From: Cryobacterium sp. Y29
GTDB taxonomy: Bacteria > Actinomycetota > Actinomycetes > Actinomycetales > Microbacteriaceae
Length of the DNA stretch: 64,000 nt
Assembly: GCF_002929825.1 (NCBI RefSeq)
Contig: NZ_PJJN01000031.1
Coordinates: 124,001 to 188,000 of the forward strand
Direction of reading: 5' to 3'
Position numbers and translations under genes: made by a program. The notes beneath the pieces were generated by a model. It was not told the origin of the DNA. It did not search any database and saw only the letters and a program-made list of their open reading frames with translations. This document shows, piece by piece, positions 1 to 64,000 of the stretch (positions within the stretch are counted from its first letter, which is position 1; each line of letters opens with the position of its first letter).

Positions 1-2
1 GG

Positions 3-1274
3 CACCTCGACGCAAGCTGCGGCGTGATGGTAACCGCCTCACATAATCCTGCGATCGATAACGGCTACAAGGTCTACCTGGGCGGCGCAAACAATGGCGC
101 GCAGATCGTCTCCCCCGACGACTTGGCCATCTCGACCGAGATTCTGCGCGTTGCCGCCGACGAACACGTTCTGCACCTGCCGCGCGGCAGCTATGAAACC
201 GCCGAAGAAGACGTCGTGCACGCCTACATCGCGGCGACGGCCGGCATCGCCCACACGCCCCGCGCGCAGGTGAACGCGGTGTACACCGCGATGCACGGCG
301 TGGGTTGGGACACCACGCGTCGGGTGTTGGAGAAGGCCGGATTCGACCTGCCGACCCTCGTTGATGCCCAGATCGCGCCGGACGCTGCTTTTCCGACCGT
401 CGCTTTTCCGAATCCGGAAGAACCCGGAGCGCTGAACCTGGCCTACGAGAGCGCGCGCGAGGTGGGCGCTGAGCTCATCATCGCCAACGATCCGGATGCC
501 GACCGCCTCGCCGTGGCCATCCCCGACCTGTCCAGTGCGAGTGGGTACCGCCGACTCAGCGGCAATGAGGTTGGCGCGATTCTCGGTTGGCGGGCGGCCG
601 CCCTGGCTCCGGCGCACGATCCCGACGCTCTGCCCACCATCGATGCCGGAACCCTGGCCTGCTCGATCGTGTCATCGCCGGCACTGCATGCGGTCGCGGA
701 TGCCTACGGCCTGCGCTTCACAGAAACCCTCACCGGCTTCAAATGGGTGTCGCGGGTGCCCAACCTGGTTTACGGGTACGAAGAAGCGCTCGGCTATCTG
801 GTCAACCCGGATACCGTACGTGATAAAGATGGTATATCGGCCGCAGTGGCATTGCTTTCGCTGGTGAGCGATCTCAAGTCGGAGGGAACGACCCTCGCCG
901 GCTATCTCGACTCGTTCAGCGAGAAGTTCGGATACTTCGCCTCCGGACAAATCTCCGTGCGGGTCTCTGAACTCTCGACGATCGCCCTGGTCATGACGCG
1001 ACTGCGGGAATCCCCACCCACCCACGTCGGCCGTATTCGGGTCGACGAAATCGACGATTTTCGTTGGGGGCTGGGCGAGCTGCCGCCGAGCGATGTGTTG
1101 CGCATCCGCTTGACCGATGGGTCGCGCGTGATGGTGCGCCCGAGTGGAACCGAGCCAAAACTCAAGGTGTACATCGATACCCGCTGCCCGGTCGGCACTC
1201 TGGTGGAGCGCCGTTCTGCCGCGCAGGCCGCCCTCGACGAGCTCGATCGGGGCATGCGGGCGCTGATCGCGTAG
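3..1274 (+). CDS. Phospho-sugar mutase (phosphoglucomutase/phosphomannomutase family), C-terminal part
   Basis: This is the 3' portion of an alpha-D-phosphohexomutase; the start lies left of the window, so about 424 codons of a protein usually near 550-580 are seen. The active-site serine loop TASHNP follows the left edge directly. Further on are the metal loop DPDADR, a sugar-binding loop of the GEExxG type seen as GYEEALGY, and the phosphate loop RPSGTEPKLKVY, so all catalytic elements are intact. The family interconverts 1- and 6- (or 5-) phosphosugars. Next to adenosine deaminase it may act on the ribose-1-phosphate released by nucleoside phosphorylases; that is inference. It ends in a repeat shared with another convergent gene pair. 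Confidence 0.9.
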   Translation, partial: HLDASCGVMVTASHNPAIDNGYKVYLGGANNGAQIVSPDDLAISTEILRVAADEHVLHLPRGSYETAEEDVVHAYIAATAGIAHTPRAQVNAVYTAMHGVGWDTTRRVLEKAGFDLPTLVDAQIAPDAAFPTVAFPNPEEPGALNLAYESAREVGAELIIANDPDADRLAVAIPDLSSASGYRRLSGNEVGAILGWRAAALAPAHDPDALPTIDAGTLACSIVSSPALHAVADAYGLRFTETLTGFKWVSRVPNLVYGYEEALGYLVNPDTVRDKDGISAAVALLSLVSDLKSEGTTLAGYLDSFSEKFGYFASGQISVRVSELSTIALVMTRLRESPPTHVGRIRVDEIDDFRWGLGELPPSDVLRIRLTDGSRVMVRPSGTEPKLKVYIDTRCPVGTLVERRSAAQAALDELDRGMRALIA

Positions 1275-1312
1275 GTGAAGCCTCCGGTGCGGCGTGGGAA
1301 GATCCGCTCGCC

Positions 1313-1381
1313 GGGCCCACCTTTTGACCGTGGGCCCAGTTTATAAGCTGGGCCCACGGACGGGGCCCGGGCCCCGTCCGT
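1313..1381. repeat. REP-like palindromic element, copy 1
   Basis: A 69-bp element lies between the convergent ends of the mutase and PTS IIB genes. It contains two palindromes: a GGGCCCAG/CTGGGCCC stem around TTATAA, and a perfect 26-bp GC palindrome that reads ACGGACGGGGCCC and its complement. The reverse complement of this copy matches positions 53771-53839 at about 62 of 69 bases. It may act as a bidirectional terminator or mRNA-end stabiliser. Confidence 0.8.
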
Positions 1382-1427
1382 GACAGCGGTGGGGCTGGAA
1401 CGCGGAGACGTGTGCGGGCGCGGGGTT

Positions 1428-1703
1428 CTAGGAACCCAGAGCGATGTCGAGCTTGACGACCAGTTCGTCGACATCGAAGTAGTTGTTGATGACGATGACG
1501 TCGGCGTTGGTCTTGCCGATCGCGTCGACGAGCTCAGACGAAGTCAAAATGACCTGGGCGTCGGCCGCGGCGGCGCGCACGCCGGCGACATCCGTAGCCA
1601 GCACACTCGCATCGATCTCGAGGCGTTCGAGCGCGCGTTCCGCATTGACTTTGAGAATGGCCGAGGTGCCCAGGCCGATACCGCACATCACGACGATCTT
1701 CAT
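1428..1703 (-). CDS. PTS system IIB component (ascorbate/lactose-type)
   Basis: This 91-residue protein has the compact fold and signature of PTS IIB subunits: an N-terminal beta strand runs into the phosphocysteine loop CGIGLGTS, with Cys7 as the phosphorylation site. It would pass phosphate from IIA to a sugar taken up by a IIC channel. Its start overlaps the stop of the IIA gene by 4 nt, so the two are translationally coupled. No IIC gene is visible on either side. The length is normal for a free-standing IIB. The substrate cannot be read from the sequence; the neighbouring adenosine deaminase suggests a nucleoside- or pentose-related role. Confidence 0.85.
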   Translation of the reverse strand: MKIVVMCGIGLGTSAILKVNAERALERLEIDASVLATDVAGVRAAAADAQVILTSSELVDAIGKTNADVIVINNYFDVDELVVKLDIALGS

Positions 1704-2149
1704 GAGGCAGTCCGGTCGAACACGCTCTGCACGAACTCGGCGTTGGTGGCGCCGGCCAGTGCCGGAATCACCGTCGGGTCATTGAAGACGTTGGCGAGTT
1801 CGGCGACGAACTGCAGGTGGTCGTCGGCACCGGCCACGGCCAGGCCCACGATCACGCTGACCGGGTCGTTGTGGGGGTGCCCGAAGGCGACCGGCTCGAC
1901 GAGGGTGACGACGCAGAGTCCGTCTGTGAGAACATCCGCTCCCGGGCGGGCGTGCGCGAGCGCCAGGCCCGGCGCGATCACGATGTAGGCACCGAATTCG
2001 CGAATAACCCCGATCATGCGCTCGGTATAAGCGGATGTGGCGGCGCCGGAACGCACGAGGGCGTCACCGGCCGCCGTGATGGCGGCCGGCCAATCGTCGG
2101 CGTGCGCACCGATCGTGATGGCGTCCAGCGGGAGATGCGGCAGTGACAT
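1700..2149 (-). CDS. PTS system IIA component (fructose/mannitol/ascorbate type)
   Basis: This 149-residue protein is a PTS EIIA type-2 domain. The phosphorylatable histidine is His66 in the motif LALAHARP, followed by the usual strand and the GHPHNDPV segment typical of the family. It accepts phosphate from HPr and passes it to the IIB encoded next, whose start codon overlaps this stop. A 58-nt gap separates it from the upstream adenosine deaminase, consistent with one transcript. It could be an UlaC-like subunit. Lacking a IIC partner here, it might also have a regulatory role, but that is speculation. Confidence 0.85.
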   Translation of the reverse strand: MSLPHLPLDAITIGAHADDWPAAITAAGDALVRSGAATSAYTERMIGVIREFGAYIVIAPGLALAHARPGADVLTDGLCVVTLVEPVAFGHPHNDPVSVIVGLAVAGADDHLQFVAELANVFNDPTVIPALAGATNAEFVQSVFDRTAS

Positions 2150-2207
2150 GATTCCTTCGGTTCTGCGGGGTGGTGCTTGGTGCGCTGGCGCTTTGGGTCA
2201 GCCAGCG

Positions 2208-3326
2208 TCAGGCGTCGCCGAAGCCGGCTTCGATGGCCTCGACCAACTCTTCACGGTCTTCCAACGGCAGGAACGCCGCGTGGGCTGCGTTGAGCTGGAA
2301 GATCTCGAGGTCGCCGACGTCATAGCCGAAGGCGTCGGCGAGCAGGGCGAGTTCCTGGGTGAGGGTGGTGTCGCTCATCAGGCGGTTGTCGGTGTTGACG
2401 GTGACCTTGAAGCCAAGCTGGTAGAGCAAGTCGAACGGGTGGTCGAAGAGTTCCGCGCCCCAGGCGGCGACCGCCCCGGTCTGCAGGTTCGACGACGGGC
2501 TCAGTTCGAGCGTGATCTCGCGGTCGCGCACCCACTGGGCCACCGGGCCGAGGGTGACGAAGGTGTTGTCGTCGTCCTGGCGTTCGATGGTGACGTCTTC
2601 GGCGAGTCGCACGCCGTGGCCGAGGCGCAACGCGCGGCCATCGAATAGGGCGCTGCGAATGCTGTCCAGGCCGTCGGCCTCCCCGGCGTGCACGGTGACC
2701 GGCATGAATTCGCGGGCAAGCAGGTCAAAGGCTGCGCGGTGGTTGCCGGCCGGAAAGCCGGCTTCCGCGCCGGCGATGTCGAAGCCGACAACTCCGTCGA
2801 AGCGGTAGCGCACGGCGAGTTCGGCGATCTCGAGGCCGCGGTTCGCGTGGCGCATGGCGGTGATGAGCTGGCCGATGCGAATGCTGCGGCCCGACCCTTC
2901 GACGTTCTCGATGCCGGCTTCGATGCCGTCCTGCACGGCTTCGACGACCTCGTTGAGGGTGAGGCCGCGGGCCAGGTGCTGCTCGGGAGCCCAGCGAACT
3001 TCACCGTAGATGACGCCATCGTCGGCGAGATCCTCGACGAATTCGCGGGCGACCCGGCTGAGTCCCTCGCGGGTCTGCATGACCGCGGTCGTGACGTCGA
3101 AGGTCTTGAGGTATTCCACGAGCGAACCCGCGTTGGACTGGTCGGAGAACCATTCACCGAGCGCGTCGGCATTCGTTGTCGGAAGGACGAATCCGATGGA
3201 GTCAGCTAATTCGATGATGGACTGCGGGCGCAGGCCGCCGTCGAGGTGGTCGTGCAGCGAAACCTTGGGCAGGGTGTTGATGCTCGTGCCGCCGCCGGGC
3301 ATGAGGAATTCCTCGATCACAGTCAT
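2208..3326 (-). CDS. add: Adenosine deaminase
   Basis: Adenosine deaminase (EC 3.5.4.4) converts adenosine or deoxyadenosine to inosine or deoxyinosine in purine salvage. The 372-residue protein has the full family pattern: the zinc ligands in HDHLDGG (His25, His27), VHAGE with the third zinc histidine and the catalytic glutamate region, RLGHG, the LELSPSSN substrate segment, and VTVNTDNR carrying the last metal aspartate. The ATG lies after an AGGAG-like stretch on the minus strand. It leads the PTS IIA/IIB genes, and the mutase on the other strand may complete conversion of nucleosides to pentose phosphates. Confidence 0.95.
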   Translation of the reverse strand: MTVIEEFLMPGGGTSINTLPKVSLHDHLDGGLRPQSIIELADSIGFVLPTTNADALGEWFSDQSNAGSLVEYLKTFDVTTAVMQTREGLSRVAREFVEDLADDGVIYGEVRWAPEQHLARGLTLNEVVEAVQDGIEAGIENVEGSGRSIRIGQLITAMRHANRGLEIAELAVRYRFDGVVGFDIAGAEAGFPAGNHRAAFDLLAREFMPVTVHAGEADGLDSIRSALFDGRALRLGHGVRLAEDVTIERQDDDNTFVTLGPVAQWVRDREITLELSPSSNLQTGAVAAWGAELFDHPFDLLYQLGFKVTVNTDNRLMSDTTLTQELALLADAFGYDVGDLEIFQLNAAHAAFLPLEDREELVEAIEAGFGDA

Positions 3327-3696
3327 ACGGACAAGCTCCTCGGTACGGGGGCGGCTGTGAACTACAACCGCGCGCTCAGCTTATCGGAGCGGCTCTGGGC
3401 GGACCATGAGAAATGCGGCCAGCGGATGCCGACCCTCGCGTCGAGCCCTGCGGCCAGGGCCCGGCCCCGTAAGCACGAGTAGATCTACCCTGAACTGTGC
3501 CCACCACAATCATTCTCGACTGCGACCACGAGAAGTTCTGGGCGCTCATCGTCGATGCCCTCGAGCGTGTCGGTGACCCGCCGCAGCACTCGGCCGCCTG
3601 ACCGCGCAGCCGTGAATCCGCCGCAGGCCCCAGCCGCCGCGTGACTTCCACCCTCCAAACGGGGTTGGATGGAGCTCTACGACAAACGGGAGCCCC
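3327..3696. other. Intergenic region between add and the SDR gene
   Basis: This 370-nt gap holds the promoter region of the leftward add operon and the leader of the SDR gene. The only possible gene is a 34-codon reading frame at 3497-3601, listed separately. I see no RNA structure, repeat or mobile element here. Confidence 0.6.
3497..3601 (+). CDS. Possible tiny ORF, 34 aa, unknown
   Basis: A GTG-initiated frame of 34 codons ends in TGA. The sequence TACCCT lies 5 nt before the GTG, the pattern expected of a leaderless transcript. The peptide contains DCDHEKFW and VDALERVG and is not recognised. Codon third positions are mostly G or C, as in genuine genes here. With no ribosome binding site and such a short length it may equally be chance or a gene remnant. 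Confidence 0.2.
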   Translation: MPTTIILDCDHEKFWALIVDALERVGDPPQHSAA

Positions 3697-4650
3697 ATGA
3701 CCACACGCGCCAAGCACCTCCCCGACATGCAGATTCCCGACCTGCACGGCAAGCTTGCCGTCGTCACGGGCGCCAACAGCGGCCTCGGATTCGGCCTCAC
3801 CGGCCGCCTCGCCCGCGCGGGCGCCGAGGTCATCCTCGCCGTACGCAACGAGGAAAAGGGGGCCGCGGCCGTGAGACGCATTCGTGAACAAACCCCGGAG
3901 GCGAGCGTCAGCATCCGTCGTCTCGATCTGGCTTCGCTGTCGAGCATCGCCAAATTCGGTGAGGAGCTCGCGAAGGAAGGGCGCCCGATCGATATTCTGC
4001 TCAACAACGCCGGCATCATGATGCCGCCGGTGCGCGACGAGACCGAAGACGGCTTCGAGCTGCAATTCGGCACCAACCACCTCGGCCATTTCGCGCTCAC
4101 CGCCCACCTGCTGCCGCTGCTGCGCGCCGCCACAACGAGCCGGGTCGTGAGTCTCTCAAGCCTGATCGCCCGCACGGGGCGCCTCGACTTCGACGACCTG
4201 CACGGCTTGCGTTACCGGCCGCACCGCGCCTACGCGCTCTCCAAACTCGCCACGCTCATGTTCGCGCGGGAACTCAACCGGCGCAGCGTCGTCGGCGGTT
4301 GGGGCCTGCGCAGCATCGCCGCGCATCCGGGCGCGACCGTCACCAACCTGCAGATCACCGGACCCACCCACAAGGGAGCCTCGGCCCGGGTTTTCCTCGC
4401 CGTCAACGAGGCCACCCACCACATCGGCTGGATCTGGCAGCAGGTCGACCAGGGCATCCTGCCGGCCCTCTACGCGGCGACGAGCCCGGCAGCGGCCGGC
4501 GGCGGCTACTACGGCCCCGGTGGCTTCGGCGAACTCACCGGCGCCGCCGCGCCCGCCAGGCTGCCGCCGCGATCGCTCGATGAAGCGGATGCCCGCCGTC
4601 TCTGGTCGCAGTCCGAGGAACTCACCGGCGCCACCTTCCCGGCCGTGTAG
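3697..4650 (+). CDS. Short-chain dehydrogenase/reductase (retinol dehydrogenase-like)
   Basis: This 317-residue NAD(P)-dependent oxidoreductase of the classical SDR family has the cofactor loop TGANSGLG (residues 24-31), the NNAG structural motif (103-106), catalytic serines near 154-155 and the YALSK active-site pair (Tyr179, Lys183). It is longer than a minimal SDR, with the extended C-terminal part of the retinol dehydrogenase/light-dependent protochlorophyllide reductase-like group. The substrate cannot be deduced. The ATG follows a weak GGGAG. Its last 29 nt overlap, tail to tail, the end of the hydrolase gene on the opposite strand. Confidence 0.9.
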
Positions 4651-5491
4651 TTTCGCTGTCGATGACCTTCACGAGCACCCGCGCCAGGCGCTTCCGAATG
4701 ATGTGGTCGTTGGCCTCCACGCGATGCATGGTGACGTGGCGCATCCGCTCGATGACGGTCATGCTGCCCTGGGCGATGAACGCGTCGAACGCTCCGTAGA
4801 TCACGTCGACCGGCACCGTGAGGCTCGCGATGTCGCTCACCACGGTCTGCGATTCGATACAGTGCTCCATCGATTTGATGAAGGGGGTCCAGGTCTTCTC
4901 GGTGAGTTCGAAGATGCCCTTGGGCAGCAGGCGCGACATGATCGCGGCGTTGGCGAGCGTGAATTCCTTGTTGGCGCGCAGAAAATCGTAGGCGCGCAGG
5001 TACGCGCTGACCCGCGCCTTGACCCGCGGATCGCCGATGTCGCTCGGTGAGACGTAGACCGGCGGCCCGACCAAGACCACGCGTGATACCGTGCCGCGAG
5101 CGGCCAGACGCCGCCAGAATGTCGCGACACGGCCGTGTCGCTCCATCGCGGCGTAGCGCGTGCTGATCAGGCTGCCCAGCGAGTGGCCGACGAGCACGAA
5201 CGGCTCGCGCAACTTCAGAGAGCGGATGGTCGCAGCCAAGGCCCCGACATGATCCTCCAGTCGGTACTGGCAACCGTTCGGCGCCGGCGACTGACCGAAG
5301 CCCAGAATATCCACGGCAATCACGCGATGGTTCGGTGTCAGCAGCGGAATCACCTCGTAGAAGGTGATCGAAGACGACGCGATGCCGTGCACCAGGAGGA
5401 CGACCGGACCGGTGCCGGCATCCGTTGCTACGTGCAGGAGCGGTGGGCAGGACCGACGCGTCGTACGCATCCGTTCCGCCCACCAGGACAT
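4622..5491 (-). CDS. Alpha/beta-fold hydrolase
   Basis: This 289-residue alpha/beta hydrolase has an oxyanion-hole segment LLVHGIASS and the nucleophile elbow GHSLGS with Ser104. Late acid and histidine candidates are in YGAFDAF and ANDHII, giving a complete Ser-Asp-His triad. A cap-like insertion rich in helices lies between the nucleophile and the acid. The family includes esterases, lipases and C-C hydrolases, and the substrate is unknown. No signal peptide is evident, so it should be cytoplasmic. Its 3' end overlaps the convergent SDR by 29 nt, and it lies 3 nt upstream of the stop of the small protein at 5495-5716. Confidence 0.88.
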
Positions 5492-5494
5492 GCG

Positions 5495-5716
5495 CTACGT
5501 ATCGTCACGCAGCGTGGCCTTCAGGTCATTTTTAGCCTCGGTCGCATTACGCTCGGCTTCAGCATGCTTCACGTCGCCCTCGGCCTGCTTCACCTTGGCA
5601 TTGGCTTTAGCCTCGTCGACCTTGTCATCGATGCGGTCCTTGGCGTCGTCCACTGCCCGACCGATCTTCTTGCCGGTGGCATCGAGTGCATCCTTGGCAT
5701 TGTCTGCGAATCCCAT
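5495..5716 (-). CDS. Small hydrophilic helical protein (CsbD/LEA-like)
   Basis: This 73-residue protein is almost entirely Ala, Lys, Asp and Glu in helix-forming heptads (AKDALDATGKK, DDAKDRIDDK, KQAEGDVKHAE). It has no cysteine and no membrane segment. Such proteins in actinobacteria resemble CsbD or LEA-type stress proteins; I cannot assign a firm family. The start at 5716 was chosen because a strong ATCAGGAGGACAG ribosome binding site lies just before it; the frame is open further upstream but has no such site. It may be a general stress protein, but that is inference from composition. Confidence 0.8.
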   Translation of the reverse strand: MGFADNAKDALDATGKKIGRAVDDAKDRIDDKVDEAKANAKVKQAEGDVKHAEAERNATEAKNDLKATLRDDT

Positions 5717-5849
5717 GCTGTCCTCCTGATCGTGTGAGCGGTCGGGTTGAACCGCGTATTCCCTGACCATACTTCGGGGGTTGGGCGCCGAGTCCCAATT
5801 GTGATCCGACTCCCAGACTGCCTCCAGACAGTGCCCCCACAACGCTCGG

Positions 5850-5860
5850 TACGGTGAGAT
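5850..5860 (+). promoter_or_regulatory. Putative leaderless promoter -10 box of the DUF4349 gene
   Basis: TACGGT at 5850-5855 is followed by 5 nt and then the ATG. This is the spacing of a transcript that starts at the start codon. There is no ribosome binding site. Confidence 0.45.
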
Positions 5861-6724
5861 ATGAGACGAACTTGGGGTGTCATCACGGTTCTGCTAACGG
5901 CCGTGTTGCTGGCGGGATGCACGGCGAACAGCGGCAGTTCCGTGACCACGGACTCGTCGGGAAGCATCTCCAGCGGGGCTGTTCCCGCTGAGGGTGACCG
6001 GGCGACCGACGAAAGCCTGGTCACCGGCACCACCGGCGCCGTGACGACCACGAACCGCGACGTCATCACCACCGGATCCATGTCGATCACGGCCACCGAC
6101 CCGGTCGCGGCAGGCGAAACCGCCGTCACCATTACCGAACAGGCCGGCGGACGGGTGGACAGCCGCAGTGAAAACCCGGCCACCGACATCCAGCCGGCCA
6201 GCGCGCACCTCACCCTGCGCATTCCGTCCGACGAACTCGACCGCACCCTGGCCGATCTGAAGAAACTCGGCACCCTCAACTTCGTGACACTCACCGCCGA
6301 GGATGCGACGCAGCAAAGCCAGGACCTCGACGCCCGCGTCACCGCGCTGACCACATCGGTCGACCGGCTGCTCGCGCTGATGGCCTCCGCCACCACGACA
6401 GCAGACCTCATCAGCATCGAAAGTACGCTGTCGAACCGGCAGGGTGAGCTGGAAAGTCTGCGGTCCCAGCGCGACTTTCTCGCTGACCAAATCGACTACT
6501 CGACCCTGCAACTCGACCTGGTCTCGGAGGGTACCGTCGCCGCGGGCGGCCCCGACAACTTCTGGACCGGTATCACCGCCGGCTGGAGCGCCCTCGTCGC
6601 AGCCCTCGGTGGCCTGCTGATCGGTCTCGGAGTGGCCCTGCCCTGGCTCGTCGTGCTGGCGATTTTCGGGGCAATTGTGTTGCTTATCGTGCGGTTGTTC
6701 ACACGCCGGCGCAAGGCTGCATAG
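5861..6724 (+). CDS. DUF4349 family lipoprotein
   Basis: This 287-residue exported lipoprotein starts with a short signal peptide and the lipobox LLAG-Cys20, then a Ser/Thr/Gly-rich linker. The central DUF4349 domain holds the ITEQAGGRV and HLTLRIPSDELDRTLADL segments, followed by a coiled-coil-like stretch with SIESTLSNRQGELESLR. A hydrophobic helix near residues 245-280 and a basic tail, RRRKAA, suggest a second membrane anchor. The function of DUF4349 is unknown; it is common in actinobacterial envelopes. The gene ends 11 nt before the acyl-CoA dehydrogenase start. Confidence 0.88.
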   Translation: MRRTWGVITVLLTAVLLAGCTANSGSSVTTDSSGSISSGAVPAEGDRATDESLVTGTTGAVTTTNRDVITTGSMSITATDPVAAGETAVTITEQAGGRVDSRSENPATDIQPASAHLTLRIPSDELDRTLADLKKLGTLNFVTLTAEDATQQSQDLDARVTALTTSVDRLLALMASATTTADLISIESTLSNRQGELESLRSQRDFLADQIDYSTLQLDLVSEGTVAAGGPDNFWTGITAGWSALVAALGGLLIGLGVALPWLVVLAIFGAIVLLIVRLFTRRRKAA

Positions 6725-6734
6725 GCTTGTCTAT

Positions 6735-7976
6735 GTGACCGAGTTTCTCCCTGCGCCAGCCCTGCTCGAAACGCCTCCGGCAGCGCCAGTTTCCCTACCC
6801 GCAAGCGACCAAAACGAGCCGCTGCTCTCTGACCAGATCCTGGCGGGCATCCGTTCGCGAGCTGCCGGTTATGACCGGGCCAATACATTCTTCTTTGAGG
6901 ACCTCGAGGAACTTGTCGCCGCCGGTTACCTGCGTGCCCTCGTGCCGATTCGGTTCGGCGGACTCGGTTGCACCCTGCAGCAGATCGCGCGCGCGCAGAC
7001 CCGGCTCGCCGCGCACGCCCCGGCCACCGCTCTCGGAGTGAACATGCACCTGATCTGGACGGGAGTCGCCGCGAGCCTCTCCGCGCAGGGCGACCACTCG
7101 CTCGACTTTCTGCTCGAGGAGGCCGGCCGCGGTGAGATCTTCGCCTTCGGCGTGAGCGAACCCGGCAACGACCTTGTTCTCTTCGGCTCGACAACGGATG
7201 CCATCCCCGAGCCAGGCGGCGGCTACCGGTTCACCGGCACTAAGGTTTTCACCTCACTCTCCCCCGCCTGGACCCGGCTCGGCACCCTGGGCCTCGATTC
7301 TTCCGACCCGGGCGACCCTGCGATCGTCTGGGCGTTTCTCGATCGAGCGGATGCCGGCATCCACTCGAAAGACGACTGGGATACCCTCGGCATGCGCGCC
7401 AGCCAGAGCCAGAGCACTGTGCTGGAGGGCGCACTGGCCCGCCCCGACCGGGTCGTGCGCAAGCTGCCGGTCGGCCCGAACGGCGACCCGCTCGTCGCCG
7501 GGATTTTCGCCAACTTTGAAATTCTGCTCAGTGCGGTGTACACCGGCATCGGCCAGCGGGCGCTCGAGCTCGCAGCCCTGGGCGCGCACCGACGTACATC
7601 GCGCAAGAACGATGGGCGCACGCACGCGCAGGATCCGGTGGCACGCTGGCGGGTGGGCGAGCTCGTCATCGCGATGGACGGCATCTACCCGCAGATCGAC
7701 GCCCTCGCTCGCGCCGTCGACGAACAAACCTGGCAGGTCGGTCCGGCCTGGTTCGCCCAGCTGTCCGGGCTCAAGTATCGGGCCACCCAGAACGCCAAGT
7801 TTGTCGTCGATACCGCCGTGCAGGTCGCGGGCGGCTCCGCCTTCAACGCCGACTCCGAACTCGCGCGGCTCTACCGCGACGTGCTCGCGGGTCTCTTCCA
7901 CCCCTCAGACGCGGACTCCGCGCACGCGACCGCCGCAGCATCCGTTTTGGGACCCCTCGATGTGCGCACCTCATGA
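6735..7976 (+). CDS. Acyl-CoA dehydrogenase family protein
   Basis: This flavoprotein of about 413 residues belongs to the acyl-CoA dehydrogenase superfamily. Visible features are the helical N-domain, the middle-domain segment FAFGVSEPGND, and a C-terminal helical domain with QVAGGSAFNADSELARLYRDV. It resembles the SfnB/DszC-like flavin-dependent branch more than classical beta-oxidation enzymes, so the substrate is open. I chose the GTG at 6735 because the frame upstream overlaps the preceding gene, and because TAGGCT lies 7 nt before it as a leaderless promoter. Its stop overlaps the ThrE start by 4 nt (ATGA), so the two are coupled. Confidence 0.85.
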   Translation: MTEFLPAPALLETPPAAPVSLPASDQNEPLLSDQILAGIRSRAAGYDRANTFFFEDLEELVAAGYLRALVPIRFGGLGCTLQQIARAQTRLAAHAPATALGVNMHLIWTGVAASLSAQGDHSLDFLLEEAGRGEIFAFGVSEPGNDLVLFGSTTDAIPEPGGGYRFTGTKVFTSLSPAWTRLGTLGLDSSDPGDPAIVWAFLDRADAGIHSKDDWDTLGMRASQSQSTVLEGALARPDRVVRKLPVGPNGDPLVAGIFANFEILLSAVYTGIGQRALELAALGAHRRTSRKNDGRTHAQDPVARWRVGELVIAMDGIYPQIDALARAVDEQTWQVGPAWFAQLSGLKYRATQNAKFVVDTAVQVAGGSAFNADSELARLYRDVLAGLFHPSDADSAHATAAASVLGPLDVRTS

Positions 7977-9319
7977 GTTTTAGTAAAACCACCGCCATCT
8001 CACTCGACCACTCCGGCTACACCCGGGCAGTGCTCGATCTCACCATGCGTCTGGCCGAGGTCATCTTCACCGCCGGTGCCGGCGCCGAAGATGCGACCGC
8101 CGCTATGATCGCGTTGACCCGTGCCTACGGGCTCAAGGGCACCGACGCCAATATCACGCACACAACCATCACGCTCACTCAGGAAGATGCGTTGACGCAC
8201 GAGTCGATCATTCGCAGCCGCAATGTGAAGTACCGCACGCTCGACTATTCCAAGCTCACCGCGACGTCGGAGCTGATCGCGGACATCATCGAAAAGCCGA
8301 TCGAAGTCGCCGAAGCCCGAAAAATTCTGGCGACGATCGTGAGCTCCAAGCCGCAGGTACCCAAGCAGTGGCGCCGCATCGGCTGGAGTCTCGTCGGCGC
8401 GGGCGCCGCCGTGCTCATCGGCGCCGGACCCACCGTGATCATCGCCGCATTCGCGGCCACCTGGATCATCGACTGGATCACCTCGGTACTCGACCACCGC
8501 CAGGTTCCTTTGTTCTACCAGACCGTCGTCGGGGGCGCGATCGGCCCGATCGTCGCCGCGATCGTGCGGCTGATCGATCCCACGGCGAACCCCTCCCTCG
8601 TAGTCGTAGCGACCATCATCATGCTCCTGGCCGGAGTGACAACCTTCGGCGCCGTGCATGACACCCTGTCGGGGTTTTATCTCACCGGAACCGCCCGAAT
8701 GGTGGAGGCCCTGCTCATCACGGCCGGGCTGGTCACCGGAGTCTCCGGTTCCGCGCTGTTCCTGGCCCGCTTCGGACTGTTACTCGAGATCGATTCGAAC
8801 CCGATCGTGACGCTCGCTGTTTTGCCGGTTCTGCTCGTGGCAGCGATCGTGATCGTGATCGGGTTTGCCCTCGCCGTGCAGGTACCGTGGCGTGCGTTCT
8901 GGGTGGTCTGCGTGCTCGGCGCCCTCGCCGAATTCTTGTTCGTCGCGGCCCTGGCCGGTGGATTCGGCCTGGTTGGCTCATCGGCGGCGAGCGCCCTCGG
9001 CGTTGGGCTGTTGGCCGCTGTCACCGCCCGCATCGTGCGCACCCCGCCGCTGGTCATCATGGTGACGGCTCTCGTGCCGCTGGTGCCCGGACTCACCCTG
9101 TTTCGCGGTCTGCTCATGCTGTCAGAAGGCGACATCAACGGGCTGCTTTCCCTCCTCACGGCGGCGGGTATCGCCATGGCCCTGGCGGCCGGCGCCCTGC
9201 TGTCGCAGTACATCGTGCAGATCGTGTGGGGCCCGGCACGCCGGCTGCAGCGCCGCTTCGTCGGGCCGCTCATGGCCCTCCCGGTGCGGCTCGGTCGGGA
9301 CTCCACCAAGCGCATCTAG
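7973..9319 (+). CDS. Threonine/serine exporter family protein (ThrE-like)
   Basis: This 448-residue membrane protein has the two-part ThrE architecture. A soluble N-terminal region (about residues 20-120) is followed by a first set of membrane helices (DUF1212/ThrE domain, about 125-275) and a second set (ThrE_2-like, about 285-430). ThrE of Corynebacterium exports threonine and serine. The soluble part contains the conserved AEVIFTAGAGAEDAT segment. Translational coupling to the acyl-CoA dehydrogenase is clear from the 4-nt overlap, though the biochemical link between them is not. A hairpin terminator follows directly. Confidence 0.9.
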   Translation: MSFSKTTAISLDHSGYTRAVLDLTMRLAEVIFTAGAGAEDATAAMIALTRAYGLKGTDANITHTTITLTQEDALTHESIIRSRNVKYRTLDYSKLTATSELIADIIEKPIEVAEARKILATIVSSKPQVPKQWRRIGWSLVGAGAAVLIGAGPTVIIAAFAATWIIDWITSVLDHRQVPLFYQTVVGGAIGPIVAAIVRLIDPTANPSLVVVATIIMLLAGVTTFGAVHDTLSGFYLTGTARMVEALLITAGLVTGVSGSALFLARFGLLLEIDSNPIVTLAVLPVLLVAAIVIVIGFALAVQVPWRAFWVVCVLGALAEFLFVAALAGGFGLVGSSAASALGVGLLAAVTARIVRTPPLVIMVTALVPLVPGLTLFRGLLMLSEGDINGLLSLLTAAGIAMALAAGALLSQYIVQIVWGPARRLQRRFVGPLMALPVRLGRDSTKRI

Positions 9320-9325
9320 CGCGTT

Positions 9326-9354
9326 GCGGCATCCGCTTTCCCAGCGGATGCCGC
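9326..9354. terminator. Hairpin between convergent thrE-like gene and the 81-aa gene
   Basis: GCGGCATCCGCT and AGCGGATGCCGC form a perfect 12-bp stem around TTCCC, 7 nt after the ThrE stop. It is built from two inverted copies of the CGGATGC word that is abundant in this genome. No U-tract follows, so it may be an intrinsic terminator of the short actinobacterial type. Confidence 0.7.
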
Positions 9355-9365
9355 GTCACTGCCGA

Positions 9366-9611
9366 TCAGTTGGGAACGTTGGCTTCGCCGCCTGCTTCAT
9401 CGACGTCTTCCTCAACAAAACGGTACGGGATGGGCTCATCGGTTTCGCGCCCGCGCTTGTAGGTGCGGGTGATCGTTTCGGTGTCCTCGATCTCTTCGAG
9501 CACGATCACGTCCTGGTATTGCCCGTCGATATATTCCAACTCCACCTCTGTTCCGGCGGCGATCGGGTTCGGTCCAAAGAGTACTGCCCGGTAGGTGGCG
9601 CTATGGCTCAT
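9366..9611 (-). CDS. Conserved small acidic protein, unknown
   Basis: This 81-residue acidic protein has no recognised domain. It has a beta-rich N-terminal part (TYRAVLFGPNPI, VELEYIDGQYQDVIVLEE) and an acidic tail. There is no signal peptide or membrane helix. The ATG follows an AAAGGTC ribosome binding site at about 8 nt. The gene converges with the ThrE-like gene and shares its hairpin. GC-rich third codon positions and the clear ribosome binding site support a real gene; I cannot name a function. Confidence 0.7.
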   Translation of the reverse strand: MSHSATYRAVLFGPNPIAAGTEVELEYIDGQYQDVIVLEEIEDTETITRTYKRGRETDEPIPYRFVEEDVDEAGGEANVPN

Positions 9612-9801
9612 GACGGTGACCTTTCAACGAGGTGAGGGTTTCGTAGAGCGTCAGCATACGACACACCGGCAGTGGGTGCACAGGGTTCCGGCCGAGTTGA
9701 CCGGTTCTCACGCGACGCTCGGACGGTGAGATGACGTTTGCGGCAAATCCGCGTATTCTCAAGGTGACGGGGCCCCACGGCTCGGCGCGAAGGAGTACAC
9801 A

Positions 9802-9924
9802 ATGGCTGATAAATCACCGAAAAAGGATGCGACCAAGAAGGTTGCCGACAAGTCCCTTAAGGAAAAGAGGGCCGACAAGAAGGCGAAGTCTGAAGAGACC
9901 GCTTCTCGGGCCCGCAAGAGCTAG
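9802..9924 (+). CDS. Small lysine-rich protein, 40 aa
   Basis: This 40-residue protein starts MADKSPKKDATKK and ends SRARKS. It is about one third Lys and Arg, and strongly hydrophilic. A GAAGGAG ribosome binding site lies 7 nt before the ATG and a strong terminator lies just after the stop, so it forms its own short transcription unit. Similar small basic proteins exist in many actinobacteria; their role (nucleic-acid binding or stress) is not established. The combination of strong translation signals and terminator makes it very likely genuine despite its size. Confidence 0.8.
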   Translation: MADKSPKKDATKKVADKSLKEKRADKKAKSEETASRARKS

Positions 9925-9941
9925 GTTTCAACCAGCGCACG

Positions 9942-9976
9942 GGGTGCCGCCACGGTCGTGGCGGCACCCTCTTTCT
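9942..9976 (+). terminator. Rho-independent terminator of the lysine-rich small gene
   Basis: GGGTGCCGCCAC (9942-9953) pairs perfectly with GTGGCGGCACCC (9958-9969) around a 4-nt loop, and TCTTTCT follows. It lies 18 nt after the stop codon. Confidence 0.85.
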
Positions 9977-10009
9977 GTGCTGTCCGCATCCGCTTGAAAA
10001 GGAGCAGTC

Positions 10010-10879
10010 ATGACCCTGCCCACCGAAGACACCCGCGTGCTCTACCCGAGCGGCGCCATCGACACGCAGGCGACAGTGTTGCACTCCGAGCCACTCGGCG
10101 ACGGACGCTTCGCCGTTTTGCTCGACGCGACCTGCGTGCATCCGGTCGATGCGGGATGGCCCGACCAGGGGCCGGATCTGGCGCTGCTGCACCACGGCGC
10201 AGCCTTCTGGCCGGTCGAGGACTGCATCGTGGGAGCCACCGACGGATCGACACTCTACATCGGCGACGACATTCCGGTGGCTAAGGGAACACCCGGTTGG
10301 GCCTTCGTCGTGGTGCACGTGGTCGACGCGACCGGATTGAACGCCGGCGACACCGTCACCGTCGAGGTGGACGACGGCCTGCGCGATGCCACGAGCGCCG
10401 GGCACACCAGTTGCCACCTGGCCTCGCTCGCCCTCAACGACGCCCTCTCTGGCCGCTGGAAGAAGGAGGTACGCCCCGACGCCCTCGGCGCCCCCGACTT
10501 CGACGGGCTCGCCATCGACGAGTCACTGATCGGGCCGAACGCCTCCGTCGACACCTACCGCCTCGGCAAGTCTTTGCGCAAGAAGGGATTCTCGGTCGAC
10601 GGTCTCGCCGAAGCGCTCGCCTCGGTTGAAGCGACCGTCAACGCGACCCTCGCCGGGTGGGTGGGAACACATGCCGAGGTGCGCATCGACCGCGACGGAT
10701 ATCTCTTGACCGACCGCCGCTATTGGGTCTGCGAACTGCCCGACGCGAGCGTGCGCATCCCGTGCGGCGGCACCCACGTGACCTCGCTCGGCACGCTCGG
10801 CGCCGTGACCGTGACGCTCACCCTGCACGACCTGAATGGCACCGACGTGCTCACCATGAACACGTCCGCCACGCGCTAG
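10010..10879 (+). CDS. AlaX-like alanyl-tRNA editing domain protein
   Basis: This 289-residue protein looks like a free-standing tRNA-editing hydrolase of the AlaX/ThrRS-SAD superfamily. The two zinc motifs are present: HTSCH (His132 and His136) and CGGTH (Cys252 and His256). An N-terminal beta-barrel portion with VLLDATCVHP precedes the editing core, as in the larger AlaX types. AlaX proteins hydrolyse Ser-tRNA-Ala or Gly-tRNA-Ala made in error. A substrate other than mischarged tRNA is possible, since the spacing between the two motifs is long. An AAGGAG ribosome binding site precedes the ATG. Confidence 0.85.
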   Translation: MTLPTEDTRVLYPSGAIDTQATVLHSEPLGDGRFAVLLDATCVHPVDAGWPDQGPDLALLHHGAAFWPVEDCIVGATDGSTLYIGDDIPVAKGTPGWAFVVVHVVDATGLNAGDTVTVEVDDGLRDATSAGHTSCHLASLALNDALSGRWKKEVRPDALGAPDFDGLAIDESLIGPNASVDTYRLGKSLRKKGFSVDGLAEALASVEATVNATLAGWVGTHAEVRIDRDGYLLTDRRYWVCELPDASVRIPCGGTHVTSLGTLGAVTVTLTLHDLNGTDVLTMNTSATR

Positions 10880-11014
10880 CTTCGCGCATTCGGGGCAATC
10901 TGGGGGGTCATCAGCGCCTGAGGGGTAGCACTATGCACGGTGTTCAGGCGAGTGATTGCGCAATTCCTCCCATCGGCGCAGAATTCAGGGGTACCAGGTC
11001 AGAGAGGACCCGCC

Positions 11015-12238
11015 ATGAGCACCGTCATTGACAGCCCCGAGGTCGGCATCGCCGCAGCGGATGCGACCACCCCCGAGTTCTTCACCGGTTCCACGAACGA
11101 CTTCTTCTTCTACGAAGATCTACTCACCCCCGAGGAGCGGCAGCTCGTGGCCGAGGCCCGAGCGGTGTTCGAGCGTGACGTACGCCCGGTCGTGGCAGAA
11201 CACTGGAACAACGCGACTTTTCCGTTCGAGATCATCCCCGTGCTCACCGCCCTGAACTTGGTTGAACTCTGCGCGCGCGGTAACAACTTTCTGCTGCACG
11301 GCTTCATGACCCTCGAGCTCTCGCGAGTGGATGCTTCGATCTCCACCTTCGTCGGTGTGCACAGCGGCTTGTTCGCGGCGGCCATCGCCCAGCTGGGCAC
11401 CGACGACCAGCGCGAACGGTACCTGGACGACGCCATCTCCCTACGCAAGATCGGTGCGTTCGCACTCACCGAACCGGAGCACGGCTCCGACGTCTCCCGC
11501 AATATGGAAACGACTGCGACCCGGTTTGGCGACTCGTGGACCCTGAACGGCGTCAAACGCTGGATTGGCAGCGGAACCTTCGCTGCCAACGTGCTGGTCT
11601 GGGCGCGCGACACCGCCGACGACCAGATCAAGGGTTTCATCGTCAGCGCGGCTCTGGACGGGTTCACGGCCGAAAAGATCGAAAACAAGATCGCGCTGCG
11701 CATCGTGCAGAACGCCACGATCACCCTGGACCACGTCGTGGTCGCCGAACGTGACCGCCTGCCGGGAGCCACCAGCTTTCGCGACACCAACCGACTGCTC
11801 ACCAACTCCCGAGTCTGGGTGGGCTGGCAGACCGTCGGACTGCAGTTCGCGACCTACGACTATGCGCTGCGTTACGCCCTGGAACGCCAGCAGTTCGGCA
11901 AGCCGATCGCGTCGTTCCAGCTCGTGCAGGAAAAGCTCGTGCGCATTCTGGAGAACGCGACGACCTCGCTCGGCACGATGGTGCGCATCGCCCAGCTACA
12001 GCAGGCCGGCACGCTGCGGCCCGAACACGCCGCGATGGCCAAGGCCTCCGCCAGCGCTCGCATGCGGGAATCCGTGGCGCTTGGCCGCTCGGTGCTCGGC
12101 GGCAACGGAATCTCCACCTCCTGGGGCATGGCTCGCGTCTTCGCCGACGCCGAAGCGCTCTACACCTACGAGGGCAGCTACGAAATCAACACCCTCGTCG
12201 TCGGCCGTGCCATCACGGGCATCTCCGCGTTCCAATAA
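11015..12238 (+). CDS. Acyl-CoA dehydrogenase, glutaryl-CoA dehydrogenase-like
   Basis: This 407-residue acyl-CoA dehydrogenase is closest to the glutaryl-CoA dehydrogenase branch. It has FALTEPEHGSDVS in the flavin/substrate middle domain, RQQFGKPIASFQLVQ in the C-domain, and the catalytic region TYEGSYEINTLVVGRAITG, in which the glutamate of YEG is the expected base. It would oxidise a short-chain acyl-CoA in amino-acid catabolism, passing electrons to ETF. I chose the ATG at 11015 because AGAGAGGA lies just upstream; the open frame reaches back to 10940 without good start signals. It appears to be monocistronic. Confidence 0.88.
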   Translation: MSTVIDSPEVGIAAADATTPEFFTGSTNDFFFYEDLLTPEERQLVAEARAVFERDVRPVVAEHWNNATFPFEIIPVLTALNLVELCARGNNFLLHGFMTLELSRVDASISTFVGVHSGLFAAAIAQLGTDDQRERYLDDAISLRKIGAFALTEPEHGSDVSRNMETTATRFGDSWTLNGVKRWIGSGTFAANVLVWARDTADDQIKGFIVSAALDGFTAEKIENKIALRIVQNATITLDHVVVAERDRLPGATSFRDTNRLLTNSRVWVGWQTVGLQFATYDYALRYALERQQFGKPIASFQLVQEKLVRILENATTSLGTMVRIAQLQQAGTLRPEHAAMAKASASARMRESVALGRSVLGGNGISTSWGMARVFADAEALYTYEGSYEINTLVVGRAITGISAFQ

Positions 12239-12323
12239 CGCTCGCGCGCGCCCATCCGCTCGCCGAGCCGTAACTTTCTCGCCAGTCGTGGCGGGCAGGG
12301 TCACACGGTGAGGGTCACGCGGT

Positions 12324-12419
12324 GAGCATAACTCCTGCAATTTGCACGCTCGTCAGAATTACACTGCGGATTTACGCGGGAGTCTGCACAGGGTCTGGGA
12401 AATTGCAGGAGTTATGCTC
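12324..12419. repeat. 96-bp element with 20-bp perfect terminal inverted repeats
   Basis: GAGCATAACTCCTGCAATTT (12324-12343) is repeated as a perfect inverted copy at 12400-12419, with 56 nt between. The size and layout resemble a MITE or a long transcript hairpin. I see no clear target-site duplication next to the ends and no transposase. Confidence 0.65.
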
Positions 12420-12504
12420 CGGGGGTGGCGGGCACGCCTGCCCCATGCACTCTTCCGGAGCAATTTGTCCGAGGACAAGCCAATTCATGCAGAAAAGTTG
12501 CGCG

Positions 12505-12519
12505 GATTGTTGAACAATC
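12505..12519. promoter_or_regulatory. Palindromic operator, probable GntR-family site (copy 1)
   Basis: GATTGTTGAACAATC is a perfect 7-1-7 palindrome 66 nt before the transporter start. Thirteen of its bases recur exactly at 20932-20944, before the opposite end of the same locus. The FCD-type GntR regulator at 14603-15289 is the obvious candidate ligand-responsive binder. Confidence 0.7.
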
Positions 12520-12584
12520 ATAGGCTTTCTGTCAATCAGTGACCGCCGGTGCTGACTCGTATCCCAAAGAAGTGAGCAGCGCCC

Positions 12585-13805
12585 ATGGCCACGACCACCA
12601 CACGCAAACCTAAAACGCTCAAGAACAAACACCGTGGCGCACTACTCGGGGCGATGTTTCTCATGGCGACCAGCGCGGTCGGCCCCGGCTTCATCGTGCA
12701 GACCACCACCTTCACGGTTCAGCTCGGCGCCGCCTTCGCGTTCGCGATTCTGGTATCGATCCTGGTGGACATCGCCGTGCAGCTGAACGTGTGGCGGGTG
12801 ATCGGGGTGAGCGGCAGGCGCGCCCAGGAACTCGCCAACACCGTACTCCCGGGCGCCGGCTGGTTTCTCGCCGCCCTCATCTGCATCGGCGGTCTCGTCT
12901 TCAACGTGGGCAACATCGCCGGAACCGGCCTTGGCCTCAACGTTCTGTTCGGCATCGATCCGAAGGTCGGCGGGCTCGTGTCGGCCGCCGTCGCCATCGC
13001 CATCTTCCTGAGCAAGCGCGCTGGCGTGGCCCTCGACAAGATCGTGATCGTGCTTGGGGCCGTCATGATCCTGCTCATCGGCTACGTGGCCATCGTGTCG
13101 AAGCCACCGCTCGGTGAGGCACTCCGAAACACTGTTATCCCCGACAACATCGACTTTCTCATCATCACGACCCTGATCGGCGGCACTATTGGCGGATACA
13201 TCACCTATGCCGGGGCGCACCGCATGATCGACGCCGGTGTTTCCGGCCCCGAGAATGTGGGCGAGATCACCAAGAGTTCGATACTGGGTATCATCATCAC
13301 CGGCGTCATTCGGGTGCTGTTATTCCTGGCGATTCTCGGAGTCGTCGCCGGTGGCGTAGCACTCACGAGCGATAACCTCGCCGCCGAAGCCTTCCAGTCA
13401 GCGGCCGGCAACATCGGTTTCAAGCTGTTCGGCGTGATCCTCTGGGCCGCCTCGATCACCTCAGTGATCGGTGCCGCCTATACGTCGATTTCGTTCGTCA
13501 CGACCGCCAAGACCTCGCCGCGGGTGCGCAGCATCGCCACCTGCGTGTTCATCGCGGTGTCGGCCACGGTCTTCACCCTTCTCGGCCAGGCACCGGCCAC
13601 CCTGCTCATCATGGCCGGCGCGGTGAACGGACTGATCCTGCCGGTCGGCTTCGCGGTCATCCTCTGGGTGGCGTGGCGCCGCCGCGACCTGCTCGGCGGC
13701 TACGTCTATCCCCAGTGGCTGCTCGTCAGTGGAGTCGCCGCCTGGCTGCTGACCCTGTATCTCGGCTACCGGTCGCTCGGCGGCCTCGTGCAGCTGTGGA
13801 CGTAA
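12585..13805 (+). CDS. NRAMP-family transporter of the YcsG type (5-oxoproline locus)
   Basis: This 406-residue protein with about 11 membrane helices belongs to the NRAMP/LeuT-fold group. True metal transporters carry DPGN in helix 1 and MPH in helix 6. Here helix 1 reads [14 protein letters not shown] and helix 6 reads [13 protein letters not shown], so the metal ligands are missing. In Bacillus the related YcsG sits beside the 5-oxoprolinase genes. The likely substrate is therefore an organic acid such as 5-oxoproline (pyroglutamate), not a metal; this is inference from context and residues. It overlaps the YcsI-type gene by 10 nt. Confidence 0.82.
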
Positions 13806-14593
13806 CGACCTTCGACCGGGCAACCGTCACCCCCGCCGAGGCCCGCGCACTGTTTCGCGAGGGCCTCGCCACGCCGACGGCGGGCTGGTCGAGCGGTTAC
13901 ACCCAGGCCAACCTCATCATCGTGCCCAAAGAACAGGCCTTCGACGTTCTGCTGTTCGCCGAACGCAATCCCAAGCCGTGCCCGATTCTCGGCGTGCTCG
14001 AAGCCGGGCAGACGACCGGCCCGCTGCTGGCCGGCGGCGACATTCGCACCGACGTCGGCCGCTACACGGTTTACCAAAACGGTGAACTCGTCGACGAGCC
14101 GACCGACCTCTCGGCCTGGTGGCGCGACGACCTGGTGACGTTCATCGTCGGCTGCAGCTTCACCTTCGAGGCGGCGCTGCAGCGCGCGCACATTCCGATC
14201 GCGCACATCGAGCAGGGCCGAAACGTGCCCATGTACCGCACGAACCGGCGCTGCGCGTCCGCGGGCAACATGGCGGGCCCCCTCGTCGTGTCGATGCGGC
14301 CGATCCATGCTGACCGGGTAGCGGATGCCGCGCGCATCACCGCGCGCTACCCCGCCGTCCACGGCGCCCCCGTCCACATCGGGGATCCAGCCGAGCTCGG
14401 CATCCGTGACCTCGCCAGCCCCGATTTTGGAGATGCGGTGACGGTGGCCGACGGTTTCGTGCCCGTGTTCTGGGCCTGCGGAGTTACACCGCAAGCCGCC
14501 GTGATGGAGTCCCGACCGCCACTGGCGATCGGTCACGCCCCCGGCCACATGCTCATCACGGACGCCCGCGACGCCGATTATCTGGTGCCGTAG
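13796..14593 (+). CDS. YcsI/DUF1445 family protein (putative hydro-lyase / D-glutamate cyclase-related)
   Basis: This 265-residue member of the DUF1445 (YcsI) family contains [42 protein letters not shown] and a C-terminal [11 protein letters not shown] plus [11 protein letters not shown]. The family is called putative hydro-lyase; the mammalian D-glutamate cyclase DGLUCY carries a related domain and produces 5-oxo-D-proline, which fits this locus. The GTG start at 13796 lies inside the end of the transporter gene, so the two are coupled; the frame also runs further upstream, but only within the transporter. It converges on the GntR gene with 9 nt between stops. Confidence 0.85.
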
Positions 14594-14602
14594 CGCGCGC
14601 CG

Positions 14603-15289
14603 CTACGCGCGGGAATGCGCCTCGAGCAGCTGCTCCTCTGCGCGGCGCAGGTAGTCGACCATGAGCGCCGCCGCCGCCTGGCGGTCCCCGGCCTCGAACG
14701 TGTCGAGAATGACGGCGTTGTCATCGATGTAGGGCGCGTGAAAGAGCGGATTGGCCACCATCGAGTGGAACACCAGCCGCATCTCGGCGAGTACCTGCAT
14801 CATCTGCGCATTAAGGCGGTCACTTCGAGTCAGCGCGACGACGCCCGCATGAAAGTCCTGATTGGCGCTCGCCATGCCCGGTACGGAACCGTTATCTCGG
14901 GCGGCCCGGGCGCGCGCGATCGCGGCGTGGAGGGCATCCGTTCTCGGGCTCGTCGACCAGGTGAGGGCCGCCGATTCCAGAAAGCGTCGCACCCGGTAGA
15001 TCTCCCGGATGTCATCGGCGGTCGGACGGGTAACGAAGACACCACGATTGGGGATGCGGGTGACGACGTGCTCGCGGGCGAGGGTGGCGAACGCCTCGCG
15101 CAGGGTGTTGCGGGAGACGCCGAGCACCTCGCAGAGCGGCTCCTCCGACAGCTTGGCACCGGGCGCGAGCTGACCGGCCGAGATGCGGTCACGCAGCATC
15201 GACGCCGCCCACAGGCCAGTTTCGGTGTGGCGTGCGTCGACGCTCTGGCGACGCAGGTCGGGCAGGATCTCGTCGAGGGTCATAGACAC
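14603..15289 (-). CDS. GntR-family regulator (FadR/FCD subgroup)
   Basis: This 228-residue transcription factor has an N-terminal winged helix (about residues 25-90, with LSEEPLCEVLGVSRNTLREAF as the recognition region) and a C-terminal all-helical FCD effector domain (about 105-220). It is the last gene of the leftward 5-oxoprolinase operon, 24 nt after the biotin carboxylase. The same palindrome ATTGTTGAACAAT stands before both the divergent-end promoters of the locus, so this protein probably represses both and responds to 5-oxoproline or a related acid. The link between site and regulator is inferred from position. Confidence 0.88.
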   Translation of the reverse strand: MSMTLDEILPDLRRQSVDARHTETGLWAASMLRDRISAGQLAPGAKLSEEPLCEVLGVSRNTLREAFATLAREHVVTRIPNRGVFVTRPTADDIREIYRVRRFLESAALTWSTSPRTDALHAAIARARAARDNGSVPGMASANQDFHAGVVALTRSDRLNAQMMQVLAEMRLVFHSMVANPLFHAPYIDDNAVILDTFEAGDRQAAAALMVDYLRRAEEQLLEAHSRA

Positions 15290-15313
15290 AGCGTATCCAT
15301 TCCCGGGTGCGGG

Positions 15314-17044
15314 TCAGGCTTCGATCCCAGCGACGACGGCGTGCACGGGCACGGCGTCGCCTTCCGCCACGAGGAGTCCGACAAGCGTTCCGGAGCGGTG
15401 CGCGACGACGGTCGATTCCATCTTCATGGCCTCGAGTACGAGCAGCGCCTCGCCTTCGGCCACCGTTGCGCCGGCCTCGACGAGCCACTTTACGACGGTG
15501 CCGCTCATGGTGGAGCGCAGTTCGGCCGGGTTTGCTTCCGGGATCGGCGCCCCCACGGCAGCAGCGCCGCCCTGCGCGAGGCCGCCGAACAGGTTCTCTG
15601 GCAAGCCCAGGGCCACCCGTCGCCCGTCGAGTTCGATCGTGATGGTTCGGCGGCTTACCGGCGGGTCGGCCGGGATGAGTGAGGAGTCAGCGGCGAGGTG
15701 CTCGGCGAACTCTGTTTCAATCCAGCTGGTGTACACACCAAGCCGGTCGGGCCCGGTGAACGAGGGGAGGTCAACGACCGCCCGGTGGAACCCGAGCACG
15801 GTGGGGAGGCCCACGAGCTCAAACTCGGCGAGCGCCCGGCGGGCGCGTCGCAGGGCCTGCGGCCGGTCAGCGCCGGTGACGATGAGCTTGGCGAGCAGCG
15901 AATCGAATTGCGGGGCGACAGTATCTCCGGAACGGATGCCGGCATCCACCCGGATTCCCGGCCCGGTCGGCACGGTGAACGTGGTCACGGTCCCGGGTGA
16001 TGGCAGAAATCCGCGGCCAGGGTCTTCGGCGTTGATGCGGAATTCAAACGAGTGGCCGCGCGACACCGGATCCTCCGACACCGGCAGCCCGTCCCCGGCA
16101 GCGATGGCCAGCTGGGCGAGCACGAGGTCGACGCCGGAGGTCTCTTCGGTGATCGGATGCTCCACCTGCAGGCGGGTGTTGACCTCGAGAAAGGACAGGC
16201 TGCCGTCATCGGCCAACAGGTACTCCACGGTGCCGGCGCCGACATAGCCGGCCTCCCGGCAGATCGCCTTCGCCGAGGTGTAGATGAGATCGCGCTGGTC
16301 TGCGGTGAGAAAAGGGGCCGGTGCCTCCTCGACCAGTTTCTGGTTGCGGCGTTGCAGGGAGCAGTCGCGGGTGCCGACGACGATCACGTTGCCGTTCCCG
16401 TCGGCCAGAATCTGGGCTTCGACGTGCCGGGGCTTGTGCAGAAAGCGCTCGACGTAGCATTCGCCGCGGCCGAAGGCGGCAACGCTCTCACGCACCGCCG
16501 AGTCGAACGATTCCTCGATGGCGTCGAGTTCCCAGACCACCTTCATGCCGCGGCCTCCGCCGCCGAACGCCGCTTTGATGGCTACCGGGAGCCCGTGTTC
16601 CTCGGCGAAGGCGCGCACCTGCGCTGCGCTGTCGACGGTGCCGTTCGAGCCGGGCACGAGCGGAGCGCCAACACGCACGGCGATCTCGCGGGCCGACACC
16701 TTGTTGCCGAGCATTCGGATGCTTTCCGGGCTCGGACCGATCCAGGTCAGGCCCGCGTCCTGCACGGCCTGGGCGAAGTCGGCATTCTCGGAGAGAAAGC
16801 CGTAGCCGGGGTGCACCGCGTCGGCGCCGGCCCGGCGCGCGATGGCCAGCAGTTTTAGCACGTTGAGATAGGTGTCGGCCGGGCTGTTGCCGCCCAGCGC
16901 ATAGGCCTCCGTGGCCAGGCCGACGTGCAGCGCGTCGGCGTCGACATCGGCGTAGACAGCCACCGAGTCGAGCCCGGCGTCTGAACAGCCACGAATGATG
17001 CGCACGGCGATTTCCCCGCGGTTGGCGATGAGTACTTTGTGCAC
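15314..17044 (-). CDS. Biotin carboxylase-biotin carboxyl carrier fusion (AccA3/AccC-like)
   Basis: This 576-residue protein has a biotin carboxylase N-domain ([16 protein letters not shown]), an ATP-grasp region with GGGGRGMK and [10 protein letters not shown], a BC C-domain, and a C-terminal biotinyl domain with [10 protein letters not shown], where Lys541 is biotinylated. It carboxylates biotin with ATP and bicarbonate. No classical acyl-CoA carboxyltransferase is adjacent; instead it is 3 nt downstream of the PxpB-PxpC fusion, whose fold is related to the carboxyltransferase part of urea carboxylase. A carboxylation step in this pathway is therefore possible. Confidence 0.92.
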
Positions 17045-17047
17045 GGT

Positions 17048-18613
17048 TCAGCTTTCGTTCAGGGGTTCAGGGGTGATGGCGAGAAAGCGGATGCGTGCGC
17101 CGGTGCCGAGTTGAGCCGCCTTGTCCAGGTCGGTATGCAGCACCACGCCGAGCACGGGGTAGCCGCCCGTGACCGGGTGGTCGGCGAGGAACAACACCGG
17201 AAGGCCCGAGGCGGGCAGCTGGATGGCGCCGGATACGGTGCCCTCGCTCGGCAGTTCGCCGCCGCGCGCGCGTTCGAGGGCTCGCCCGTCGAGGCGCAGG
17301 CCGATGCGGTTGGACTGCGCGGTGACGGCCCAGTCGGTGCGGTCGAAATCAGCGAGCGTGTCGGCGCTGAACCAGTCGGCGCGGGGGCCGGGAATGTAGC
17401 GCAGCACGGTCACTGCGGCCGGCGGGTCGACCGCGGGTTCAGCGGCACCGACCACGCTCGATGGCGGAGCCGGCAGCACGCGCAGTGCGGTGCCGGCCAG
17501 AAGCGGCGCCGGCCCGATTCCCGACATCGAGTCGCTCGAGCGGCTGCCGAGCACGAGCGGCAGGTCGAAGCCACCGCGCACGGCGACATAGCTGCGCACG
17601 CCCGACACGGGGGCGTCGAGGGTCAGCCGTTCGCCGACGTGCAACGCGAACGGCGCGTCGGTAGGCACGACGCGGGGGCCGGCATCCGTTCTGTCGATCG
17701 TAATGAGAACGGATGCCCCCGCTACCGCGAGAACCTGCTCGGTGCGCGCGTCGAGCACGAGGCCGCCGAGGGCGTTTTCGAGTACGGCGGCGGAGGCGAG
17801 GTTACCGACCAGCCGGTTGGCGCGGCGCAGGGCTCCGCGGTCGAGGGCGCCGGCGCCAGCCACGCCGAGGTGGGCCAGGCCCGGGCGGCCGAGATCCTGC
17901 ACGGTGGTCTGCGGCCCGGGTTGTACGACGACGAGGTCGGCCGGGAGGTCGACGACGTCGGTGCCGATGGCCGTCGGCGCAGCGCGCACGAACTCACGCA
18001 CGGCGCGAAACTGTACCCGACTGCCGGGTTGGATGAGGGCCGGCTGGTCGCGGTCGAGGTTCCACAGGGCAGCATCCGTGCGGCCGATCAGCTGCCAGCC
18101 ACCGGGAGTGACCTGCGGATAGACCGCCGAGTAGGCGTCGGCGAGCGCCACCGAACCGGCCGGCACGGCCCCCCGCGGAGTGCTGCGTCGGGCGACCCGC
18201 AGGCGGTCGTCGCCGACGAGGTACGCGAAGCCGGGGGCGAAACCGCCGAACGCTGCGGTCCACAACTGCCCGGTGTGCGCCGCGATCACGCCGTCTGGAC
18301 CGAGGCCGGTGAGTTCGCCGACCTCGTCGAGATCGCCCCCGTCGTAGATGACGTCGATGATCACGAGCCCCTCGTGCGCGCTGGCGACCGTGTGCGGTTC
18401 GATCGCGCGCAGCAGCTGAGCAAAGCCGCGTGCGGATGCCGCTGAGTCGGCCGTCACCAGCACGGTTTCGGCGGCGGCGACGAGGTCTACCTGGCCGGGC
18501 AGCGGATACTCGCGCAGTGCTTCGTATAGCCCGAGCACCTCGCTGAGGCTGCCGAGCTGCACGAGCACGGCCCGGTCGCCGACCGGCCGGATGGATCGAA
18601 TACGGGAGGGCAT
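17048..18613 (-). CDS. pxpBC: 5-oxoprolinase subunits B and C fused (PxpB-PxpC, KipI-KipA)
   Basis: This 521-residue fusion joins two proteins that are separate in Bacillus and E. coli. Residues 1 to about 210 are PxpB/KipI-like (GDRAVLVQLG, FGGFAPGFAYL, PRGAVPAGSVA, TPGGWQLIG). Residues about 215 to 521 are PxpC/KipA-like (GPQTTVQDLGRPGLAHLGV, DRGALRRANRLVGN, GVRSYVAVRGG, LGSRSSD). With PxpA the complex hydrolyses 5-oxoproline to glutamate using ATP. The genes before and after are only 3 nt away. The C part is also annotated in many genomes as a biotin-dependent carboxyltransferase-like domain. Confidence 0.9.
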   Translation of the reverse strand: MPSRIRSIRPVGDRAVLVQLGSLSEVLGLYEALREYPLPGQVDLVAAAETVLVTADSAASARGFAQLLRAIEPHTVASAHEGLVIIDVIYDGGDLDEVGELTGLGPDGVIAAHTGQLWTAAFGGFAPGFAYLVGDDRLRVARRSTPRGAVPAGSVALADAYSAVYPQVTPGGWQLIGRTDAALWNLDRDQPALIQPGSRVQFRAVREFVRAAPTAIGTDVVDLPADLVVVQPGPQTTVQDLGRPGLAHLGVAGAGALDRGALRRANRLVGNLASAAVLENALGGLVLDARTEQVLAVAGASVLITIDRTDAGPRVVPTDAPFALHVGERLTLDAPVSGVRSYVAVRGGFDLPLVLGSRSSDSMSGIGPAPLLAGTALRVLPAPPSSVVGAAEPAVDPPAAVTVLRYIPGPRADWFSADTLADFDRTDWAVTAQSNRIGLRLDGRALERARGGELPSEGTVSGAIQLPASGLPVLFLADHPVTGGYPVLGVVLHTDLDKAAQLGTGARIRFLAITPEPLNES

Positions 18614-18616
18614 CCG

Positions 18617-19375
18617 CTATACGAAACTAGCGATGGAGACGCCGGCACCCAGCAGCGCGGAACGCACCGCTTCGGCGAGGCGCACCGCGTCAGGGGTGTC
18701 GCCGTGCAGGCAGATGCTCGTCGCCGGCACGGCGATGACCGAGCCGTCGATGGCGACCACAGTGCCGTCGAGGGCGAGGCGAACGACCTGCGCGGTCACC
18801 GCCTCGACCGAGTGCAGCACGGCTCCCGGCAGTGTGCGCGACACGAGACTGCCATCGGGGTTGTAGGCGCGGTCGGCGAAGGCCTCGGACACGGTGCGCA
18901 GGCCGGCGGCCCGGGCGAGGCGTTCGATGTCGCTGTTGGGCAGCACCATCAGCGGCAGCGTCGAGTCGACGGCGAGTACGGCGTCGACCACGGCCTGCGC
19001 CTGCACCGGGTGGTGAGCGATGGTGTTGTAGAGGGCGCCGTGCGGTTTCACGTAACGCACCGCGGTGCCGGCGGCGCGCGCGAGGGCCTGCACGGCGCCG
19101 ATCTGGTAGATCACATCGTTGCTGAGTTCGGCTGCATCCATCTCGATGAAACGTCGGCCGAAGCCGGCCAGATCGCGGTAACCGGGGTGTGCGCCCACCG
19201 TGACGCCGGCAGCGGCGGCCGCGGAGCAGGTCGCGCGAATAGTCGTGGGATCGCCGGCGTGGAACCCGCCCGCCACGTTGACGCTCGTGACCGAGGCGAT
19301 GATGGCGGCGTCGTCGCCGAAGGTCCAGTTGCCGAAGGACTCTCCGACGTCGCTGTTCAAATCGATGGTTGCCAT
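18617..19375 (-). CDS. pxpA: 5-oxoprolinase subunit A (LamB/YcsF family)
   Basis: This 252-residue protein carries the complete LamB/YcsF signature: [12 protein letters not shown] at the N-terminus, [42 protein letters not shown] and the C-terminal LHGDTPDAV. It is the ATP-dependent ring-opening subunit that with PxpB and PxpC turns 5-oxo-L-proline into L-glutamate. It starts at an ATG 5 nt after the DUF2891 stop and ends 3 nt before the PxpBC start, so it is in the middle of a tight operon. The length is normal for the family. Confidence 0.95.
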
Positions 19376-19380
19376 AGGTT

Positions 19381-20454
19381 CTATGCTGCCGTATCGGTCG
19401 AGTTTGTCAGAGCGGATGCCGATAACAGCGCATCCCAGGCGAAGGTTGCAAGCCAGTGCGAGGACATGAACTCCGGCGCCACGACGGCCGCGAGTCCGGC
19501 CCGAAGCAGGGGGTCCCTGGCGGCGTCCAGGGCCGCCACTGTCGGTGCCGACTCCGGCGTCTGGCCCAGCGCGGCGAGAATGCGCGTCACCTGTCCGGCG
19601 CGGGAGAGGTTCAGCCCGTGCAGGTGCACGAGATATCCGTCGGTCTCGTCGGTGACCCGAAACGGGCGCACGATGCGCGAATCGGCCGTCAGGCGGGGCA
19701 GGAACGATGCGAACCAGGCGGCGAATTGCTCGGGCGCCAGTACTCGGCGCAGCAGGTCAGCCTCGCTCAGCCCGGCGGAGAGAAAGTCCTGGCCGCTCAT
19801 TTCCCAGTCACCGGGCCAGTCGGCATCCGCGTGGAACCAGGTGAGGGCCGCGGTTTCGCAGGCCAGAGCAGCGTCGGCGCGGTCGAGAGCTCGAAAAGCG
19901 TCGAGCAGCAGGCCGAGCCCGAACGCCGAGTTGGTGTGCAGACCATGACGCACCGGCCATTCGGCTTTTTCCACCCAGGCCATGAACAGTTCGGCCACGA
20001 TGTCGACGATCGGATCGAGAGCGGATGCCCACCCACGAACCTCGGCGTCGGTCGACGCCGCGCAGGTGGCCGCAAGCCGGACCAGCCAGGCCCAGCCATA
20101 GGGTCGTTCCCAGCTGGGGTTGGCAAGCAGATACGCGCCCTCGACGCGCAGCTTCTCGGCCGTGAGGTTGGCGCCGATCGCCTGACGGAGGGCGGCGTCC
20201 CGCTCGCGGTCCAGACCGTGCTCGAGCAGCATCACGCCCAGGGCGTGCATGTGCACGCAGGAATGCCAGTCGAAGGAGGTGTAGAAGGCCGGGTGAATCT
20301 GCTCGGGCGTTGGTCGGTCATCCGCTGAATGCGTCGTGTGGTGGGCCGAGTGCGGATAGGGCCTGGCCAGATTGTCGAGAACGACGTCGGCGTACGTCGG
20401 GGCCAGCCCACCCAGTAGCGCGGGTGCGTCGAGAACGGTTGGTGCGTCGGGCAT
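19381..20454 (-). CDS. DUF2891 family protein in the 5-oxoprolinase operon
   Basis: This 357-residue soluble protein is recognisable as DUF2891 by its Trp/His-rich helical segments: [19 protein letters not shown] near residues 53-71, [27 protein letters not shown], and [20 protein letters not shown]. It resembles an alpha/alpha-barrel with clustered His, Asp and Trp that could form an active site. The function is unknown. It lies 5 nt upstream of pxpA, so it is co-transcribed with 5-oxoprolinase, suggesting a role in uptake, release or modification of pyroglutamyl compounds. That is inference only. Confidence 0.8.
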
Positions 20455-20477
20455 GGTGCTCCACTTCGTTGTGCGGT

Positions 20478-20882
20478 TTAGAAAGCGAGAAAGTACATCA
20501 GGGCAACGTTGACGCCGAGCATGGGCACGCCGGTGCCGACCTGGGCCTTGATCACACCGTACTTATCCTTCATTTCCAGCAGGGCGGAGGGAACGAGGTT
20601 GAAGTTGGCCGCCATGGGCGTGATCAGCGTGCCGCAGAAACCGGACAGCATGCCGATGGCGAAGACGGCGGCCGGGTTGCCGTCGAAGATCTGAACGAGT
20701 ACGGGCCAGCCGATCGCGGCGGTCATGATCGGGAATGCCGCGAAGGCATTGCCCATCAGCGCCGTGAACAGGAACATGCCCACGCTGACCAGCAACACAC
20801 CAATCAGTACGAGCATATTTCTCCCAATAGCGCCCGCGTGCCCGGGTGCGCCAAACAAACCCGTGATCACCGGGGGTATTGC
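20478..20882 (-). pseudogene. DUF979 permease remnant (C-terminal third only)
   Basis: The frame encodes about 130 residues matching the C-terminal part of DUF979 membrane proteins: MGNAFAAFPIMTAAIG, AIGMLSGFCGTLITPMAANF and SALLEMKDKYGVIKAQ. Full members are about 300 residues and normally pair with a DUF969 partner, which is absent. An in-frame TGA at 20883-20885 cuts the frame just upstream, yet the putative operator and promoter region remain about 50 nt further up. This looks like a deletion that removed DUF969 and most of DUF979. A short product from the GTG at 20870 or ATG at 20816 could still be made. Confidence 0.75.
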
Positions 20883-20931
20883 TCACCATTTTTGAGCGGA
20901 TGCCCGATCAGCGTTTTGCAGAGCCTATCGA

Positions 20932-20944
20932 ATTGTTGAACAAT
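20932..20944. promoter_or_regulatory. Palindromic operator, probable GntR-family site (copy 2)
   Basis: ATTGTTGAACAAT is a perfect 6-1-6 palindrome, identical to the core of the site at 12505-12519. It lies upstream of the leftward operon that begins with the DUF979 remnant and contains pxpA, pxpBC and gntR. Confidence 0.7.
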
Positions 20945-21080
20945 CGTACAAGCTTAAGCCGTAACTTCTCCTGCCCCCGCTCGCTCGATCGCGTCAAATC
21001 TAAGAGATTTCTCACGATTGCCTTGGTCCGGGCTTAGCTGCGAGCGCCACACTGATGAGGCATTGCCGATGGGAGGCCTC

Positions 21081-21542
21081 ATGAACGCTCGCAATATCTG
21101 GACTCGACCGCTGCTCTGGATCGCCGGCGCGGGGGTGGGGGCGGTTCTGCTCGTAGCCCTGGCTTCGGTTCTGGCCGATTCGCTCGCGATCGCAGAGCAA
21201 CCGGGGCGATCCATCGACGTTCCGGCGGTGTCTGTGCAGCCGAGCGGGGCATCCACTGGGGCGGCGACACCGGATTCAACGCCGAGCGCTGAACCGACGG
21301 GCGCTGCACCGACGAGCACCGAACCAACGGACACTGACCCCACGGACACTGACCCAACGGACACCGAACCGACCGTCCCCAGCGCCGCCCCCGAAGTCGT
21401 ACCCGAAGTCGTTCCCGAAGTCGTTCCCGCTCAGGATCCCGTCGTCGTGGACGATCATGGCGGTGACAACCCCGATCACAATGACGATATCGGCGTTGAC
21501 GATTCCGGCGGAAGCTCCGGTTCGGTCCGCAAGAGCGGCTGA
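21081..21542 (+). CDS. Membrane-anchored acidic repeat protein
   Basis: This 153-residue protein has a short basic N-terminus, one hydrophobic helix (about residues 10-33) acting as a signal or anchor, and a low-complexity exported tail. The tail has tandem PTDTD/TEPT units (about residues 75-100), then PEVV repeats (EVVPEVVPEVVP), then an Asp/Asn/Gly/Ser-rich end. The function is unknown; such tails act as wall spacers or cation-binding segments. The start at 21081 was chosen because GGGAGG lies 5 nt before this ATG. A perfect 24-bp palindrome follows the stop. Confidence 0.65.
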   Translation: MNARNIWTRPLLWIAGAGVGAVLLVALASVLADSLAIAEQPGRSIDVPAVSVQPSGASTGAATPDSTPSAEPTGAAPTSTEPTDTDPTDTDPTDTEPTVPSAAPEVVPEVVPEVVPAQDPVVVDDHGGDNPDHNDDIGVDDSGGSSGSVRKSG

Positions 21543-21547
21543 TCCCT

Positions 21548-21571
21548 GTGCATGAGAGCGCTCTCATGCAC
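21548..21571. promoter_or_regulatory. Perfect 24-bp palindrome, LacI-type operator candidate
   Basis: GTGCATGAGAGC is followed directly by its exact complement GCTCTCATGCAC. The core TGAGAGCGCTCTCA has the central CG and symmetry typical of LacI/CcpA-family operators. It lies about 100 nt before the secreted acidic protein gene at 21673. With no loop it is a poor RNA terminator. Confidence 0.6.
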
Positions 21572-21672
21572 TTCTCGTGCCGGTCTTATCGGCGTGCGGT
21601 TAGTTGATCTTGTGGAGATAGACACCACGACATCAACCCTCCGCTTACCCGGCGCAGACGAAAGGTCACCCC

Positions 21673-22143
21673 ATGTTTCAGATGAAGAAGAAGCACACCA
21701 TCACCCTCGCAACCCTCGGCCTCGCCGGGTTGATGTCGGTCGGCGTGATCGCCGCCCAGGCGAACACCGCCCCGAACGTCGTGGCTCCCACCAGCGTGTC
21801 GAGCAGCAGCCCAGTCGCTACAGGTACGCCCGATGCCCCCGACGACAGTGACGGGCGCGTCGGCAACGGCAACGACGATCAGTTCGATGACGCGATCAGT
21901 GACGATGTGAACGACGCCCCGGACGACAGTGACGGACGCATCGGCTCCGGCCAAGGCGCCGCCGACGTGAACGACGCCCCCGATGACAGCGACGGCCGAG
22001 TCGACAGCAACTCCGGCTCCGGCAACGCGGTCACAGTCGACGACTCCAGCAACTCAGGCGGCGGTGACTCCGGACACGATGACTACAACGACAACAGCAA
22101 TTCCGGAAGTGACAACTCCGGCCACGGCAGCGATCACGAGTAA
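21673..22143 (+). CDS. Secreted acidic protein with DAPDDSDGR repeats
   Basis: This 156-residue protein has an export signal (MKKKHTITLATLGLAGLMSV, cleavage after about AQA) and a highly acidic mature part. The ten-residue unit DAPDDSDGRV/I occurs three times, and the tail is rich in Asp, Asn, Gly, Ser and His. The repeats resemble Ca-binding acidic loops but do not match an EF-hand or dockerin exactly. The function is unknown. A GACGAAAGGTC stretch precedes the ATG. It converges with the two-component regulator at 22173. Confidence 0.72.
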   Translation: MFQMKKKHTITLATLGLAGLMSVGVIAAQANTAPNVVAPTSVSSSSPVATGTPDAPDDSDGRVGNGNDDQFDDAISDDVNDAPDDSDGRIGSGQGAADVNDAPDDSDGRVDSNSGSGNAVTVDDSSNSGGGDSGHDDYNDNSNSGSDNSGHGSDHE

Positions 22144-22172
22144 CCCGCTCAGCCGCTGAATGGGCTGTCGGC

Positions 22173-22829
22173 TCAGGTGAGTCGGTAGCCCATTCCGCGT
22201 ACCGTCTCAATGCGGTCCGCACCGAACTTGGCGCGCAGGTACCCCACGTAAACGTCGACGATGTTCGATCCGGGGTCGAAATCGTAGCCCCAGACTCGGC
22301 TGAGCAACTGTTCCCGGCTCAGCACCTGGTCGGCGTGGCGCAGAAATTCTTCGGCGAGCGCGAACTCCCGGGCCGAGAGATCAACCTGCCGGTTCCCCAA
22401 CGTCGCCCGCCGGGTACGCAGGTTGAGCTGCAGTCCGGCGACGCTGAGTACGGTGCTCGTCTCGCGCGGGGCTTCCGCCATGCGCAGGCGCACCCGCGCC
22501 AGCAGTTCGTCAAACCGAAACGGTTTCGACATGTAGTCGTTGGCGCCGCCCTCGAGGCTCGCCAGGGTGTCTTCGGCCGAGTCGCGAGCGGTCAACACGA
22601 CCACGGGCAGCTCCGACCCGTCGGCCCGCAGCTGTCGTAGCACCTCGTAGCCGTCGAGTCCAGGCAGCCCGATGTCCAGAATCAGCAGGTCGAACCCGCC
22701 GGTGATGGAGTAGTCGAGGGCGTCCGTTCCGGTGCGCACCACCACGGTGGAGAACCCGGCGGCGACGAGTCCCTTCTCAATGAAACTGGCGATGCGGTCT
22801 TCGTCTTCGGCGATCAGAATGCGGCTCAC
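22173..22829 (-). CDS. Two-component response regulator, OmpR/PhoB family
   Basis: This 218-residue response regulator has a receiver domain with the acidic pair EDED, phosphoacceptor Asp52 in LLILDIGLPG and conserved Lys in MSKPF, followed by a winged-helix DNA-binding domain with SAREFALAEEFLRH and ETVRGMGYRL. Its stop is on the left and its start overlaps the stop of the kinase gene by 4 nt on the right. The kinase is therefore upstream and the pair is coupled, the reverse of the usual regulator-first order. The regulon is unknown; the neighbouring secreted protein and protease genes are candidates. Confidence 0.93.
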   Translation of the reverse strand: MSRILIAEDEDRIASFIEKGLVAAGFSTVVVRTGTDALDYSITGGFDLLILDIGLPGLDGYEVLRQLRADGSELPVVVLTARDSAEDTLASLEGGANDYMSKPFRFDELLARVRLRMAEAPRETSTVLSVAGLQLNLRTRRATLGNRQVDLSAREFALAEEFLRHADQVLSREQLLSRVWGYDFDPGSNIVDVYVGYLRAKFGADRIETVRGMGYRLT

Positions 22830-24289
22830 AAGCGGATGTCCTTTTGGTCGGGTGTCGCAGGCGCCGAGTCGGCGGGGAGGTCGATGGTGAACGTAGCGCC
22901 GCCGCCGGGGGTCGGGGAGACTAAAACAGTCCCGCCGTGTGCCTCGGCGATGGCCGCCACGATGGCCAGGCCGAGGCCGGAGCCAGCCGGCCCACGTCCG
23001 CGAGTTCCTCGCTGAAACCGGTCGAAGATGCGCGGCAGCAGTTCGTCACTGACACCCGGGCCGTGATCGCTCACCCAAAGCTGCAGGCGCGGCCGACCGG
23101 CGGCATCCAGTGTGAGAGCGCTGCCGAGCTCGATCACTCCGGTCGGCGCGCCGTGGGTGACCGCGTTGGCGGCCAGTTGCAGCAGCGCCTGCGTCAGCTT
23201 GTCGGCGTCGACGGCCACGACCACGTCGGCCGTCTCCGTAGTGACCCAGCTGTGCGTCGAGAGCGCGCCCGCGTTCTGGCGCACCCGTTCGACCAGCGCG
23301 CCAATATCGGCGGGGTAGCGTTGGGCGAGCGCCGACCGTTCGACCTGTGCCAGAGCGGAGATATCGCGTACCAGGCCACCCATGCGGTCGAGTTCGTCGA
23401 TCGCGAGGTCGCGGGTGGCCGCGACATCGGCCGCGCTACTGGAATTCATCAGCTCGAGATGCCCGCGCACAATGGTGATCGGCGTCTTCAACTCGTGACC
23501 GACATCATCAAGCAGCTGGCGCTGACCGGTGAGCGCTCCCTGCAGGCGGTCGAGCATCTCATTCACGGTCGAGGTCAACGCCGACACGTCGTCGTGGCCA
23601 ACGACGGGGATACGTTCGCTCACATCCGACGCGGTGATGCGCGCGGTCGCTTCGCGCAGGCCACGAATCGGGCGCAGCAGGCGCCCGGCCACAACCCAGC
23701 CGACCAGCCCGACGACCATCAGGGTCGCGAGGCCCACGAAAAGGTAGGTGAGGGACGCCTCGGACACTGGCCGCAGTTCGGCGTTGACATCAAAAGCGGC
23801 AATGAACGTGCCCCGCGCCGGATCGCCATCGACGGAGACCGGCACGAAGACGTAACGCAGCAGCCGGCCCGACGCCGTGACGGTGCCGAGCACGACCTCG
23901 CCCATGGCCGTTTCCGCCACGCTGCGCGCAACCAGCACGTCATCGGCCAGCCGAAAATCGACGGCACGCGGTTCCAGCGCCGCCACCCCATCAATGACGG
24001 CGAGGGTGCTTTCGTTGGTAGCCGGACGTACTCCGGCGATGATGGCACGCAGCGCGCCGCGCACATCGACGGCTGCCGAATCTGCGGCGACGATACGCGC
24101 GTCGTCAACGGTGTCGGTGAGCACCGCGTCGATCTCGATCAATGTGCGTTCGCGCTGCACCACGTAGGCGGTCGTTCCGGCGATCGCCAGTCCGGCCGCG
24201 GTCACGAGCAGAATCGCGGCCAGAATGCGCACGCGCACCGACAACGCGGGGCTTCGTCGCCGTGCGCGCACACCCATCCGGTCCGACAT
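22826..24289 (-). CDS. Sensor histidine kinase (two-component)
   Basis: This 487-residue membrane kinase has a first transmembrane helix at about residues 18-40, an extracytoplasmic sensor region of about 130 residues, a second helix (LFVGLATLMVVGLVGWVVAG) and a HAMP linker. The HisKA phosphoacceptor is in DDVGHELKTPIT. The HATPase domain has LAANAVTH, DHGPGV and GSGLGLAIV. All catalytic boxes are intact. The ATG at 24289 gives a standard N-terminus; the frame continues upstream into the promoter region without a likely start. It is translationally coupled to the regulator. Confidence 0.92.
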   Translation of the reverse strand: MSDRMGVRARRRSPALSVRVRILAAILLVTAAGLAIAGTTAYVVQRERTLIEIDAVLTDTVDDARIVAADSAAVDVRGALRAIIAGVRPATNESTLAVIDGVAALEPRAVDFRLADDVLVARSVAETAMGEVVLGTVTASGRLLRYVFVPVSVDGDPARGTFIAAFDVNAELRPVSEASLTYLFVGLATLMVVGLVGWVVAGRLLRPIRGLREATARITASDVSERIPVVGHDDVSALTSTVNEMLDRLQGALTGQRQLLDDVGHELKTPITIVRGHLELMNSSSAADVAATRDLAIDELDRMGGLVRDISALAQVERSALAQRYPADIGALVERVRQNAGALSTHSWVTTETADVVVAVDADKLTQALLQLAANAVTHGAPTGVIELGSALTLDAAGRPRLQLWVSDHGPGVSDELLPRIFDRFQRGTRGRGPAGSGLGLAIVAAIAEAHGGTVLVSPTPGGGATFTIDLPADSAPATPDQKDIRL

Positions 24290-24455
24290 GCACTCAGTAT
24301 GGCGGGTGCCGCGGTCGGTCGACCATTCGAACGAAAAATGCACCCCAGGTAGGCTGCCCCCATAAAGGGTAGACAACGCGATCACTGCCAAATATTGTAT
24401 TGATACTGGCGGTAAATCAGTTCGCTGGATGTGATCGATAACTGGAGTGAAGCAC

Positions 24456-25436
24456 ATGATGCGTAGCAAAGTTAAGACCGGCGCCCTCTCGGCGCTTCTG
24501 ATCGGCACGTTAGTCGGTGCTGGCGGGTTATTGTCGACCGGCGTAGCAACCGCCGCCAGTGTGCCGGGGGCCGTTATTACGTCTTCCTCGGCGGATGTCG
24601 ACCGCTGGGTCGTCCCACAAACGCAGCAGGGCGGTGACTACTGGACACCGGAACGCATGCAGGGCGCCATACCGGGGGACGTCCTGGTGCAGGACAACAT
24701 TGTGGCCGGGGCGATCGGCGCCGTCGCTGCCGGCGCGACCTCTCTGGTAGCCCCGCAAAAGGCCGACCCCGAGCAGTCGCCGACGGCCTCTCGAGTCTCA
24801 CCCATCTCCCACATCGGCAAGGTCTTCTTCACCCTCGGCGGCACCGACTACGTCTGTTCCGGCAACTCCGTCTCGGCGGTAAATGAGAACACGGTCGTCA
24901 CCGCCGGGCACTGCGTCAACGAAGGCCCCGGCGCTTTCGCGTCACGGCTCACCTTCGTGCCGGCCTATGAAAACGGCTCGGCACCGTTCGGCCAGTGGAA
25001 TGCCACCGAGCTGTACGCTCCCACCCAGTGGAGCAACAACGGTGACATCAGCTATGACACCGGCTTCGCCATCGTGTCCTCACCCACCGGCATGTCATTG
25101 AGCGACAGCGTCGGCGCGTCGGGCGTCACGTTCAACCAGAGCCGTGGCCTCACGTACACCGCCTACGGCTACCCAGCAGCAGCGCCGTTCAACGGTGAGA
25201 CCCTGCAGTCCTGCTACGGCACCGCCACCCCTGACCCCTACGGCCAGAGCCAGTCGCAGGGCATCCCCTGCAACATGACCGGTGGATCGTCGGGCGGCCC
25301 GTGGATGATCGGCAGCGGTTCTACTGGCCTGCAGAACTCGGTCAACAGCTTCGGCTACAACAACATCGCGGACACCATGTTCGGGCCCTACTGGGGGTCG
25401 GTCATCGAGAACACCTATGTCGCGGCATCCGCGTGA
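24456..25436 (+). CDS. Secreted trypsin-like/V8-like serine protease with propeptide
   Basis: This protein of about 326 residues begins with a signal peptide (KTGALSALLIGTLVGAGG, cleavage near ATAAS), then a propeptide region containing YWTPERMQGAIPGD. The S1-type catalytic domain follows, with His in TVVTAGHC, Asp in SYDTGFAIV and Ser in TGGSSGGPW. It is a chymotrypsin-fold protease of the glutamyl endopeptidase-like group and should be exported and processed. Two ATGs follow each other at 24456 and 24459; GGAG lies about 11 nt upstream. Its last 20 nt overlap the small gene at 25417. Confidence 0.9.
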   Translation: MMRSKVKTGALSALLIGTLVGAGGLLSTGVATAASVPGAVITSSSADVDRWVVPQTQQGGDYWTPERMQGAIPGDVLVQDNIVAGAIGAVAAGATSLVAPQKADPEQSPTASRVSPISHIGKVFFTLGGTDYVCSGNSVSAVNENTVVTAGHCVNEGPGAFASRLTFVPAYENGSAPFGQWNATELYAPTQWSNNGDISYDTGFAIVSSPTGMSLSDSVGASGVTFNQSRGLTYTAYGYPAAAPFNGETLQSCYGTATPDPYGQSQSQGIPCNMTGGSSGGPWMIGSGSTGLQNSVNSFGYNNIADTMFGPYWGSVIENTYVAASA

Positions 25437-25632
25437 CCCGAGCGACGCGAACCCGGTTGCCCGGCGGCGCCTCGATTCCGATGCCGCTGACTGGACTGAG
25501 GAACAGATGCGCGCGGCCCGGCCGCGCATAATCCGTCTGAACCCCGACGGGTCGCGCGAGCTCGACGACGCAAGCGCCGTACCGGAGGCCGAGTGCGCGG
25601 ACGACGCGGATACCCCGCCGACAAAATCCTGA
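25417..25632 (+). CDS. Small protein with protease-propeptide-like motif
   Basis: This 71-residue hydrophilic protein starts inside the 3' end of the protease gene in another frame and ends at a strong terminator, so it shares the protease transcript. It has no signal peptide. Its centre reads DWTEEQMRAARP, which matches the pattern W-T-x-E-x-M-x-x-A-x-P of the protease propeptide (YWTPERMQGAIP). It could be a cytoplasmic inhibitor or chaperone that mimics the propeptide, or be fused to the protease by frameshifting. No family is recognised. Overlap and motif similarity argue for a real gene; the ribosome binding site is weak. Confidence 0.6.
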   Translation: MSRHPRDPSDANPVARRRLDSDAADWTEEQMRAARPRIIRLNPDGSRELDDASAVPEAECADDADTPPTKS

Positions 25633-25678
25633 ATCACTGAAAGCCCCGTCCGAGACATGGACGGGGCTTTCAGTGATT
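25632..25678. terminator. Strong bidirectional terminator
   Basis: A perfect 20-bp stem with arms at 25632-25651 and 25659-25678, beginning AATCACTGAAAGCCCC, encloses a 7-nt loop. It separates the protease unit (+) from the CoA-transferase operon (-). Confidence 0.9.
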
Positions 25679-25686
25679 GCTGACGA

Positions 25687-26334
25687 CTAGACCAAAGCAG
25701 TTTCCCCGACCGTGAATGCGGCCTCGGTGGTGTCTTCGATGTCCTGCAGGCTCACGCCAGGGGCGCGTTGGCGCAGCACCAATCCGGTCGGCGTCACGTC
25801 GAAGACGGCCGTGTCGCTGATGATGCGATCGACAACACGCACGCCGGTCAGTGGCAGGGTGCACTCGGTGACGATTTTCGGCGTCCCATCTTTCGCGACG
25901 TGTTCGGTGAGCACCACGACGCGCGGACTGCCCGCCACGAGGTCCATCGCGCCGCCCATTCCCTTGACCATTTTACCAGGAATGGTCCAGTTGGCGAGGT
26001 CGCCAAGCCCCGAAACCTGCATGGCGCCGAGGATGGCGACCTTCACGTGACCGCCGCGGATCATGCCGAACGAGGTCGCTGAGTCAAAGATCGCCGCCCC
26101 CGGCAGCATCGTGACGGTCTGTTTGCCGGCGTTGATAAGGTCGGCGTCTTCCTCGCCCTCCCACGGGAACGGTCCCATGCCCAGCAGCCCGTTCTCGCTC
26201 TGCAGCGTCACGTGAATGCCCTCAGGCAGATTGTTGGCCACGAGCGTCGGGATGCCGATGCCGAGGTTCACGTAGTCGCCGTCACTGAGTTCCTGCGCCG
26301 CGATCGCGGCCATTTCATCTCTGGTCCAAGCCAT
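25687..26334 (-). CDS. scoB: 3-oxoacid CoA-transferase, subunit B
   Basis: This 215-residue beta subunit of a family-I CoA-transferase has the catalytic glutamate Glu47 in QSENGLLG, plus [10 protein letters not shown] and [15 protein letters not shown]. With the alpha subunit it moves CoA from succinyl-CoA to a 3-oxoacid such as acetoacetate or 3-oxoadipate. The start ATG follows GAGGAGAAAA and is 14 nt after the subunit A stop. The regulator gene is divergent from subunit A. It could be ScoAB or PcaIJ; with no other aromatic pathway genes in view, the substrate stays open. Confidence 0.92.
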
Positions 26335-26348
26335 GGTTTTCTCCTCAA

Positions 26349-27065
26349 CTACAAGCTGGCCAGCACAGGGCGGCTGCGTACGGTGCGCTGTTCGATGTCT
26401 TTGACCCGGGCTGAGGCCTGGAAGAGGCGCTGCACGTAGACACCGGGGGTGATGACGTGGTTCGGATCGATGTCACCGGGCTCAACGATCACCTCGGCCT
26501 CAGCGATGGTCACGATACCGGCGGTGGCCACTACGGGGTTGAAGTTGCGGGCGGTGAACCGATACTCGAGATTGCCGAGAGTGTCGGCGCGCCAGGCCTT
26601 GACCAGTGCCACGTCGGCGACGATGCCGCGTTCCTGGAGGTAGGTTTCACCATCGAAGTCGGCGAGCGGTTTACCCTCGGCGATCAGCGTGCCGACGCCC
26701 GTTTTGGTATAGAACGCGGGGATACCAGCGCCCCCGGCCCGCAACCGCTCGGCGAGGGTGCCCTGGGGGCTGAATTCAACCTCGAGCACGCCGGCCAGAA
26801 ACTGTTCGGCGAACAGCTTGTTCTCGCCCACATACGAGGCGATGACCTTGCGTACCTGCCCGGCCTCGAGCAACACGCCCAGGCCCTTGCCGTCGACGCC
26901 CATATTGTTCGACACGACCGTGAGATCTTTCACACCGGATGCCCGCACCGCGTCGATGAGATCGGCCGGGATTCCGCTGAGCCCGAAACCGCCGACCGCG
27001 AGAACCATCCCATCGCGCAGAACGTCGTGCAGCGCCTCGCATGCGCTGGCCTGAACCTTGGACAT
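26349..27065 (-). CDS. scoA: 3-oxoacid CoA-transferase, subunit A
   Basis: This 238-residue alpha subunit has the family signature [15 protein letters not shown] and later [33 protein letters not shown] and [13 protein letters not shown]. It pairs with the subunit B gene just downstream. The ATG at 27065 was chosen because CAAGGAGGAGACAGT lies immediately before it; the frame extends upstream to 27131 but only through the palindromic operator region. Divergent transcription with an IclR-family regulator, with shared operator-like palindromes between, suggests control by that regulator in response to an acid substrate. Confidence 0.92.
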
Positions 27066-27093
27066 ACTGTCTCCTCCTTGAGCGGTGTCGAGC

Positions 27094-27118
27094 GTGCTGT
27101 CCACGCCGTGGACAGCAC
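27094..27118. promoter_or_regulatory. Palindromic operator between scoA and iclR-type gene (site 1)
   Basis: GTGCTGTCCACG and CGTGGACAGCAC form a perfect 12-1-12 palindrome 28 nt upstream of the scoA start. Its centre GTCCACGCCGTGGAC is matched at 11 of 15 bases by the site at 27207-27221. It is a likely binding site of the divergent IclR regulator. Confidence 0.65.
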
Positions 27119-27206
27119 CTCTATACGTCATGGTATTCAGAGCCGACAGACCCTGTCAATCAGTATCATCTTGCGACTTCACCCCGTGAACAGTAGGCTG
27201 CGAATC

Positions 27207-27221
27207 ATCCACATCATGGAC
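27207..27221. promoter_or_regulatory. Palindromic operator-like sequence (site 2)
   Basis: ATCCACATCATGGAC shares the TCCAC...TGGAC core of site 1. It lies directly before the iclR-type start codon chosen here, which fits autoregulation. Confidence 0.5.
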
Positions 27222-27233
27222 AGAGGCATCGAT

Positions 27234-28073
27234 ATGGTCGCTCAGCCACCCACACGTGAGACGCAGACGGCACGCGGTGGCCCACCACTACCGCTGGCAC
27301 AGCCCGTGCAGGGCGCTCAGGTCGTCACCCGCATAGCCCTGCTGTTGCGCCTGATCGGGCGCAACTCGGCCGGCACTCCCCTGGCCGAGATCGTGCGCGA
27401 CTCCGGCCTGACCCGGCCTACCGTGCACCGGCTGCTCACGTCGCTCGCCGCCGAGGGCCTGCTCGACCACGATGCCGTGCGGCACACCTGGCACTACGGC
27501 CCCGAGGTCTTCGTCATGGGAACCGTTGCTGCCGCCCGCTACCCGATCGAAGAGCTTGCCCGGCCAAGCCTGGTGCGCCTGGCCGAGGAGACCGGGGAGA
27601 GCGCGTTCCTCTCGATCCGGCGCGGTGCCGAAACCGTGTGTCTGCTCCGTGAAGAGGGCAGCTTTCCCATCCGCTCCTTCGTGCTGCACGAGGGGGTGCG
27701 TTTTCCGCTGGGGATCGCATCCGCTGGACTGGCCATTCTGGCCTACCTACCCGCGGCTGAAGTAGATACCCTCCTCGCCGACACCACGGATTTCTCGGCT
27801 CGCTGGGGCGATCAGCACTCCCCTGCCAGCATCCGGGCCAATCTCGAACGAACCCGGGAAACCGGCTACGCGGTGAATCCGGGACTCATTCTGGAGGGAA
27901 GCTGGGGCATGGGCGCCGCGATCTTCGACCGCAGCGGCCGCCCCGGCTGGGCGCTCTCACTCACCGGAATCGAGCCACGGTTCAAGCCCGAACGGCAGAG
28001 GATCCTCGGCCAGCTGCTCCTCGACGAGGCCAGCCGCATCACCCAGACCTTGCAACGCCCACCCATCGCCTAG
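27234..28073 (+). CDS. IclR-family transcriptional regulator
   Basis: This regulator of about 279 residues has an N-terminal winged helix (about residues 35-95; TPLAEIVRDSGLTRPTVHRLL is the helix-turn-helix) and an IclR effector domain (about 110-270) with VCLLREEGSFPIRS, RFPLGIASAGLAILAYLP and ETGYAVNPGLI. I prefer the ATG at 27234, because the alternative at 27216 lies inside an operator-like sequence and has no ribosome binding site, while AGAGGC precedes 27234. It is divergent from the CoA-transferase operon and probably controls it. A hairpin terminator follows. Confidence 0.9.
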   Translation: MVAQPPTRETQTARGGPPLPLAQPVQGAQVVTRIALLLRLIGRNSAGTPLAEIVRDSGLTRPTVHRLLTSLAAEGLLDHDAVRHTWHYGPEVFVMGTVAAARYPIEELARPSLVRLAEETGESAFLSIRRGAETVCLLREEGSFPIRSFVLHEGVRFPLGIASAGLAILAYLPAAEVDTLLADTTDFSARWGDQHSPASIRANLERTRETGYAVNPGLILEGSWGMGAAIFDRSGRPGWALSLTGIEPRFKPERQRILGQLLLDEASRITQTLQRPPIA

Positions 28074-28093
28074 CGGCCTGGGCGGGAAATGAG

Positions 28094-28124
28094 AAAAGTC
28101 CCGGCCGAGGCCGGGACTTTTGCC
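28094..28124 (+). terminator. Rho-independent terminator after the IclR gene
   Basis: AAAAGTCCCGGCC (28094-28106) pairs with GGCCGGGACTTTT (28109-28121), ending in a U-tract on the + strand and, read the other way, also on the - strand. It may serve both this gene and the tRNA-Ala transcript. Confidence 0.88.
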
Positions 28125-28130
28125 ACAGTG

Positions 28131-28206
28131 TGGTGGAGCTAAGGAGATTCGAACTCCTGACCTTCTCATTGCGAACGAGACGCGCTACCAACTGCGCCAT
28201 AGCCCC
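28131..28206 (-). tRNA. tRNA-Ala (CGC)
   Basis: A 76-nt cloverleaf with encoded CCA: acceptor GGGGCTA/TAGCTCC, D-arm GCGCAGTTGGTAGCGC, anticodon loop TTCGCAA (anticodon CGC, reading GCG) and T-arm GGAGTTCGAATCTCC. The G3-U70 wobble pair, the alanine identity element, is present. Confidence 0.96.
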
Positions 28207-28271
28207 AAACTGCCTTTGAAGAATATCACGGGCTGGCCGACAGTTTTGCCGCTTCGAGCGCGAGGCGTCAG

Positions 28272-29213
28272 TTAGACCGCGCGACGGCGACGCAGCACGG
28301 CGTCGAGGTCGGTCATGCCTGGGGTCGTCTCGCCGACAATACCCATCGACGCGAATCGGCTGGGCACCGCAGCAGCAGTCGCCGCGACGACGGGCCGCGC
28401 GATCGGCGTGACCACCCGGTTGGTCTCCTCCGCGAGCGCGGCGGCACGACGGGCAACCTCCGCTTCAGCGGCTGCCCGGCGCAGCTGGTTGGCCGCTTCA
28501 ACGGATGCCATCGCCGTCTGCGCGATGGAGCCGCGCGAGAGGTGCAGCGCTCGCGGCACGGGTTGCGGCGTCCACGTGGCAGCGGCGACCGGAGACTCTT
28601 CCAGTTGCACGGGCTCAAAGGTGTGCCGGATCGGCACGGACCGCGCCACCGGGGCTTCGACGCGAACGATGCGCGCCGAGCGTGCGACCGTGGCCAGTCT
28701 TTCGAGAATGCCGAACGCGGCGACCATGACGACGCCGCCGCCAACCAGCGCGGAGAACGAACCGGCCAGAGCGGGAACGATCCCCGACACCGCCAGCACG
28801 AAACCGGTCAGCAGAATGAGCGAGACCACGCCACGAAAGAGACGAAGACGCCGAAGTTTCTTCATCGGCGACTCCGGGAGGCGCGGCGCGGCCGCGACGG
28901 CCACAGCGGCGGCCACGCGGCGAACATCGCTGGCGGCATCCGCTTTCGCCTGCGCTTCAGCCCGCTTCGATTGCTCGGCCCTCGCCAGAACCCGTTGCTG
29001 CTCGGCGACCGTGCGGGCGTTCGCTTCAAGCCGCACTTGCTGCGGAACCTCGGCGGTTTCGGCCAGAATGCGCAGTGTCTGCTGCAATCGCACCGCGTTT
29101 CGTTCGGTTGCCTGAAACTGCTTGCGGCGTGACCAGGTGGGCATCAAGTAGGCAACCCAGAGCACAGCGGCCACCGCCACCATGACCCCGCCACCCAATG
29201 CCTCACTACTCAT
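28272..29213 (-). CDS. Actinobacterial membrane protein, unknown
   Basis: This 313-residue protein has one N-terminal transmembrane helix (GVMVAVAAVLWVAYLMP), a charged Ala/Glu/Arg-rich coiled-coil region (about residues 30-110) and two further helices in the middle (VVSLILLTGFVLAVSGIVP and a Val/Gly-rich one). A long Ala-rich helical C-terminal part ends in DLDAVLRRRRAV. No catalytic motif is visible. It sits next to rimJ and galU, a neighbourhood I expect in Microbacteriaceae. It may be an envelope scaffold, but I cannot assign a function. Confidence 0.78.
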   Translation of the reverse strand: MSSEALGGGVMVAVAAVLWVAYLMPTWSRRKQFQATERNAVRLQQTLRILAETAEVPQQVRLEANARTVAEQQRVLARAEQSKRAEAQAKADAASDVRRVAAAVAVAAAPRLPESPMKKLRRLRLFRGVVSLILLTGFVLAVSGIVPALAGSFSALVGGGVVMVAAFGILERLATVARSARIVRVEAPVARSVPIRHTFEPVQLEESPVAAATWTPQPVPRALHLSRGSIAQTAMASVEAANQLRRAAAEAEVARRAAALAEETNRVVTPIARPVVAATAAAVPSRFASMGIVGETTPGMTDLDAVLRRRRAV

Positions 29214-29311
29214 GTTGACAACGGTAAGAGGCGCGGGTACATCCGGCGAGGATTACTCTCGGTGTGTCACCTAAGTTAATATACTGATTCCGCCCCCGAA
29301 CAGGGTGGTTC

Positions 29312-29339
29312 GTAACCGTCATCGGGTGATGACGGTTAC
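29312..29339. terminator. Hairpin at the 3' end of rimJ
   Basis: GTAACCGTCATC and GATGACGGTTAC form a perfect 12-bp stem with loop GGGT. It overlaps the last codons and stop of the acetyltransferase gene. No U-tract follows. Confidence 0.6.
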
Positions 29340-29978
29340 CGGATGCGCGGCCGACTCCAAATCTGCCGCGGTGACGCTCGCGGCAGCCTCTGGTACCAAG
29401 CCATCCTGCCAGCGGCGCATGACGCCCTGGCTGAGTTCCTCGGCGATCAGGCCGAAGCAGAAATGGTCGCGCCAATCACCGTTGATGTGGATATACCGTC
29501 GGCGCAGGCCCTCATACCGAAAGCCGAGCTTTTCGACGACGCGCAGGCTGGCCTTATTCTCGGGACGGATACAAATTTCTATTCGATGGAGGCCGAGCTC
29601 GTAGAAGCAGTAGTCGGTCGCGAGCGCCACGGCCGTGGGGGTGACCGACTGGCCGGCAAACTTTTCACTCACCCAGTAGCCGATCGTGGCCGACGACAGC
29701 GATCCCCAGGTGATCGACGACACGTTGAGCTGACCGGCCAGTTCACCGTTTTGTTCCACGATGAACGGCAGGCCGTTGCCCGACCGCGAATGCGTCAACA
29801 GGCTGCGGATGCTCGCGCGCGTGTCGAAAGACATCGGCGCGTAAGGGTTGGTGGCCTCCCACTTGCGCAACCACGAGCGGTTCGCCAGCAGTTCGCCCTC
29901 GAGAGCGCGCGAATCGCGCAATCGGATGGGACGCAGAGTGACTGCCCCCTCGCGGAGGGTCGGGATTGCGATCGGCAC
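29319..29978 (-). CDS. rimJ: GNAT acetyltransferase, RimJ-like
   Basis: This 219-residue GNAT-fold N-acetyltransferase of the RimJ/RimL group is thought to acetylate N-terminal alanine of a ribosomal protein or a related target. Visible are the N-terminal substrate part (LRPIRLRDSRALEGELLANRSWL), the beta-4/acetyl-CoA region IGYWVSEKFAGQSVTPTAVALA and the C-terminal IEICIRPENKASLRVVEKLGFRYEG, the classic GNAT motif. It lies 50 nt downstream of galU on the same strand. RimJ is the best name, but exact substrate specificity is not readable. Confidence 0.85.
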   Translation of the reverse strand: MPIAIPTLREGAVTLRPIRLRDSRALEGELLANRSWLRKWEATNPYAPMSFDTRASIRSLLTHSRSGNGLPFIVEQNGELAGQLNVSSITWGSLSSATIGYWVSEKFAGQSVTPTAVALATDYCFYELGLHRIEICIRPENKASLRVVEKLGFRYEGLRRRYIHINGDWRDHFCFGLIAEELSQGVMRRWQDGLVPEAAASVTAADLESAAHPVTVITR

Positions 29979-30028
29979 GGTTTGCCTGTCTGTCGTGGGT
30001 TGGAAGCCGGGTGGAGCGGGGAAGATCC

Positions 30029-30928
30029 TTAGTCGAGTGTGGCGACGAATTCGCGCAGCCAGGGCTTGAGGTCGGCACCGAGATCTTCACGATCGACGGC
30101 GAGCTGCACGATGGCCTTGATGTAGTCGAGCCGGTCGCCGGTGTCGTAACGACGCCCCCGAAAGATGAGGCCGTACACGCCGCCGGTGGACTCCGGGTTG
30201 ACGGCCATCTCCTGCAGGGCATCGGTCAGCTGGATCTCGTTGCCCTTGCCGGGCGCCGTGTGTTCCAGAATATCGAAAACTTCGGGGCGCAACACGTAAC
30301 GGCCGATGATGGCGAGGTTGGAGGGGGCGTCTTCGGGGCTGGGCTTCTCGACGAGGCCGGTGATACGCACAACGTCGGGGTCATCGGTCGCTTCGACCGC
30401 AGCTGCTCCATACATATGAATCTGCGCGGGGTCGACCTCGAGCAGGGCAACGATGCTGGAGCCACGCTTGACCTGTTCTTCGAGCATGCGGGTCAGCAGC
30501 GGGTCGCGGGAGTCGATGATGTCGTCACCGAGCAGCACCGCGAACGGCTCGTTTCCCACGTGCATGCGCGATCGCAGCACGGCGTGGCCGAGTCCGCGCG
30601 GGTCGCCCTGCCGCACATAGTGGATGTCGGCGAGCTCGTTGGATTCACGCACCTTGGCCAGCCGGGTCCGGTCCCCCTTGCGTTCCAGCAGCGCTTCGAG
30701 CTCGGTCATGCGATCGAAATGGTTCTCCAGGGCGTTCTTGTTGCGCCCGGTAACCATCAACACGTCGCTGAGCCCAGCCGCAACAGCTTCTTCGACGACG
30801 TATTGAATAGCCGGTTTATCCACGACGGGCAGCATCTCTTTCGGCATGGCCTTGGTCGCTGGCAGGAAACGTGTTCCCAGTCCAGCTGCGGGAATGACGG
30901 CTTTAGTTATCGGGGTACCCATGGGCAC
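30029..30928 (-). CDS. galU: UTP-glucose-1-phosphate uridylyltransferase
   Basis: GalU (EC 2.7.7.9) makes UDP-glucose from UTP and glucose-1-phosphate for wall polysaccharides, glycolipids and trehalose. The 299-residue protein has the nucleotidyltransferase signature AAGLGTRFLPATKAMPKEML, then VDKPAIQYVVEEAVAAG, LGDDIIDSRDP (metal site), GLVEKPSPEDAPSN and GNEIQLTDALQ. The length is standard. It is divergent from the 5-formyltetrahydrofolate cyclo-ligase gene with only 28 nt between start codons, so their promoters overlap. Confidence 0.96.
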   Translation of the reverse strand: MPMGTPITKAVIPAAGLGTRFLPATKAMPKEMLPVVDKPAIQYVVEEAVAAGLSDVLMVTGRNKNALENHFDRMTELEALLERKGDRTRLAKVRESNELADIHYVRQGDPRGLGHAVLRSRMHVGNEPFAVLLGDDIIDSRDPLLTRMLEEQVKRGSSIVALLEVDPAQIHMYGAAAVEATDDPDVVRITGLVEKPSPEDAPSNLAIIGRYVLRPEVFDILEHTAPGKGNEIQLTDALQEMAVNPESTGGVYGLIFRGRRYDTGDRLDYIKAIVQLAVDREDLGADLKPWLREFVATLD

Positions 30929-30943
30929 TAGGTTAGTGGCAAG

Positions 30944-30956
30944 TAGGATGCCTTAT
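30944..30956 (+). promoter_or_regulatory. Putative leaderless promoter of the folate cyclo-ligase gene
   Basis: TAGGAT at 30944-30949 is a near-consensus -10 box, followed by 7 nt and the ATG at 30957. No ribosome binding site is present. Confidence 0.55.
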
Positions 30957-31535
30957 ATGTACTCCGACATAGCTCATCGAAAGCGTGCGCTCAGAGCGGA
31001 ATTACGCGAACGCCGTCAGAACCTGACATCCTCGGAGCGCGACTTCGCCACGGCCGGTTTCACTGAAAATCTGCAAAGCCTCGTTCTCGACCTGTCCGCG
31101 CGGTCGATCTCCTGCTACCTGTCAGCCCACAACGAACCCGATACCCGACCTTTTCTCAACTGGGCCACGGCAGAGGGCATCCGTATTCTGTTTCCGATTT
31201 CGCGCGAAGACGGCCTGCTCGATTGGACCGTCGGCGACGGCGACGAGGAATTCAGCGGAATTTCCGGCGTACCGGAGGCCGTGGGAACCCTGCTCGGGCC
31301 AATCGCCATCAATGACGTCGACCTTATTATTGTTCCAGCGGCAGCCGTGGACGAATCGGGATTGCGCATGGGCTGGGGCCGCGGCTACTTCGACAAGACC
31401 CTCGGCTCCATGGAGAAATGCCCGCCGGTGTACGCCATGGTCTTCGACAGCGAATACCTCGACGAAGTTCCCCGCGAGGTGCACGACCAGCCTGTGAACG
31501 GCCTCATAACGCCGACCCGAATCATCGCTTTCTAA
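30957..31535 (+). CDS. 5-formyltetrahydrofolate cyclo-ligase
   Basis: This 192-residue enzyme (EC 6.3.3.2, MTHFS/YgfA family) converts 5-formyl-THF to 5,10-methenyl-THF with ATP. It shows the N-terminal KRALRAELRERRQNL helix, SCYLSAHNEPDTRPF, IIVPAAAVDESGLRMGWGRG with the ATP/phosphate loop GRGYFDKTL, and a C-terminal VHDQPVNGLITPTRII. I chose the ATG at 30957 as a leaderless start; the upstream frame overlaps the galU gene and its promoter. The downstream fmdB and mscL genes follow on the same strand, an order common in actinobacteria. Confidence 0.93.
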   Translation: MYSDIAHRKRALRAELRERRQNLTSSERDFATAGFTENLQSLVLDLSARSISCYLSAHNEPDTRPFLNWATAEGIRILFPISREDGLLDWTVGDGDEEFSGISGVPEAVGTLLGPIAINDVDLIIVPAAAVDESGLRMGWGRGYFDKTLGSMEKCPPVYAMVFDSEYLDEVPREVHDQPVNGLITPTRIIAF

Positions 31536-31641
31536 TCGTTTCACCGCCCGTGACCCCGGTTCTGAACCTGCGGGGCCCTAGGCGCGCATAACCTTAGTCT
31601 TGGCAGGCGTTTGCCTGCTGGCCCAACCAGCTGGAGATGCA

Positions 31642-32004
31642 GTGCCTACCTACTCTTACCGTTGCACCGCGTGCGACACCGCTTTCGATATCCAGCAGGC
31701 CTTCACCGACCACTCGCTCACGGTGTGCCCGACCTGCCAGGGAAAGCTGCGCAAGGTGTTCTCTTCGATCGGCGTGACCTTCAGCGGCTCCGGTTTCTAC
31801 AGCAACGACTCCAAGTCGGATTCGAAGCAGTCCAACCCGAATCTCGACCGCAAGCCGAACGAAAAGTCTGCCGACAAGACCGACTCGACGTCGAGCAAGC
31901 CTGCTGAGAGCAAATCCGAAAAGAAGTCCGACAGCACGCCGGCGAAGAAAGACAGCTCGTCGCCGTCGTCATCATCCTCCGTTCCGACCGCGAAGGCGTC
32001 TTAG
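31642..32004 (+). CDS. FmdB-family zinc ribbon protein
   Basis: This 120-residue protein has a compact N-terminal zinc ribbon (PTYSYRCTACDTAFDIQQ followed by VCPTCQGKLRKVF), the FmdB/CxxC regulatory domain. A long Ser/Lys/Asp-rich disordered tail follows (about residues 55-120). The GTG start at 31642 is preceded by CTGGAGA at a proper distance. FmdB-type proteins are putative regulators whose targets are not known. It is followed 52 nt later by mscL. Confidence 0.88.
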   Translation: MPTYSYRCTACDTAFDIQQAFTDHSLTVCPTCQGKLRKVFSSIGVTFSGSGFYSNDSKSDSKQSNPNLDRKPNEKSADKTDSTSSKPAESKSEKKSDSTPAKKDSSSPSSSSSVPTAKAS

Positions 32005-32056
32005 GTAGATGGCGCTGGCAAAGACGGTCACCCGAGTCATCCGTTTGGAGCACCCC

Positions 32057-32485
32057 GTGATCAGCGGTTTCAAAGAATTCATCATGCGTGGCAACGTCAT
32101 CGATCTCGCCGTGGCCGTCGTCATCGGCACGGCGTTCACCGCGCTCGTCACCGCCATCGTCGTCAATATCTTCAACCCGCTCATCGCCTCGATCTTCGAG
32201 GCCGAATCGCTCGCTCAGGCCCTCCCCCTGACCCTTCCCGGTGGCGACAAGATCCTGTTCGGTGCCGTCATCGGCGCGCTCATCAACTTTCTGCTGATCG
32301 CCGCGGTCGTCTACTTCGTGATCGTGCTGCCGCTGAACAAGCTCAAGGAGGCTCAAGACCGTCGTCGCGCTGCGGGCGTGCCCTCCGCCGTCGTCGTGGA
32401 TCCCACGACCGAACTCGATCTGCTCACGGAGATCCGCGACCTGCTGGCCAAGAACGCTGCAGCCGACCAGGGTCCCAAGCACTAG
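32057..32485 (+). CDS. mscL: Large-conductance mechanosensitive channel
   Basis: MscL is a homopentameric inner-membrane channel that opens under tension and protects against osmotic downshock. The protein has FKEFIMRGNVIDLAVAVVIG (amphipathic N-helix and TM1), a periplasmic loop, TM2 (INFLLIAAVVYFVIVLPLN) and a cytoplasmic helix ending in LLTEIRDLLA. I chose the GTG at 32057 (142 residues) because family members start at this point (MIKGF-like) and TTGGAG lies 7-8 nt upstream; an ATG at 32009 would add 16 untypical residues. It converges with a small gene at 32489. Confidence 0.94.
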   Translation: MISGFKEFIMRGNVIDLAVAVVIGTAFTALVTAIVVNIFNPLIASIFEAESLAQALPLTLPGGDKILFGAVIGALINFLLIAAVVYFVIVLPLNKLKEAQDRRRAAGVPSAVVVDPTTELDLLTEIRDLLAKNAAADQGPKH

Positions 32486-32488
32486 CAG

Positions 32489-32707
32489 CTACCAGTGCGG
32501 TGGGCGATCCTGCCGCAACTGCGCCTCGTTCGCGCTGGGCGCGCTTCCGGTGTGCGCCACGCCCCCATCTTCGCGGAGCACCGGCGGGTGCGGGTTTGGG
32601 TCGGTATCCGGTGCTGGCAGCAGCTTGGCGCGCCGAGCCGTGCCGCCAGCCTTCACGATTGGCTGGCGGGCCGATCCGAGGAGCGGCTTATCCTCCGAAC
32701 CACTCAC
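32489..32707 (-). CDS. Small hydrophilic protein coupled to the helicase-like gene
   Basis: This frame encodes 72 residues, rich in Pro, Ala and charged residues, ending LRQDRPPHW. Its GTG start overlaps the stop of the 1258-residue helicase-like gene by 4 nt (GTGA), the classic pattern of translational coupling. No domain is recognised. It lies 3 nt from the convergent mscL stop. The overlap and the compact fit between two genes make it plausible; without similarity evidence it could still be a chance frame. Confidence 0.5.
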   Translation of the reverse strand: MSGSEDKPLLGSARQPIVKAGGTARRAKLLPAPDTDPNPHPPVLREDGGVAHTGSAPSANEAQLRQDRPPHW

Positions 32708-35700
32708 GCGCCCGGACGTTTCGGGGTGATGGTGGAAGCGTCGCCGGTCGAAAAGGACCGGGCATCCGCTAGCGGAACACCGGCGATTGCGGCCACGCGT
32801 GCCGCAACGGCGTCGGGGTTGCTGAACAGTTCGAAGCTGTGCACGCGCAGGTAGTGCCAGCCGAGCCGGCGCAGCACCTCAGGGCGCAGCCGCAACGACT
32901 CGCGCAGGCTTGCACGATTGACGACGGCATCCGTTTCGACCACGATCGCGCGGGTTCCGTAAGAAGCAGCCAGGGCAAGCTTGCCGCGGTGGCCGAGGCG
33001 CACACTGAGACCGAGCTTTTCGAGGCGCTTGCCGAGATCGACCAGCATGGCTTCGCTCGCGTCGGGAACCCGCACCTCGTCACGACGTGCTTCGGTCTCG
33101 CTGAGAACCTGAGACAGGGCGAGGATACCGTGACGCTGGCGGTCTTCGTCGATGTCGACGGGGCGAAAGCAGGAGACGATGTCCAGCGCCCGACGTGCAC
33201 GGGTCATGCCGATCGCGAGCAGGCGTTCTCCACCGGGTTCACCGAGGGAACCGAAGTTCGACAGCAGGCGACCGTGCGGGGTGCGGCCGTAGCCGATCGA
33301 GAAGATGACCCGGTCGCGGCTCTGTGCCACGGCCTGCTCGAGGGTGAGTACGGTGAATGGTTCGCTGCGGTCTTTGAGAATGAAATCAGAGAGGTCGGTG
33401 CGCTTGGCAAACGCCGCGAGCACGGCCTGCTGCACGCGCACGGCATGCCGGGTGCTCGCGGTGATCACCATGAGCGATTCGCGCGGACGCTTTGAGGCGT
33501 GGTCGAGTACGAGGTCGACGACCTTCACGACCTCCGCGTCGACGCTCTCGATGGCGCCGCTGTCGGCGTCGGGCATGCCGCGGCCGCCGGCCACATAGTT
33601 GATGGTGAGGCTTCCGTGGCCGAGATAACTTCCGGCCCAGGGCAGGGAGTCGATGCGTCCGCCGTAGAAGCGGTGGTTGACGAGCTCGGCGAGGTCCTCA
33701 CCGCCAGCCCGGTAGCTGCGGGTGAGGGTGAGAGTTGGCAGCAGTTCGCCGAGGCGGGCCAGGGCAGAGTCGGCGTGTAGGGCGTCCACCGATGCGTCGG
33801 GCGCGGCGGTCTCCCCCGAGCCGGCAATGCCGGTTTCGAAGGCTGACGGCGTCTGGGTGACCGGATCGCCGAACGCCACGATCTGTCGGCCGCGGCGAAT
33901 CGCACCGACGTTCTCGGCCAGGGTCGTGGCTCCGGCGTCGACCAGCAGCACGGTATCGAACGTGATCTGGTCGCTGATTCCGGCGATCTCGTAGGGTGAG
34001 GCCAGCCAGACCGGGGCGAGCACTCGACCGAGGTGCGGTGCGACCTCATTGAGCCGGGCTGGGGTGGCACGGTCGGCGCGCAGCAGGCGTCGCAGCTGGT
34101 CCGCTTCCTCGGGAAAGTCGACGACGCCGATCTTCCAGGTTTCGGCGAGCAGCCAGGCCAGCAGCTTGCCGGTTGCGGATGCGTGCGCTTCGTCGACGAG
34201 TTTGAAATCGGCCTCGAGGCGGTCCAGTACCTGGGTGTTGGCGCCCAGCAGTGCCCGGTCGCTCGCGAGCATGATCTCGAGCACGGACTGCCACCAGGCC
34301 AGCTCGAGCTCGACGGCGACGTTCTCTTCCGACACGTGGCGCTGGGACAGGTCGGTCATCAGCGGGTCGAGGTTGTGCTCGCGCAACGTCGCCAGCAGCG
34401 CTGTGCGCTCGTGCAGGTTCGCGAGCACCTCGCTCTCAGCGGCGAGGCCGGAGATCATCGATACGAGCTCATTCAGCTGACGCCCGGCAAGGGCTCGGGG
34501 CGTGCCGCTGGTGCCGAGCGGAATGTCGAGCAGACCGAGGTCTTCCCACACTCGCTGAAAGGCAACGTGCACGTCGTTGATGCCCACCGGCACCTCCGGA
34601 GTGACGCCAGCGGCCGCGTAGCGCTGCCAGAGCGTGCGCTGGCCCTGGATGCGCCGCAGGCTCTCGTTCATGTCGGTCACCCGCACGCCGGGGCGCTGGT
34701 ATTCCTCGGCGAGTTTTCGCAGCCTACGCCGACTGGCCGAACTCATCTCAGACGACTCGCGCCGCGACGACGTGGCGGCGATCAACTCGGTGAGAGACCG
34801 GTCGTAGACGCCAGGTTGAAATTTGTCGAGGGTTTCGCGAATATCCAGCAGCAGACGCAGGTAGATACCGAGTTCATTGATCGTCTCGAACGGGCGCAAC
34901 CGGGTCTGACCGATCAGGCCGTTGGCGCGTTCAAGCAGCCGCGGCAGTTCGATCTGGTTGATGCGTTTGGCGAGCTGGTGCGAGTTGGAGGCATCTGCCG
35001 TGGAGGTGAACGAGGCCCCGTACCAGGGCGAGTCGCCTGGTCCGTACCGAAATTCGCCGAGAACAGCGGCCTTGATCAGGGTGTTCGCGGCGGCCGCCCG
35101 CGAGTGAGCGAGAAGCTCGAGGGCGTGCCGGTCGAGGCGAGCAGTGGTCGACGGCGGCTCGGGCAGCTGGGCGAGCCGGGCCAGTTCGCCCAGCGCGTCG
35201 AGCACAGAGACACCGAGAGCGGAGTCGCGACGAGTGAGCGCCGAACGGTAGTCGAGCAGCACCTTGCGCAAGCGCACAAGGGCGTCATCGACGTCGCCGA
35301 CCCGCGGCTGGGCCGCTTTCTCGTTTCTTGTGATCGACGCGATCAGGTCACGGCGCAGGGTGCGCGAGGTCACGGCAATGCCGGGCAGTCCCACTTGCAC
35401 GAGGCGGCCGTGGATACCATCGAGGCTGGAGCGGCGGGCGCTCACCACGAGTACCCGCTTGTGCTGGGCCACGAGCGAGCCGATCGCGTTGACGATGGTT
35501 TGGGTGCCGCCGGTGCCGGGCAGCGTTTTCACAACGAGGGAGTTGCCGGCCGCGATCTGCGCGACGACGTTCTCCTGCTCGGAGTCGGCGTCACCGAGCA
35601 GCGTGTCTGTGGCGGGCGGACGGGCGTCCTGGCCGATCGGGACGACCGGGTTATACGCGGTCTCGATGTTGCGCCGAGCCGTCAAGTTACCGGCAACGGC

Positions 35701-36480
35701 GTCGAGCAAAGGGTGGTCGAGCGATGAGGCATCGGCGGCGAGCGCCCGGCCGACATCGGCGAAGCTCGACACAACGAGGCGCGGTACGACGTTGAACCAG
35801 GGCAGGTGCGAGGTGAGCCCGCGTAGCCGATCAATGACCGGCTGCGGCTTGAACGCACCATTGGTGACGGCGAGCGCCACGAAAGCGTCGGCGTCGAGCA
35901 CGATCTGAAACTGGTCCTTCAAGGCTCGGGCAAGCTCAGGGTTGAGAAAGGGCTGACCCTTGAGCTTGAGCTCGTAGTCGCGTCCATACCGGCGAATGGC
36001 GAGGGGACGCAGCAGCACCGGGGCACTGTAGTCGACGTCTTGGTAACGCCACTCGGCGAGGCCGATGGCGAGGTTGACCGATTCGAGGCCGCGCATGGAG
36101 CGCAGTTCGATGCCCTTCTGCGTGATCTCGTTCGCGGCCAAACGGGCGTTGCGCAGCGCCAACTCGTCGCGAATGAGGTTGGACAACAGGGTGGTCTTGC
36201 CGATGATGAACTGCGGCAGGCCGCCAGGGTGCGTGGCGCTCAGTTCGATGCGGGTGCGAGCCTCGTCGGTGAAGTGCAGCAGCGGTGAACGACCGCCGAG
36301 CGCGGCAAGTTCGTCGCGCCAACGCTGCCAGACCGGCTCAGCAATATTCCCGGCCGTGAAGGCCGGGTCGCCCAGACTGAGGTTGTGTGGACTGGTCACG
36401 TTTTTTGGGTCGACAGGGACGGCGCCCAGGTACTTGGAAAGCACGTCGTCGTCGTCTTGTTTTCTATCGAGGTGCCACAC
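32704..36480 (-). CDS. Large SF1 helicase-like protein with degenerate ATPase motifs and nuclease-like C-terminus
   Basis: This 1258-residue protein has the layout of DUF4011/UPF1-like superfamily 1 helicases. The P-loop region reads LPGTGGTQT where active relatives have PPGTGKSQT, so the Walker A lysine is Gly. The Walker B region reads VDAGAT in place of DEASQ. Late helicase motifs survive (GDPVTQTPSAF, SYRAGGEDL, RDRVIFSIGYG, MTRARRALDIVS). The C-terminus (about residues 1165-1250) resembles the Vsr/PD-(D/E)XK-type domain common after such helicases (AIVVETDAVV, LRPEVLRRLGWHYLRVHS). TAGGGT lies 6 nt before the GTG start. Its role is unknown: repair or defence scaffold. Confidence 0.85.
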   Translation of the reverse strand: MWHLDRKQDDDDVLSKYLGAVPVDPKNVTSPHNLSLGDPAFTAGNIAEPVWQRWRDELAALGGRSPLLHFTDEARTRIELSATHPGGLPQFIIGKTTLLSNLIRDELALRNARLAANEITQKGIELRSMRGLESVNLAIGLAEWRYQDVDYSAPVLLRPLAIRRYGRDYELKLKGQPFLNPELARALKDQFQIVLDADAFVALAVTNGAFKPQPVIDRLRGLTSHLPWFNVVPRLVVSSFADVGRALAADASSLDHPLLDAVAGNLTARRNIETAYNPVVPIGQDARPPATDTLLGDADSEQENVVAQIAAGNSLVVKTLPGTGGTQTIVNAIGSLVAQHKRVLVVSARRSSLDGIHGRLVQVGLPGIAVTSRTLRRDLIASITRNEKAAQPRVGDVDDALVRLRKVLLDYRSALTRRDSALGVSVLDALGELARLAQLPEPPSTTARLDRHALELLAHSRAAAANTLIKAAVLGEFRYGPGDSPWYGASFTSTADASNSHQLAKRINQIELPRLLERANGLIGQTRLRPFETINELGIYLRLLLDIRETLDKFQPGVYDRSLTELIAATSSRRESSEMSSASRRRLRKLAEEYQRPGVRVTDMNESLRRIQGQRTLWQRYAAAGVTPEVPVGINDVHVAFQRVWEDLGLLDIPLGTSGTPRALAGRQLNELVSMISGLAAESEVLANLHERTALLATLREHNLDPLMTDLSQRHVSEENVAVELELAWWQSVLEIMLASDRALLGANTQVLDRLEADFKLVDEAHASATGKLLAWLLAETWKIGVVDFPEEADQLRRLLRADRATPARLNEVAPHLGRVLAPVWLASPYEIAGISDQITFDTVLLVDAGATTLAENVGAIRRGRQIVAFGDPVTQTPSAFETGIAGSGETAAPDASVDALHADSALARLGELLPTLTLTRSYRAGGEDLAELVNHRFYGGRIDSLPWAGSYLGHGSLTINYVAGGRGMPDADSGAIESVDAEVVKVVDLVLDHASKRPRESLMVITASTRHAVRVQQAVLAAFAKRTDLSDFILKDRSEPFTVLTLEQAVAQSRDRVIFSIGYGRTPHGRLLSNFGSLGEPGGERLLAIGMTRARRALDIVSCFRPVDIDEDRQRHGILALSQVLSETEARRDEVRVPDASEAMLVDLGKRLEKLGLSVRLGHRGKLALAASYGTRAIVVETDAVVNRASLRESLRLRPEVLRRLGWHYLRVHSFELFSNPDAVAARVAAIAGVPLADARSFSTGDASTITPKRPGA

Positions 36481-36559
36481 AGGCCTACCCTAATTGCGAA
36501 AACACCGGTTTGCCCTGAGGCGGCCGGGGTTTCGCGCGTTTTAGACGCAATCGTGGCAC

Positions 36560-37576
36560 TCACAGCCAGTCCCGACGTTTGAAGACCGTGTACAGGGTGA
36601 CGCCCATCGCGAGCATCAAGGCGAGGGCGAAGGGGTAGCCCAGTGCCCAGTGCAGCTCGGGCATGTGGTCGAAGTTCATGCCGTAGATCGTTCCCACCAG
36701 TGTCGGTGCGAACAGGATGGCCGCCCAGCTCGAGATTTTCTTGACCTCTTCGCTCTGGGCCAGGCTGGTCTCGGACAGGTGGCGCATTTCGTCGTTCTGG
36801 CGTTGCCCGACCAGAGTGCTGTGCACGGTGAGGGCGTTCTGCAACAATTGCCGATACGCGTCACCGCGTTCCACGACGCGCAGGGTGTGGTCGAGTACGT
36901 CGCGCAGGTGCCGGTGCAGTTCGAGGTCGACGTTGTATTTGTCGAATCCACGCTGCATCGACTCGAACATGCCGACAAGCGGCTGGGTGGCCCGCTGAAA
37001 CTCGATCACCTCCCGAGACAGGGCGTAGATGCGACGGGACACCTCGGGGTCGCCGTCGAACAACTGGTCTTCGATCTCGTCGATATCGTTCTCGAGCCCG
37101 GCCACGACCGGCCCGTACTCGTCTACGACCTGGTCGAGGATGGCATAGAGCACGGCCTCCGGGCCGAGGCCGAGCAGGTGCGGGGTGCTTTCCATGCGTT
37201 CGCGCACCTGCGCGAGGTCGGGCGATTCGGCGTGGCGAATGGTGACCACGAAATCCGGACCGACGAAAACGTGCAACTCACCGAATTCGACGCGCTCCTC
37301 GTCGTCCATGTAGCGTGCCGGGCGCAGCACCACGAACAGAATGTCGCCGTACCGTTCGATCTTCGATCGCTGATGGCCGGCGAGTGCATCCTCCACGGCT
37401 AGATGGTGCAGGCTGAACTCGGTGGCGACGGCACGCACTTCCAGCTCGCTCGGCCGGTACAGGCCGATCCAGGCGAAACCCTTGTTCTGCTTCATAACTT
37501 CAAAGGTCTCGTCGAGCGTGTGCGGGGTGGACACCCGGTGCCCATCCACGTACACCGCGTTATCAACCAGCGCCAT
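36560..37576 (-). CDS. corA: CorA-family magnesium/divalent cation transporter
   Basis: This 338-residue CorA transporter forms a pentameric inner-membrane channel for Mg2+ or Co2+. It has a large N-terminal cytoplasmic domain (residues 1 to about 270) and two C-terminal membrane helices joined by the selectivity motif YGMNF, followed by HMPEL. The tail ends in KRRDW, typical of the family. The ATG follows AAGGAGAGCC. It is divergent from the phosphopantetheinyl transferase gene with 62 nt between starts. Confidence 0.94.
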   Translation of the reverse strand: MALVDNAVYVDGHRVSTPHTLDETFEVMKQNKGFAWIGLYRPSELEVRAVATEFSLHHLAVEDALAGHQRSKIERYGDILFVVLRPARYMDDEERVEFGELHVFVGPDFVVTIRHAESPDLAQVRERMESTPHLLGLGPEAVLYAILDQVVDEYGPVVAGLENDIDEIEDQLFDGDPEVSRRIYALSREVIEFQRATQPLVGMFESMQRGFDKYNVDLELHRHLRDVLDHTLRVVERGDAYRQLLQNALTVHSTLVGQRQNDEMRHLSETSLAQSEEVKKISSWAAILFAPTLVGTIYGMNFDHMPELHWALGYPFALALMLAMGVTLYTVFKRRDWL

Positions 37577-37638
37577 CGGCTCTCCTTGTTCGATCTTCTA
37601 GTGTGTCATTCGCCTTCACCGCCCGGTAACGTTTGAGG

Positions 37639-38244
37639 GTGCCGCAACCGGATGTCTCCCTTTTTCTGGCTCCGCGCGCGCTGCTCCCCCAGACCGACCG
37701 TGCACGGCTCGCCGCCGCCGTTGCCCGGGTCTGCCCGAACTCGGGCCCGGTCACCGTTCAGCAGCGCTGCGAGCGCTGCGGCGGAGCGCATGGCCGCCCA
37801 CGCGTACTCGCGCCCGACGGGGTGCACGTGAGTCTGAGCCGCGCCGGCGACACAGTGGTTGTGGCCGTATCGGTGGTGGGGCCGATCGGTGTCGACCTCG
37901 AGAGCATCAGCGCCGTCGCGCGCGCCGGGTTCGACGACGTGGCCTTCAACGCGCTCGAGCGCGCAGCGCTGTTCGAGATACCTTTCTCCGACCGCAATCG
38001 CGCGCGCGCGGGCCTCTGGACGACGAAGGAGGCACTGCTCAAGTTGTCGGGTGAGGGGCTGACGGTGGACCCGCGGCACGTGACGGTGGGGTGGACTGGC
38101 GCGGGAGCATCCGTTTTGCTGGACTGGCCCACGGCCACCCTCGACCTGGCCCGGGTGCACGTGGCGAACTTCGACGCTGGCCCCGGCCTGATCGGCACGC
38201 TCGCCGTGCTTGGCGGGGCGGCCCCACGAGTATCGGTGCGTTAG
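37639..38244 (+). CDS. 4'-phosphopantetheinyl transferase (Sfp/AcpT superfamily)
   Basis: This protein of about 201 residues attaches the phosphopantetheine arm of CoA to carrier domains. It shows the family motifs IGVDLES (metal-binding Asp and Glu) and WTTKEALLKLSGEGL (catalytic Glu-Lys helix), plus the earlier HVSLSRAGD. It is short for the Sfp type but complete. I chose the GTG at 37639, since TAACGT lies 6 nt upstream as a leaderless -10 box; a TTG at 37633 is also possible. The NRPS at 39588-43547, which needs such activation, is only 1.3 kb away. Its end overlaps the M1 peptidase by 4 nt, tail to tail. Confidence 0.88.
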   Translation: MPQPDVSLFLAPRALLPQTDRARLAAAVARVCPNSGPVTVQQRCERCGGAHGRPRVLAPDGVHVSLSRAGDTVVVAVSVVGPIGVDLESISAVARAGFDDVAFNALERAALFEIPFSDRNRARAGLWTTKEALLKLSGEGLTVDPRHVTVGWTGAGASVLLDWPTATLDLARVHVANFDAGPGLIGTLAVLGGAAPRVSVR

Positions 38245-39569
38245 AGGCTCGGCAGCGCGCTCTGCTGCACCCACCGGGCGACGAAGCCGCCGATCGCCCG
38301 ACTGCCGGTGTGTTCGGAGAAGAAATCTACGAAATCCTCGGTCGAGACCTGCCCGTATCGCCGAGCCGCCGTGTAGGCGCGCAGTGCCGCGAAGAAGGCC
38401 TCGTCACCGAGAGATTTGCGAATGGCGTGCAGGGCGAGTGCGCCTCGTTTGTAGACACGGTCATCGAACATGGCGTGCGCGCCGGGGTCGCCGACGACGA
38501 TGTCGCGGGGCAGCGCCGCAACCCGGCCGCGGTGCAGCACAGCGAGGGCGTCGGCCGTGCGGCCACCGCGCTGCTCCTCCCAGAGCCATTCCGCGTAGCA
38601 CGCGAAACCCTCCTGCAACCAGATGTCCTGCCAGCGGGCCACGGTCAGGCTGTTGCCGTACCACTGGTGCGCCAGCTCGTGGGCGATCAGCCGGTCGCTG
38701 CCATGGTTGCCGTCAACATGGTTGCTGCCGAATATGGCCAGGCCGTGGGCCTCCAGAGGAATCTCCAACTCGTCCTCGGTCACGACGACAGAGTAAGACG
38801 CGAACGGATATGACCCGAACCGGTCGGCGAAGAATGCGATCATTTCGGTGAGGCGGGCGAAGTCGGTTTCGACACGGGTCGCGAGTCGGGCGGGAAAGTA
38901 CAGGCTGTGCGCGACGGGAGCGTCGGCCAGGTCGCGGCGGCGGTAGCGGCCGATCAGCACCGTGGCCAGATAGGTCGCCATCGGCTCTCGCACATCGAAG
39001 GTCCAGCTGGTACGGCCGGAGCGGCTCGACCGGCTCGATAGCACCCCGTTCGACACCACCGTGTAAGCCGATTCGCAGGCGATCTCGATGCGATAGGTGG
39101 CCTTGTCGCTCGGATGGTCGTTGCACGGAAACCAGGACGCGGCACCACAGGGCTGTCCGGAGACGAGCACGCCGTCGTCGAGTTCTTCCCAGCCCACGTC
39201 GCCCCAGGCGCTCCGTACCGGATGCGGTGCCCCGCGATAGCGCACCACCACCTCAAACACGGCCCCGGCCGCGATCGTCGTGGCGAGACTGATGACGAGT
39301 TTGCGTGAAGAGTGCGTCACCTTGGTCGGCCGCGCACCGTTCACCAGAATTTTTTCGATGCTCAGCCCCGCGAAGTCGAGGCTGAACCGGTCGAGGGGCA
39401 TGAGGGCGCGTGCGGTGATGATTGCGGTCGCGTTCAAATGGTTGGTGGCTACCCGATAGGAGAGATTCAGGTCGTAATGTTCCGCCGTGTAGCCGCCATT
39501 GCCGCCGGTGGGAATATAGGGGTCGCCAGCACTAATCGAGCCGTAGGTCGTGCGCACAGTCTGAGCCAT
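38241..39569 (-). CDS. M1-family metallopeptidase (aminopeptidase N-like)
   Basis: This 442-residue zinc peptidase contains the zinc motif HELAHQWYGNSL followed by the third ligand glutamate in WLQEGFACYAEWLW, and the upstream substrate-binding region EIPLEAHGLAIFG in the place of GAMEN. An N-terminal beta-rich domain (LNLSYRVATNHLNATAIITA) precedes the catalytic domain. It is shorter than full aminopeptidase N because the C-terminal helical domain is absent, as in many actinobacterial members. No signal peptide is obvious. It lies between the transferase and the NRPS gene, 18 nt from the latter, suggesting co-transcription after the NRPS. Confidence 0.9.
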   Translation of the reverse strand: MAQTVRTTYGSISAGDPYIPTGGNGGYTAEHYDLNLSYRVATNHLNATAIITARALMPLDRFSLDFAGLSIEKILVNGARPTKVTHSSRKLVISLATTIAAGAVFEVVVRYRGAPHPVRSAWGDVGWEELDDGVLVSGQPCGAASWFPCNDHPSDKATYRIEIACESAYTVVSNGVLSSRSSRSGRTSWTFDVREPMATYLATVLIGRYRRRDLADAPVAHSLYFPARLATRVETDFARLTEMIAFFADRFGSYPFASYSVVVTEDELEIPLEAHGLAIFGSNHVDGNHGSDRLIAHELAHQWYGNSLTVARWQDIWLQEGFACYAEWLWEEQRGGRTADALAVLHRGRVAALPRDIVVGDPGAHAMFDDRVYKRGALALHAIRKSLGDEAFFAALRAYTAARRYGQVSTEDFVDFFSEHTGSRAIGGFVARWVQQSALPSL

Positions 39570-39587
39570 CGTCTTACTATTCCTTGC

Positions 39588-42500
39588 TCAACGATCCCAC
39601 GGCGGCTGGCGCCACGGCGTGATCGGGTTGCCCGACCAGAGCGAACCCGGCGGCACCCGTTCGCCGCGCATCACCAGAGAGCCGGGCCCGACCGTCGCCC
39701 CGGCATCGATGGACGCCGCCGGCAGGATGACTCCGTTCGGGCCGAGCGTGGCGCCCTCGGCGAGCACGACCGCGTCGAGTTGCATGATGCGATCGTGAAA
39801 CAGGTGGGTCTGCACGACACAGCCGCGGTTCACCGTGCTGCCGGCGCCCAGCCGCACCAGGTCAGCTTCGGGCAGCCAGTAGGTTTCGCACCAGACGCCC
39901 TTTCCCACGGTGGCGCCGAGGGTGCGCAGCCACACGGCGAGCGCCGGCGTGCCTGAGGCTTTCTCCGCGAACCAGGGTCGGGCAACCATCTCGACGAAGC
40001 TGTCTGAGACCTCGTTGCGCCAGATGAACGAGGACCAGAGCGGATGCTCCGACGCGTCGATGCGCCCGACCAGCGTCCACTTGACCACTGTCGTGACCCC
40101 GGCCGCCACCGCACCCGCCGTGAGCATGACCACACCCGAGAGACCGATCGCCGCGCCGAGGCCGAGCTGCAGCCACAGCAGGTCCAGCAGTGCGAGCACC
40201 AGAAGCGCGATCCACGCGGTGGTGAAGCCGGCCACGATGCGCAGTAGTTCCCACAGCGACCGGGCTATTTTCAGGCGAACGGGAGGGTGGAAGGTTCGCG
40301 AGTCGTCGGCATCCGTTTGTCTGCGGCGCAGGCGGGCCGGCGGGTTGCCGAGCCAGCTCGAGCCGCGTTTGGCCTTGCGAGGCGTCGACGAAAGCACCGC
40401 GACGAGCCCGTTGCGCGGCACGGTGCGGCCGGGGCCGGCCATGCCGCTGTTGCCGAGGAAGGCCCGGCGGCCTACCTTGGCGGGCCCGATGTGCATCCAG
40501 CCGCCGCCAAGTTCGTAGCAGGCGACCATGGTGTCGTCGGCGAGGAATGCGGCTGGCGCGATGGTCGTCAGTGAGGGCAGCAGCAACACGGTTGATGCCT
40601 CGACATCGGCACCGACTTTAGCCCCGAGCAGCCGCAGCCAGGTGGGCGTGAGCAGGCTCGCGTAGACCGGAAATAACACGGTGCGGGCGCCGTCGAGAAT
40701 ACGTTCGGTCATCCAGACCTGCCAGCCGATGCGGCTGCGCACCGGATAGTAGCCTTCCCGCAGGCCCACTCCGAGCCCGCGCACGAAGATAATCACCAAA
40801 AGTGCGTAGGCGAGCCCGCCGACGACGACGGCTACCGGCATGATCAGGGCTGCGCGCAGCGCGGCAACGCCGAGGTTATCGGCGTCGCCGATAGCGGCGC
40901 CGACAACGAGCACGCCGAGCACGATTGCGATCGTGGGGATGGCGGTCATCGCCACCGATCCGGCCGCGAAGGCGCCGAGCCAGCGACTGGCACGCGGCGG
41001 GCGTTCGGCCGGCCACGGGCGGCGGCCCGACCCCACGCGGTGAGCAGGGGAACCGGCCCACCGCTCTCCGGCTGGTACACGCGACGAGACCACGGAACCG
41101 GGTTCAACCTCGGCGCCGTTGCCAACGTGGGCGCCCCCGAGCAGGGTGCTGCGGGAACCGATCCGGGCATCGGCACCGACATGCACATGGCCGATGCGCA
41201 GCACGTCCCCGTCGATCCAGTGTCCGGCCAGGTCGACCTCGGGTTCGATCGAGGCCTGCGCGCCGATGGTGAGCAGCCCGGTAACCGGGGGCAACGAGTG
41301 CAGGTCGACGTCGGAGCTGATCTCAGCGCCGAGGGCCCGCGCGTAGTAACTGATCCAGGGCGCCCCGGCAAGGCTCGCCGCGTCGACGAGCAGCGCGATC
41401 TGCTCGGCCAGCCATAGCCGCAAGTGCACGGACCCGCCCCGCGGATAGTTGCCTGGCATCACGTCGTGCAGCAACAGTCGGGCCGCCACGACCGCGATGA
41501 GCATTTTGCCGGGCGGGGTCACGAACAGCACAAATCCGAGCGCCACCCACCACCACGACAGGGTCGGGCCGAAGGTTGCGCCGGCCAGGCTGAGCAGATT
41601 GTTGGCGATGGCGAGGTAAACCAGCCAGCGGGCGCCGCTCAGCACGTGCATCGGAATGCCGAGCACCGTCTGTGCGAATTGGCTGCGAGCCGGAGTGGGC
41701 AGCACCTGCCGCACTGCCGGCGGTGTCACGGGGGTGCGGGCGTCGAGTTCCTCGGCGAGCGACCCGATACGCGGGTGGTCGTACAAATCGGCGACGGTGG
41801 TTTCGGGGTGGCGGGCGCGCACGGCCGACACGAATTGGGCGGCCGAGAGCGAGCCGCCGCCCTGGGCGAAGAAATCATCGTCGGGTCCGGTCACCGGCAC
41901 CCCTAAAATCGATGCCCATGCCTCCGCCAGCCAGGCCGCCGTCGGTGACAGCACCCCCGCATCGTCGTCCGACCCGGGCTGCGTAGCGGGCAATGGCCAC
42001 GGCAATGCCGCCCGGTCGACCTTGCCCGAGGTACGGGTGGGTAGCGCATCGACGATGGCGAGCAGCGGCACGAGCGCGGCGGGTAGTTCTTCCCGCAGCC
42101 TGGCGATTGCGGCCTGCCGGTCGAATGGCGTTCCGGCAGTCGCAAGGGCGATATAGCCGACTAGAACGTGGTTGCCGGCAGGGGTGGTCTGCACCACGGC
42201 GGCACCGCCGGCCACTCCGTCGAGGGCGCCCAGGGCGGCATCCACTTCGCCGAGTTCGATACGTCGCCCGCCGAGTTTCACCTGGTCGTCGGCTCGGCCG
42301 GCGAAGACCAGACCGGCCCGGTCGAAACGCACGAGGTCGCCGCTACGGTAGGCGCGGTGCCAGCCGAGCTCGTCGTGCGGAGCATACTTCTCGGCGTCTT
42401 TCTCGGCGTCGAGGTAACGGGCCAGACCCACGCCGCCGATGATGAGTTCGCCGGTCTCCCCCTCGGCGACCCGGTTGCCGTGAGCGTCGACGACGGCGAG

Positions 42501-43547
42501 GTCCCAGCCGTCGAGCGGCAGGCCAATGCGCATCTCACCGACACCGTCGACGAGTGCGCCGCAGGCCACGACAGTCGCTTCGGTGGGGCCGTAGGTGTTC
42601 CACACTTCCCGGCCGCGGGCATTGATGCGGGCGACCAGTTCGGGCGGGCAGGCCTCACCGCCGAAGATCAGCAGCCGCACTGCCTCAAGCGATTCTTCCG
42701 GCCAGAGTGCGGCGAGGGTTGGCACGGTCGAGACGACCGTGATGCCGTGCGCGATCAGCCAGGGACCAAGATCGGCACCGCTGCGCACCAGGGAGCGCGG
42801 GGCCGGCACCAGGCAGGCGCCGTTGCGCCAGGCCAGCCACATCTCTTCACAGCTCGCGTCGAAGGCCACTGACAGACCGGCCAGAACCCGGTCGCTGGTG
42901 CCAATCGGCTCGTCGCGCAGAAACAGGCCGGCCTCGGCGTCTACGAAGGCGGCCGCTGAACGATGCGTGACCGCGACGCCCTTGGGTACGCCCGTCGAGC
43001 CGGAGGTGAAGATGATCCATGCGTCGTCGCCGGGCGTGGGAATGCTGCCATTCGGAAAGACCAATGCCGGGTCGTCGTGCGGGGGCACGGGGCGCCCCCG
43101 GAGCGACTGCAGGTCGAGGCCCGCACGCGGCGCAAAAAAACTGCTCTCCCCGATGATGCCAACCACGCGGGCCTCGGCAAAGACCAGCCGTGCGCGTTCT
43201 TCCGGGTCGTCGGCGTCGACGGGAACGTAGGCGGCCCCCACGAACAACGTGGCCAGAATCGACACATACAGGTCACGCGTACCAGAGGGAATGCGAATGC
43301 CCACGGTGTCCCCTCGGCGCACTCCGGCCAGGCTCAGCGCGTTCGCCTGGGCCTGCACGCGCTGCAGCATGCCGCGATAACTGATGGTGCCGACCGCGTC
43401 TTCCAAGGCCAGGGCATCGGGATACTGCGCCGCGGTCTGCGACAGGATGTCGACCAGGGTGCGGGCGGGCTTTGCCCGGTGGCCCGCCACGAGCACAGCC
43501 TGGGTGTGCCCACTGTCGCCAGCTGGGCTGTACTGGTGCTCGCTCAC
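39588..43547 (-). CDS. Pls/PosA-type non-ribosomal peptide synthetase (A-PCP-membrane acyltransferase)
   Basis: This 1319-residue single-module synthetase has an adenylation domain (about residues 30-520; IFTSGSTGVPKGVAVTH, NTYGPTEATVVACG, YRSGDLVRF, LPTRTSGKVDRAAL). A carrier domain follows (about 540-615; phosphopantetheine serine in QGGGSLSAAQ), then a membrane part with several helices and three blocks of left-handed beta-helix hexapeptide repeats with acyltransferase-like loops. This is the layout of epsilon-poly-lysine-type enzymes, which make amino-acid homopolymers without a thioesterase. Aligned by eye to GrsA, specificity position 239 is Glu, compatible with a basic amino acid. The product is unknown. 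Confidence 0.88.
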   Translation of the reverse strand: MSEHQYSPAGDSGHTQAVLVAGHRAKPARTLVDILSQTAAQYPDALALEDAVGTISYRGMLQRVQAQANALSLAGVRRGDTVGIRIPSGTRDLYVSILATLFVGAAYVPVDADDPEERARLVFAEARVVGIIGESSFFAPRAGLDLQSLRGRPVPPHDDPALVFPNGSIPTPGDDAWIIFTSGSTGVPKGVAVTHRSAAAFVDAEAGLFLRDEPIGTSDRVLAGLSVAFDASCEEMWLAWRNGACLVPAPRSLVRSGADLGPWLIAHGITVVSTVPTLAALWPEESLEAVRLLIFGGEACPPELVARINARGREVWNTYGPTEATVVACGALVDGVGEMRIGLPLDGWDLAVVDAHGNRVAEGETGELIIGGVGLARYLDAEKDAEKYAPHDELGWHRAYRSGDLVRFDRAGLVFAGRADDQVKLGGRRIELGEVDAALGALDGVAGGAAVVQTTPAGNHVLVGYIALATAGTPFDRQAAIARLREELPAALVPLLAIVDALPTRTSGKVDRAALPWPLPATQPGSDDDAGVLSPTAAWLAEAWASILGVPVTGPDDDFFAQGGGSLSAAQFVSAVRARHPETTVADLYDHPRIGSLAEELDARTPVTPPAVRQVLPTPARSQFAQTVLGIPMHVLSGARWLVYLAIANNLLSLAGATFGPTLSWWWVALGFVLFVTPPGKMLIAVVAARLLLHDVMPGNYPRGGSVHLRLWLAEQIALLVDAASLAGAPWISYYARALGAEISSDVDLHSLPPVTGLLTIGAQASIEPEVDLAGHWIDGDVLRIGHVHVGADARIGSRSTLLGGAHVGNGAEVEPGSVVSSRVPAGERWAGSPAHRVGSGRRPWPAERPPRASRWLGAFAAGSVAMTAIPTIAIVLGVLVVGAAIGDADNLGVAALRAALIMPVAVVVGGLAYALLVIIFVRGLGVGLREGYYPVRSRIGWQVWMTERILDGARTVLFPVYASLLTPTWLRLLGAKVGADVEASTVLLLPSLTTIAPAAFLADDTMVACYELGGGWMHIGPAKVGRRAFLGNSGMAGPGRTVPRNGLVAVLSSTPRKAKRGSSWLGNPPARLRRRQTDADDSRTFHPPVRLKIARSLWELLRIVAGFTTAWIALLVLALLDLLWLQLGLGAAIGLSGVVMLTAGAVAAGVTTVVKWTLVGRIDASEHPLWSSFIWRNEVSDSFVEMVARPWFAEKASGTPALAVWLRTLGATVGKGVWCETYWLPEADLVRLGAGSTVNRGCVVQTHLFHDRIMQLDAVVLAEGATLGPNGVILPAASIDAGATVGPGSLVMRGERVPPGSLWSGNPITPWRQPPWDR

Positions 43548-43820
43548 ACGACTCCTCGTTCAGGTCGTGGCACTTGTACGGCACGCCGCGAAAGTAACAG
43601 TCTAGAACTCTCTCGGCACGCGCGGGTGCTGCAGACGATCGAGGCGGTCTTTGGTTTGTCGCCACTCGGCGTTGTAGCCGCCCCATCACGAACATCTGGA
43701 AGTAGACGCCAGTGCACGGGTTCCCCTGTGAGGTCTCCTCGCTGAGCCCCTTAGGGTCGATGGTCCTGGCCGAGTAGGACAAGGACCATCACGAGCCGAA
43801 ACGAATATCCGGCAGTCCGG

Positions 43821-44165
43821 TCAATCAAGCGCCTTCACTCGCGCCGTTTCCAGAGCGCGCTCGCGCATCGCGAGGAAGAGCGGGAACGTGAAGGCGAAGG
43901 CGGTGACTCCCGAGAGGGCGACGTACAGCCAGCCCCGCTTCATGCCGAGCCGTCGCGCCTCGACGATGATCAGGATGCTCCCGGCCACCGCTGCGATGAG
44001 CAAGTCAACGGTGAGCGACGAGACCGCCGGTCCACTGTCCACCCAGTCGACGATGAAGTCGCGCATCTGCACGATCGCGACAACGTTGTAGGTCCAGGTT
44101 CCAGCGAGCCCGGCGAGACTCAGTCCGAGGTAGACGAGAGCGAGCGGCGTCCAGTGTTTCATCAT
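43821..44165 (-). CDS. DUF2834 family small membrane protein
   Basis: This 114-residue integral membrane protein has three helices: LALVYLGLSLAGLAGTW, LTVDLLIAAVAGSILIIV and WLYVALSGVTAFAFTFPLF. The N-terminal TPLALVYL...GTWTYNVVAI pattern and the EARRLGMKRGW loop are those of DUF2834. The function is unknown. Two ATGs follow each other at 44165 and 44162, and I list the first. It stands alone between the NRPS gene and tRNA-Arg, with no apparent operon partner. The 273-nt gap on its right to the NRPS start shows only promoter-like sequence. Confidence 0.8.
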   Translation of the reverse strand: MMKHWTPLALVYLGLSLAGLAGTWTYNVVAIVQMRDFIVDWVDSGPAVSSLTVDLLIAAVAGSILIIVEARRLGMKRGWLYVALSGVTAFAFTFPLFLAMRERALETARVKALD

Positions 44166-44366
44166 GCCGACATTATGCCCGCCGCAGGTTTGGGACAGGC
44201 CCTTGTTGGATCTTTCTGCCAACGGGGACTTCCAGAACAATTGCTCGACGAAATCAACGGACTGCCCTGAACCAGCGAAAATCTGCATCACCCCAACGAC
44301 CCGACACATCGAGCGTATGGAATTGAGAAATCAATCCGTTCTCAAACCGCACTTCTGGTTGTTCTC

Positions 44367-44441
44367 TGGTGCCCCTGGAGGGATTCGAACCCCCGGCCAT
44401 TTCCTTAGGACGGAATTGCTCTTCCACTGAGCTACAGAGGC
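44367..44441 (-). tRNA. tRNA-Arg (CCT)
   Basis: A 75-nt cloverleaf including encoded CCA: acceptor GCCTCTG/CAGGGGC, D-arm GCTCAGTGGAAGAGC, anticodon loop GTCCTAA (anticodon CCT, reading AGG) and T-arm CGGGGGTTCGAATCCCTC. AGG is a rare codon in such a GC-rich genome. Confidence 0.95.
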
Positions 44442-44583
44442 GGGCTTAGCAAGTTTAGCCGATCAGTCCGCACAGTCGAGCGCGCCACCCGCGTTGTCGC
44501 GGGGCAAGCTCTGCCCCGTCAATACGCTCGTGATCGTGCCGTCGATTTCGGCACTTCTGTTGGCCGCGCATCAGAGCGTGGTC

Positions 44584-45081
44584 CTAGGCGGCCGGAGCCA
44601 GATAGGCGTCCCATTCCTGCTCGGGGCGCTCGACTCCCCGTACAATCCAGGTCGTGCCCTGCGGCATCCGTGGGGTGAAGCGCAGCTTCCAGCCCATTTC
44701 GGCCGGGGTGTGGTCGCTCTTGAGGTTATTGCACCGCAGGCAACACGCGGCGAGGTTGTCCCAGGTATCACGGCCACCGCGCGAACGCGGCAACACGTGG
44801 TCGATCGTGGCAGCCGACTTGCCGCAGTAGCAGCAGCGATGCTCGTCACGGCGCAAGACTCCCCGGCGACTGACCGGAACCAGGCGCGACATGGGGATCC
44901 GCACGTACCGCGTGAGCAGAATGACGCTCGGGCGATCCCACGAGCCGGAGGTCGCGAAAACGGGGTGTCCCTGATCGGACTGCACGATCGTCGCTTTCTG
45001 GTTCATCACCAGAATGAGCGCTCGTTTGAACGAGACGACGGCGAGGGGCTCGTAGCCCGCATTGAGTACCAGTGTGCGCAT
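44584..45081 (-). CDS. HNH endonuclease domain protein
   Basis: This 165-residue protein has an N-terminal beta-rich part starting MRTLVLNAGYEPLAVVSFKR and a C-terminal HNH nuclease fold. The zinc-binding pairs are CYCG and CLRCN; the catalytic region is TIDHVLPRSRGGRDTWDNL and ends in NLKSDHTPAEMGW. This exact architecture (the McrA-like small HNH protein) is conserved at a stable chromosomal location in actinobacteria, so a housekeeping DNA-repair role is more likely than a selfish one. AAAGGAAG precedes the ATG. A terminator stands upstream, so it has its own promoter or is reached by read-through. Confidence 0.88.
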   Translation of the reverse strand: MRTLVLNAGYEPLAVVSFKRALILVMNQKATIVQSDQGHPVFATSGSWDRPSVILLTRYVRIPMSRLVPVSRRGVLRRDEHRCCYCGKSAATIDHVLPRSRGGRDTWDNLAACCLRCNNLKSDHTPAEMGWKLRFTPRMPQGTTWIVRGVERPEQEWDAYLAPAA

Positions 45082-45180
45082 GCGCTTCCTTTCGAAGGAG
45101 ACTGGACGGCTTCCAGCCATTCGAACTACATCCGATGCGTAAAGAACAGGAGCACGACGGGGCGAAAAAGAGTACAAAAA

Positions 45181-45207
45181 AAGGCGCTGTCACAATGACA
45201 ACGCCTT
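45181..45207 (-). terminator. Rho-independent terminator of the tiny transcript
   Basis: On the minus strand AAGGCGTTGTCA pairs with TGACAGCGCCTT (one mismatch) around a 3-nt loop, and TTTTTTTGT follows. It is a textbook intrinsic terminator, rare in this window. Confidence 0.88.
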
Positions 45208-45303
45208 CTGGCTGCTCACACAGCTTTTCTCGCTCTGACAACTATGCCGAAAGCACTCGCGACCGCGCACATCCATGGTGTGGATAGTGCGTCGCTCATG
45301 CAT
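45190..45303 (-). CDS. Possible 37-aa peptide or small regulatory transcript
   Basis: AAAAGGAGAG lies 5 nt before an ATG that opens a 37-codon frame (start MHERRTIHTMDV, several Cys). Its stop lies inside the terminator hairpin at 45181-45207. A second ATG 4 nt on opens a 27-codon frame ending at 45216. Neither frame has the high GC at third positions of normal genes here. It may be a leader peptide with an attenuator for the HNH gene, a small RNA, or a short protein; the ribosome binding site and terminator show only that something is transcribed. Confidence 0.35.
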   Translation of the reverse strand: MHERRTIHTMDVRGRECFRHSCQSEKSCVSSQKALSL

Positions 45304-45351
45304 TGGCTCTCCTTTTGAACCTACAAACTACATCAGGGCACTAGGTTAACC

Positions 45352-45392
45352 CACAAATGGCGCAACAGGTGAACCTGTATGCGCCATTTGTG
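45352..45392 (-). terminator. Long hairpin after the NlpC/P60 gene
   Basis: CACAAATGGCGCA and TGCGCCATTTGTG form a 13-bp stem, continued by ACAGGT/ACCTGT with one bulged base. It begins 36 nt after the stop of the hydrolase gene on the minus strand. No U-tract follows. Confidence 0.75.
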
Positions 45393-45427
45393 TGAGCTGT
45401 AACCCAGTGTTCACAGGAAGGGGCGAA

Positions 45428-46258
45428 TTAGATGCCGATTCGCACGATGTAGTAGTCGCTGGTCCAGATGGGCTGAATCCGCACGGACTGGCCGGTATAC
45501 GGCGCGTGCAGGATGTTTCCGTTGCCCGCATAGAAACCATCGTGACCGTCCATGATCACCAGATCGCCTGGCACGGCGTCCTCGATCGAGATCTTCGTTC
45601 CGGCCGCTCCCTGGCCCACAGAGGAGTGCGGCAGGCTGATCCCGAATTGCGCGTAAACGTACATGATGAAGCCGGAGCAGTCGAACCCGGCCGGTGTGGC
45701 GCCGCCATAGACGTACGGTGTGCCCTGGTACTGCGAGGCAACATTGAAAACGGATGCGAGGTCGAAATTCGGGTACGTCGGGTTTGCCAGGAAGTCAGCA
45801 ACACTCGGACCGGAATAGCTCGCTGCATAGGTCGTCATCTGCGCGGCGACCTCAACACGACGGGTTTCCGCGGCGGCGGCAGCGACGGTTGCAGCGGCGG
45901 CGGCCGCAAGCTCTTCGGGCGTGGTAGCAGTGAACCCTTCGCGAGCGACGCTCACGGTTGCCGCCTGAGCATCGACCTCAACGGCCTGCGCCTGTGTCTT
46001 GGACATCTCCGTGGACTCGGTGGCCTTGAAGGAGACGTCTTTCGAGCCGGGAGCAAAGGCATATGCCGGAAGCGCCATGGTGGCAACGAGTCCGGTAGCG
46101 AGGGTCATGACGACGATATTGGCGATACCGCCACGTCGCTTCTTCGGGGCCGCTCGAGGCAGGGCGCCGTTGGGGCGTACCGACGATTCCACTTTTTCCA
46201 GAGAATCCACGGTTCGGCTCAGCCCGCGACGGGACCGTCTCTTTCCTGATGCAGCCAA
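45428..46258 (-). CDS. NlpC/P60 cell-wall hydrolase (C40 peptidase)
   Basis: This 276-residue exported peptidoglycan hydrolase has a very basic N-terminus, a transmembrane/signal helix (IANIVVMTLATGLVATMALPAYAF), an Ala-rich helical stalk (about residues 90-140) and a C-terminal NlpC/P60 domain. The domain has catalytic Cys in FDCSGFIMYVY, His in MDGHDGFYAGNG and a third polar residue near LHAPYTGQ. The start is a TTG at 46258, chosen because GCCGGAGG lies about 8 nt upstream. Its 264-nt leader contains alternative hairpins (CGACAAC/GTTGTCG at 46279-46297), which might regulate it. Confidence 0.9.
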   Translation of the reverse strand: MAASGKRRSRRGLSRTVDSLEKVESSVRPNGALPRAAPKKRRGGIANIVVMTLATGLVATMALPAYAFAPGSKDVSFKATESTEMSKTQAQAVEVDAQAATVSVAREGFTATTPEELAAAAAATVAAAAAETRRVEVAAQMTTYAASYSGPSVADFLANPTYPNFDLASVFNVASQYQGTPYVYGGATPAGFDCSGFIMYVYAQFGISLPHSSVGQGAAGTKISIEDAVPGDLVIMDGHDGFYAGNGNILHAPYTGQSVRIQPIWTSDYYIVRIGI

Positions 46259-46522
46259 AGTTTTAACCTCCGGCGCCTCGACAACACGAGGTTGTCGTCC
46301 CGTCCACTTCGCTAATCGCGGGTGTGTTCGTAAATCAAGAGACAGGGCAGGCGTCTTGACTAGAGTCCTTCGACCTTTCCTGGCCTGTGGGACTCCCCGA
46401 GGTTACAAGAGCGACGCTCATTTGTCACCCTGAAGCGGCACATTTCTAACGGATTGGTAACGAACCTGCGAGCGGGTCGAGACGACTGGCTCGATTCACG
46501 GCGCTGCGAACCCGGTGCAATT

Positions 46523-47242
46523 TCAGTGAGCGACCGGGCTGTGGCCGGTCGGTGTCGTAACAAAAATGTGCCCGGCCACCTCATTGGGGAGCTCTAACCC
46601 GGCACCGAAACCTTCGACCTGAACTAGAACGTACGATCCGGCGGCCGAAAACACCCCGCTCGCGCCCGGCATGACGCCGCTCTGTTTGAGCTGCAAGAGC
46701 AGCTCGGGGTCGAACTGCACCGGTTCACCGAGACGGCGGATGACTGCGGTTACCGGCACGGTCGAACTCGCCACCACCGACACCACGTTGGTCACGCCCG
46801 CCATGAAGGCGACTGCCGGTGAATCACCGAGCTCGTCGAGCCCCGGAATCGGATTGCCGTAGGGAGATTCGGTCGGGTGACCGAGCATCTCCAAAATCTT
46901 GCGTTCGACCTGTTCGCTCATCACGTGTTCCCAGCGGCAGGCTTCGTCGTGCACGAACTCCCACTCGAGTCCGATCACGTCGCTGAGTAGGCGTTCGGCC
47001 AGGCGATGCTTGCGCATCACGTGCACGGCCTTGCTGCGTCCGGTCGGGGTGAGTTCCAGGTGCCGATCGCCGGACACGATGACGAGGCCGTCACGTTCCA
47101 TCCGCGCGACGGTCTGCGAGACGGTCGGGCCGGAGTGTCCGAGTCGTTCGGAGATGCGGGCCCGCAGGGGCACGATCTGTTCTTCCTCCAGGTCGAGGAT
47201 CGTGCGGAGATACATTTCGGTGGTGTCGATCAGATCGCTCAT
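46523..47242 (-). CDS. DtxR/MntR-family metal-dependent regulator
   Basis: This 239-residue iron- or manganese-dependent repressor has an N-terminal winged helix (TTEMYLRTILDLEEE, RISERLGHSGPTVSQTVARMERDGL), a dimerisation/metal domain with KHRLAERLLSDVIGLEW and HDEACRWEHVMSEQVERKI, and a C-terminal SH3-like domain. The metal-binding Glu and His of DtxR appear conserved in the middle domain. The ATG at 47242 starts the canonical MSDLIDTTEMYL N-terminus; the frame continues upstream without a good start. It is divergent from serC. Confidence 0.92.
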   Translation of the reverse strand: MSDLIDTTEMYLRTILDLEEEQIVPLRARISERLGHSGPTVSQTVARMERDGLVIVSGDRHLELTPTGRSKAVHVMRKHRLAERLLSDVIGLEWEFVHDEACRWEHVMSEQVERKILEMLGHPTESPYGNPIPGLDELGDSPAVAFMAGVTNVVSVVASSTVPVTAVIRRLGEPVQFDPELLLQLKQSGVMPGASGVFSAAGSYVLVQVEGFGAGLELPNEVAGHIFVTTPTGHSPVAH

Positions 47243-47363
47243 CCGAAGCCCTTCATTCGGCTCGTGCGCGCACCGCTCATCGAGTGATAGAACGGCGCCC
47301 AGTTGGCGGCCTCGGCAGTGGCCCGCACAGCGTTCCAAGCCTACCCGCCCGTGGCAGGGCAAC

Positions 47364-48488
<1,125 letters not shown>

Positions 48489-48677
48489 AATTAGCTGCAC
48501 GAAACGCAACGAAAGGATCGCACGATGCGCCTGTGGTTGAAAGACAGCGAACGCCGGCCCGATCCGCTGCCCGCACGAACGGATGCCCGCACGGCACTGA
48601 TATGCGGCACCCTGCTCTGGCTGGTCGCACTCGGCGCCGCCCTCTTCTTTGAGGAAGCGGCGCCGGGCGCCTCAAAG

Positions 48678-49383
<706 letters not shown>

Positions 49384-49391
<8 letters not shown>

Positions 49392-49764
49392 CCAGTTCCT
49401 CGGCGACCTTGCGCAGCATCGCCGCGATCTTCTTACTGTGACTTGATTCGGGGTACCGACCGCGCTTGAGATTTGTGCCGATACCGTCGAGCAGCTTCAC
49501 CAAATCTTCAACGATGATCGACATATCGTCGGCTGGCTTACGGTTGAATTTAGACAGGCTCGGAGGAGCTTCGATCACGCGCACCGACAGCGCCTGGGCG
49601 CCGCGTTTGCCGTCGGCAATACCGAATTCGAGCTTCGCGCCGGGCTTGATGGTTACGCCGGACGGCAAAGCGGAAGCGTGGAGAAAGACCTCCTGACCGT
49701 CATCGGATGTGATGAAGCCAAAGCCTTTCTCCTCGTCGTAAAACTTGACCTTGCCGGTGGGCAT
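49384..49764 (-). CDS. Cold-shock domain protein with C-terminal extension
   Basis: This 126-residue protein has an N-terminal cold-shock OB-fold (PTGKVKFYDEEKGFGFITSDDGQEVFLHASAL; the RNA-binding KGFGFI motif is intact) and a C-terminal extension (about residues 70-126) unlike plain 67-residue Csp proteins. It is the CspB-like form found next to DUF3027 in actinobacteria and should bind single-stranded RNA or DNA. The ATG at 49764 gives the conserved MPTGKVKFYD start. It is co-transcribed with DUF3027. Confidence 0.92.
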
Positions 49765-49846
49765 CTGAACCTCACTTGAGTTTTGGGCGCACAATATAGT
49801 GCGGGATGTAAACCCAGCATATTCGGTTGCGGCACCCGCGTGCCCG

Positions 49847-49858
49847 TATCCTTAGGCT
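49847..49858 (+). promoter_or_regulatory. Putative leaderless promoter of the 91-aa membrane protein gene
   Basis: TATCCT at 49847-49852 is 6 nt before the GTG start; no ribosome binding site is present. Confidence 0.5.
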
Positions 49859-50134
49859 GTGACCAATCAAACTCCACAAGCCGTCAGCCGGCTTGAACGT
49901 GTGCTCGCTTACATGGTGGCGAGCGTGGTGGGGCTGTCGATTCTCGCGTTCCTTGCGGTCATCATCGCGACCGCGATGGGCGTCGGCCAAAACGACGGGT
50001 TCAGCCGCGGCTTCTGGCCGCCGATCTTCATCCTGCCGCTCTACGGCCTGCCCATCGGTTTCGTGCTCATCATCGTGCTCATCATCTCTGCAGGAGTTCG
50101 ACGCAGTCGCGAAGCTCGACGAGACCGCGAGTAA
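49859..50134 (+). CDS. Small membrane protein before the helicase pair
   Basis: This 91-residue protein has two transmembrane helices, YMVASVVGLSILAFLAVII and PIFILPLYGLPIGFVLIIV, with a short loop (GVGQNDGFSRGFWPP) and a basic cytoplasmic tail RRSREARRDRE. It is conserved in this actinobacterial gene order but has no known function. It starts at a GTG with a leaderless -10 box. Its stop codon shares one base with the start of the helicase-associated gene (TAATG), so they are coupled. Confidence 0.8.
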   Translation: MTNQTPQAVSRLERVLAYMVASVVGLSILAFLAVIIATAMGVGQNDGFSRGFWPPIFILPLYGLPIGFVLIIVLIISAGVRRSREARRDRE

Positions 50135-52026
50135 TGCTCGGCCTCGCATCGAGACTTCGGGTCCTGCCCGATGCCGAGCTGCGGCACGTCATCAAGGTGC
50201 GCGGTGTTTCTGCGAACGGCATCCACGACTTCTTCGATCTGGCCGAAGCCCTGCTTGATGCTGGCAATGTGCAACTGGCCCTGAGCCACCTGGACCGCTC
50301 GACCCTTGCCATTCTGGCCGTGGCCGGACAACTCACCAGCAGCAATTCCGTTCCGACGCTGGTCGCGGTGACGAACCGACTGGTTGAACTAGGTTCGACC
50401 GAGGTCACGCTGGCCGATGTGGCCCGCCGGGTCGACAGCTTGCACGCCGTACTTTTGGCCGAGCGAAACGACGGATGCTGCATTCCATACGACGCCGTCT
50501 CGGCTCATCTGGCGCGCTGGCCGGCTCAGGGTCTACCGGATACCGCCGACCTCGCCGTCGCTGCGCCCCCGGTGGCCGTCGCCACCGTGCCCGACACCGA
50601 GATTGCGTTCATCGACCAGCTGGCCGCTGAACGCGCTTTTGGGATGGTGTCGTCGATCGCCGAGCTGGTCAACGAGCTGTGCCGCGAGCCCGCCCGGCAG
50701 CTCAGTCGGGGTGGGCTCGGCCTGCCCGACACCAAGCGCCTCGCCGCGGTAATGACGGTCGACGTCGAACTGGTTGCCCCGATCCTCGCCTTGGCTTCCC
50801 GGGCCGACCTGCTCGCCCACTCCGACGGTTATTGGATGGAAACCGAGGCCGGCGAGGCCTGGCTGCTCGAACACACGACCACCCGATGGGCGGCCTTGGC
50901 CGTGGCCTGGTTGGCGGCGCTCCCGCCGACCGTGGCCGACATTCTTCCGCGCCAGGCCGGGCTGCCCTGGGGTGGTGGACTGACCGCGTTTATCGCCTGG
51001 CTCTATCCGGCCGGCGGCGAGTGGATGCTCTCCCAGCTAACCGAGTTCGCCCGCGACGCCGAGTTGCTCGGTATCACCGCAAACGACACCACCAGCACGG
51101 CCGGCGCCAACGTGCTGCGCGGTGACCTCGAGGTAGCCGTCGACATCATGGCGGGCGCGCTGCCGGCTGAAGTCGGCGCGGTGTATCTGCAGCACGACCT
51201 CTCGATCGTCGCGCCCGGCCCACTCGCGCCGTCGATCGACTCCCGGCTGCGCGGGATGGCCGACGTGGAAAGTCGAGAACTCGCGTCGAGCTATCGCATC
51301 ACCGCGGCATCCGTCAATCGCGCCCTGGCCGCGGGCGAGAATGCAGACTCGCTGCTCGCTTTTCTGACGTCGATCTCACTCACCGGCATTCCACAGCCGG
51401 TCGATTACCTCATCAACGAATCGGCTTCGCGGTACGGCCGGGTGCGAGTGGGACGTCTCACCGACGGGCCGAACGCTCCGATCGCTCCACCCGGTAATGA
51501 CACCGTTTTTCTCAGCTACGTCTGCTCAGCTGATGCCGCGCTGCTCGGCACAATCGCTGTCGACCAGACTCTGGCGCCGCTCGCGCTCGTGCGCGCCGGC
51601 GACAGCGAACACCTGCTCAGCCGCTTCGCCGGTGACGCCGTGTTTTGGGCGCTGAGTGACGCTCGTTATCCCGTCGCTGCCGAAGACGACCTCGGTGAGA
51701 TCGTGCACTTGCGCCGACACCAGATCGCCCGTGTCACGCTGACACCAACGGTTGACACCGCCCGCAACCTGGTCGACAAGCTGCGGCTTCGCCCTGAAAG
51801 TGGCGTTTCAATAGCGGATGCCTGGCTTGCCCGCCAGCTCGACACCGCCATCAAGGCCAAGCAGACCATCCTGGTCAGTATCGCAATGCCCGGCGGCGCG
51901 GTGGTGGACTACCTGCTCGAACCGGCCAGCGTCAGCAACGGACGCTTCCGAGCCCGCGACCGGCGGGCCGACATCGAGCGCACCCTGCCACTCAAGAGCA
52001 TCCTCAGCATCACCCCGGCCCCGTGA
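50134..52026 (+). CDS. Helicase-associated domain protein (XPB partner)
   Basis: This 630-residue soluble protein lies immediately upstream of the XPB helicase gene. The N-terminal third is helical with winged-helix-like repeats (LALSHLDRSTLAILAV and related units). The C-terminal region (about residues 430-600) has the helicase-associated fold with LGEIVHLRRHQIARVTLTPTVDTARNLVDKL and AIKAKQTILVSIAMPGG. No ATP-binding motif is present. In actinobacteria it is paired with XPB and is assumed to work with it in DNA repair or transcription; experimental data are scarce. It starts by stop-start overlap with the small membrane gene. Confidence 0.85.
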   Translation: MLGLASRLRVLPDAELRHVIKVRGVSANGIHDFFDLAEALLDAGNVQLALSHLDRSTLAILAVAGQLTSSNSVPTLVAVTNRLVELGSTEVTLADVARRVDSLHAVLLAERNDGCCIPYDAVSAHLARWPAQGLPDTADLAVAAPPVAVATVPDTEIAFIDQLAAERAFGMVSSIAELVNELCREPARQLSRGGLGLPDTKRLAAVMTVDVELVAPILALASRADLLAHSDGYWMETEAGEAWLLEHTTTRWAALAVAWLAALPPTVADILPRQAGLPWGGGLTAFIAWLYPAGGEWMLSQLTEFARDAELLGITANDTTSTAGANVLRGDLEVAVDIMAGALPAEVGAVYLQHDLSIVAPGPLAPSIDSRLRGMADVESRELASSYRITAASVNRALAAGENADSLLAFLTSISLTGIPQPVDYLINESASRYGRVRVGRLTDGPNAPIAPPGNDTVFLSYVCSADAALLGTIAVDQTLAPLALVRAGDSEHLLSRFAGDAVFWALSDARYPVAAEDDLGEIVHLRRHQIARVTLTPTVDTARNLVDKLRLRPESGVSIADAWLARQLDTAIKAKQTILVSIAMPGGAVVDYLLEPASVSNGRFRARDRRADIERTLPLKSILSITPAP

Positions 52027-52075
52027 CCGCTTGTGCGCGGCAGCGGCCGGTACCGTAAAAACTGCCGAACGGGCG

Positions 52076-52089
52076 TAGAATTAGGGGTT
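52076..52089 (+). promoter_or_regulatory. Putative leaderless promoter of the XPB gene
   Basis: TAGAAT at 52076-52081 with 8 nt to the ATG at 52090. This would give XPB its own transcript independent of the upstream partner gene. Confidence 0.5.
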
Positions 52090-53745
52090 ATGTCTGATGG
52101 CCCCCTGATTGTGCAAAGTGACCGCACGGTGTTGCTCGAAGTTGCCCATCCTCTTGCCGAGGATGCTCGTCACGACCTCGCCGTTTTCGCAGAGCTCGAA
52201 CGCGCCCCCGAGCACATCCACACCTACCGCATCACGCGGCTGGGCCTGTGGAATGCCCGGGCGGCAGGGCACGATGCGTCCGACATGCTCGCGACGCTCG
52301 AGAAGTATTCCAAATTCGCCATACCTCAGACGGTCAGCGTGGATATCACCGAGACGGTCGGTCGCTACGGGCGACTCGTCATTGAACGTGACCCCGAGGG
52401 TTCCCTCGTACTGCACAGCAGTGACCAAGCCGTTCTCACCGAGATCGCAGGGGCGAAGCGCATTGCGCCACTGTTGATCGGGCATCCTTCCCCGGAAACG
52501 TATCTCGTCGGAGCCTGGGCTCGCGGGCAGCTCAAGCAGGAACTGGTGAAGCTCGGGTGGCCCGCCGAGGACCTTGCCGGGTACACACCAGGCACCCCGC
52601 ACGATATTGCGCTGAAGGAAGACGGCTGGTCGCTACGTGACTATCAGAACAAGGCCGTAGCGAGCTTCTTTGACGGCGGCAGCGGCGTCGTTGTGTTGCC
52701 CTGTGGCGCTGGCAAGACCCTCGTCGGCGCCGGGGCCATGGCCACCGCGAAGACCAACACGCTCATTCTGGTGACCAACACCGTCTCGGCCCGCCAGTGG
52801 CGCGACGAACTGCTCAAGCGCACGACACTGACACCGGAGGAGATCGGCGAATACTCCGGACAGGTAAAAGAGGTCAAGCCGGTGACCATCGCGACCTACC
52901 AAATTCTCACGGCGAAGCGCAAGGGCGAGTACGCCCACCTTGAACTGCTCGACGCCATGGACTGGGGCCTGGTGATCTACGACGAGGTACACCTGTTGCC
53001 CGCTCCCGTGTTCAAACTCACCGCCGAATTGCAGGCGCGCCGCCGCCTCGGCCTCACCGCCACCCTGGTGCGCGAGGACGGCCGCGAGGGCGATGTGTTC
53101 AGCCTGATCGGCCCGAAGCGGTTCGACGCCCCATGGAAGGAGATCGAGGCCCAGGGCTTCATCTCCCCGGCCAACTGCTACGAAGTGCGCATCGACCTGC
53201 CGCAGTCGGAGCGCCTCAGCTATGCCGCCGCAGCGGACGATGAGCGCTACCGCATGGCCGCGACCGCGCCGGCCAAGCTCGGCGTGGTGCAGGCGCTGAT
53301 CAAGAAGCACGAGGGCGAACGCATCCTCGTGATCGGCCAATACCTCGACCAGATCGATGAACTCGCCGAGGTCTTGCATGCCCCCCAGCTCACCGGTGCC
53401 ACCCCGGTCGACGAACGCGAACGTTTATACCAGGCGTTCCGCGTGGGCGAGGTGAAGGTACTCGTGGTGTCGAAGGTCGCGAACTTCTCGGTCGACCTGC
53501 CCGAGGCGACCGTGGCCATCCAGGTGTCTGGTTCGTTCGGCTCCCGCCAGGAGGAGGCCCAGCGCCTCGGCCGGCTGCTGCGCCCGAAGGAATCTGGACT
53601 GTCGGCGAACTTCTACACGCTCGTCGCCCGCGACACCGTCGACCAGGACTTCGCGCAGAACCGCCAGCGTTTTCTCGCCGAACAGGGCTACAGCTACACA
53701 ATCCTCGATGCGCAGGGCCTCACCGCCCAGACCCTGGTCGCCTGA
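52090..53745 (+). CDS. DNA repair helicase XPB
   Basis: This 551-residue SF2 helicase of the bacterial XPB type is an ATP-dependent DNA translocase related to the eukaryotic TFIIH subunit. The N-terminal damage-recognition-like domain (residues 1 to about 170) precedes the motor. Motor motifs are Walker A in LPCGAGKTLVGAG, DEVH in VIYDEVHLLP, GLTATLVREDGREGD (containing the RED motif), the SKVANFSVDLP motif IV/V region and the arginine finger in EAQRLGRLLRPK. I chose the ATG at 52090 on the basis of family N-termini (MSDGPLIVQSDRTVLLEV). Common in actinobacteria, rare elsewhere in bacteria. Confidence 0.94.
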   Translation: MSDGPLIVQSDRTVLLEVAHPLAEDARHDLAVFAELERAPEHIHTYRITRLGLWNARAAGHDASDMLATLEKYSKFAIPQTVSVDITETVGRYGRLVIERDPEGSLVLHSSDQAVLTEIAGAKRIAPLLIGHPSPETYLVGAWARGQLKQELVKLGWPAEDLAGYTPGTPHDIALKEDGWSLRDYQNKAVASFFDGGSGVVVLPCGAGKTLVGAGAMATAKTNTLILVTNTVSARQWRDELLKRTTLTPEEIGEYSGQVKEVKPVTIATYQILTAKRKGEYAHLELLDAMDWGLVIYDEVHLLPAPVFKLTAELQARRRLGLTATLVREDGREGDVFSLIGPKRFDAPWKEIEAQGFISPANCYEVRIDLPQSERLSYAAAADDERYRMAATAPAKLGVVQALIKKHEGERILVIGQYLDQIDELAEVLHAPQLTGATPVDERERLYQAFRVGEVKVLVVSKVANFSVDLPEATVAIQVSGSFGSRQEEAQRLGRLLRPKESGLSANFYTLVARDTVDQDFAQNRQRFLAEQGYSYTILDAQGLTAQTLVA

Positions 53746-53770
53746 CCCGTGTCGCCTGACCCGTATCTCC

Positions 53771-53839
53771 ACGGACGGGGCCCGGGCCCCGTCCACGGGC
53801 CCAGCTTATAAACTGGGCCCCGGAACATAAGGTGGGCCC
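53771..53839. repeat. REP-like palindromic element, copy 2 (inverted)
   Basis: 69 bp matching the reverse complement of 1313-1381 at about 62 positions. It has the same two palindromes and, as with copy 1, lies between two convergent genes (XPB and the reductase). Confidence 0.8.
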
Positions 53840-53865
53840 AGCGCATGCTGCCCGCCCGCCTCAGC

Positions 53866-54588
53866 TCAGGATTGTCGGCGGGCATACCGCAGGAACAGCA
53901 TGTCGCCGGCGCGCAACACGTGCAACAACTCCATAGCGCGAGTCGCCGCGCTTGTCCCGACAGCGATGCGCCCGGCAGAGCCCCCCTCGAGCGCCGGGGC
54001 GAGGCTCAAGCAGAGCTCGTCGACGCGGTCCGCCGCAACGAGGTCTCCGAATAAGTGCGGACCACCCTCGCAGAGAATCTGGGGCAGACCGCGCTCAGCG
54101 AGCTCCGCCACCATGCGTCGCGGGTCAACCCTGTCCTCACCGCAGTCGACCACGTCAGCGCGCGAGGCGAGCGCCGCCCGCCGGTCGGTCGGCGCTGCGG
54201 CATGGGTCAGCACAATTGGTCGGGTCGCCGCATCCGTGAAAACCGGATGCCCGGGGTCAAGATCCAGCCGACCCGACACGATTGCGACCCGGGGCTGGGC
54301 GGCCAGGCCGGCCTGCACGCGCCAGGTCGCGTCGTCCTCTGGCAGCAGAATGCCGCCGTAGCCCTCGGCGCGCACCGTTCCGGCACCGACCAGAATGACG
54401 TCGGTGAGCAGCCGTAGGGTGTCGAAGACGATCTTGTCGTCGGCGTTGTTCAGGCCGCCGCTGAGCCCCTCATGCGTTGCAGCACCATCGAGGCTGGCGA
54501 TGAAGTTGACGCGCACCCGCGGCAGCGATCGGGCGGCCACTCGGTAGTGCTCGATCAGTTCGGCCCGCGGAGGCAGTTCGGCCCGCAT
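53866..54588 (-). CDS. RibD C-terminal-like reductase (pyrimidine reductase/DHFR fold)
   Basis: This 240-residue NAD(P)H-dependent reductase of the RibD C-terminal/dihydrofolate reductase-like fold has RVNFIASLDGAATHEGLSGG, VILVGAGTVRAEGYGG and PQILCEGGPHLFGDL, the substrate and cofactor motifs of that family. True RibD proteins also carry a deaminase domain, absent here, so it may act in riboflavin synthesis alone or replace a folate reductase. It follows folP with a one-base stop-start overlap, which favours a folate-related role. No firm substrate can be given. Confidence 0.85.
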   Translation of the reverse strand: MRAELPPRAELIEHYRVAARSLPRVRVNFIASLDGAATHEGLSGGLNNADDKIVFDTLRLLTDVILVGAGTVRAEGYGGILLPEDDATWRVQAGLAAQPRVAIVSGRLDLDPGHPVFTDAATRPIVLTHAAAPTDRRAALASRADVVDCGEDRVDPRRMVAELAERGLPQILCEGGPHLFGDLVAADRVDELCLSLAPALEGGSAGRIAVGTSAATRAMELLHVLRAGDMLFLRYARRQS

Positions 54589-55496
54589 CAGGCGAGGTTG
54601 TGGCGCTCGTAGGCGGGCTCACGAAACCCGAGGATGGCCTCGGTCATGCGCACGGCGTCGACGGCGGCCCGCACGTTGTGCATGCGCACGATGCGGGCAC
54701 CCTGCAGAATACACACCGTCATGGCGGCCAGAGAACCCTCCACGCGTTCACCGCGTGGCCGGTCCAGGCTCTCCCCCACAAAATCTTTATTAGACACGGC
54801 GACCAGAGTCGGCAGGCCGAGTCCGGTGATCTCGCCGAGCCGCCGGGTCAGCTCGAGCGAGTGTCTGGTGGTCTTGTTGAGGTCGTGGCCCGGGTCAATA
54901 ATAATTCGCTCCCGCAAAACGCCGCGTCCCATAGCCCGATCAACCCGGGCCAGCAGAAACTCGCGGACATCGGCGACGACGTCGTCATAGTGCGGTGCCG
55001 GGTGGGGCCTGCGCGGCGCGGCCAGGCTATGGGTTATCACGAGTGTGGCGTCGCTGTCCGCGACGATGTCGGCCATGGCCGGATCATGCACGCCCGTAGT
55101 GTCGTTGATCACGTGCGCGCCGGCGGCGATGCTCGCGGCGGCCACTGCCGGGTGAAAGGTATCGACCGAGATGACCACGCCCGAGCCTCGCAGTGCCTCG
55201 ACCACCGGCACCACTCGGTCGATCTCCTGTTCGATGGGCACTGCCGGCCCGGGCGCGAATTTGGCACCGCCGATGTCGATCCAGTCGGCCCCATCGGCAA
55301 TTGCCCGATGCGCCGCCACAACGGATGCGTCGAGCGCGAACGTTGCGCCCTGGTCATAGAACGAGTCCGGCGTGCGATTGACGATGGCCATCACGGCCAC
55401 CTCTCGATCGAAGTTGAAGGTGCGGCCGCCGATCACCCGGCGCGGGGCATCTATTTGAGGCAACGTCAGTGCCGTTTCGGGGGTCGTGCGGTTCAT
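54588..55496 (-). CDS. folP: Dihydropteroate synthase
   Basis: DHPS (EC 2.5.1.15) joins p-aminobenzoate to dihydropterin pyrophosphate in folate synthesis. The protein (302 residues from the chosen start) has VMAIVNRTPDSF (family MxIxNxTPDSF), DWIDIGGAKFAPG, SVDTFHPAVA, VINDTTGVHDP, RIIIDPGHDLNKTT and the SNKDFVGE segment. The ATG at 55496 was chosen because GGTGAGGA lies upstream; the open frame extends to 55589. An N-terminal extension of about 30 residues precedes the barrel. It could be the FolP2-like paralogue that lacks DHPS activity in mycobacteria. Confidence 0.88.
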   Translation of the reverse strand: MNRTTPETALTLPQIDAPRRVIGGRTFNFDREVAVMAIVNRTPDSFYDQGATFALDASVVAAHRAIADGADWIDIGGAKFAPGPAVPIEQEIDRVVPVVEALRGSGVVISVDTFHPAVAAASIAAGAHVINDTTGVHDPAMADIVADSDATLVITHSLAAPRRPHPAPHYDDVVADVREFLLARVDRAMGRGVLRERIIIDPGHDLNKTTRHSLELTRRLGEITGLGLPTLVAVSNKDFVGESLDRPRGERVEGSLAAMTVCILQGARIVRMHNVRAAVDAVRMTEAILGFREPAYERHNLA

Positions 55497-55639
55497 AGCG
55501 GTCCTCACCTGTGAAGCGAATCGATCGTCCATGACCATCATGTCGGTAATCCGCGTCGCGCAGCGGATATCTGCCACCCATCTCCGCACACACCGTCCAC
55601 TGTCAGCAAAGCTCCAGCTAACGCGCAGATACTGGGGTC

Positions 55640-56332
55640 ATGACTGACGGCCCCCGCATCCTTATCGTCGATGACGAACCCAATATCCGCGATCTCCTCA
55701 CCACCAGCCTCCGCTTCGCCGGTTTCGCCGTGCGCGCTGTTGGCAATGGCGCGCAGGCCATTTCCGCCGTACTCGAGGAGGAACCGGACCTCATCATTCT
55801 CGACGTCATGCTGCCGGACATGAACGGCTTCGGGGTGACCAAACGCCTGCGTTCGGCCGGTTATACCGCCCCGATCCTGTTCCTGACCGCCAAGGACGAT
55901 ACCGAAGACAAGATCACCGGCCTCACCGTCGGCGGTGACGACTACGTGACCAAGCCATTCAGCCTTGACGAGATCGTCGCTCGCATCAAGGCGATCCTGC
56001 GTCGCACCATGCACGCTGACGAAGACGCGGTGATCCGGGCTGGCGAGCTCACCATGGATCAGGACACCCACGAGGTTCTCGTAGGCACGGAAGCCATTGA
56101 ACTGAGTCCTACCGAGTTCAAGCTGCTGCGCTACCTCATGCTCAACCCCAACCGCGTGCTGTCCAAAGCGCAAATTCTGGACCATGTCTGGGAGTACGAC
56201 TTCAACGGTGACGCCGGAATTGTGGAGAGCTACATTTCCTACCTGCGCCGCAAGGTTGATGTGCACTCGAGCGAACCACTCATTCAGACCAAGCGTGGCT
56301 TCGGCTACATGCTCAAGGCTGCCAAGGCTTAG
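55640..56332 (+). CDS. Two-component response regulator, OmpR/PhoB family (second system)
   Basis: This 230-residue regulator has a receiver domain with VDDE, phosphoacceptor Asp55 in LIILDVMLPDM and the conserved Lys in DDYVTKPFS, then a winged-helix effector domain (LSPTEFKLLRYLMLNPNRVL, VESYISYLRRKVD, TKRGFGYML). It resembles mycobacterial TcrX/PhoP-type regulators. It is followed 46 nt later by its kinase gene in the usual regulator-first order. The target genes are unknown; the nearby WXG100 gene and choline operon are possibilities. A GATACT sequence 6 nt before the ATG suggests a leaderless transcript. Confidence 0.93.
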   Translation: MTDGPRILIVDDEPNIRDLLTTSLRFAGFAVRAVGNGAQAISAVLEEEPDLIILDVMLPDMNGFGVTKRLRSAGYTAPILFLTAKDDTEDKITGLTVGGDDYVTKPFSLDEIVARIKAILRRTMHADEDAVIRAGELTMDQDTHEVLVGTEAIELSPTEFKLLRYLMLNPNRVLSKAQILDHVWEYDFNGDAGIVESYISYLRRKVDVHSSEPLIQTKRGFGYMLKAAKA

Positions 56333-56364
56333 TCACGGCGCACGTTATACACAGCGAGCTTTCG

Positions 56365-56378
56365 TAGACTGAATCCAA
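56365..56378 (+). promoter_or_regulatory. Putative leaderless promoter of the second sensor kinase gene
   Basis: TAGACT at 56365-56370, then 8 nt to the ATG at 56379; no ribosome binding site is present. It would allow expression of the kinase apart from its regulator. Confidence 0.45.
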
Positions 56379-58112
56379 ATGCACGAAACCCTGTCGAGAC
56401 GGTGGAGCAGCATCTCCCTCCGTTCCAAGATCACCGGCGTCACGGTGCTGATGCTCACGCTCGGCCTGCTTGTTTCGGGCATCGGCACCATGGCAATGCT
56501 GAAGCAGTACGTGGTGACGCAGGTCGACACGCAGCTGCAGGTCGACACGCAAACCGCGCTCAGCGGCTATTCGGCGAGCGTGTTCTCGCAGGGCGACACC
56601 GAGGGCGTCGCGTCGGACTACTTCGTGGCCCTCTACGACCAGGACGGTACCCTGATCACGCGTACCTGGCAGGAACGCGACCACGCCGAACTGCCGGTCG
56701 TGGGCATGCCGCTCGACCTGAAACGGGTCTCGCAGCTTGACGGGCAGATCCAAACCCTGTGGGACGCTGCCCACGACACCGAGTTTCACGCGATCATGGT
56801 TCCCGTGGTGATCAGCCCCACCGGCACCTATGGCACCCTCGTCATGGCGGTGTCGCTCCGGCCGACCGAGAACACCATGGCCACCTACCTCACGATCTTT
56901 CTCGGCTTCGGCGCTGGCGTTGTCTTGATCGGAGCCATGCTCACCCGGGTGCTCGTCACGACCACCTTCGTGCCGTTGCGTGAGGCAGAGCAGACGGCAG
57001 CGGCCATCGCCGACGGTGACTTCAGCCAGCGGCTCGGTGGTGCGACCCCCAACACCGAGGTCGGTCGCCTCAACCGTTCGCTCAACATCATGCTCAGCCG
57101 CATCGACCGTGCCTTCAAGGACCGCGCCCGCACCATCGACCAGATGCGTCGTTTCGTCGGCGACGCAAGCCACGAATTGCGCACCCCCCTCGTCTCCGTT
57201 CGTGGCTACGCCGAGCTGTACCGCATGGGCGCGCTGCAGACGCCCGAAGATGTTGCACAGGCCATGGAACGCATCGAAAAAGAGGCCATTCGCATGGGTG
57301 GTTTAGTCGAGGATCTGCTCGAACTGGCCCGCCTCGATGAAACCAAGCCGCTGGCTTTGACCCCGGTGGATCTCGTTCCACTGGCCCGCGACGCCGCCCT
57401 CGACACCATGGCCAGTTCCCCTGGCCGCCAGGTCACTGTGCTCACTCCCCCGCCGCCGGTTGGGCCGCGCGGCGACGACCTCGACGTGACTCTTGACGGG
57501 AACCCTGGAGAAATTCTTCCCGTCGGGCATGACTCGTCGGAGAGCGTCACCACGGGCACCATCACCCGGCCGCCGGGAACCGGCACACCAACCGGAGCGA
57601 TCGCCTTTGCCGGAGCCACCTTGGCCCGGCTGCGCACCCGCAAGCCCCGTCGGGGAAGCCCTGTTATGCCCGACGCCGACCTGACCGCGCTGCCGGTGGA
57701 TACGCCACTACCGCCGATCGTCATGGCTGAAGAGAATAAGATTCGCCAGGTCATCACCAACCTCATGGGCAACGCGATGCGTTTCACCGCCACTGATAGC
57801 CCGATCGAACTCGAAGTCAAGGTGGATTCGCACACCCAGCGGGCTTCGATCGCCGTGATCGACCACGGTGAAGGTATTCCGCCGCAGATTCGAGAGAAAA
57901 TCTTTCAGCGCTTCTGGCGCGCCGACTCCTCTCGCGCCCGTGAAACCGGCGGTAGCGGGCTCGGGCTGGCTATCGTCGCCGCAATCGTCGCGAGCCACAA
58001 CGGCACGGTCGACGTCATCGAAACCCCGGGCGGAGGCGCGACTTTTCGCGTTTCACTCCCGCTCGCCGGCTCGGCGAGCGCCCCGCAGCACGCGCAGCCC
58101 GTCATTCCGTAG
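56379..58112 (+). CDS. Sensor histidine kinase with unusual linker insertion (second system)
   Basis: This 577-residue membrane kinase has TM1 (about residues 19-41), an extracytoplasmic domain of about 130 residues, TM2 (LTIFLGFGAGVVLIGAMLTRV), HAMP, HisKA with His265 in GDASHELRTPLV, and HATPase (NLMGNAMRF, DHGEGI, GSGLGLAIV). Between HisKA and HATPase (about residues 346-445) there is an insertion rich in Pro, Gly and Thr (PPPPVGPRGDD, PPGTGTPTGA) that most kinases lack. All catalytic motifs are intact. The insertion may be a flexible regulatory segment. Confidence 0.9.
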   Translation: MHETLSRRWSSISLRSKITGVTVLMLTLGLLVSGIGTMAMLKQYVVTQVDTQLQVDTQTALSGYSASVFSQGDTEGVASDYFVALYDQDGTLITRTWQERDHAELPVVGMPLDLKRVSQLDGQIQTLWDAAHDTEFHAIMVPVVISPTGTYGTLVMAVSLRPTENTMATYLTIFLGFGAGVVLIGAMLTRVLVTTTFVPLREAEQTAAAIADGDFSQRLGGATPNTEVGRLNRSLNIMLSRIDRAFKDRARTIDQMRRFVGDASHELRTPLVSVRGYAELYRMGALQTPEDVAQAMERIEKEAIRMGGLVEDLLELARLDETKPLALTPVDLVPLARDAALDTMASSPGRQVTVLTPPPPVGPRGDDLDVTLDGNPGEILPVGHDSSESVTTGTITRPPGTGTPTGAIAFAGATLARLRTRKPRRGSPVMPDADLTALPVDTPLPPIVMAEENKIRQVITNLMGNAMRFTATDSPIELEVKVDSHTQRASIAVIDHGEGIPPQIREKIFQRFWRADSSRARETGGSGLGLAIVAAIVASHNGTVDVIETPGGGATFRVSLPLAGSASAPQHAQPVIP

Positions 58113-58245
58113 GGATTTCGCCGCATCCTCCACAGGCCACCAGCGCCGGCATGCGCGCACAGATCCGTTTCGAAGAGCGGATGCCGCCCGCCCACCTTCT
58201 ACGCTCACAGTCACCAACCACTGTTATGTAGGAGAAGGGCACACC

Positions 58246-58536
58246 ATGACAAGCTTCCAGGTCGACAGCGATGCGGTACAGAGCACGGCGAGTACCGCCC
58301 GTGGCACCATTGCGCGCGTGCAGGCAGATGTCGGCGATCTCAACGCCCAGCTGACCAGCCTCGAAGGCTTCTGGACCGGCCAGGCTTCCGCGGCCTTCCA
58401 GGGGGCGTTCGCCGAGTGGCGCGGCATGCACCAGCAGTTGGAAGAGAGCCTGACTCTGCTCAATCAGGCACTGAGCGTCGCCGGGCAGCAGTACGCCGAG
58501 ACCGAGCAGGCGAACACCCGTCTGTTCGCCCGCTAG
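58246..58536 (+). CDS. WXG100-family protein (ESX/type VII substrate)
   Basis: This 96-residue protein has the helical hairpin of ESAT-6-like proteins. The turn contains W-T-G in SLEGFWTGQASAAF, and a YAETE sequence near the end (QQYAETEQANTRLF) matches the YxxxD/E secretion signal. Such proteins are exported by type VII systems as dimers. No EccC, EccD or partner WXG gene is in the window, so it is an orphan copy. AGGAGAAGGGC precedes the ATG. It lies on the same strand after the sensor kinase gene and just before the choline operon. Confidence 0.92.
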   Translation: MTSFQVDSDAVQSTASTARGTIARVQADVGDLNAQLTSLEGFWTGQASAAFQGAFAEWRGMHQQLEESLTLLNQALSVAGQQYAETEQANTRLFAR

Positions 58537-58628
58537 GCGGGTCGGCGGGTGCTTTCGGCGGTAGGTGGCGTTCATCCGTGTGCGCTGTCACGCGCGGGAT
58601 GACACCATCTCACTCCGCCGAGCCTCGA

Positions 58629-58665
58629 GTATTCTTGAAAATACGGGGATTCTCGGTGCTAGACT
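58629..58665 (+). promoter_or_regulatory. Promoter/operator region of the glycine-betaine operon
   Basis: GTATTCTTGAAAATAC (58629-58644) contains an inverted repeat GTATT/AATAC that overlaps a possible -35 TTGAAA (58635-58640). A -10-like TAGACT follows at 58660-58665. No dedicated regulator gene is seen nearby. Confidence 0.45.
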
Positions 58666-58766
58666 GACAGATACTCACAAGCGCCGCCACCGCGGCCACT
58701 CGGACAGCCGACTCGCGCACACGCGGCCGGCACCATCGAGACATCACACCAAGCACCAAGGATGAG

Positions 58767-60902
58767 ATGACTCTCTCTGCCCCCATTCCCGCCGCAGTAC
58801 CGTCGACAGGGCCTCCCGATCCGCCCCCGGAAAACAAAACCCGGGTCAATAAGACGGTTTTCTTCGGATCAGCCTCCGGTATCATCGCCATCGCACTCTG
58901 GGCGATCCTCGCCCCGACCAACGCGAGCGACGTTATCGCCGCCGTCGTCGACTGGGTGTCGGTCAACCTCGGCTGGTACTACTTCCTGATCGTCACCGTC
59001 GTTCTGGTCTTCGTCATCGTCGTCGCCCTCTCCCGGGTCGGTAAAACTCGTCTGGGTCCCGACCACTCACGCCCACAGTTCAGCCTGTTCACCTGGACGG
59101 CCATGCTGTTCGCCGCAGGAATCGGCATCGACCTGATGTTCTTCTCGGTCTCCGAGCCGGTCACGCAGTACCTCGCCCCGCCCACCGGCGACGGCGGTTC
59201 CGTCGAGGCCGCACGTCAGGCCATGGTCTGGACGCTGTTCCACTACGGCATCACCGGCTGGGCGCTCTACGCCCTGATGGGCCTAGCCCTCGGCTACTTC
59301 GCCTATCGGCAGAACCTGCCGCTGAGCATCCGTTCGGCGCTGTACCCGATTTTCGGCAAAAAGATTCACGGCCCGATCGGTGACGTGGTCGACATCGCCG
59401 CAATTCTCGGAACCATCTTCGGCATCGCGACGAGCCTCGGAATCGGCGTCGCCCAGCTCAACTACGGCCTGACCTTCATGTTCGGAACGCCGGAGACCGT
59501 TCTGGTGCAGGGCTCTCTCATTGCCCTGAGCGTGGTCATGGCGACGATTTCCGTCGTCTCCGGGGTCGAGAAGGGCATTCGACGCCTGTCGGAACTCAAC
59601 GTCCTGCTCAGCGTTGGTCTCATGCTATTCATTCTTATCGTCGGCAACACGAGCTTTCTGCTCGACGCCATCATTCTGAACATCGGCGACACCCTCAGCC
59701 GGTTCCCGGCGATGACTCTCAACACATTCGCTTACAACCGCCCCGACGAGTGGCTCAACTGGTGGACCCTGTTCTTCTGGGCGTGGTGGATCGCCTGGGC
59801 ACCGTTCGTAGGCCTGTTCCTGGCCCGCATCAGCCGCGGCCGCACCATCCGCGAGTTCGTCGCCGGCACCATGATCGTTCCGTTCGCGTTTATCCTGCTC
59901 TGGATCGCCGTCTTCGGCAACAGCGCCCTCGCGATCGTCATCGGCGGAGACGCCGGCTTTGGCGAGGTGGCGATGAATTCACCGGAGCGCGCCTTCTACT
60001 CGCTGCTGGCCGAATTCCCGTTCGCCCCTGCAACGGCCGCGATCGCCACGTTCACGGGTTTGCTGTTCTACGTCACGAGCGCCGACTCCGGTGCCCTGGT
60101 GATGGCGAACTTCACCTCGCACCTCAAAGATTCCGAATCCGACGGTCCCAAGTGGCTGCGCATCTTCTGGGCGGTGACCACCGGCGTGCTGACAATGTCG
60201 ATGCTGCTGGTCGGCGGCATCCCAACCCTACAGAATGCCACCATCATCATGGGGCTGCCGTTCTCGGCGGTGCTGCTGCTCGTCATGCTGGGGCTGTATC
60301 GGGCGCTGCGGCTCGAGCAGTCTCTCACCGACAGTTACCGCGCGAGCCTGCCCGGACTGCTGTCCGGCCGCAGTACCGACCCGGCCCGCGCGCGTAACTG
60401 GCGCCAGCGGCTGAGCCGCGCGATGAGCTACCCCGGCCCGCGCCAAGCCGAACGCTTCCTGTCGGGCGTGGCACTGCCCGCCCTGCAGGAAGTGCGCGAC
60501 GAACTCGTGACGCAGGGCGCCGAGGTGACCCTGTCGAAGGGCGTCGTCGACGGCCTGCAGCTACCGCACCTCGACCTGAACGTGTCCATGGGCGACGAGC
60601 GCGGGTTCAAATACCAGATCTACCCAGTGCAGCTCGACACCCCGACCTACGCCGTACGGGCGGCCAGCGCGAGCGGAAAGTACTACCGCATGGAGGTCTT
60701 CTCCCTCGAGGGCAGCCACGGCTACGACCTCATGGGCTACAGCAAGGAGCAGGTCATCACCGACGTGCTCGACCATTACGAAACGCACCTCGACTTTCTG
60801 CACCTCAACCGGGCAGAGCCGGGAAACACCGCCCTCGCCGAGGACCAGGTGGCCAAAGACAATTGGGAAGCCGATTTCGAATCGGACGAGGTCAAACAAT
60901 GA
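58767..60902 (+). CDS. BCCT-family choline/betaine transporter with C-terminal extension
   Basis: This 711-residue transporter of the betaine-choline-carnitine family has about 12 helices, with family motifs in MFFSVSEPVTQYL, MVWTLFHYGITGWALYAL and FFWAWWIAWAPFVGLFLARI. The tryptophan-rich segment WWTLFFWAWWIAWAPF forms the substrate cage. Residues 530-711 are a soluble tail, as in BetT-type high-affinity choline transporters, and probably sense osmotic state. Downstream aldehyde dehydrogenase (4-nt overlap) and choline oxidase indicate that choline is the substrate. Export polarity and Na+ or H+ coupling are not readable. Confidence 0.93.
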   Translation: MTLSAPIPAAVPSTGPPDPPPENKTRVNKTVFFGSASGIIAIALWAILAPTNASDVIAAVVDWVSVNLGWYYFLIVTVVLVFVIVVALSRVGKTRLGPDHSRPQFSLFTWTAMLFAAGIGIDLMFFSVSEPVTQYLAPPTGDGGSVEAARQAMVWTLFHYGITGWALYALMGLALGYFAYRQNLPLSIRSALYPIFGKKIHGPIGDVVDIAAILGTIFGIATSLGIGVAQLNYGLTFMFGTPETVLVQGSLIALSVVMATISVVSGVEKGIRRLSELNVLLSVGLMLFILIVGNTSFLLDAIILNIGDTLSRFPAMTLNTFAYNRPDEWLNWWTLFFWAWWIAWAPFVGLFLARISRGRTIREFVAGTMIVPFAFILLWIAVFGNSALAIVIGGDAGFGEVAMNSPERAFYSLLAEFPFAPATAAIATFTGLLFYVTSADSGALVMANFTSHLKDSESDGPKWLRIFWAVTTGVLTMSMLLVGGIPTLQNATIIMGLPFSAVLLLVMLGLYRALRLEQSLTDSYRASLPGLLSGRSTDPARARNWRQRLSRAMSYPGPRQAERFLSGVALPALQEVRDELVTQGAEVTLSKGVVDGLQLPHLDLNVSMGDERGFKYQIYPVQLDTPTYAVRAASASGKYYRMEVFSLEGSHGYDLMGYSKEQVITDVLDHYETHLDFLHLNRAEPGNTALAEDQVAKDNWEADFESDEVKQ

Positions 60903-62395
60903 ACACTCTGAACGATTCTGCTGTGCCGGCCACCCTGTTCATCAACGGCGCCTGGGTGCCCGCGAGCGACGCCGGCACCCGCGAGATCCGCTGCCCGGCC
61001 GACCAGAGCGTCGTCGGTACGGTCAGTGAGGCGACCACAGCGGATGTCCACGCCGCCATTCACTCCGCCCGCACCGCTTTCGACAGCCACGTTTGGAGCG
61101 CGGTTCCGGCGCCGGAACGCGGCGACTTTCTGCTGCGTGTCGCCGCCGAACTGCGCGTACGTCGCGCAGAGTTCGCCCGCGCCGAAACCCTCGACACCGG
61201 CAAACGCCTGGTCGAGAGCGAGATCGACATGGACGACATCGCGAATTGCTTTGCCTACTTCGGCAAGCTCGCCGGGCAGGACAGCGGACGCATCGTCGAT
61301 GCCGGCGACGAGAGCGTCGTCAGCCGCATCGTGCACGAACCCGTCGGCGTCTGCGGCCTGATCGCGCCGTGGAACTATCCGCTGCTGCAGGCCGCGTGGA
61401 AGATCGCTCCGGCCCTTGCCGCCGGCAACAGCTTCGTACTCAAGCCGAGCGAGCTGACCCCGCACACCAGCATGCTCATGATGATCTTGCTCGACGACCT
61501 CGGCCTTCCGGCCGGCGTCGCCAACCTCGTGCTCGGCGCAGGCGCCGTGGCCGGGGCGCCGCTCTCCAGCCACCCCGATGTCGACCTCGTTTCATTCACC
61601 GGCGGACTCGAAACCGGCAGGAAGATCGCCGCGGCCGCCGCTGGAACGGTCAAGAAGGTCGCGCTCGAACTCGGCGGTAAAAATCCCAACGTGATCTTTG
61701 CCGACGCCGACTTCGACGCGGCGCTGGACAATGCGCTCAACGGCGCGTTTGTGCACTCGGGGCAGGTCTGCTCGGCGGGCGCGCGCATCGTGGTGGAAGC
61801 ATCCGTCGCGGAGAAGTTCGTCGACGAGCTGGTGCGCCGCGCGAACCAGATTCGTCTCGGCGGACCGTTTGATCCAGAGTCCGAAACGGGGCCGCTGATC
61901 AGCGCAGCCCACCGCGACAAGGTCACCGCCTACGTGGCGAAGGGCATCGCCGAGGGCGCGCGCCTGCGCGCCGGCGGGACCTGGGGCGAGGGCGACCTCG
62001 CCCAGGGCTACTACTACACGCCGACCATTCTTGACCAGGTGTCGAGCGGCATGTCCGTTGTGATCGACGAAGCTTTCGGCCCGGTGGTGACGATTGAAAC
62101 CTTCGAGACCGAAGCCGAAGCCGTGCGCATCGCCAACGACACCGTCTACGGCCTGGCCGGCGCGGTCTGGACCCAGGACGCCGGCAAGGCCCAGCGCGTT
62201 GCCAAGGCCCTGCGCCACGGGACCGTCTGGATCAACGACTTCCACCCCTACCTGCCACAAGCGGAATGGGGCGGCTACGGCCAGTCGGGCGTCGGCCGCG
62301 AGCTCGGTCCGATGGGCCTCGGAGAGTACCAGGAGACCAAGCACATCTACCAGAACACGGCACCGGCCGTGACGGGCTGGTTTCAGCGGCGCTAG
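60899..62395 (+). CDS. betB: Betaine-aldehyde dehydrogenase
   Basis: This 498-residue NAD(P)-dependent aldehyde dehydrogenase oxidises betaine aldehyde to glycine betaine. It has the ALDH fold: GLIAPWNYPLLQ (Asn of the oxyanion hole), KPSELTP, FTGGLETG, the catalytic Glu in LELGGKNPN and the catalytic Cys in GQVCSAGAR. The ATG at 60899 overlaps the BCCT stop by 4 nt (ATGA), so the two are coupled. The downstream choline oxidase supplies the aldehyde. The context gives the assignment; the family alone includes related enzymes with other aldehyde substrates. Confidence 0.92.
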   Translation: MNTLNDSAVPATLFINGAWVPASDAGTREIRCPADQSVVGTVSEATTADVHAAIHSARTAFDSHVWSAVPAPERGDFLLRVAAELRVRRAEFARAETLDTGKRLVESEIDMDDIANCFAYFGKLAGQDSGRIVDAGDESVVSRIVHEPVGVCGLIAPWNYPLLQAAWKIAPALAAGNSFVLKPSELTPHTSMLMMILLDDLGLPAGVANLVLGAGAVAGAPLSSHPDVDLVSFTGGLETGRKIAAAAAGTVKKVALELGGKNPNVIFADADFDAALDNALNGAFVHSGQVCSAGARIVVEASVAEKFVDELVRRANQIRLGGPFDPESETGPLISAAHRDKVTAYVAKGIAEGARLRAGGTWGEGDLAQGYYYTPTILDQVSSGMSVVIDEAFGPVVTIETFETEAEAVRIANDTVYGLAGAVWTQDAGKAQRVAKALRHGTVWINDFHPYLPQAEWGGYGQSGVGRELGPMGLGEYQETKHIYQNTAPAVTGWFQRR

Positions 62396-62443
62396 CGGGC
62401 ATCCGCTCACCGGTATGACAGGAACACCCAGATTAGGAATCAA

Positions 62444-64000
62444 TTGACCACTGCAACACCAGCTACTCCCACCGAATTCGACTACATCGTCATCGGGGGC
62501 GGATCGGCGGGGGCCGCCGTTGCCGCACGGCTCTCGGAGGACCCGACCGTTGAGGTCGCCCTCGTGGAGGCCGGTCCGGACGACCGCGGGATCGACGCCA
62601 TTCTCCAGCTCGACCGCTGGATGGAATTGCTCGAGAGCGGCTACGACTGGGACTACCCCATCGAACCGCAGGAACACGGCAACTCGTTCATGCGGCACGC
62701 CCGCGCGAAAATCATGGGCGGCTGCTCGAGCCACAACTCCTGCATCGCCTTCTGGGCACCCGCGGAAGACCTCGACGACTGGGCCGGTAAGCACGGCGCG
62801 ACCGGTTGGGAGGCCGCCAACACCTTCCCGCTGTTCACCAAGCTGGAGACCAATGAAGACCAAGCTCCGCACCACGGCCAGGATGGCCCCGTGCACCTGA
62901 TGAATGTGCCGGCCAACGATCCGTGCGGGGTCGCCCTGCTGGATGCCTGCGAGCAGGCCGGTATTCCGCGCACCACGTTCAATGCGGGCACAACCGTGAT
63001 CAACGGTGCGAACTTCTTTCAGATCAACCGACAAGTTGACGGCACGCGGGCATCGTCCTCGGTCTCCTACATTCACCCGATCATGGAACGCCCCAATTTC
63101 ACGCTGCTCACCGATCGGCGTGCGCGCAAGCTCGTCTTCGACGAGAACAAGCGCTGCACCGGCGTTGATGTTGTCGACGCCGCCTTCGGTAAGACGCACC
63201 GCCTGAACGCCCGCGCCGAGGTCATCCTCTCGGCCGGCGCCATCGATTCACCGAAGCTGCTCATGCTCTCCGGTGTCGGTCCGGAGGAGCAGCTCGCCTC
63301 GTTCGGCATCGAGGTAATCGCGGACTCCCCCGGCGTCGGCGAGAACCTGCAGGACCACCCCGAAGGCGTCATTCAGTGGGAGGCCAAACGGCCAATGACC
63401 GATACCTCCACGCAGTGGTGGGAAGCCGGCATCTTCACCACGACCGAGGACGGCCTCGACCGTCCCGACCTCATGTTCCACTACGGCTCCGTACCGTTCG
63501 ACATGCACACCGCGCGCCACGGATACCCGACCACGGAAAACGGATTCTGCCTGACTCCGAACGTGACCCACGCCCGGTCACGCGGTACGGTGACGCTGCG
63601 CAGCAGCGACTATCGCGACAAGCCCAAGGTGGACCCGCGCTACTTCACCGACCCGCACGACATGCGCGTGATGATCGCCGGTATCCGCAAGGCCCGCGAG
63701 ATCGTCGGGCAGCCGGCCATGGCCGACTGGGCGGGTGAAGAGCTGTACCCCGGCATCGACGTGCAAACGGATGCTGAGATCACCTCCTATATCGAGAAGA
63801 CCCACAACACGGTTTACCACCCGGCCGGAACCGTGCGCATGGGCGCGATCGACGACGTGTTCTCGCCACTCGACCCGGAGCTGCGAGTAAAGGGTGTCAC
63901 CGGCCTGCGCGTCGCCGACGCCTCGGTGATGCCAGAGCTCGTCACCGTCAACCCGAACATCACCACAATGATGATCGGTGAGCGCTGCGCTGAGCTGGTG
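62444..64000 (+). CDS. codA: Choline oxidase (GMC flavoprotein), cut by the right edge
   Basis: Choline oxidase (EC 1.1.3.17) oxidises choline via betaine aldehyde with oxygen. The frame is open to the window edge for 519 codons. It shows the FAD dinucleotide loop IGGGSAGAAVAARL, His97 in GGCSSHNSC (the histidine that carries covalent FAD in the Arthrobacter enzyme), the catalytic His in VYHPAGTVRMG and the catalytic Asn in TVNPNITTMMIGE. I chose the TTG at 62444, as TAGGA lies 6-7 nt upstream and the protein then begins ten residues before the FAD motif. Similarity to Arthrobacter globiformis CodA, recalled from memory, is strong over the whole length. Confidence 0.93.
   Translation, partial: MTTATPATPTEFDYIVIGGGSAGAAVAARLSEDPTVEVALVEAGPDDRGIDAILQLDRWMELLESGYDWDYPIEPQEHGNSFMRHARAKIMGGCSSHNSCIAFWAPAEDLDDWAGKHGATGWEAANTFPLFTKLETNEDQAPHHGQDGPVHLMNVPANDPCGVALLDACEQAGIPRTTFNAGTTVINGANFFQINRQVDGTRASSSVSYIHPIMERPNFTLLTDRRARKLVFDENKRCTGVDVVDAAFGKTHRLNARAEVILSAGAIDSPKLLMLSGVGPEEQLASFGIEVIADSPGVGENLQDHPEGVIQWEAKRPMTDTSTQWWEAGIFTTTEDGLDRPDLMFHYGSVPFDMHTARHGYPTTENGFCLTPNVTHARSRGTVTLRSSDYRDKPKVDPRYFTDPHDMRVMIAGIRKAREIVGQPAMADWAGEELYPGIDVQTDAEITSYIEKTHNTVYHPAGTVRMGAIDDVFSPLDPELRVKGVTGLRVADASVMPELVTVNPNITTMMIGERCAELV

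Follow-up and report, generated by a model that had tools for sequence, protein, structure and literature searches.

A locus in Cryobacterium sp. Y29 places a synthetase of the Pls/PosA type close to a phosphopantetheinyl transferase (PPTase), raising the questions of which cationic polymer such a locus would specify and whether the transferase belongs to it. We examined these questions in a window of 64,000 nucleotides, by which we mean the whole stretch of DNA that was analyzed. The locus is very probably an epsilon-poly-L-lysine module that acts by the mechanism proposed below. It is of a known kind, since the synthetase has a pocket like that of the solved domain 7WEW, the codes of other polymer synthetases differ, and a PldII-type peptidase gene follows pls.

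Architecture of the Pls Synthetase

The pls gene (positions 39588..43547, minus strand, GTG start) codes for a protein of 1319 amino acids and was identified by its match to TIGR02353 and its identity to 7WEW and to annotated Streptomyces Pls. Screening against Pfam revealed AMP-binding (residues 36-377), one PP-binding (539-600), and one hexapeptide stretch (787-821), while no condensation or thioesterase domain was found. The adenylation domain, delimited by phmmer alignment to 7WEW and by code extraction, comprises residues 29-521 (41985..43463, minus strand) and is followed by a thiolation (carrier) domain at residues 539-600 (41748..41933, minus strand; PF00550, E 9.9e-13). The remainder, residues 625-1309 (39621..41675, minus strand), is a putative polymerizing part that was recognized by TIGR02353 ('Pls/PosA family'; 716 bits, E 4.5e-215, cut-off 423), structural modeling, Foldseek, and hydropathy. 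The A and T domains thus precede the TIGR02353 terminal domain, as in Pls.

The AlphaFold2 model of residues 610-1312 (pLDDT 88.9, pTM 0.89) features three pairs of long helices between three beta-helix stretches, that is, three acyltransferase-like lobes and three long-helix pairs. Foldseek matched this part to hexapeptide acyltransferases, albeit with low whole-query TM-scores. The long helices are presumably membrane helices; a hydropathy scan identified segments at residues 668-689, 857-930, and 1100-1156, along with weaker segments at 92-111 and 984-1003, but missed the first of the modeled long helices, so that the helices are marked only partly. The original prediction of a Pls/PosA-type synthetase with a beta-helix acyltransferase part is in agreement with both the TIGR02353 score and the model. 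PosA, the delta-poly-L-ornithine synthetase of Acinetobacter baumannii, shares the domain order and the conserved pocket Asp and Glu of the window Pls, and the published description of its modeled C-terminal part agrees with our model.

Substrate Pocket and Alternative Polymers

The adenylation domain is 61% identical to 7WEW, the solved epsilon-poly-L-lysine synthetase domain. This was also the best PDB match to Pls (606 bits), with linear gramicidin synthetase second (386 bits). Code extraction yielded the pocket DAESIGTVVK (residues 230, 231, 234, 273, 294, 296, 318, 326, 327, and 509), exactly as previously read by eye, and this pocket is that of 7WEW at all 10 positions. The same code was found in 118 of 118 locus rows, a set that was gathered by similarity, includes the window's own record (L030), and has two rows (L020 and L031) that look like one genome.

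Enzymes of the Pls family yield several polymers, and single pocket changes can move substrate preference, as in PosA, where the M218A substitution increased L-Lys efficiency nearly tenfold (PMC10522769). It could thus be argued that the locus specifies a different cationic product, either delta-poly-ornithine, poly-Dab, poly-Dap, or poly-beta-lysine or a polymer of mixed composition. We compared the pocket with the codes of 7WEW, PosA, the epsilon-poly-beta-lysine enzyme, and, at the PosA Met218 position, the PDAP synthetase. PosA, which is 36% identical to 7WEW over the A core (PMC10522769), has the pocket DMEHNGTVSK, and the window Pls carries Ala rather than Met218 at the length-limiting position, which argues against poly-ornithine. 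Likewise, the published epsilon-poly-beta-lysine pocket, DGESISVVNK, differs from that of the window, and the PDAP synthetase has Phe at the Met218 position where Ala is found here. Moreover, the peptidase partner described below provides a gene context that is reported to differ from that of the other three synthetases (PMC8117764). In light of the complete agreement with 7WEW, a polymer other than epsilon-poly-L-lysine appears very improbable. The predicted poly-amino-acid function therefore holds and narrows to lysine as the likely substrate.

A PldII-Type Peptidase Gene Follows pls

The open reading frame of an M1 metallopeptidase (38241..39569, minus strand; PF01433, E 5.1e-28; zinc motif HEXXH-18-E) starts 18 nt past the pls stop on the same strand and shares 4 nt with the 3' end of the PPTase gene. 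The spacing of ~1.34 kb between the PPTase and the synthetase had been predicted correctly; however, the gap is not empty but occupied by this peptidase gene, which had been overlooked. In all of the 80 named loci, a same-strand M1 peptidase gene lies no more than 2.3 kb downstream of pls, and the HEXXH-18-E motif is present in all 114 judgeable M1 open reading frames from the 118 loci.

The same gene order was observed in Streptomyces, where an annotated 'epsilon-poly-L-lysine synthase Pls' (adenylation domain about 90% identical to 7WEW) is overlapped by 4 bp by an 'M1 family metallopeptidase'. A 4-bp overlap of pls and pldII is also given for S. albulus (PMC4361855), as opposed to the 18-nt gap in the window. 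The Streptomyces system resembles that of the window in its A-T domains followed by a three-lobed C-terminal part, its identical ten-residue pocket, and its M1 gene directly downstream. The window Pls is 52% identical to annotated Streptomyces Pls (1294 aligned positions) and the peptidase is 40% identical to that of the named Streptomyces pls locus; the case for orthology consequently draws as heavily on gene order and motifs as on sequence identity. The M1 zinc motif and the position adjoining pls mark the window peptidase as PldII-type, with the M1 class of the Streptomyces partner taken from the annotation of one Streptomyces record as a stand-in for S. albulus. Such a peptidase gene, which here lies between pls and the PPTase gene, genetically marks a locus as being of the epsilon-polylysine type.

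Judging from their spacing, pls and the peptidase gene are probably on one transcript. Studies disagree on the role of PldII: its repression altered polymer chain length in one (PMC9223678), whereas its inactivation was without effect on production or chain length in another, as reviewed in PMC8506220. A docking account of PldII in PMC9223678 places two zinc sites, which does not fit the one-zinc M1 motif; here we relied on the sequence.

A Phosphopantetheinyl Transferase Gene Linked to pls

The PPTase gene (37633..38244, plus strand) codes for a Sfp/AcpT-like 4'-phosphopantetheinyl transferase and is convergent with the peptidase gene. Its assignment is based on PF01648 (E 7.4e-10, 39.3 bits, cut-off 25), its linkage, and its co-occurrence with Pls. 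The protein contains the stretches GVDLE and WTTKEA, corresponding to GxDxE and WxxKEA, which we take to be motifs of Sfp-type PPTases, a class distinct from AcpS; an AcpS-like gene is present separately in the genome, on contig C20. All NCBIfam matches to the PPTase fell under the cut-off and no sequence relatives were detected in the PDB at E 0.01.

A PPTase gene was identified near pls in 34 of 39 loci from Micrococcales but in none of 41 from other taxa, which indicates that Pls loci do not share this linkage in general. No PPTase gene is annotated in the Streptomyces stretch. A DtxR gene was also observed near pls; control of pls by iron through this gene was considered as a possibility but set aside. 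Within Cryobacterium, the PPTase gene is convergent with the peptidase gene on the same contig in 51 of the 52 genomes where the peptidase was located, and within 1 kb of it in 40. Our literature search recovered no report tying a PPTase gene to pls among the texts accessible to it, and the term 'phosphopantetheinyl transferase' is not mentioned in the full text of PMC8117764.

Co-occurrence of Pls and the PPTase Across Cryobacterium

Screening of 57 Cryobacterium genomes revealed that 53 encode Pls. All 53 have two or three PF01648 places, while each of the four Pls-less genomes has one, which reads as AcpS when judged by eye from its sequence and its position between glmS-like and alr-like open reading frames. 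The Pls-less genomes may be related and may thus not represent independent losses. This co-occurrence across the genus lends support to the suggestion that the window PPTase serves Pls.

Alternatively, the PPTase could be a general enzyme that adjoins pls by chance and has another carrier protein as its main client. The absence of a PPTase gene near pls outside Micrococcales is consistent with this explanation, as is a further possible client in the same genome, an 884-amino-acid adenylation-carrier-acyltransferase protein. However, that protein was detected in only 15 of 57 genomes, as compared to 53 with a second PF01648 place, and in 23 of the 53 Pls-bearing genomes no carrier places were found besides the T domain of Pls and a single ACP-like one. 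Together with the conserved convergent arrangement, these observations make a general enzyme unlikely, though less so than the other alternatives considered here.

It is also conceivable that these genes are silent or decaying and give rise to no product in nature. According to PMC8117764, Corynebacterium variabile yielded no detectable polymer in the native host, nor did its gene in C. glutamicum, and the window locus may therefore be silent too. Furthermore, the peptidase frame is interrupted in one Cryobacterium genome (G008) and in two pieces in another (G033), and pls on an Arthrobacter plasmid (L132) shows a frame break around residue 846 for which we have no explanation. Against this, Pls is retained by nearly all Cryobacterium genomes, and the judged rows have retained both the pocket and the zinc motif. 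In the five genomes with a split or cut Pls match (G009, G013, G027, G028, and G045), contig ends or a scaffold join lie at the break. A natural frame break in C. ruanii pls was considered and rejected: the break in L104/G027 is an N-marked scaffold join with a repeated overlap, and in G009, G013, and G028 the contigs end within GC-rich sequence. We consequently regard a silent or decaying locus as improbable.

Proposed Mechanism and Implications

By analogy with characterized relatives, an epsilon-poly-L-lysine module in Cryobacterium would operate as follows. Once the PPTase had transferred phosphopantetheine onto the Pls T domain, L-lysine would be adenylated by the A domain and loaded there, and the three-lobed C-terminal part, predicted to be embedded in the membrane, would link lysines repeatedly via the epsilon-amino group. 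The short cationic polymer would then exit the cell, where the M1 peptidase may degrade it at the cell surface; such degradation, we propose, would protect the producer or recycle lysine.

Epsilon-poly-L-lysine modules have already been reported from coryneform actinobacteria. The study PMC8117764 describes Pls homologs with a lysine pocket, like that of the window, from Corynebacterium, Brevibacterium, Arthrobacter, Microbacterium, and others, although these derive from cheese and skin isolates, and shows that a Corynebacterium Pls that is 51% identical to Streptomyces Pls yields epsilon-polylysine in S. coelicolor. Cryobacterium is not mentioned in the full text of that study, and our literature search found no paper joining Cryobacterium with poly-lysine or polylysine. 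Less expected is the co-occurrence of the PPTase. We tentatively suggest, as a possibility that we hold to be less likely than not to be correct in full, that pls, the M1 peptidase gene, and the PPTase gene form one self-contained inherited module in Micrococcales with the PPTase as a dedicated activator of Pls, and that the polymer is a near-core trait of Cryobacterium with a physiological role (related to the surface, ions, or cold) rather than only an optional antibiotic. Epsilon-polylysine is an approved food preservative that is produced from soil Streptomyces (PMC8117764). The near-core Pls locus of this cold-adapted genus offers a new enzyme set to try, and the co-inherited PPTase is a candidate part that heterologous production may need.

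A three-gene polylysine-type locus

Three genes occupy positions 37633-43547 of this window from Cryobacterium, a cold-adapted genus. The gene for a 1319-aa synthetase (Pls; 39588-43547, minus strand) is followed after 18 nt by that of a 442-aa M1 metallopeptidase (38241-39569, minus strand), and the gene for a 203-aa phosphopantetheinyl transferase (PPTase; 37633-38244, plus strand) lies tail to tail with the peptidase gene with a 4-nt overlap. These gene calls agree with the coordinates of the original prediction, which recognized the synthetase and the PPTase and overlooked the peptidase between them. The genome is 3.66 Mb in size, and the nearest named Pls relative is from C. ruanii (90%; locus L104).

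Nearby, a 1258-aa protein (32704-36480, minus strand) resembles part of the anti-phage protein ProA (NF058533, 278 bits; cut-off 1500). It adjoins corA in four other genomes (G024, G025, G043, and G045), and pls is missing from three of these.

Identity and predicted substrate of the synthetase

The NCBIfam Pls/PosA model spans synthetase residues 625-1309 with 716 bits (cut-off 423). The domains originally read from the sequence are correct. The best solved relative was the adenylation (A) domain of epsilon-poly-L-lysine synthetase (7WEW, 606 bits; 61% identity over 496 aligned positions), followed by gramicidin synthetase (386 bits). The ten pocket residues extracted from the synthetase, DAESIGTVVK, are those originally read by eye and are common to 7WEW. 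The delta-poly-L-ornithine synthetase PosA is reported to have the pocket DMEHNGTVSK and a poly-beta-lysine enzyme DGESISVVNK; the position of PosA Met218 is Ala in lysine-activating members (PMC10522769). The Glu first noted at 239 is equivalent to PosA Glu221, which is described as touching the terminal amine and as yielding an inactive enzyme when mutated (PMC10522769). The original suggestion of a poly-amino-acid synthetase is supported, and the pocket narrows the predicted substrate to lysine with good confidence. The same code in 118 of 118 locus rows indicates group uniformity rather than independent confirmation, since the rows were gathered by similarity, L030 is the record of the window itself, and L020 and L031 are apparently from one genome.

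An AlphaFold2 model of residues 610-1312, built from 51 sequences (mean pLDDT 88.9, pTM 0.89), comprised three beta-helix stretches (about 741-844, 976-1069, and 1212-1309), along with long helices arranged in three pairs. A plain hydropathy scan identified segments 668-689, 857-930, and 1100-1156, with weaker ones at 92-111 and 984-1003, and thus does not mark every modeled helix. Foldseek searches with the model recovered hexapeptide acyltransferases (best E 3.3e-5), among them CysE and maltose acetyltransferase, with whole-query TM-scores of only 0.09-0.14. This arrangement is not new, as the C-terminal part of PosA was earlier modeled in the same way (PMC10522769). Assembly joins and contig ends cluster at pls residues 805-850, a GC-rich stretch, in four Cryobacterium genomes (L104 at about 8425; L134-L139), which looks like a sequencing difficulty.

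The M1 peptidase partner

The window peptidase carries the zinc motif HEXXH-18-E. In all 80 named loci, pls has an M1 peptidase gene no more than 2.3 kb downstream in the same orientation. In Streptomyces sp. NBC_01454, genes annotated as epsilon-poly-L-lysine synthase Pls and M1 family metallopeptidase overlap by 4 bp, an arrangement also reported for pls and pldII of S. albulus (PMC4361855). The principal degrader of polylysine is reported to be PldII, sited outside the membrane and self-protective (PMC9223678). According to a review, inactivation of Pld and PldII left production and chain length unchanged (PMC8506220), and a role of PldII in chain length is therefore disputed. Elsewhere in 14 Cryobacterium genomes (e.g., G036 C33 182159-183529) lies a gene for another M1 peptidase, which shares 35-38% identity with the PldII type, and one more is present in G032.

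Co-occurrence of the PPTase with Pls

Pls was identified in 53 of 57 Cryobacterium genomes. Each of these had two or three PF01648 places, versus a single one in each of the four Pls-less genomes (G024, G025, G043, and G055). These single places read as AcpS, based on sequence by eye and glmS-like and alr-like neighboring ORFs; the window's genome also has an AcpS-type gene (contig C20), and assignment by sequence covers these five genomes. The naive chance figure for the 53 versus 4 split, 2.5e-6, is not a probability, because genomes of a single genus are non-independent. The Pls-associated peptidase was absent from all four Pls-less genomes and from G045, where contig ends cut pls and the PPTase gene. 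The peptidase gene was located in 52 genomes, and in 51 of them the PPTase gene was convergent with it on the same contig (within 1 kb in 40, at 1.7-9.8 kb in 11); in G049 the two were on different contigs. The module is flanked by corA and HNH genes in the window; these are 3.3 kb apart in G024, with other genes between. At that place (L118:2366-5306), an acyl-CoA dehydrogenase-like ORF (by eye) and an ORF matching an NlpC query stand in place of the module.

The PPTase could also serve other carrier proteins. One further possible client is encoded in its own genome, an 884-aa fusion of adenylation, carrier, and acyltransferase_3 domains (G000 contig C17 33337-35988; L125:3338-5989), and is present in just 15 of the 57 genomes. 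Exactly two carrier domains were detected in 23 of the 53 Pls-bearing genomes (E 1e-4), namely the Pls T domain and one other, taken to be the fatty-acid ACP on the basis of sequence in the window's genome only. Among the Pls-less genomes, three had one carrier place and G024 had two.

Beyond the genus, a PPTase was found near pls in 30 of 80 named loci by direct tblastn and in 34 by a profile built from those matches. Split by order, these were 34 of 39 Micrococcales loci and 0 of 41 loci from other actinobacteria, with flanks of 6 kb at most, so that a PPTase located farther away would escape detection. Within such flanks, L032, L060, L069, L084, and L087 were the Micrococcales loci with no match; the L060 record stops about 0.5 kb past the peptidase. 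Three of the 34 (L086, L094, and L100) had neither PPTase motif by simple patterns and several others showed one; two (L071 and L101) were not convergent. A PPTase gene also adjoins pls on an Arthrobacter plasmid (L132).

Proposed mechanism and distribution

We propose as most likely that the PPTase would turn Pls into its holo form, that Pls would load lysine and then polymerize it at the membrane, and that the peptidase would trim or degrade the polymer outside. Activation of Pls by the PPTase is supported by their co-occurrence; the remaining steps are proposed by analogy with characterized relatives. Corynebacterium variabile made no polymer under the conditions used, and its gene works in S. 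coelicolor (PMC8117764).

Of 296 genomes drawn evenly from the class, 64 had a Pls-type A domain (E 1e-100), and these fall in 22 of the 114 genera sampled. Among 14 control genomes, Corynebacterium glutamicum had a TIGR02353 match above cut-off; this species also made no polymer when given the C. variabile gene. Plasmid records (H10-H18) from Rhodococcus, Arthrobacter, Mycobacterium avium, and M. intracellulare encode Pls-type A domains as well.

This kind of locus is already known, because polylysine-type clusters were reported earlier, for example by antiSMASH in two genome papers on Subtercola, another cold-adapted genus of the same family (PMC9287328, PMC10303725). Among open-licence papers, we found none joining Cryobacterium with polylysine. 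The points of interest are the co-occurrence of the PPTase with Pls and the near-constant presence of pls in Cryobacterium.
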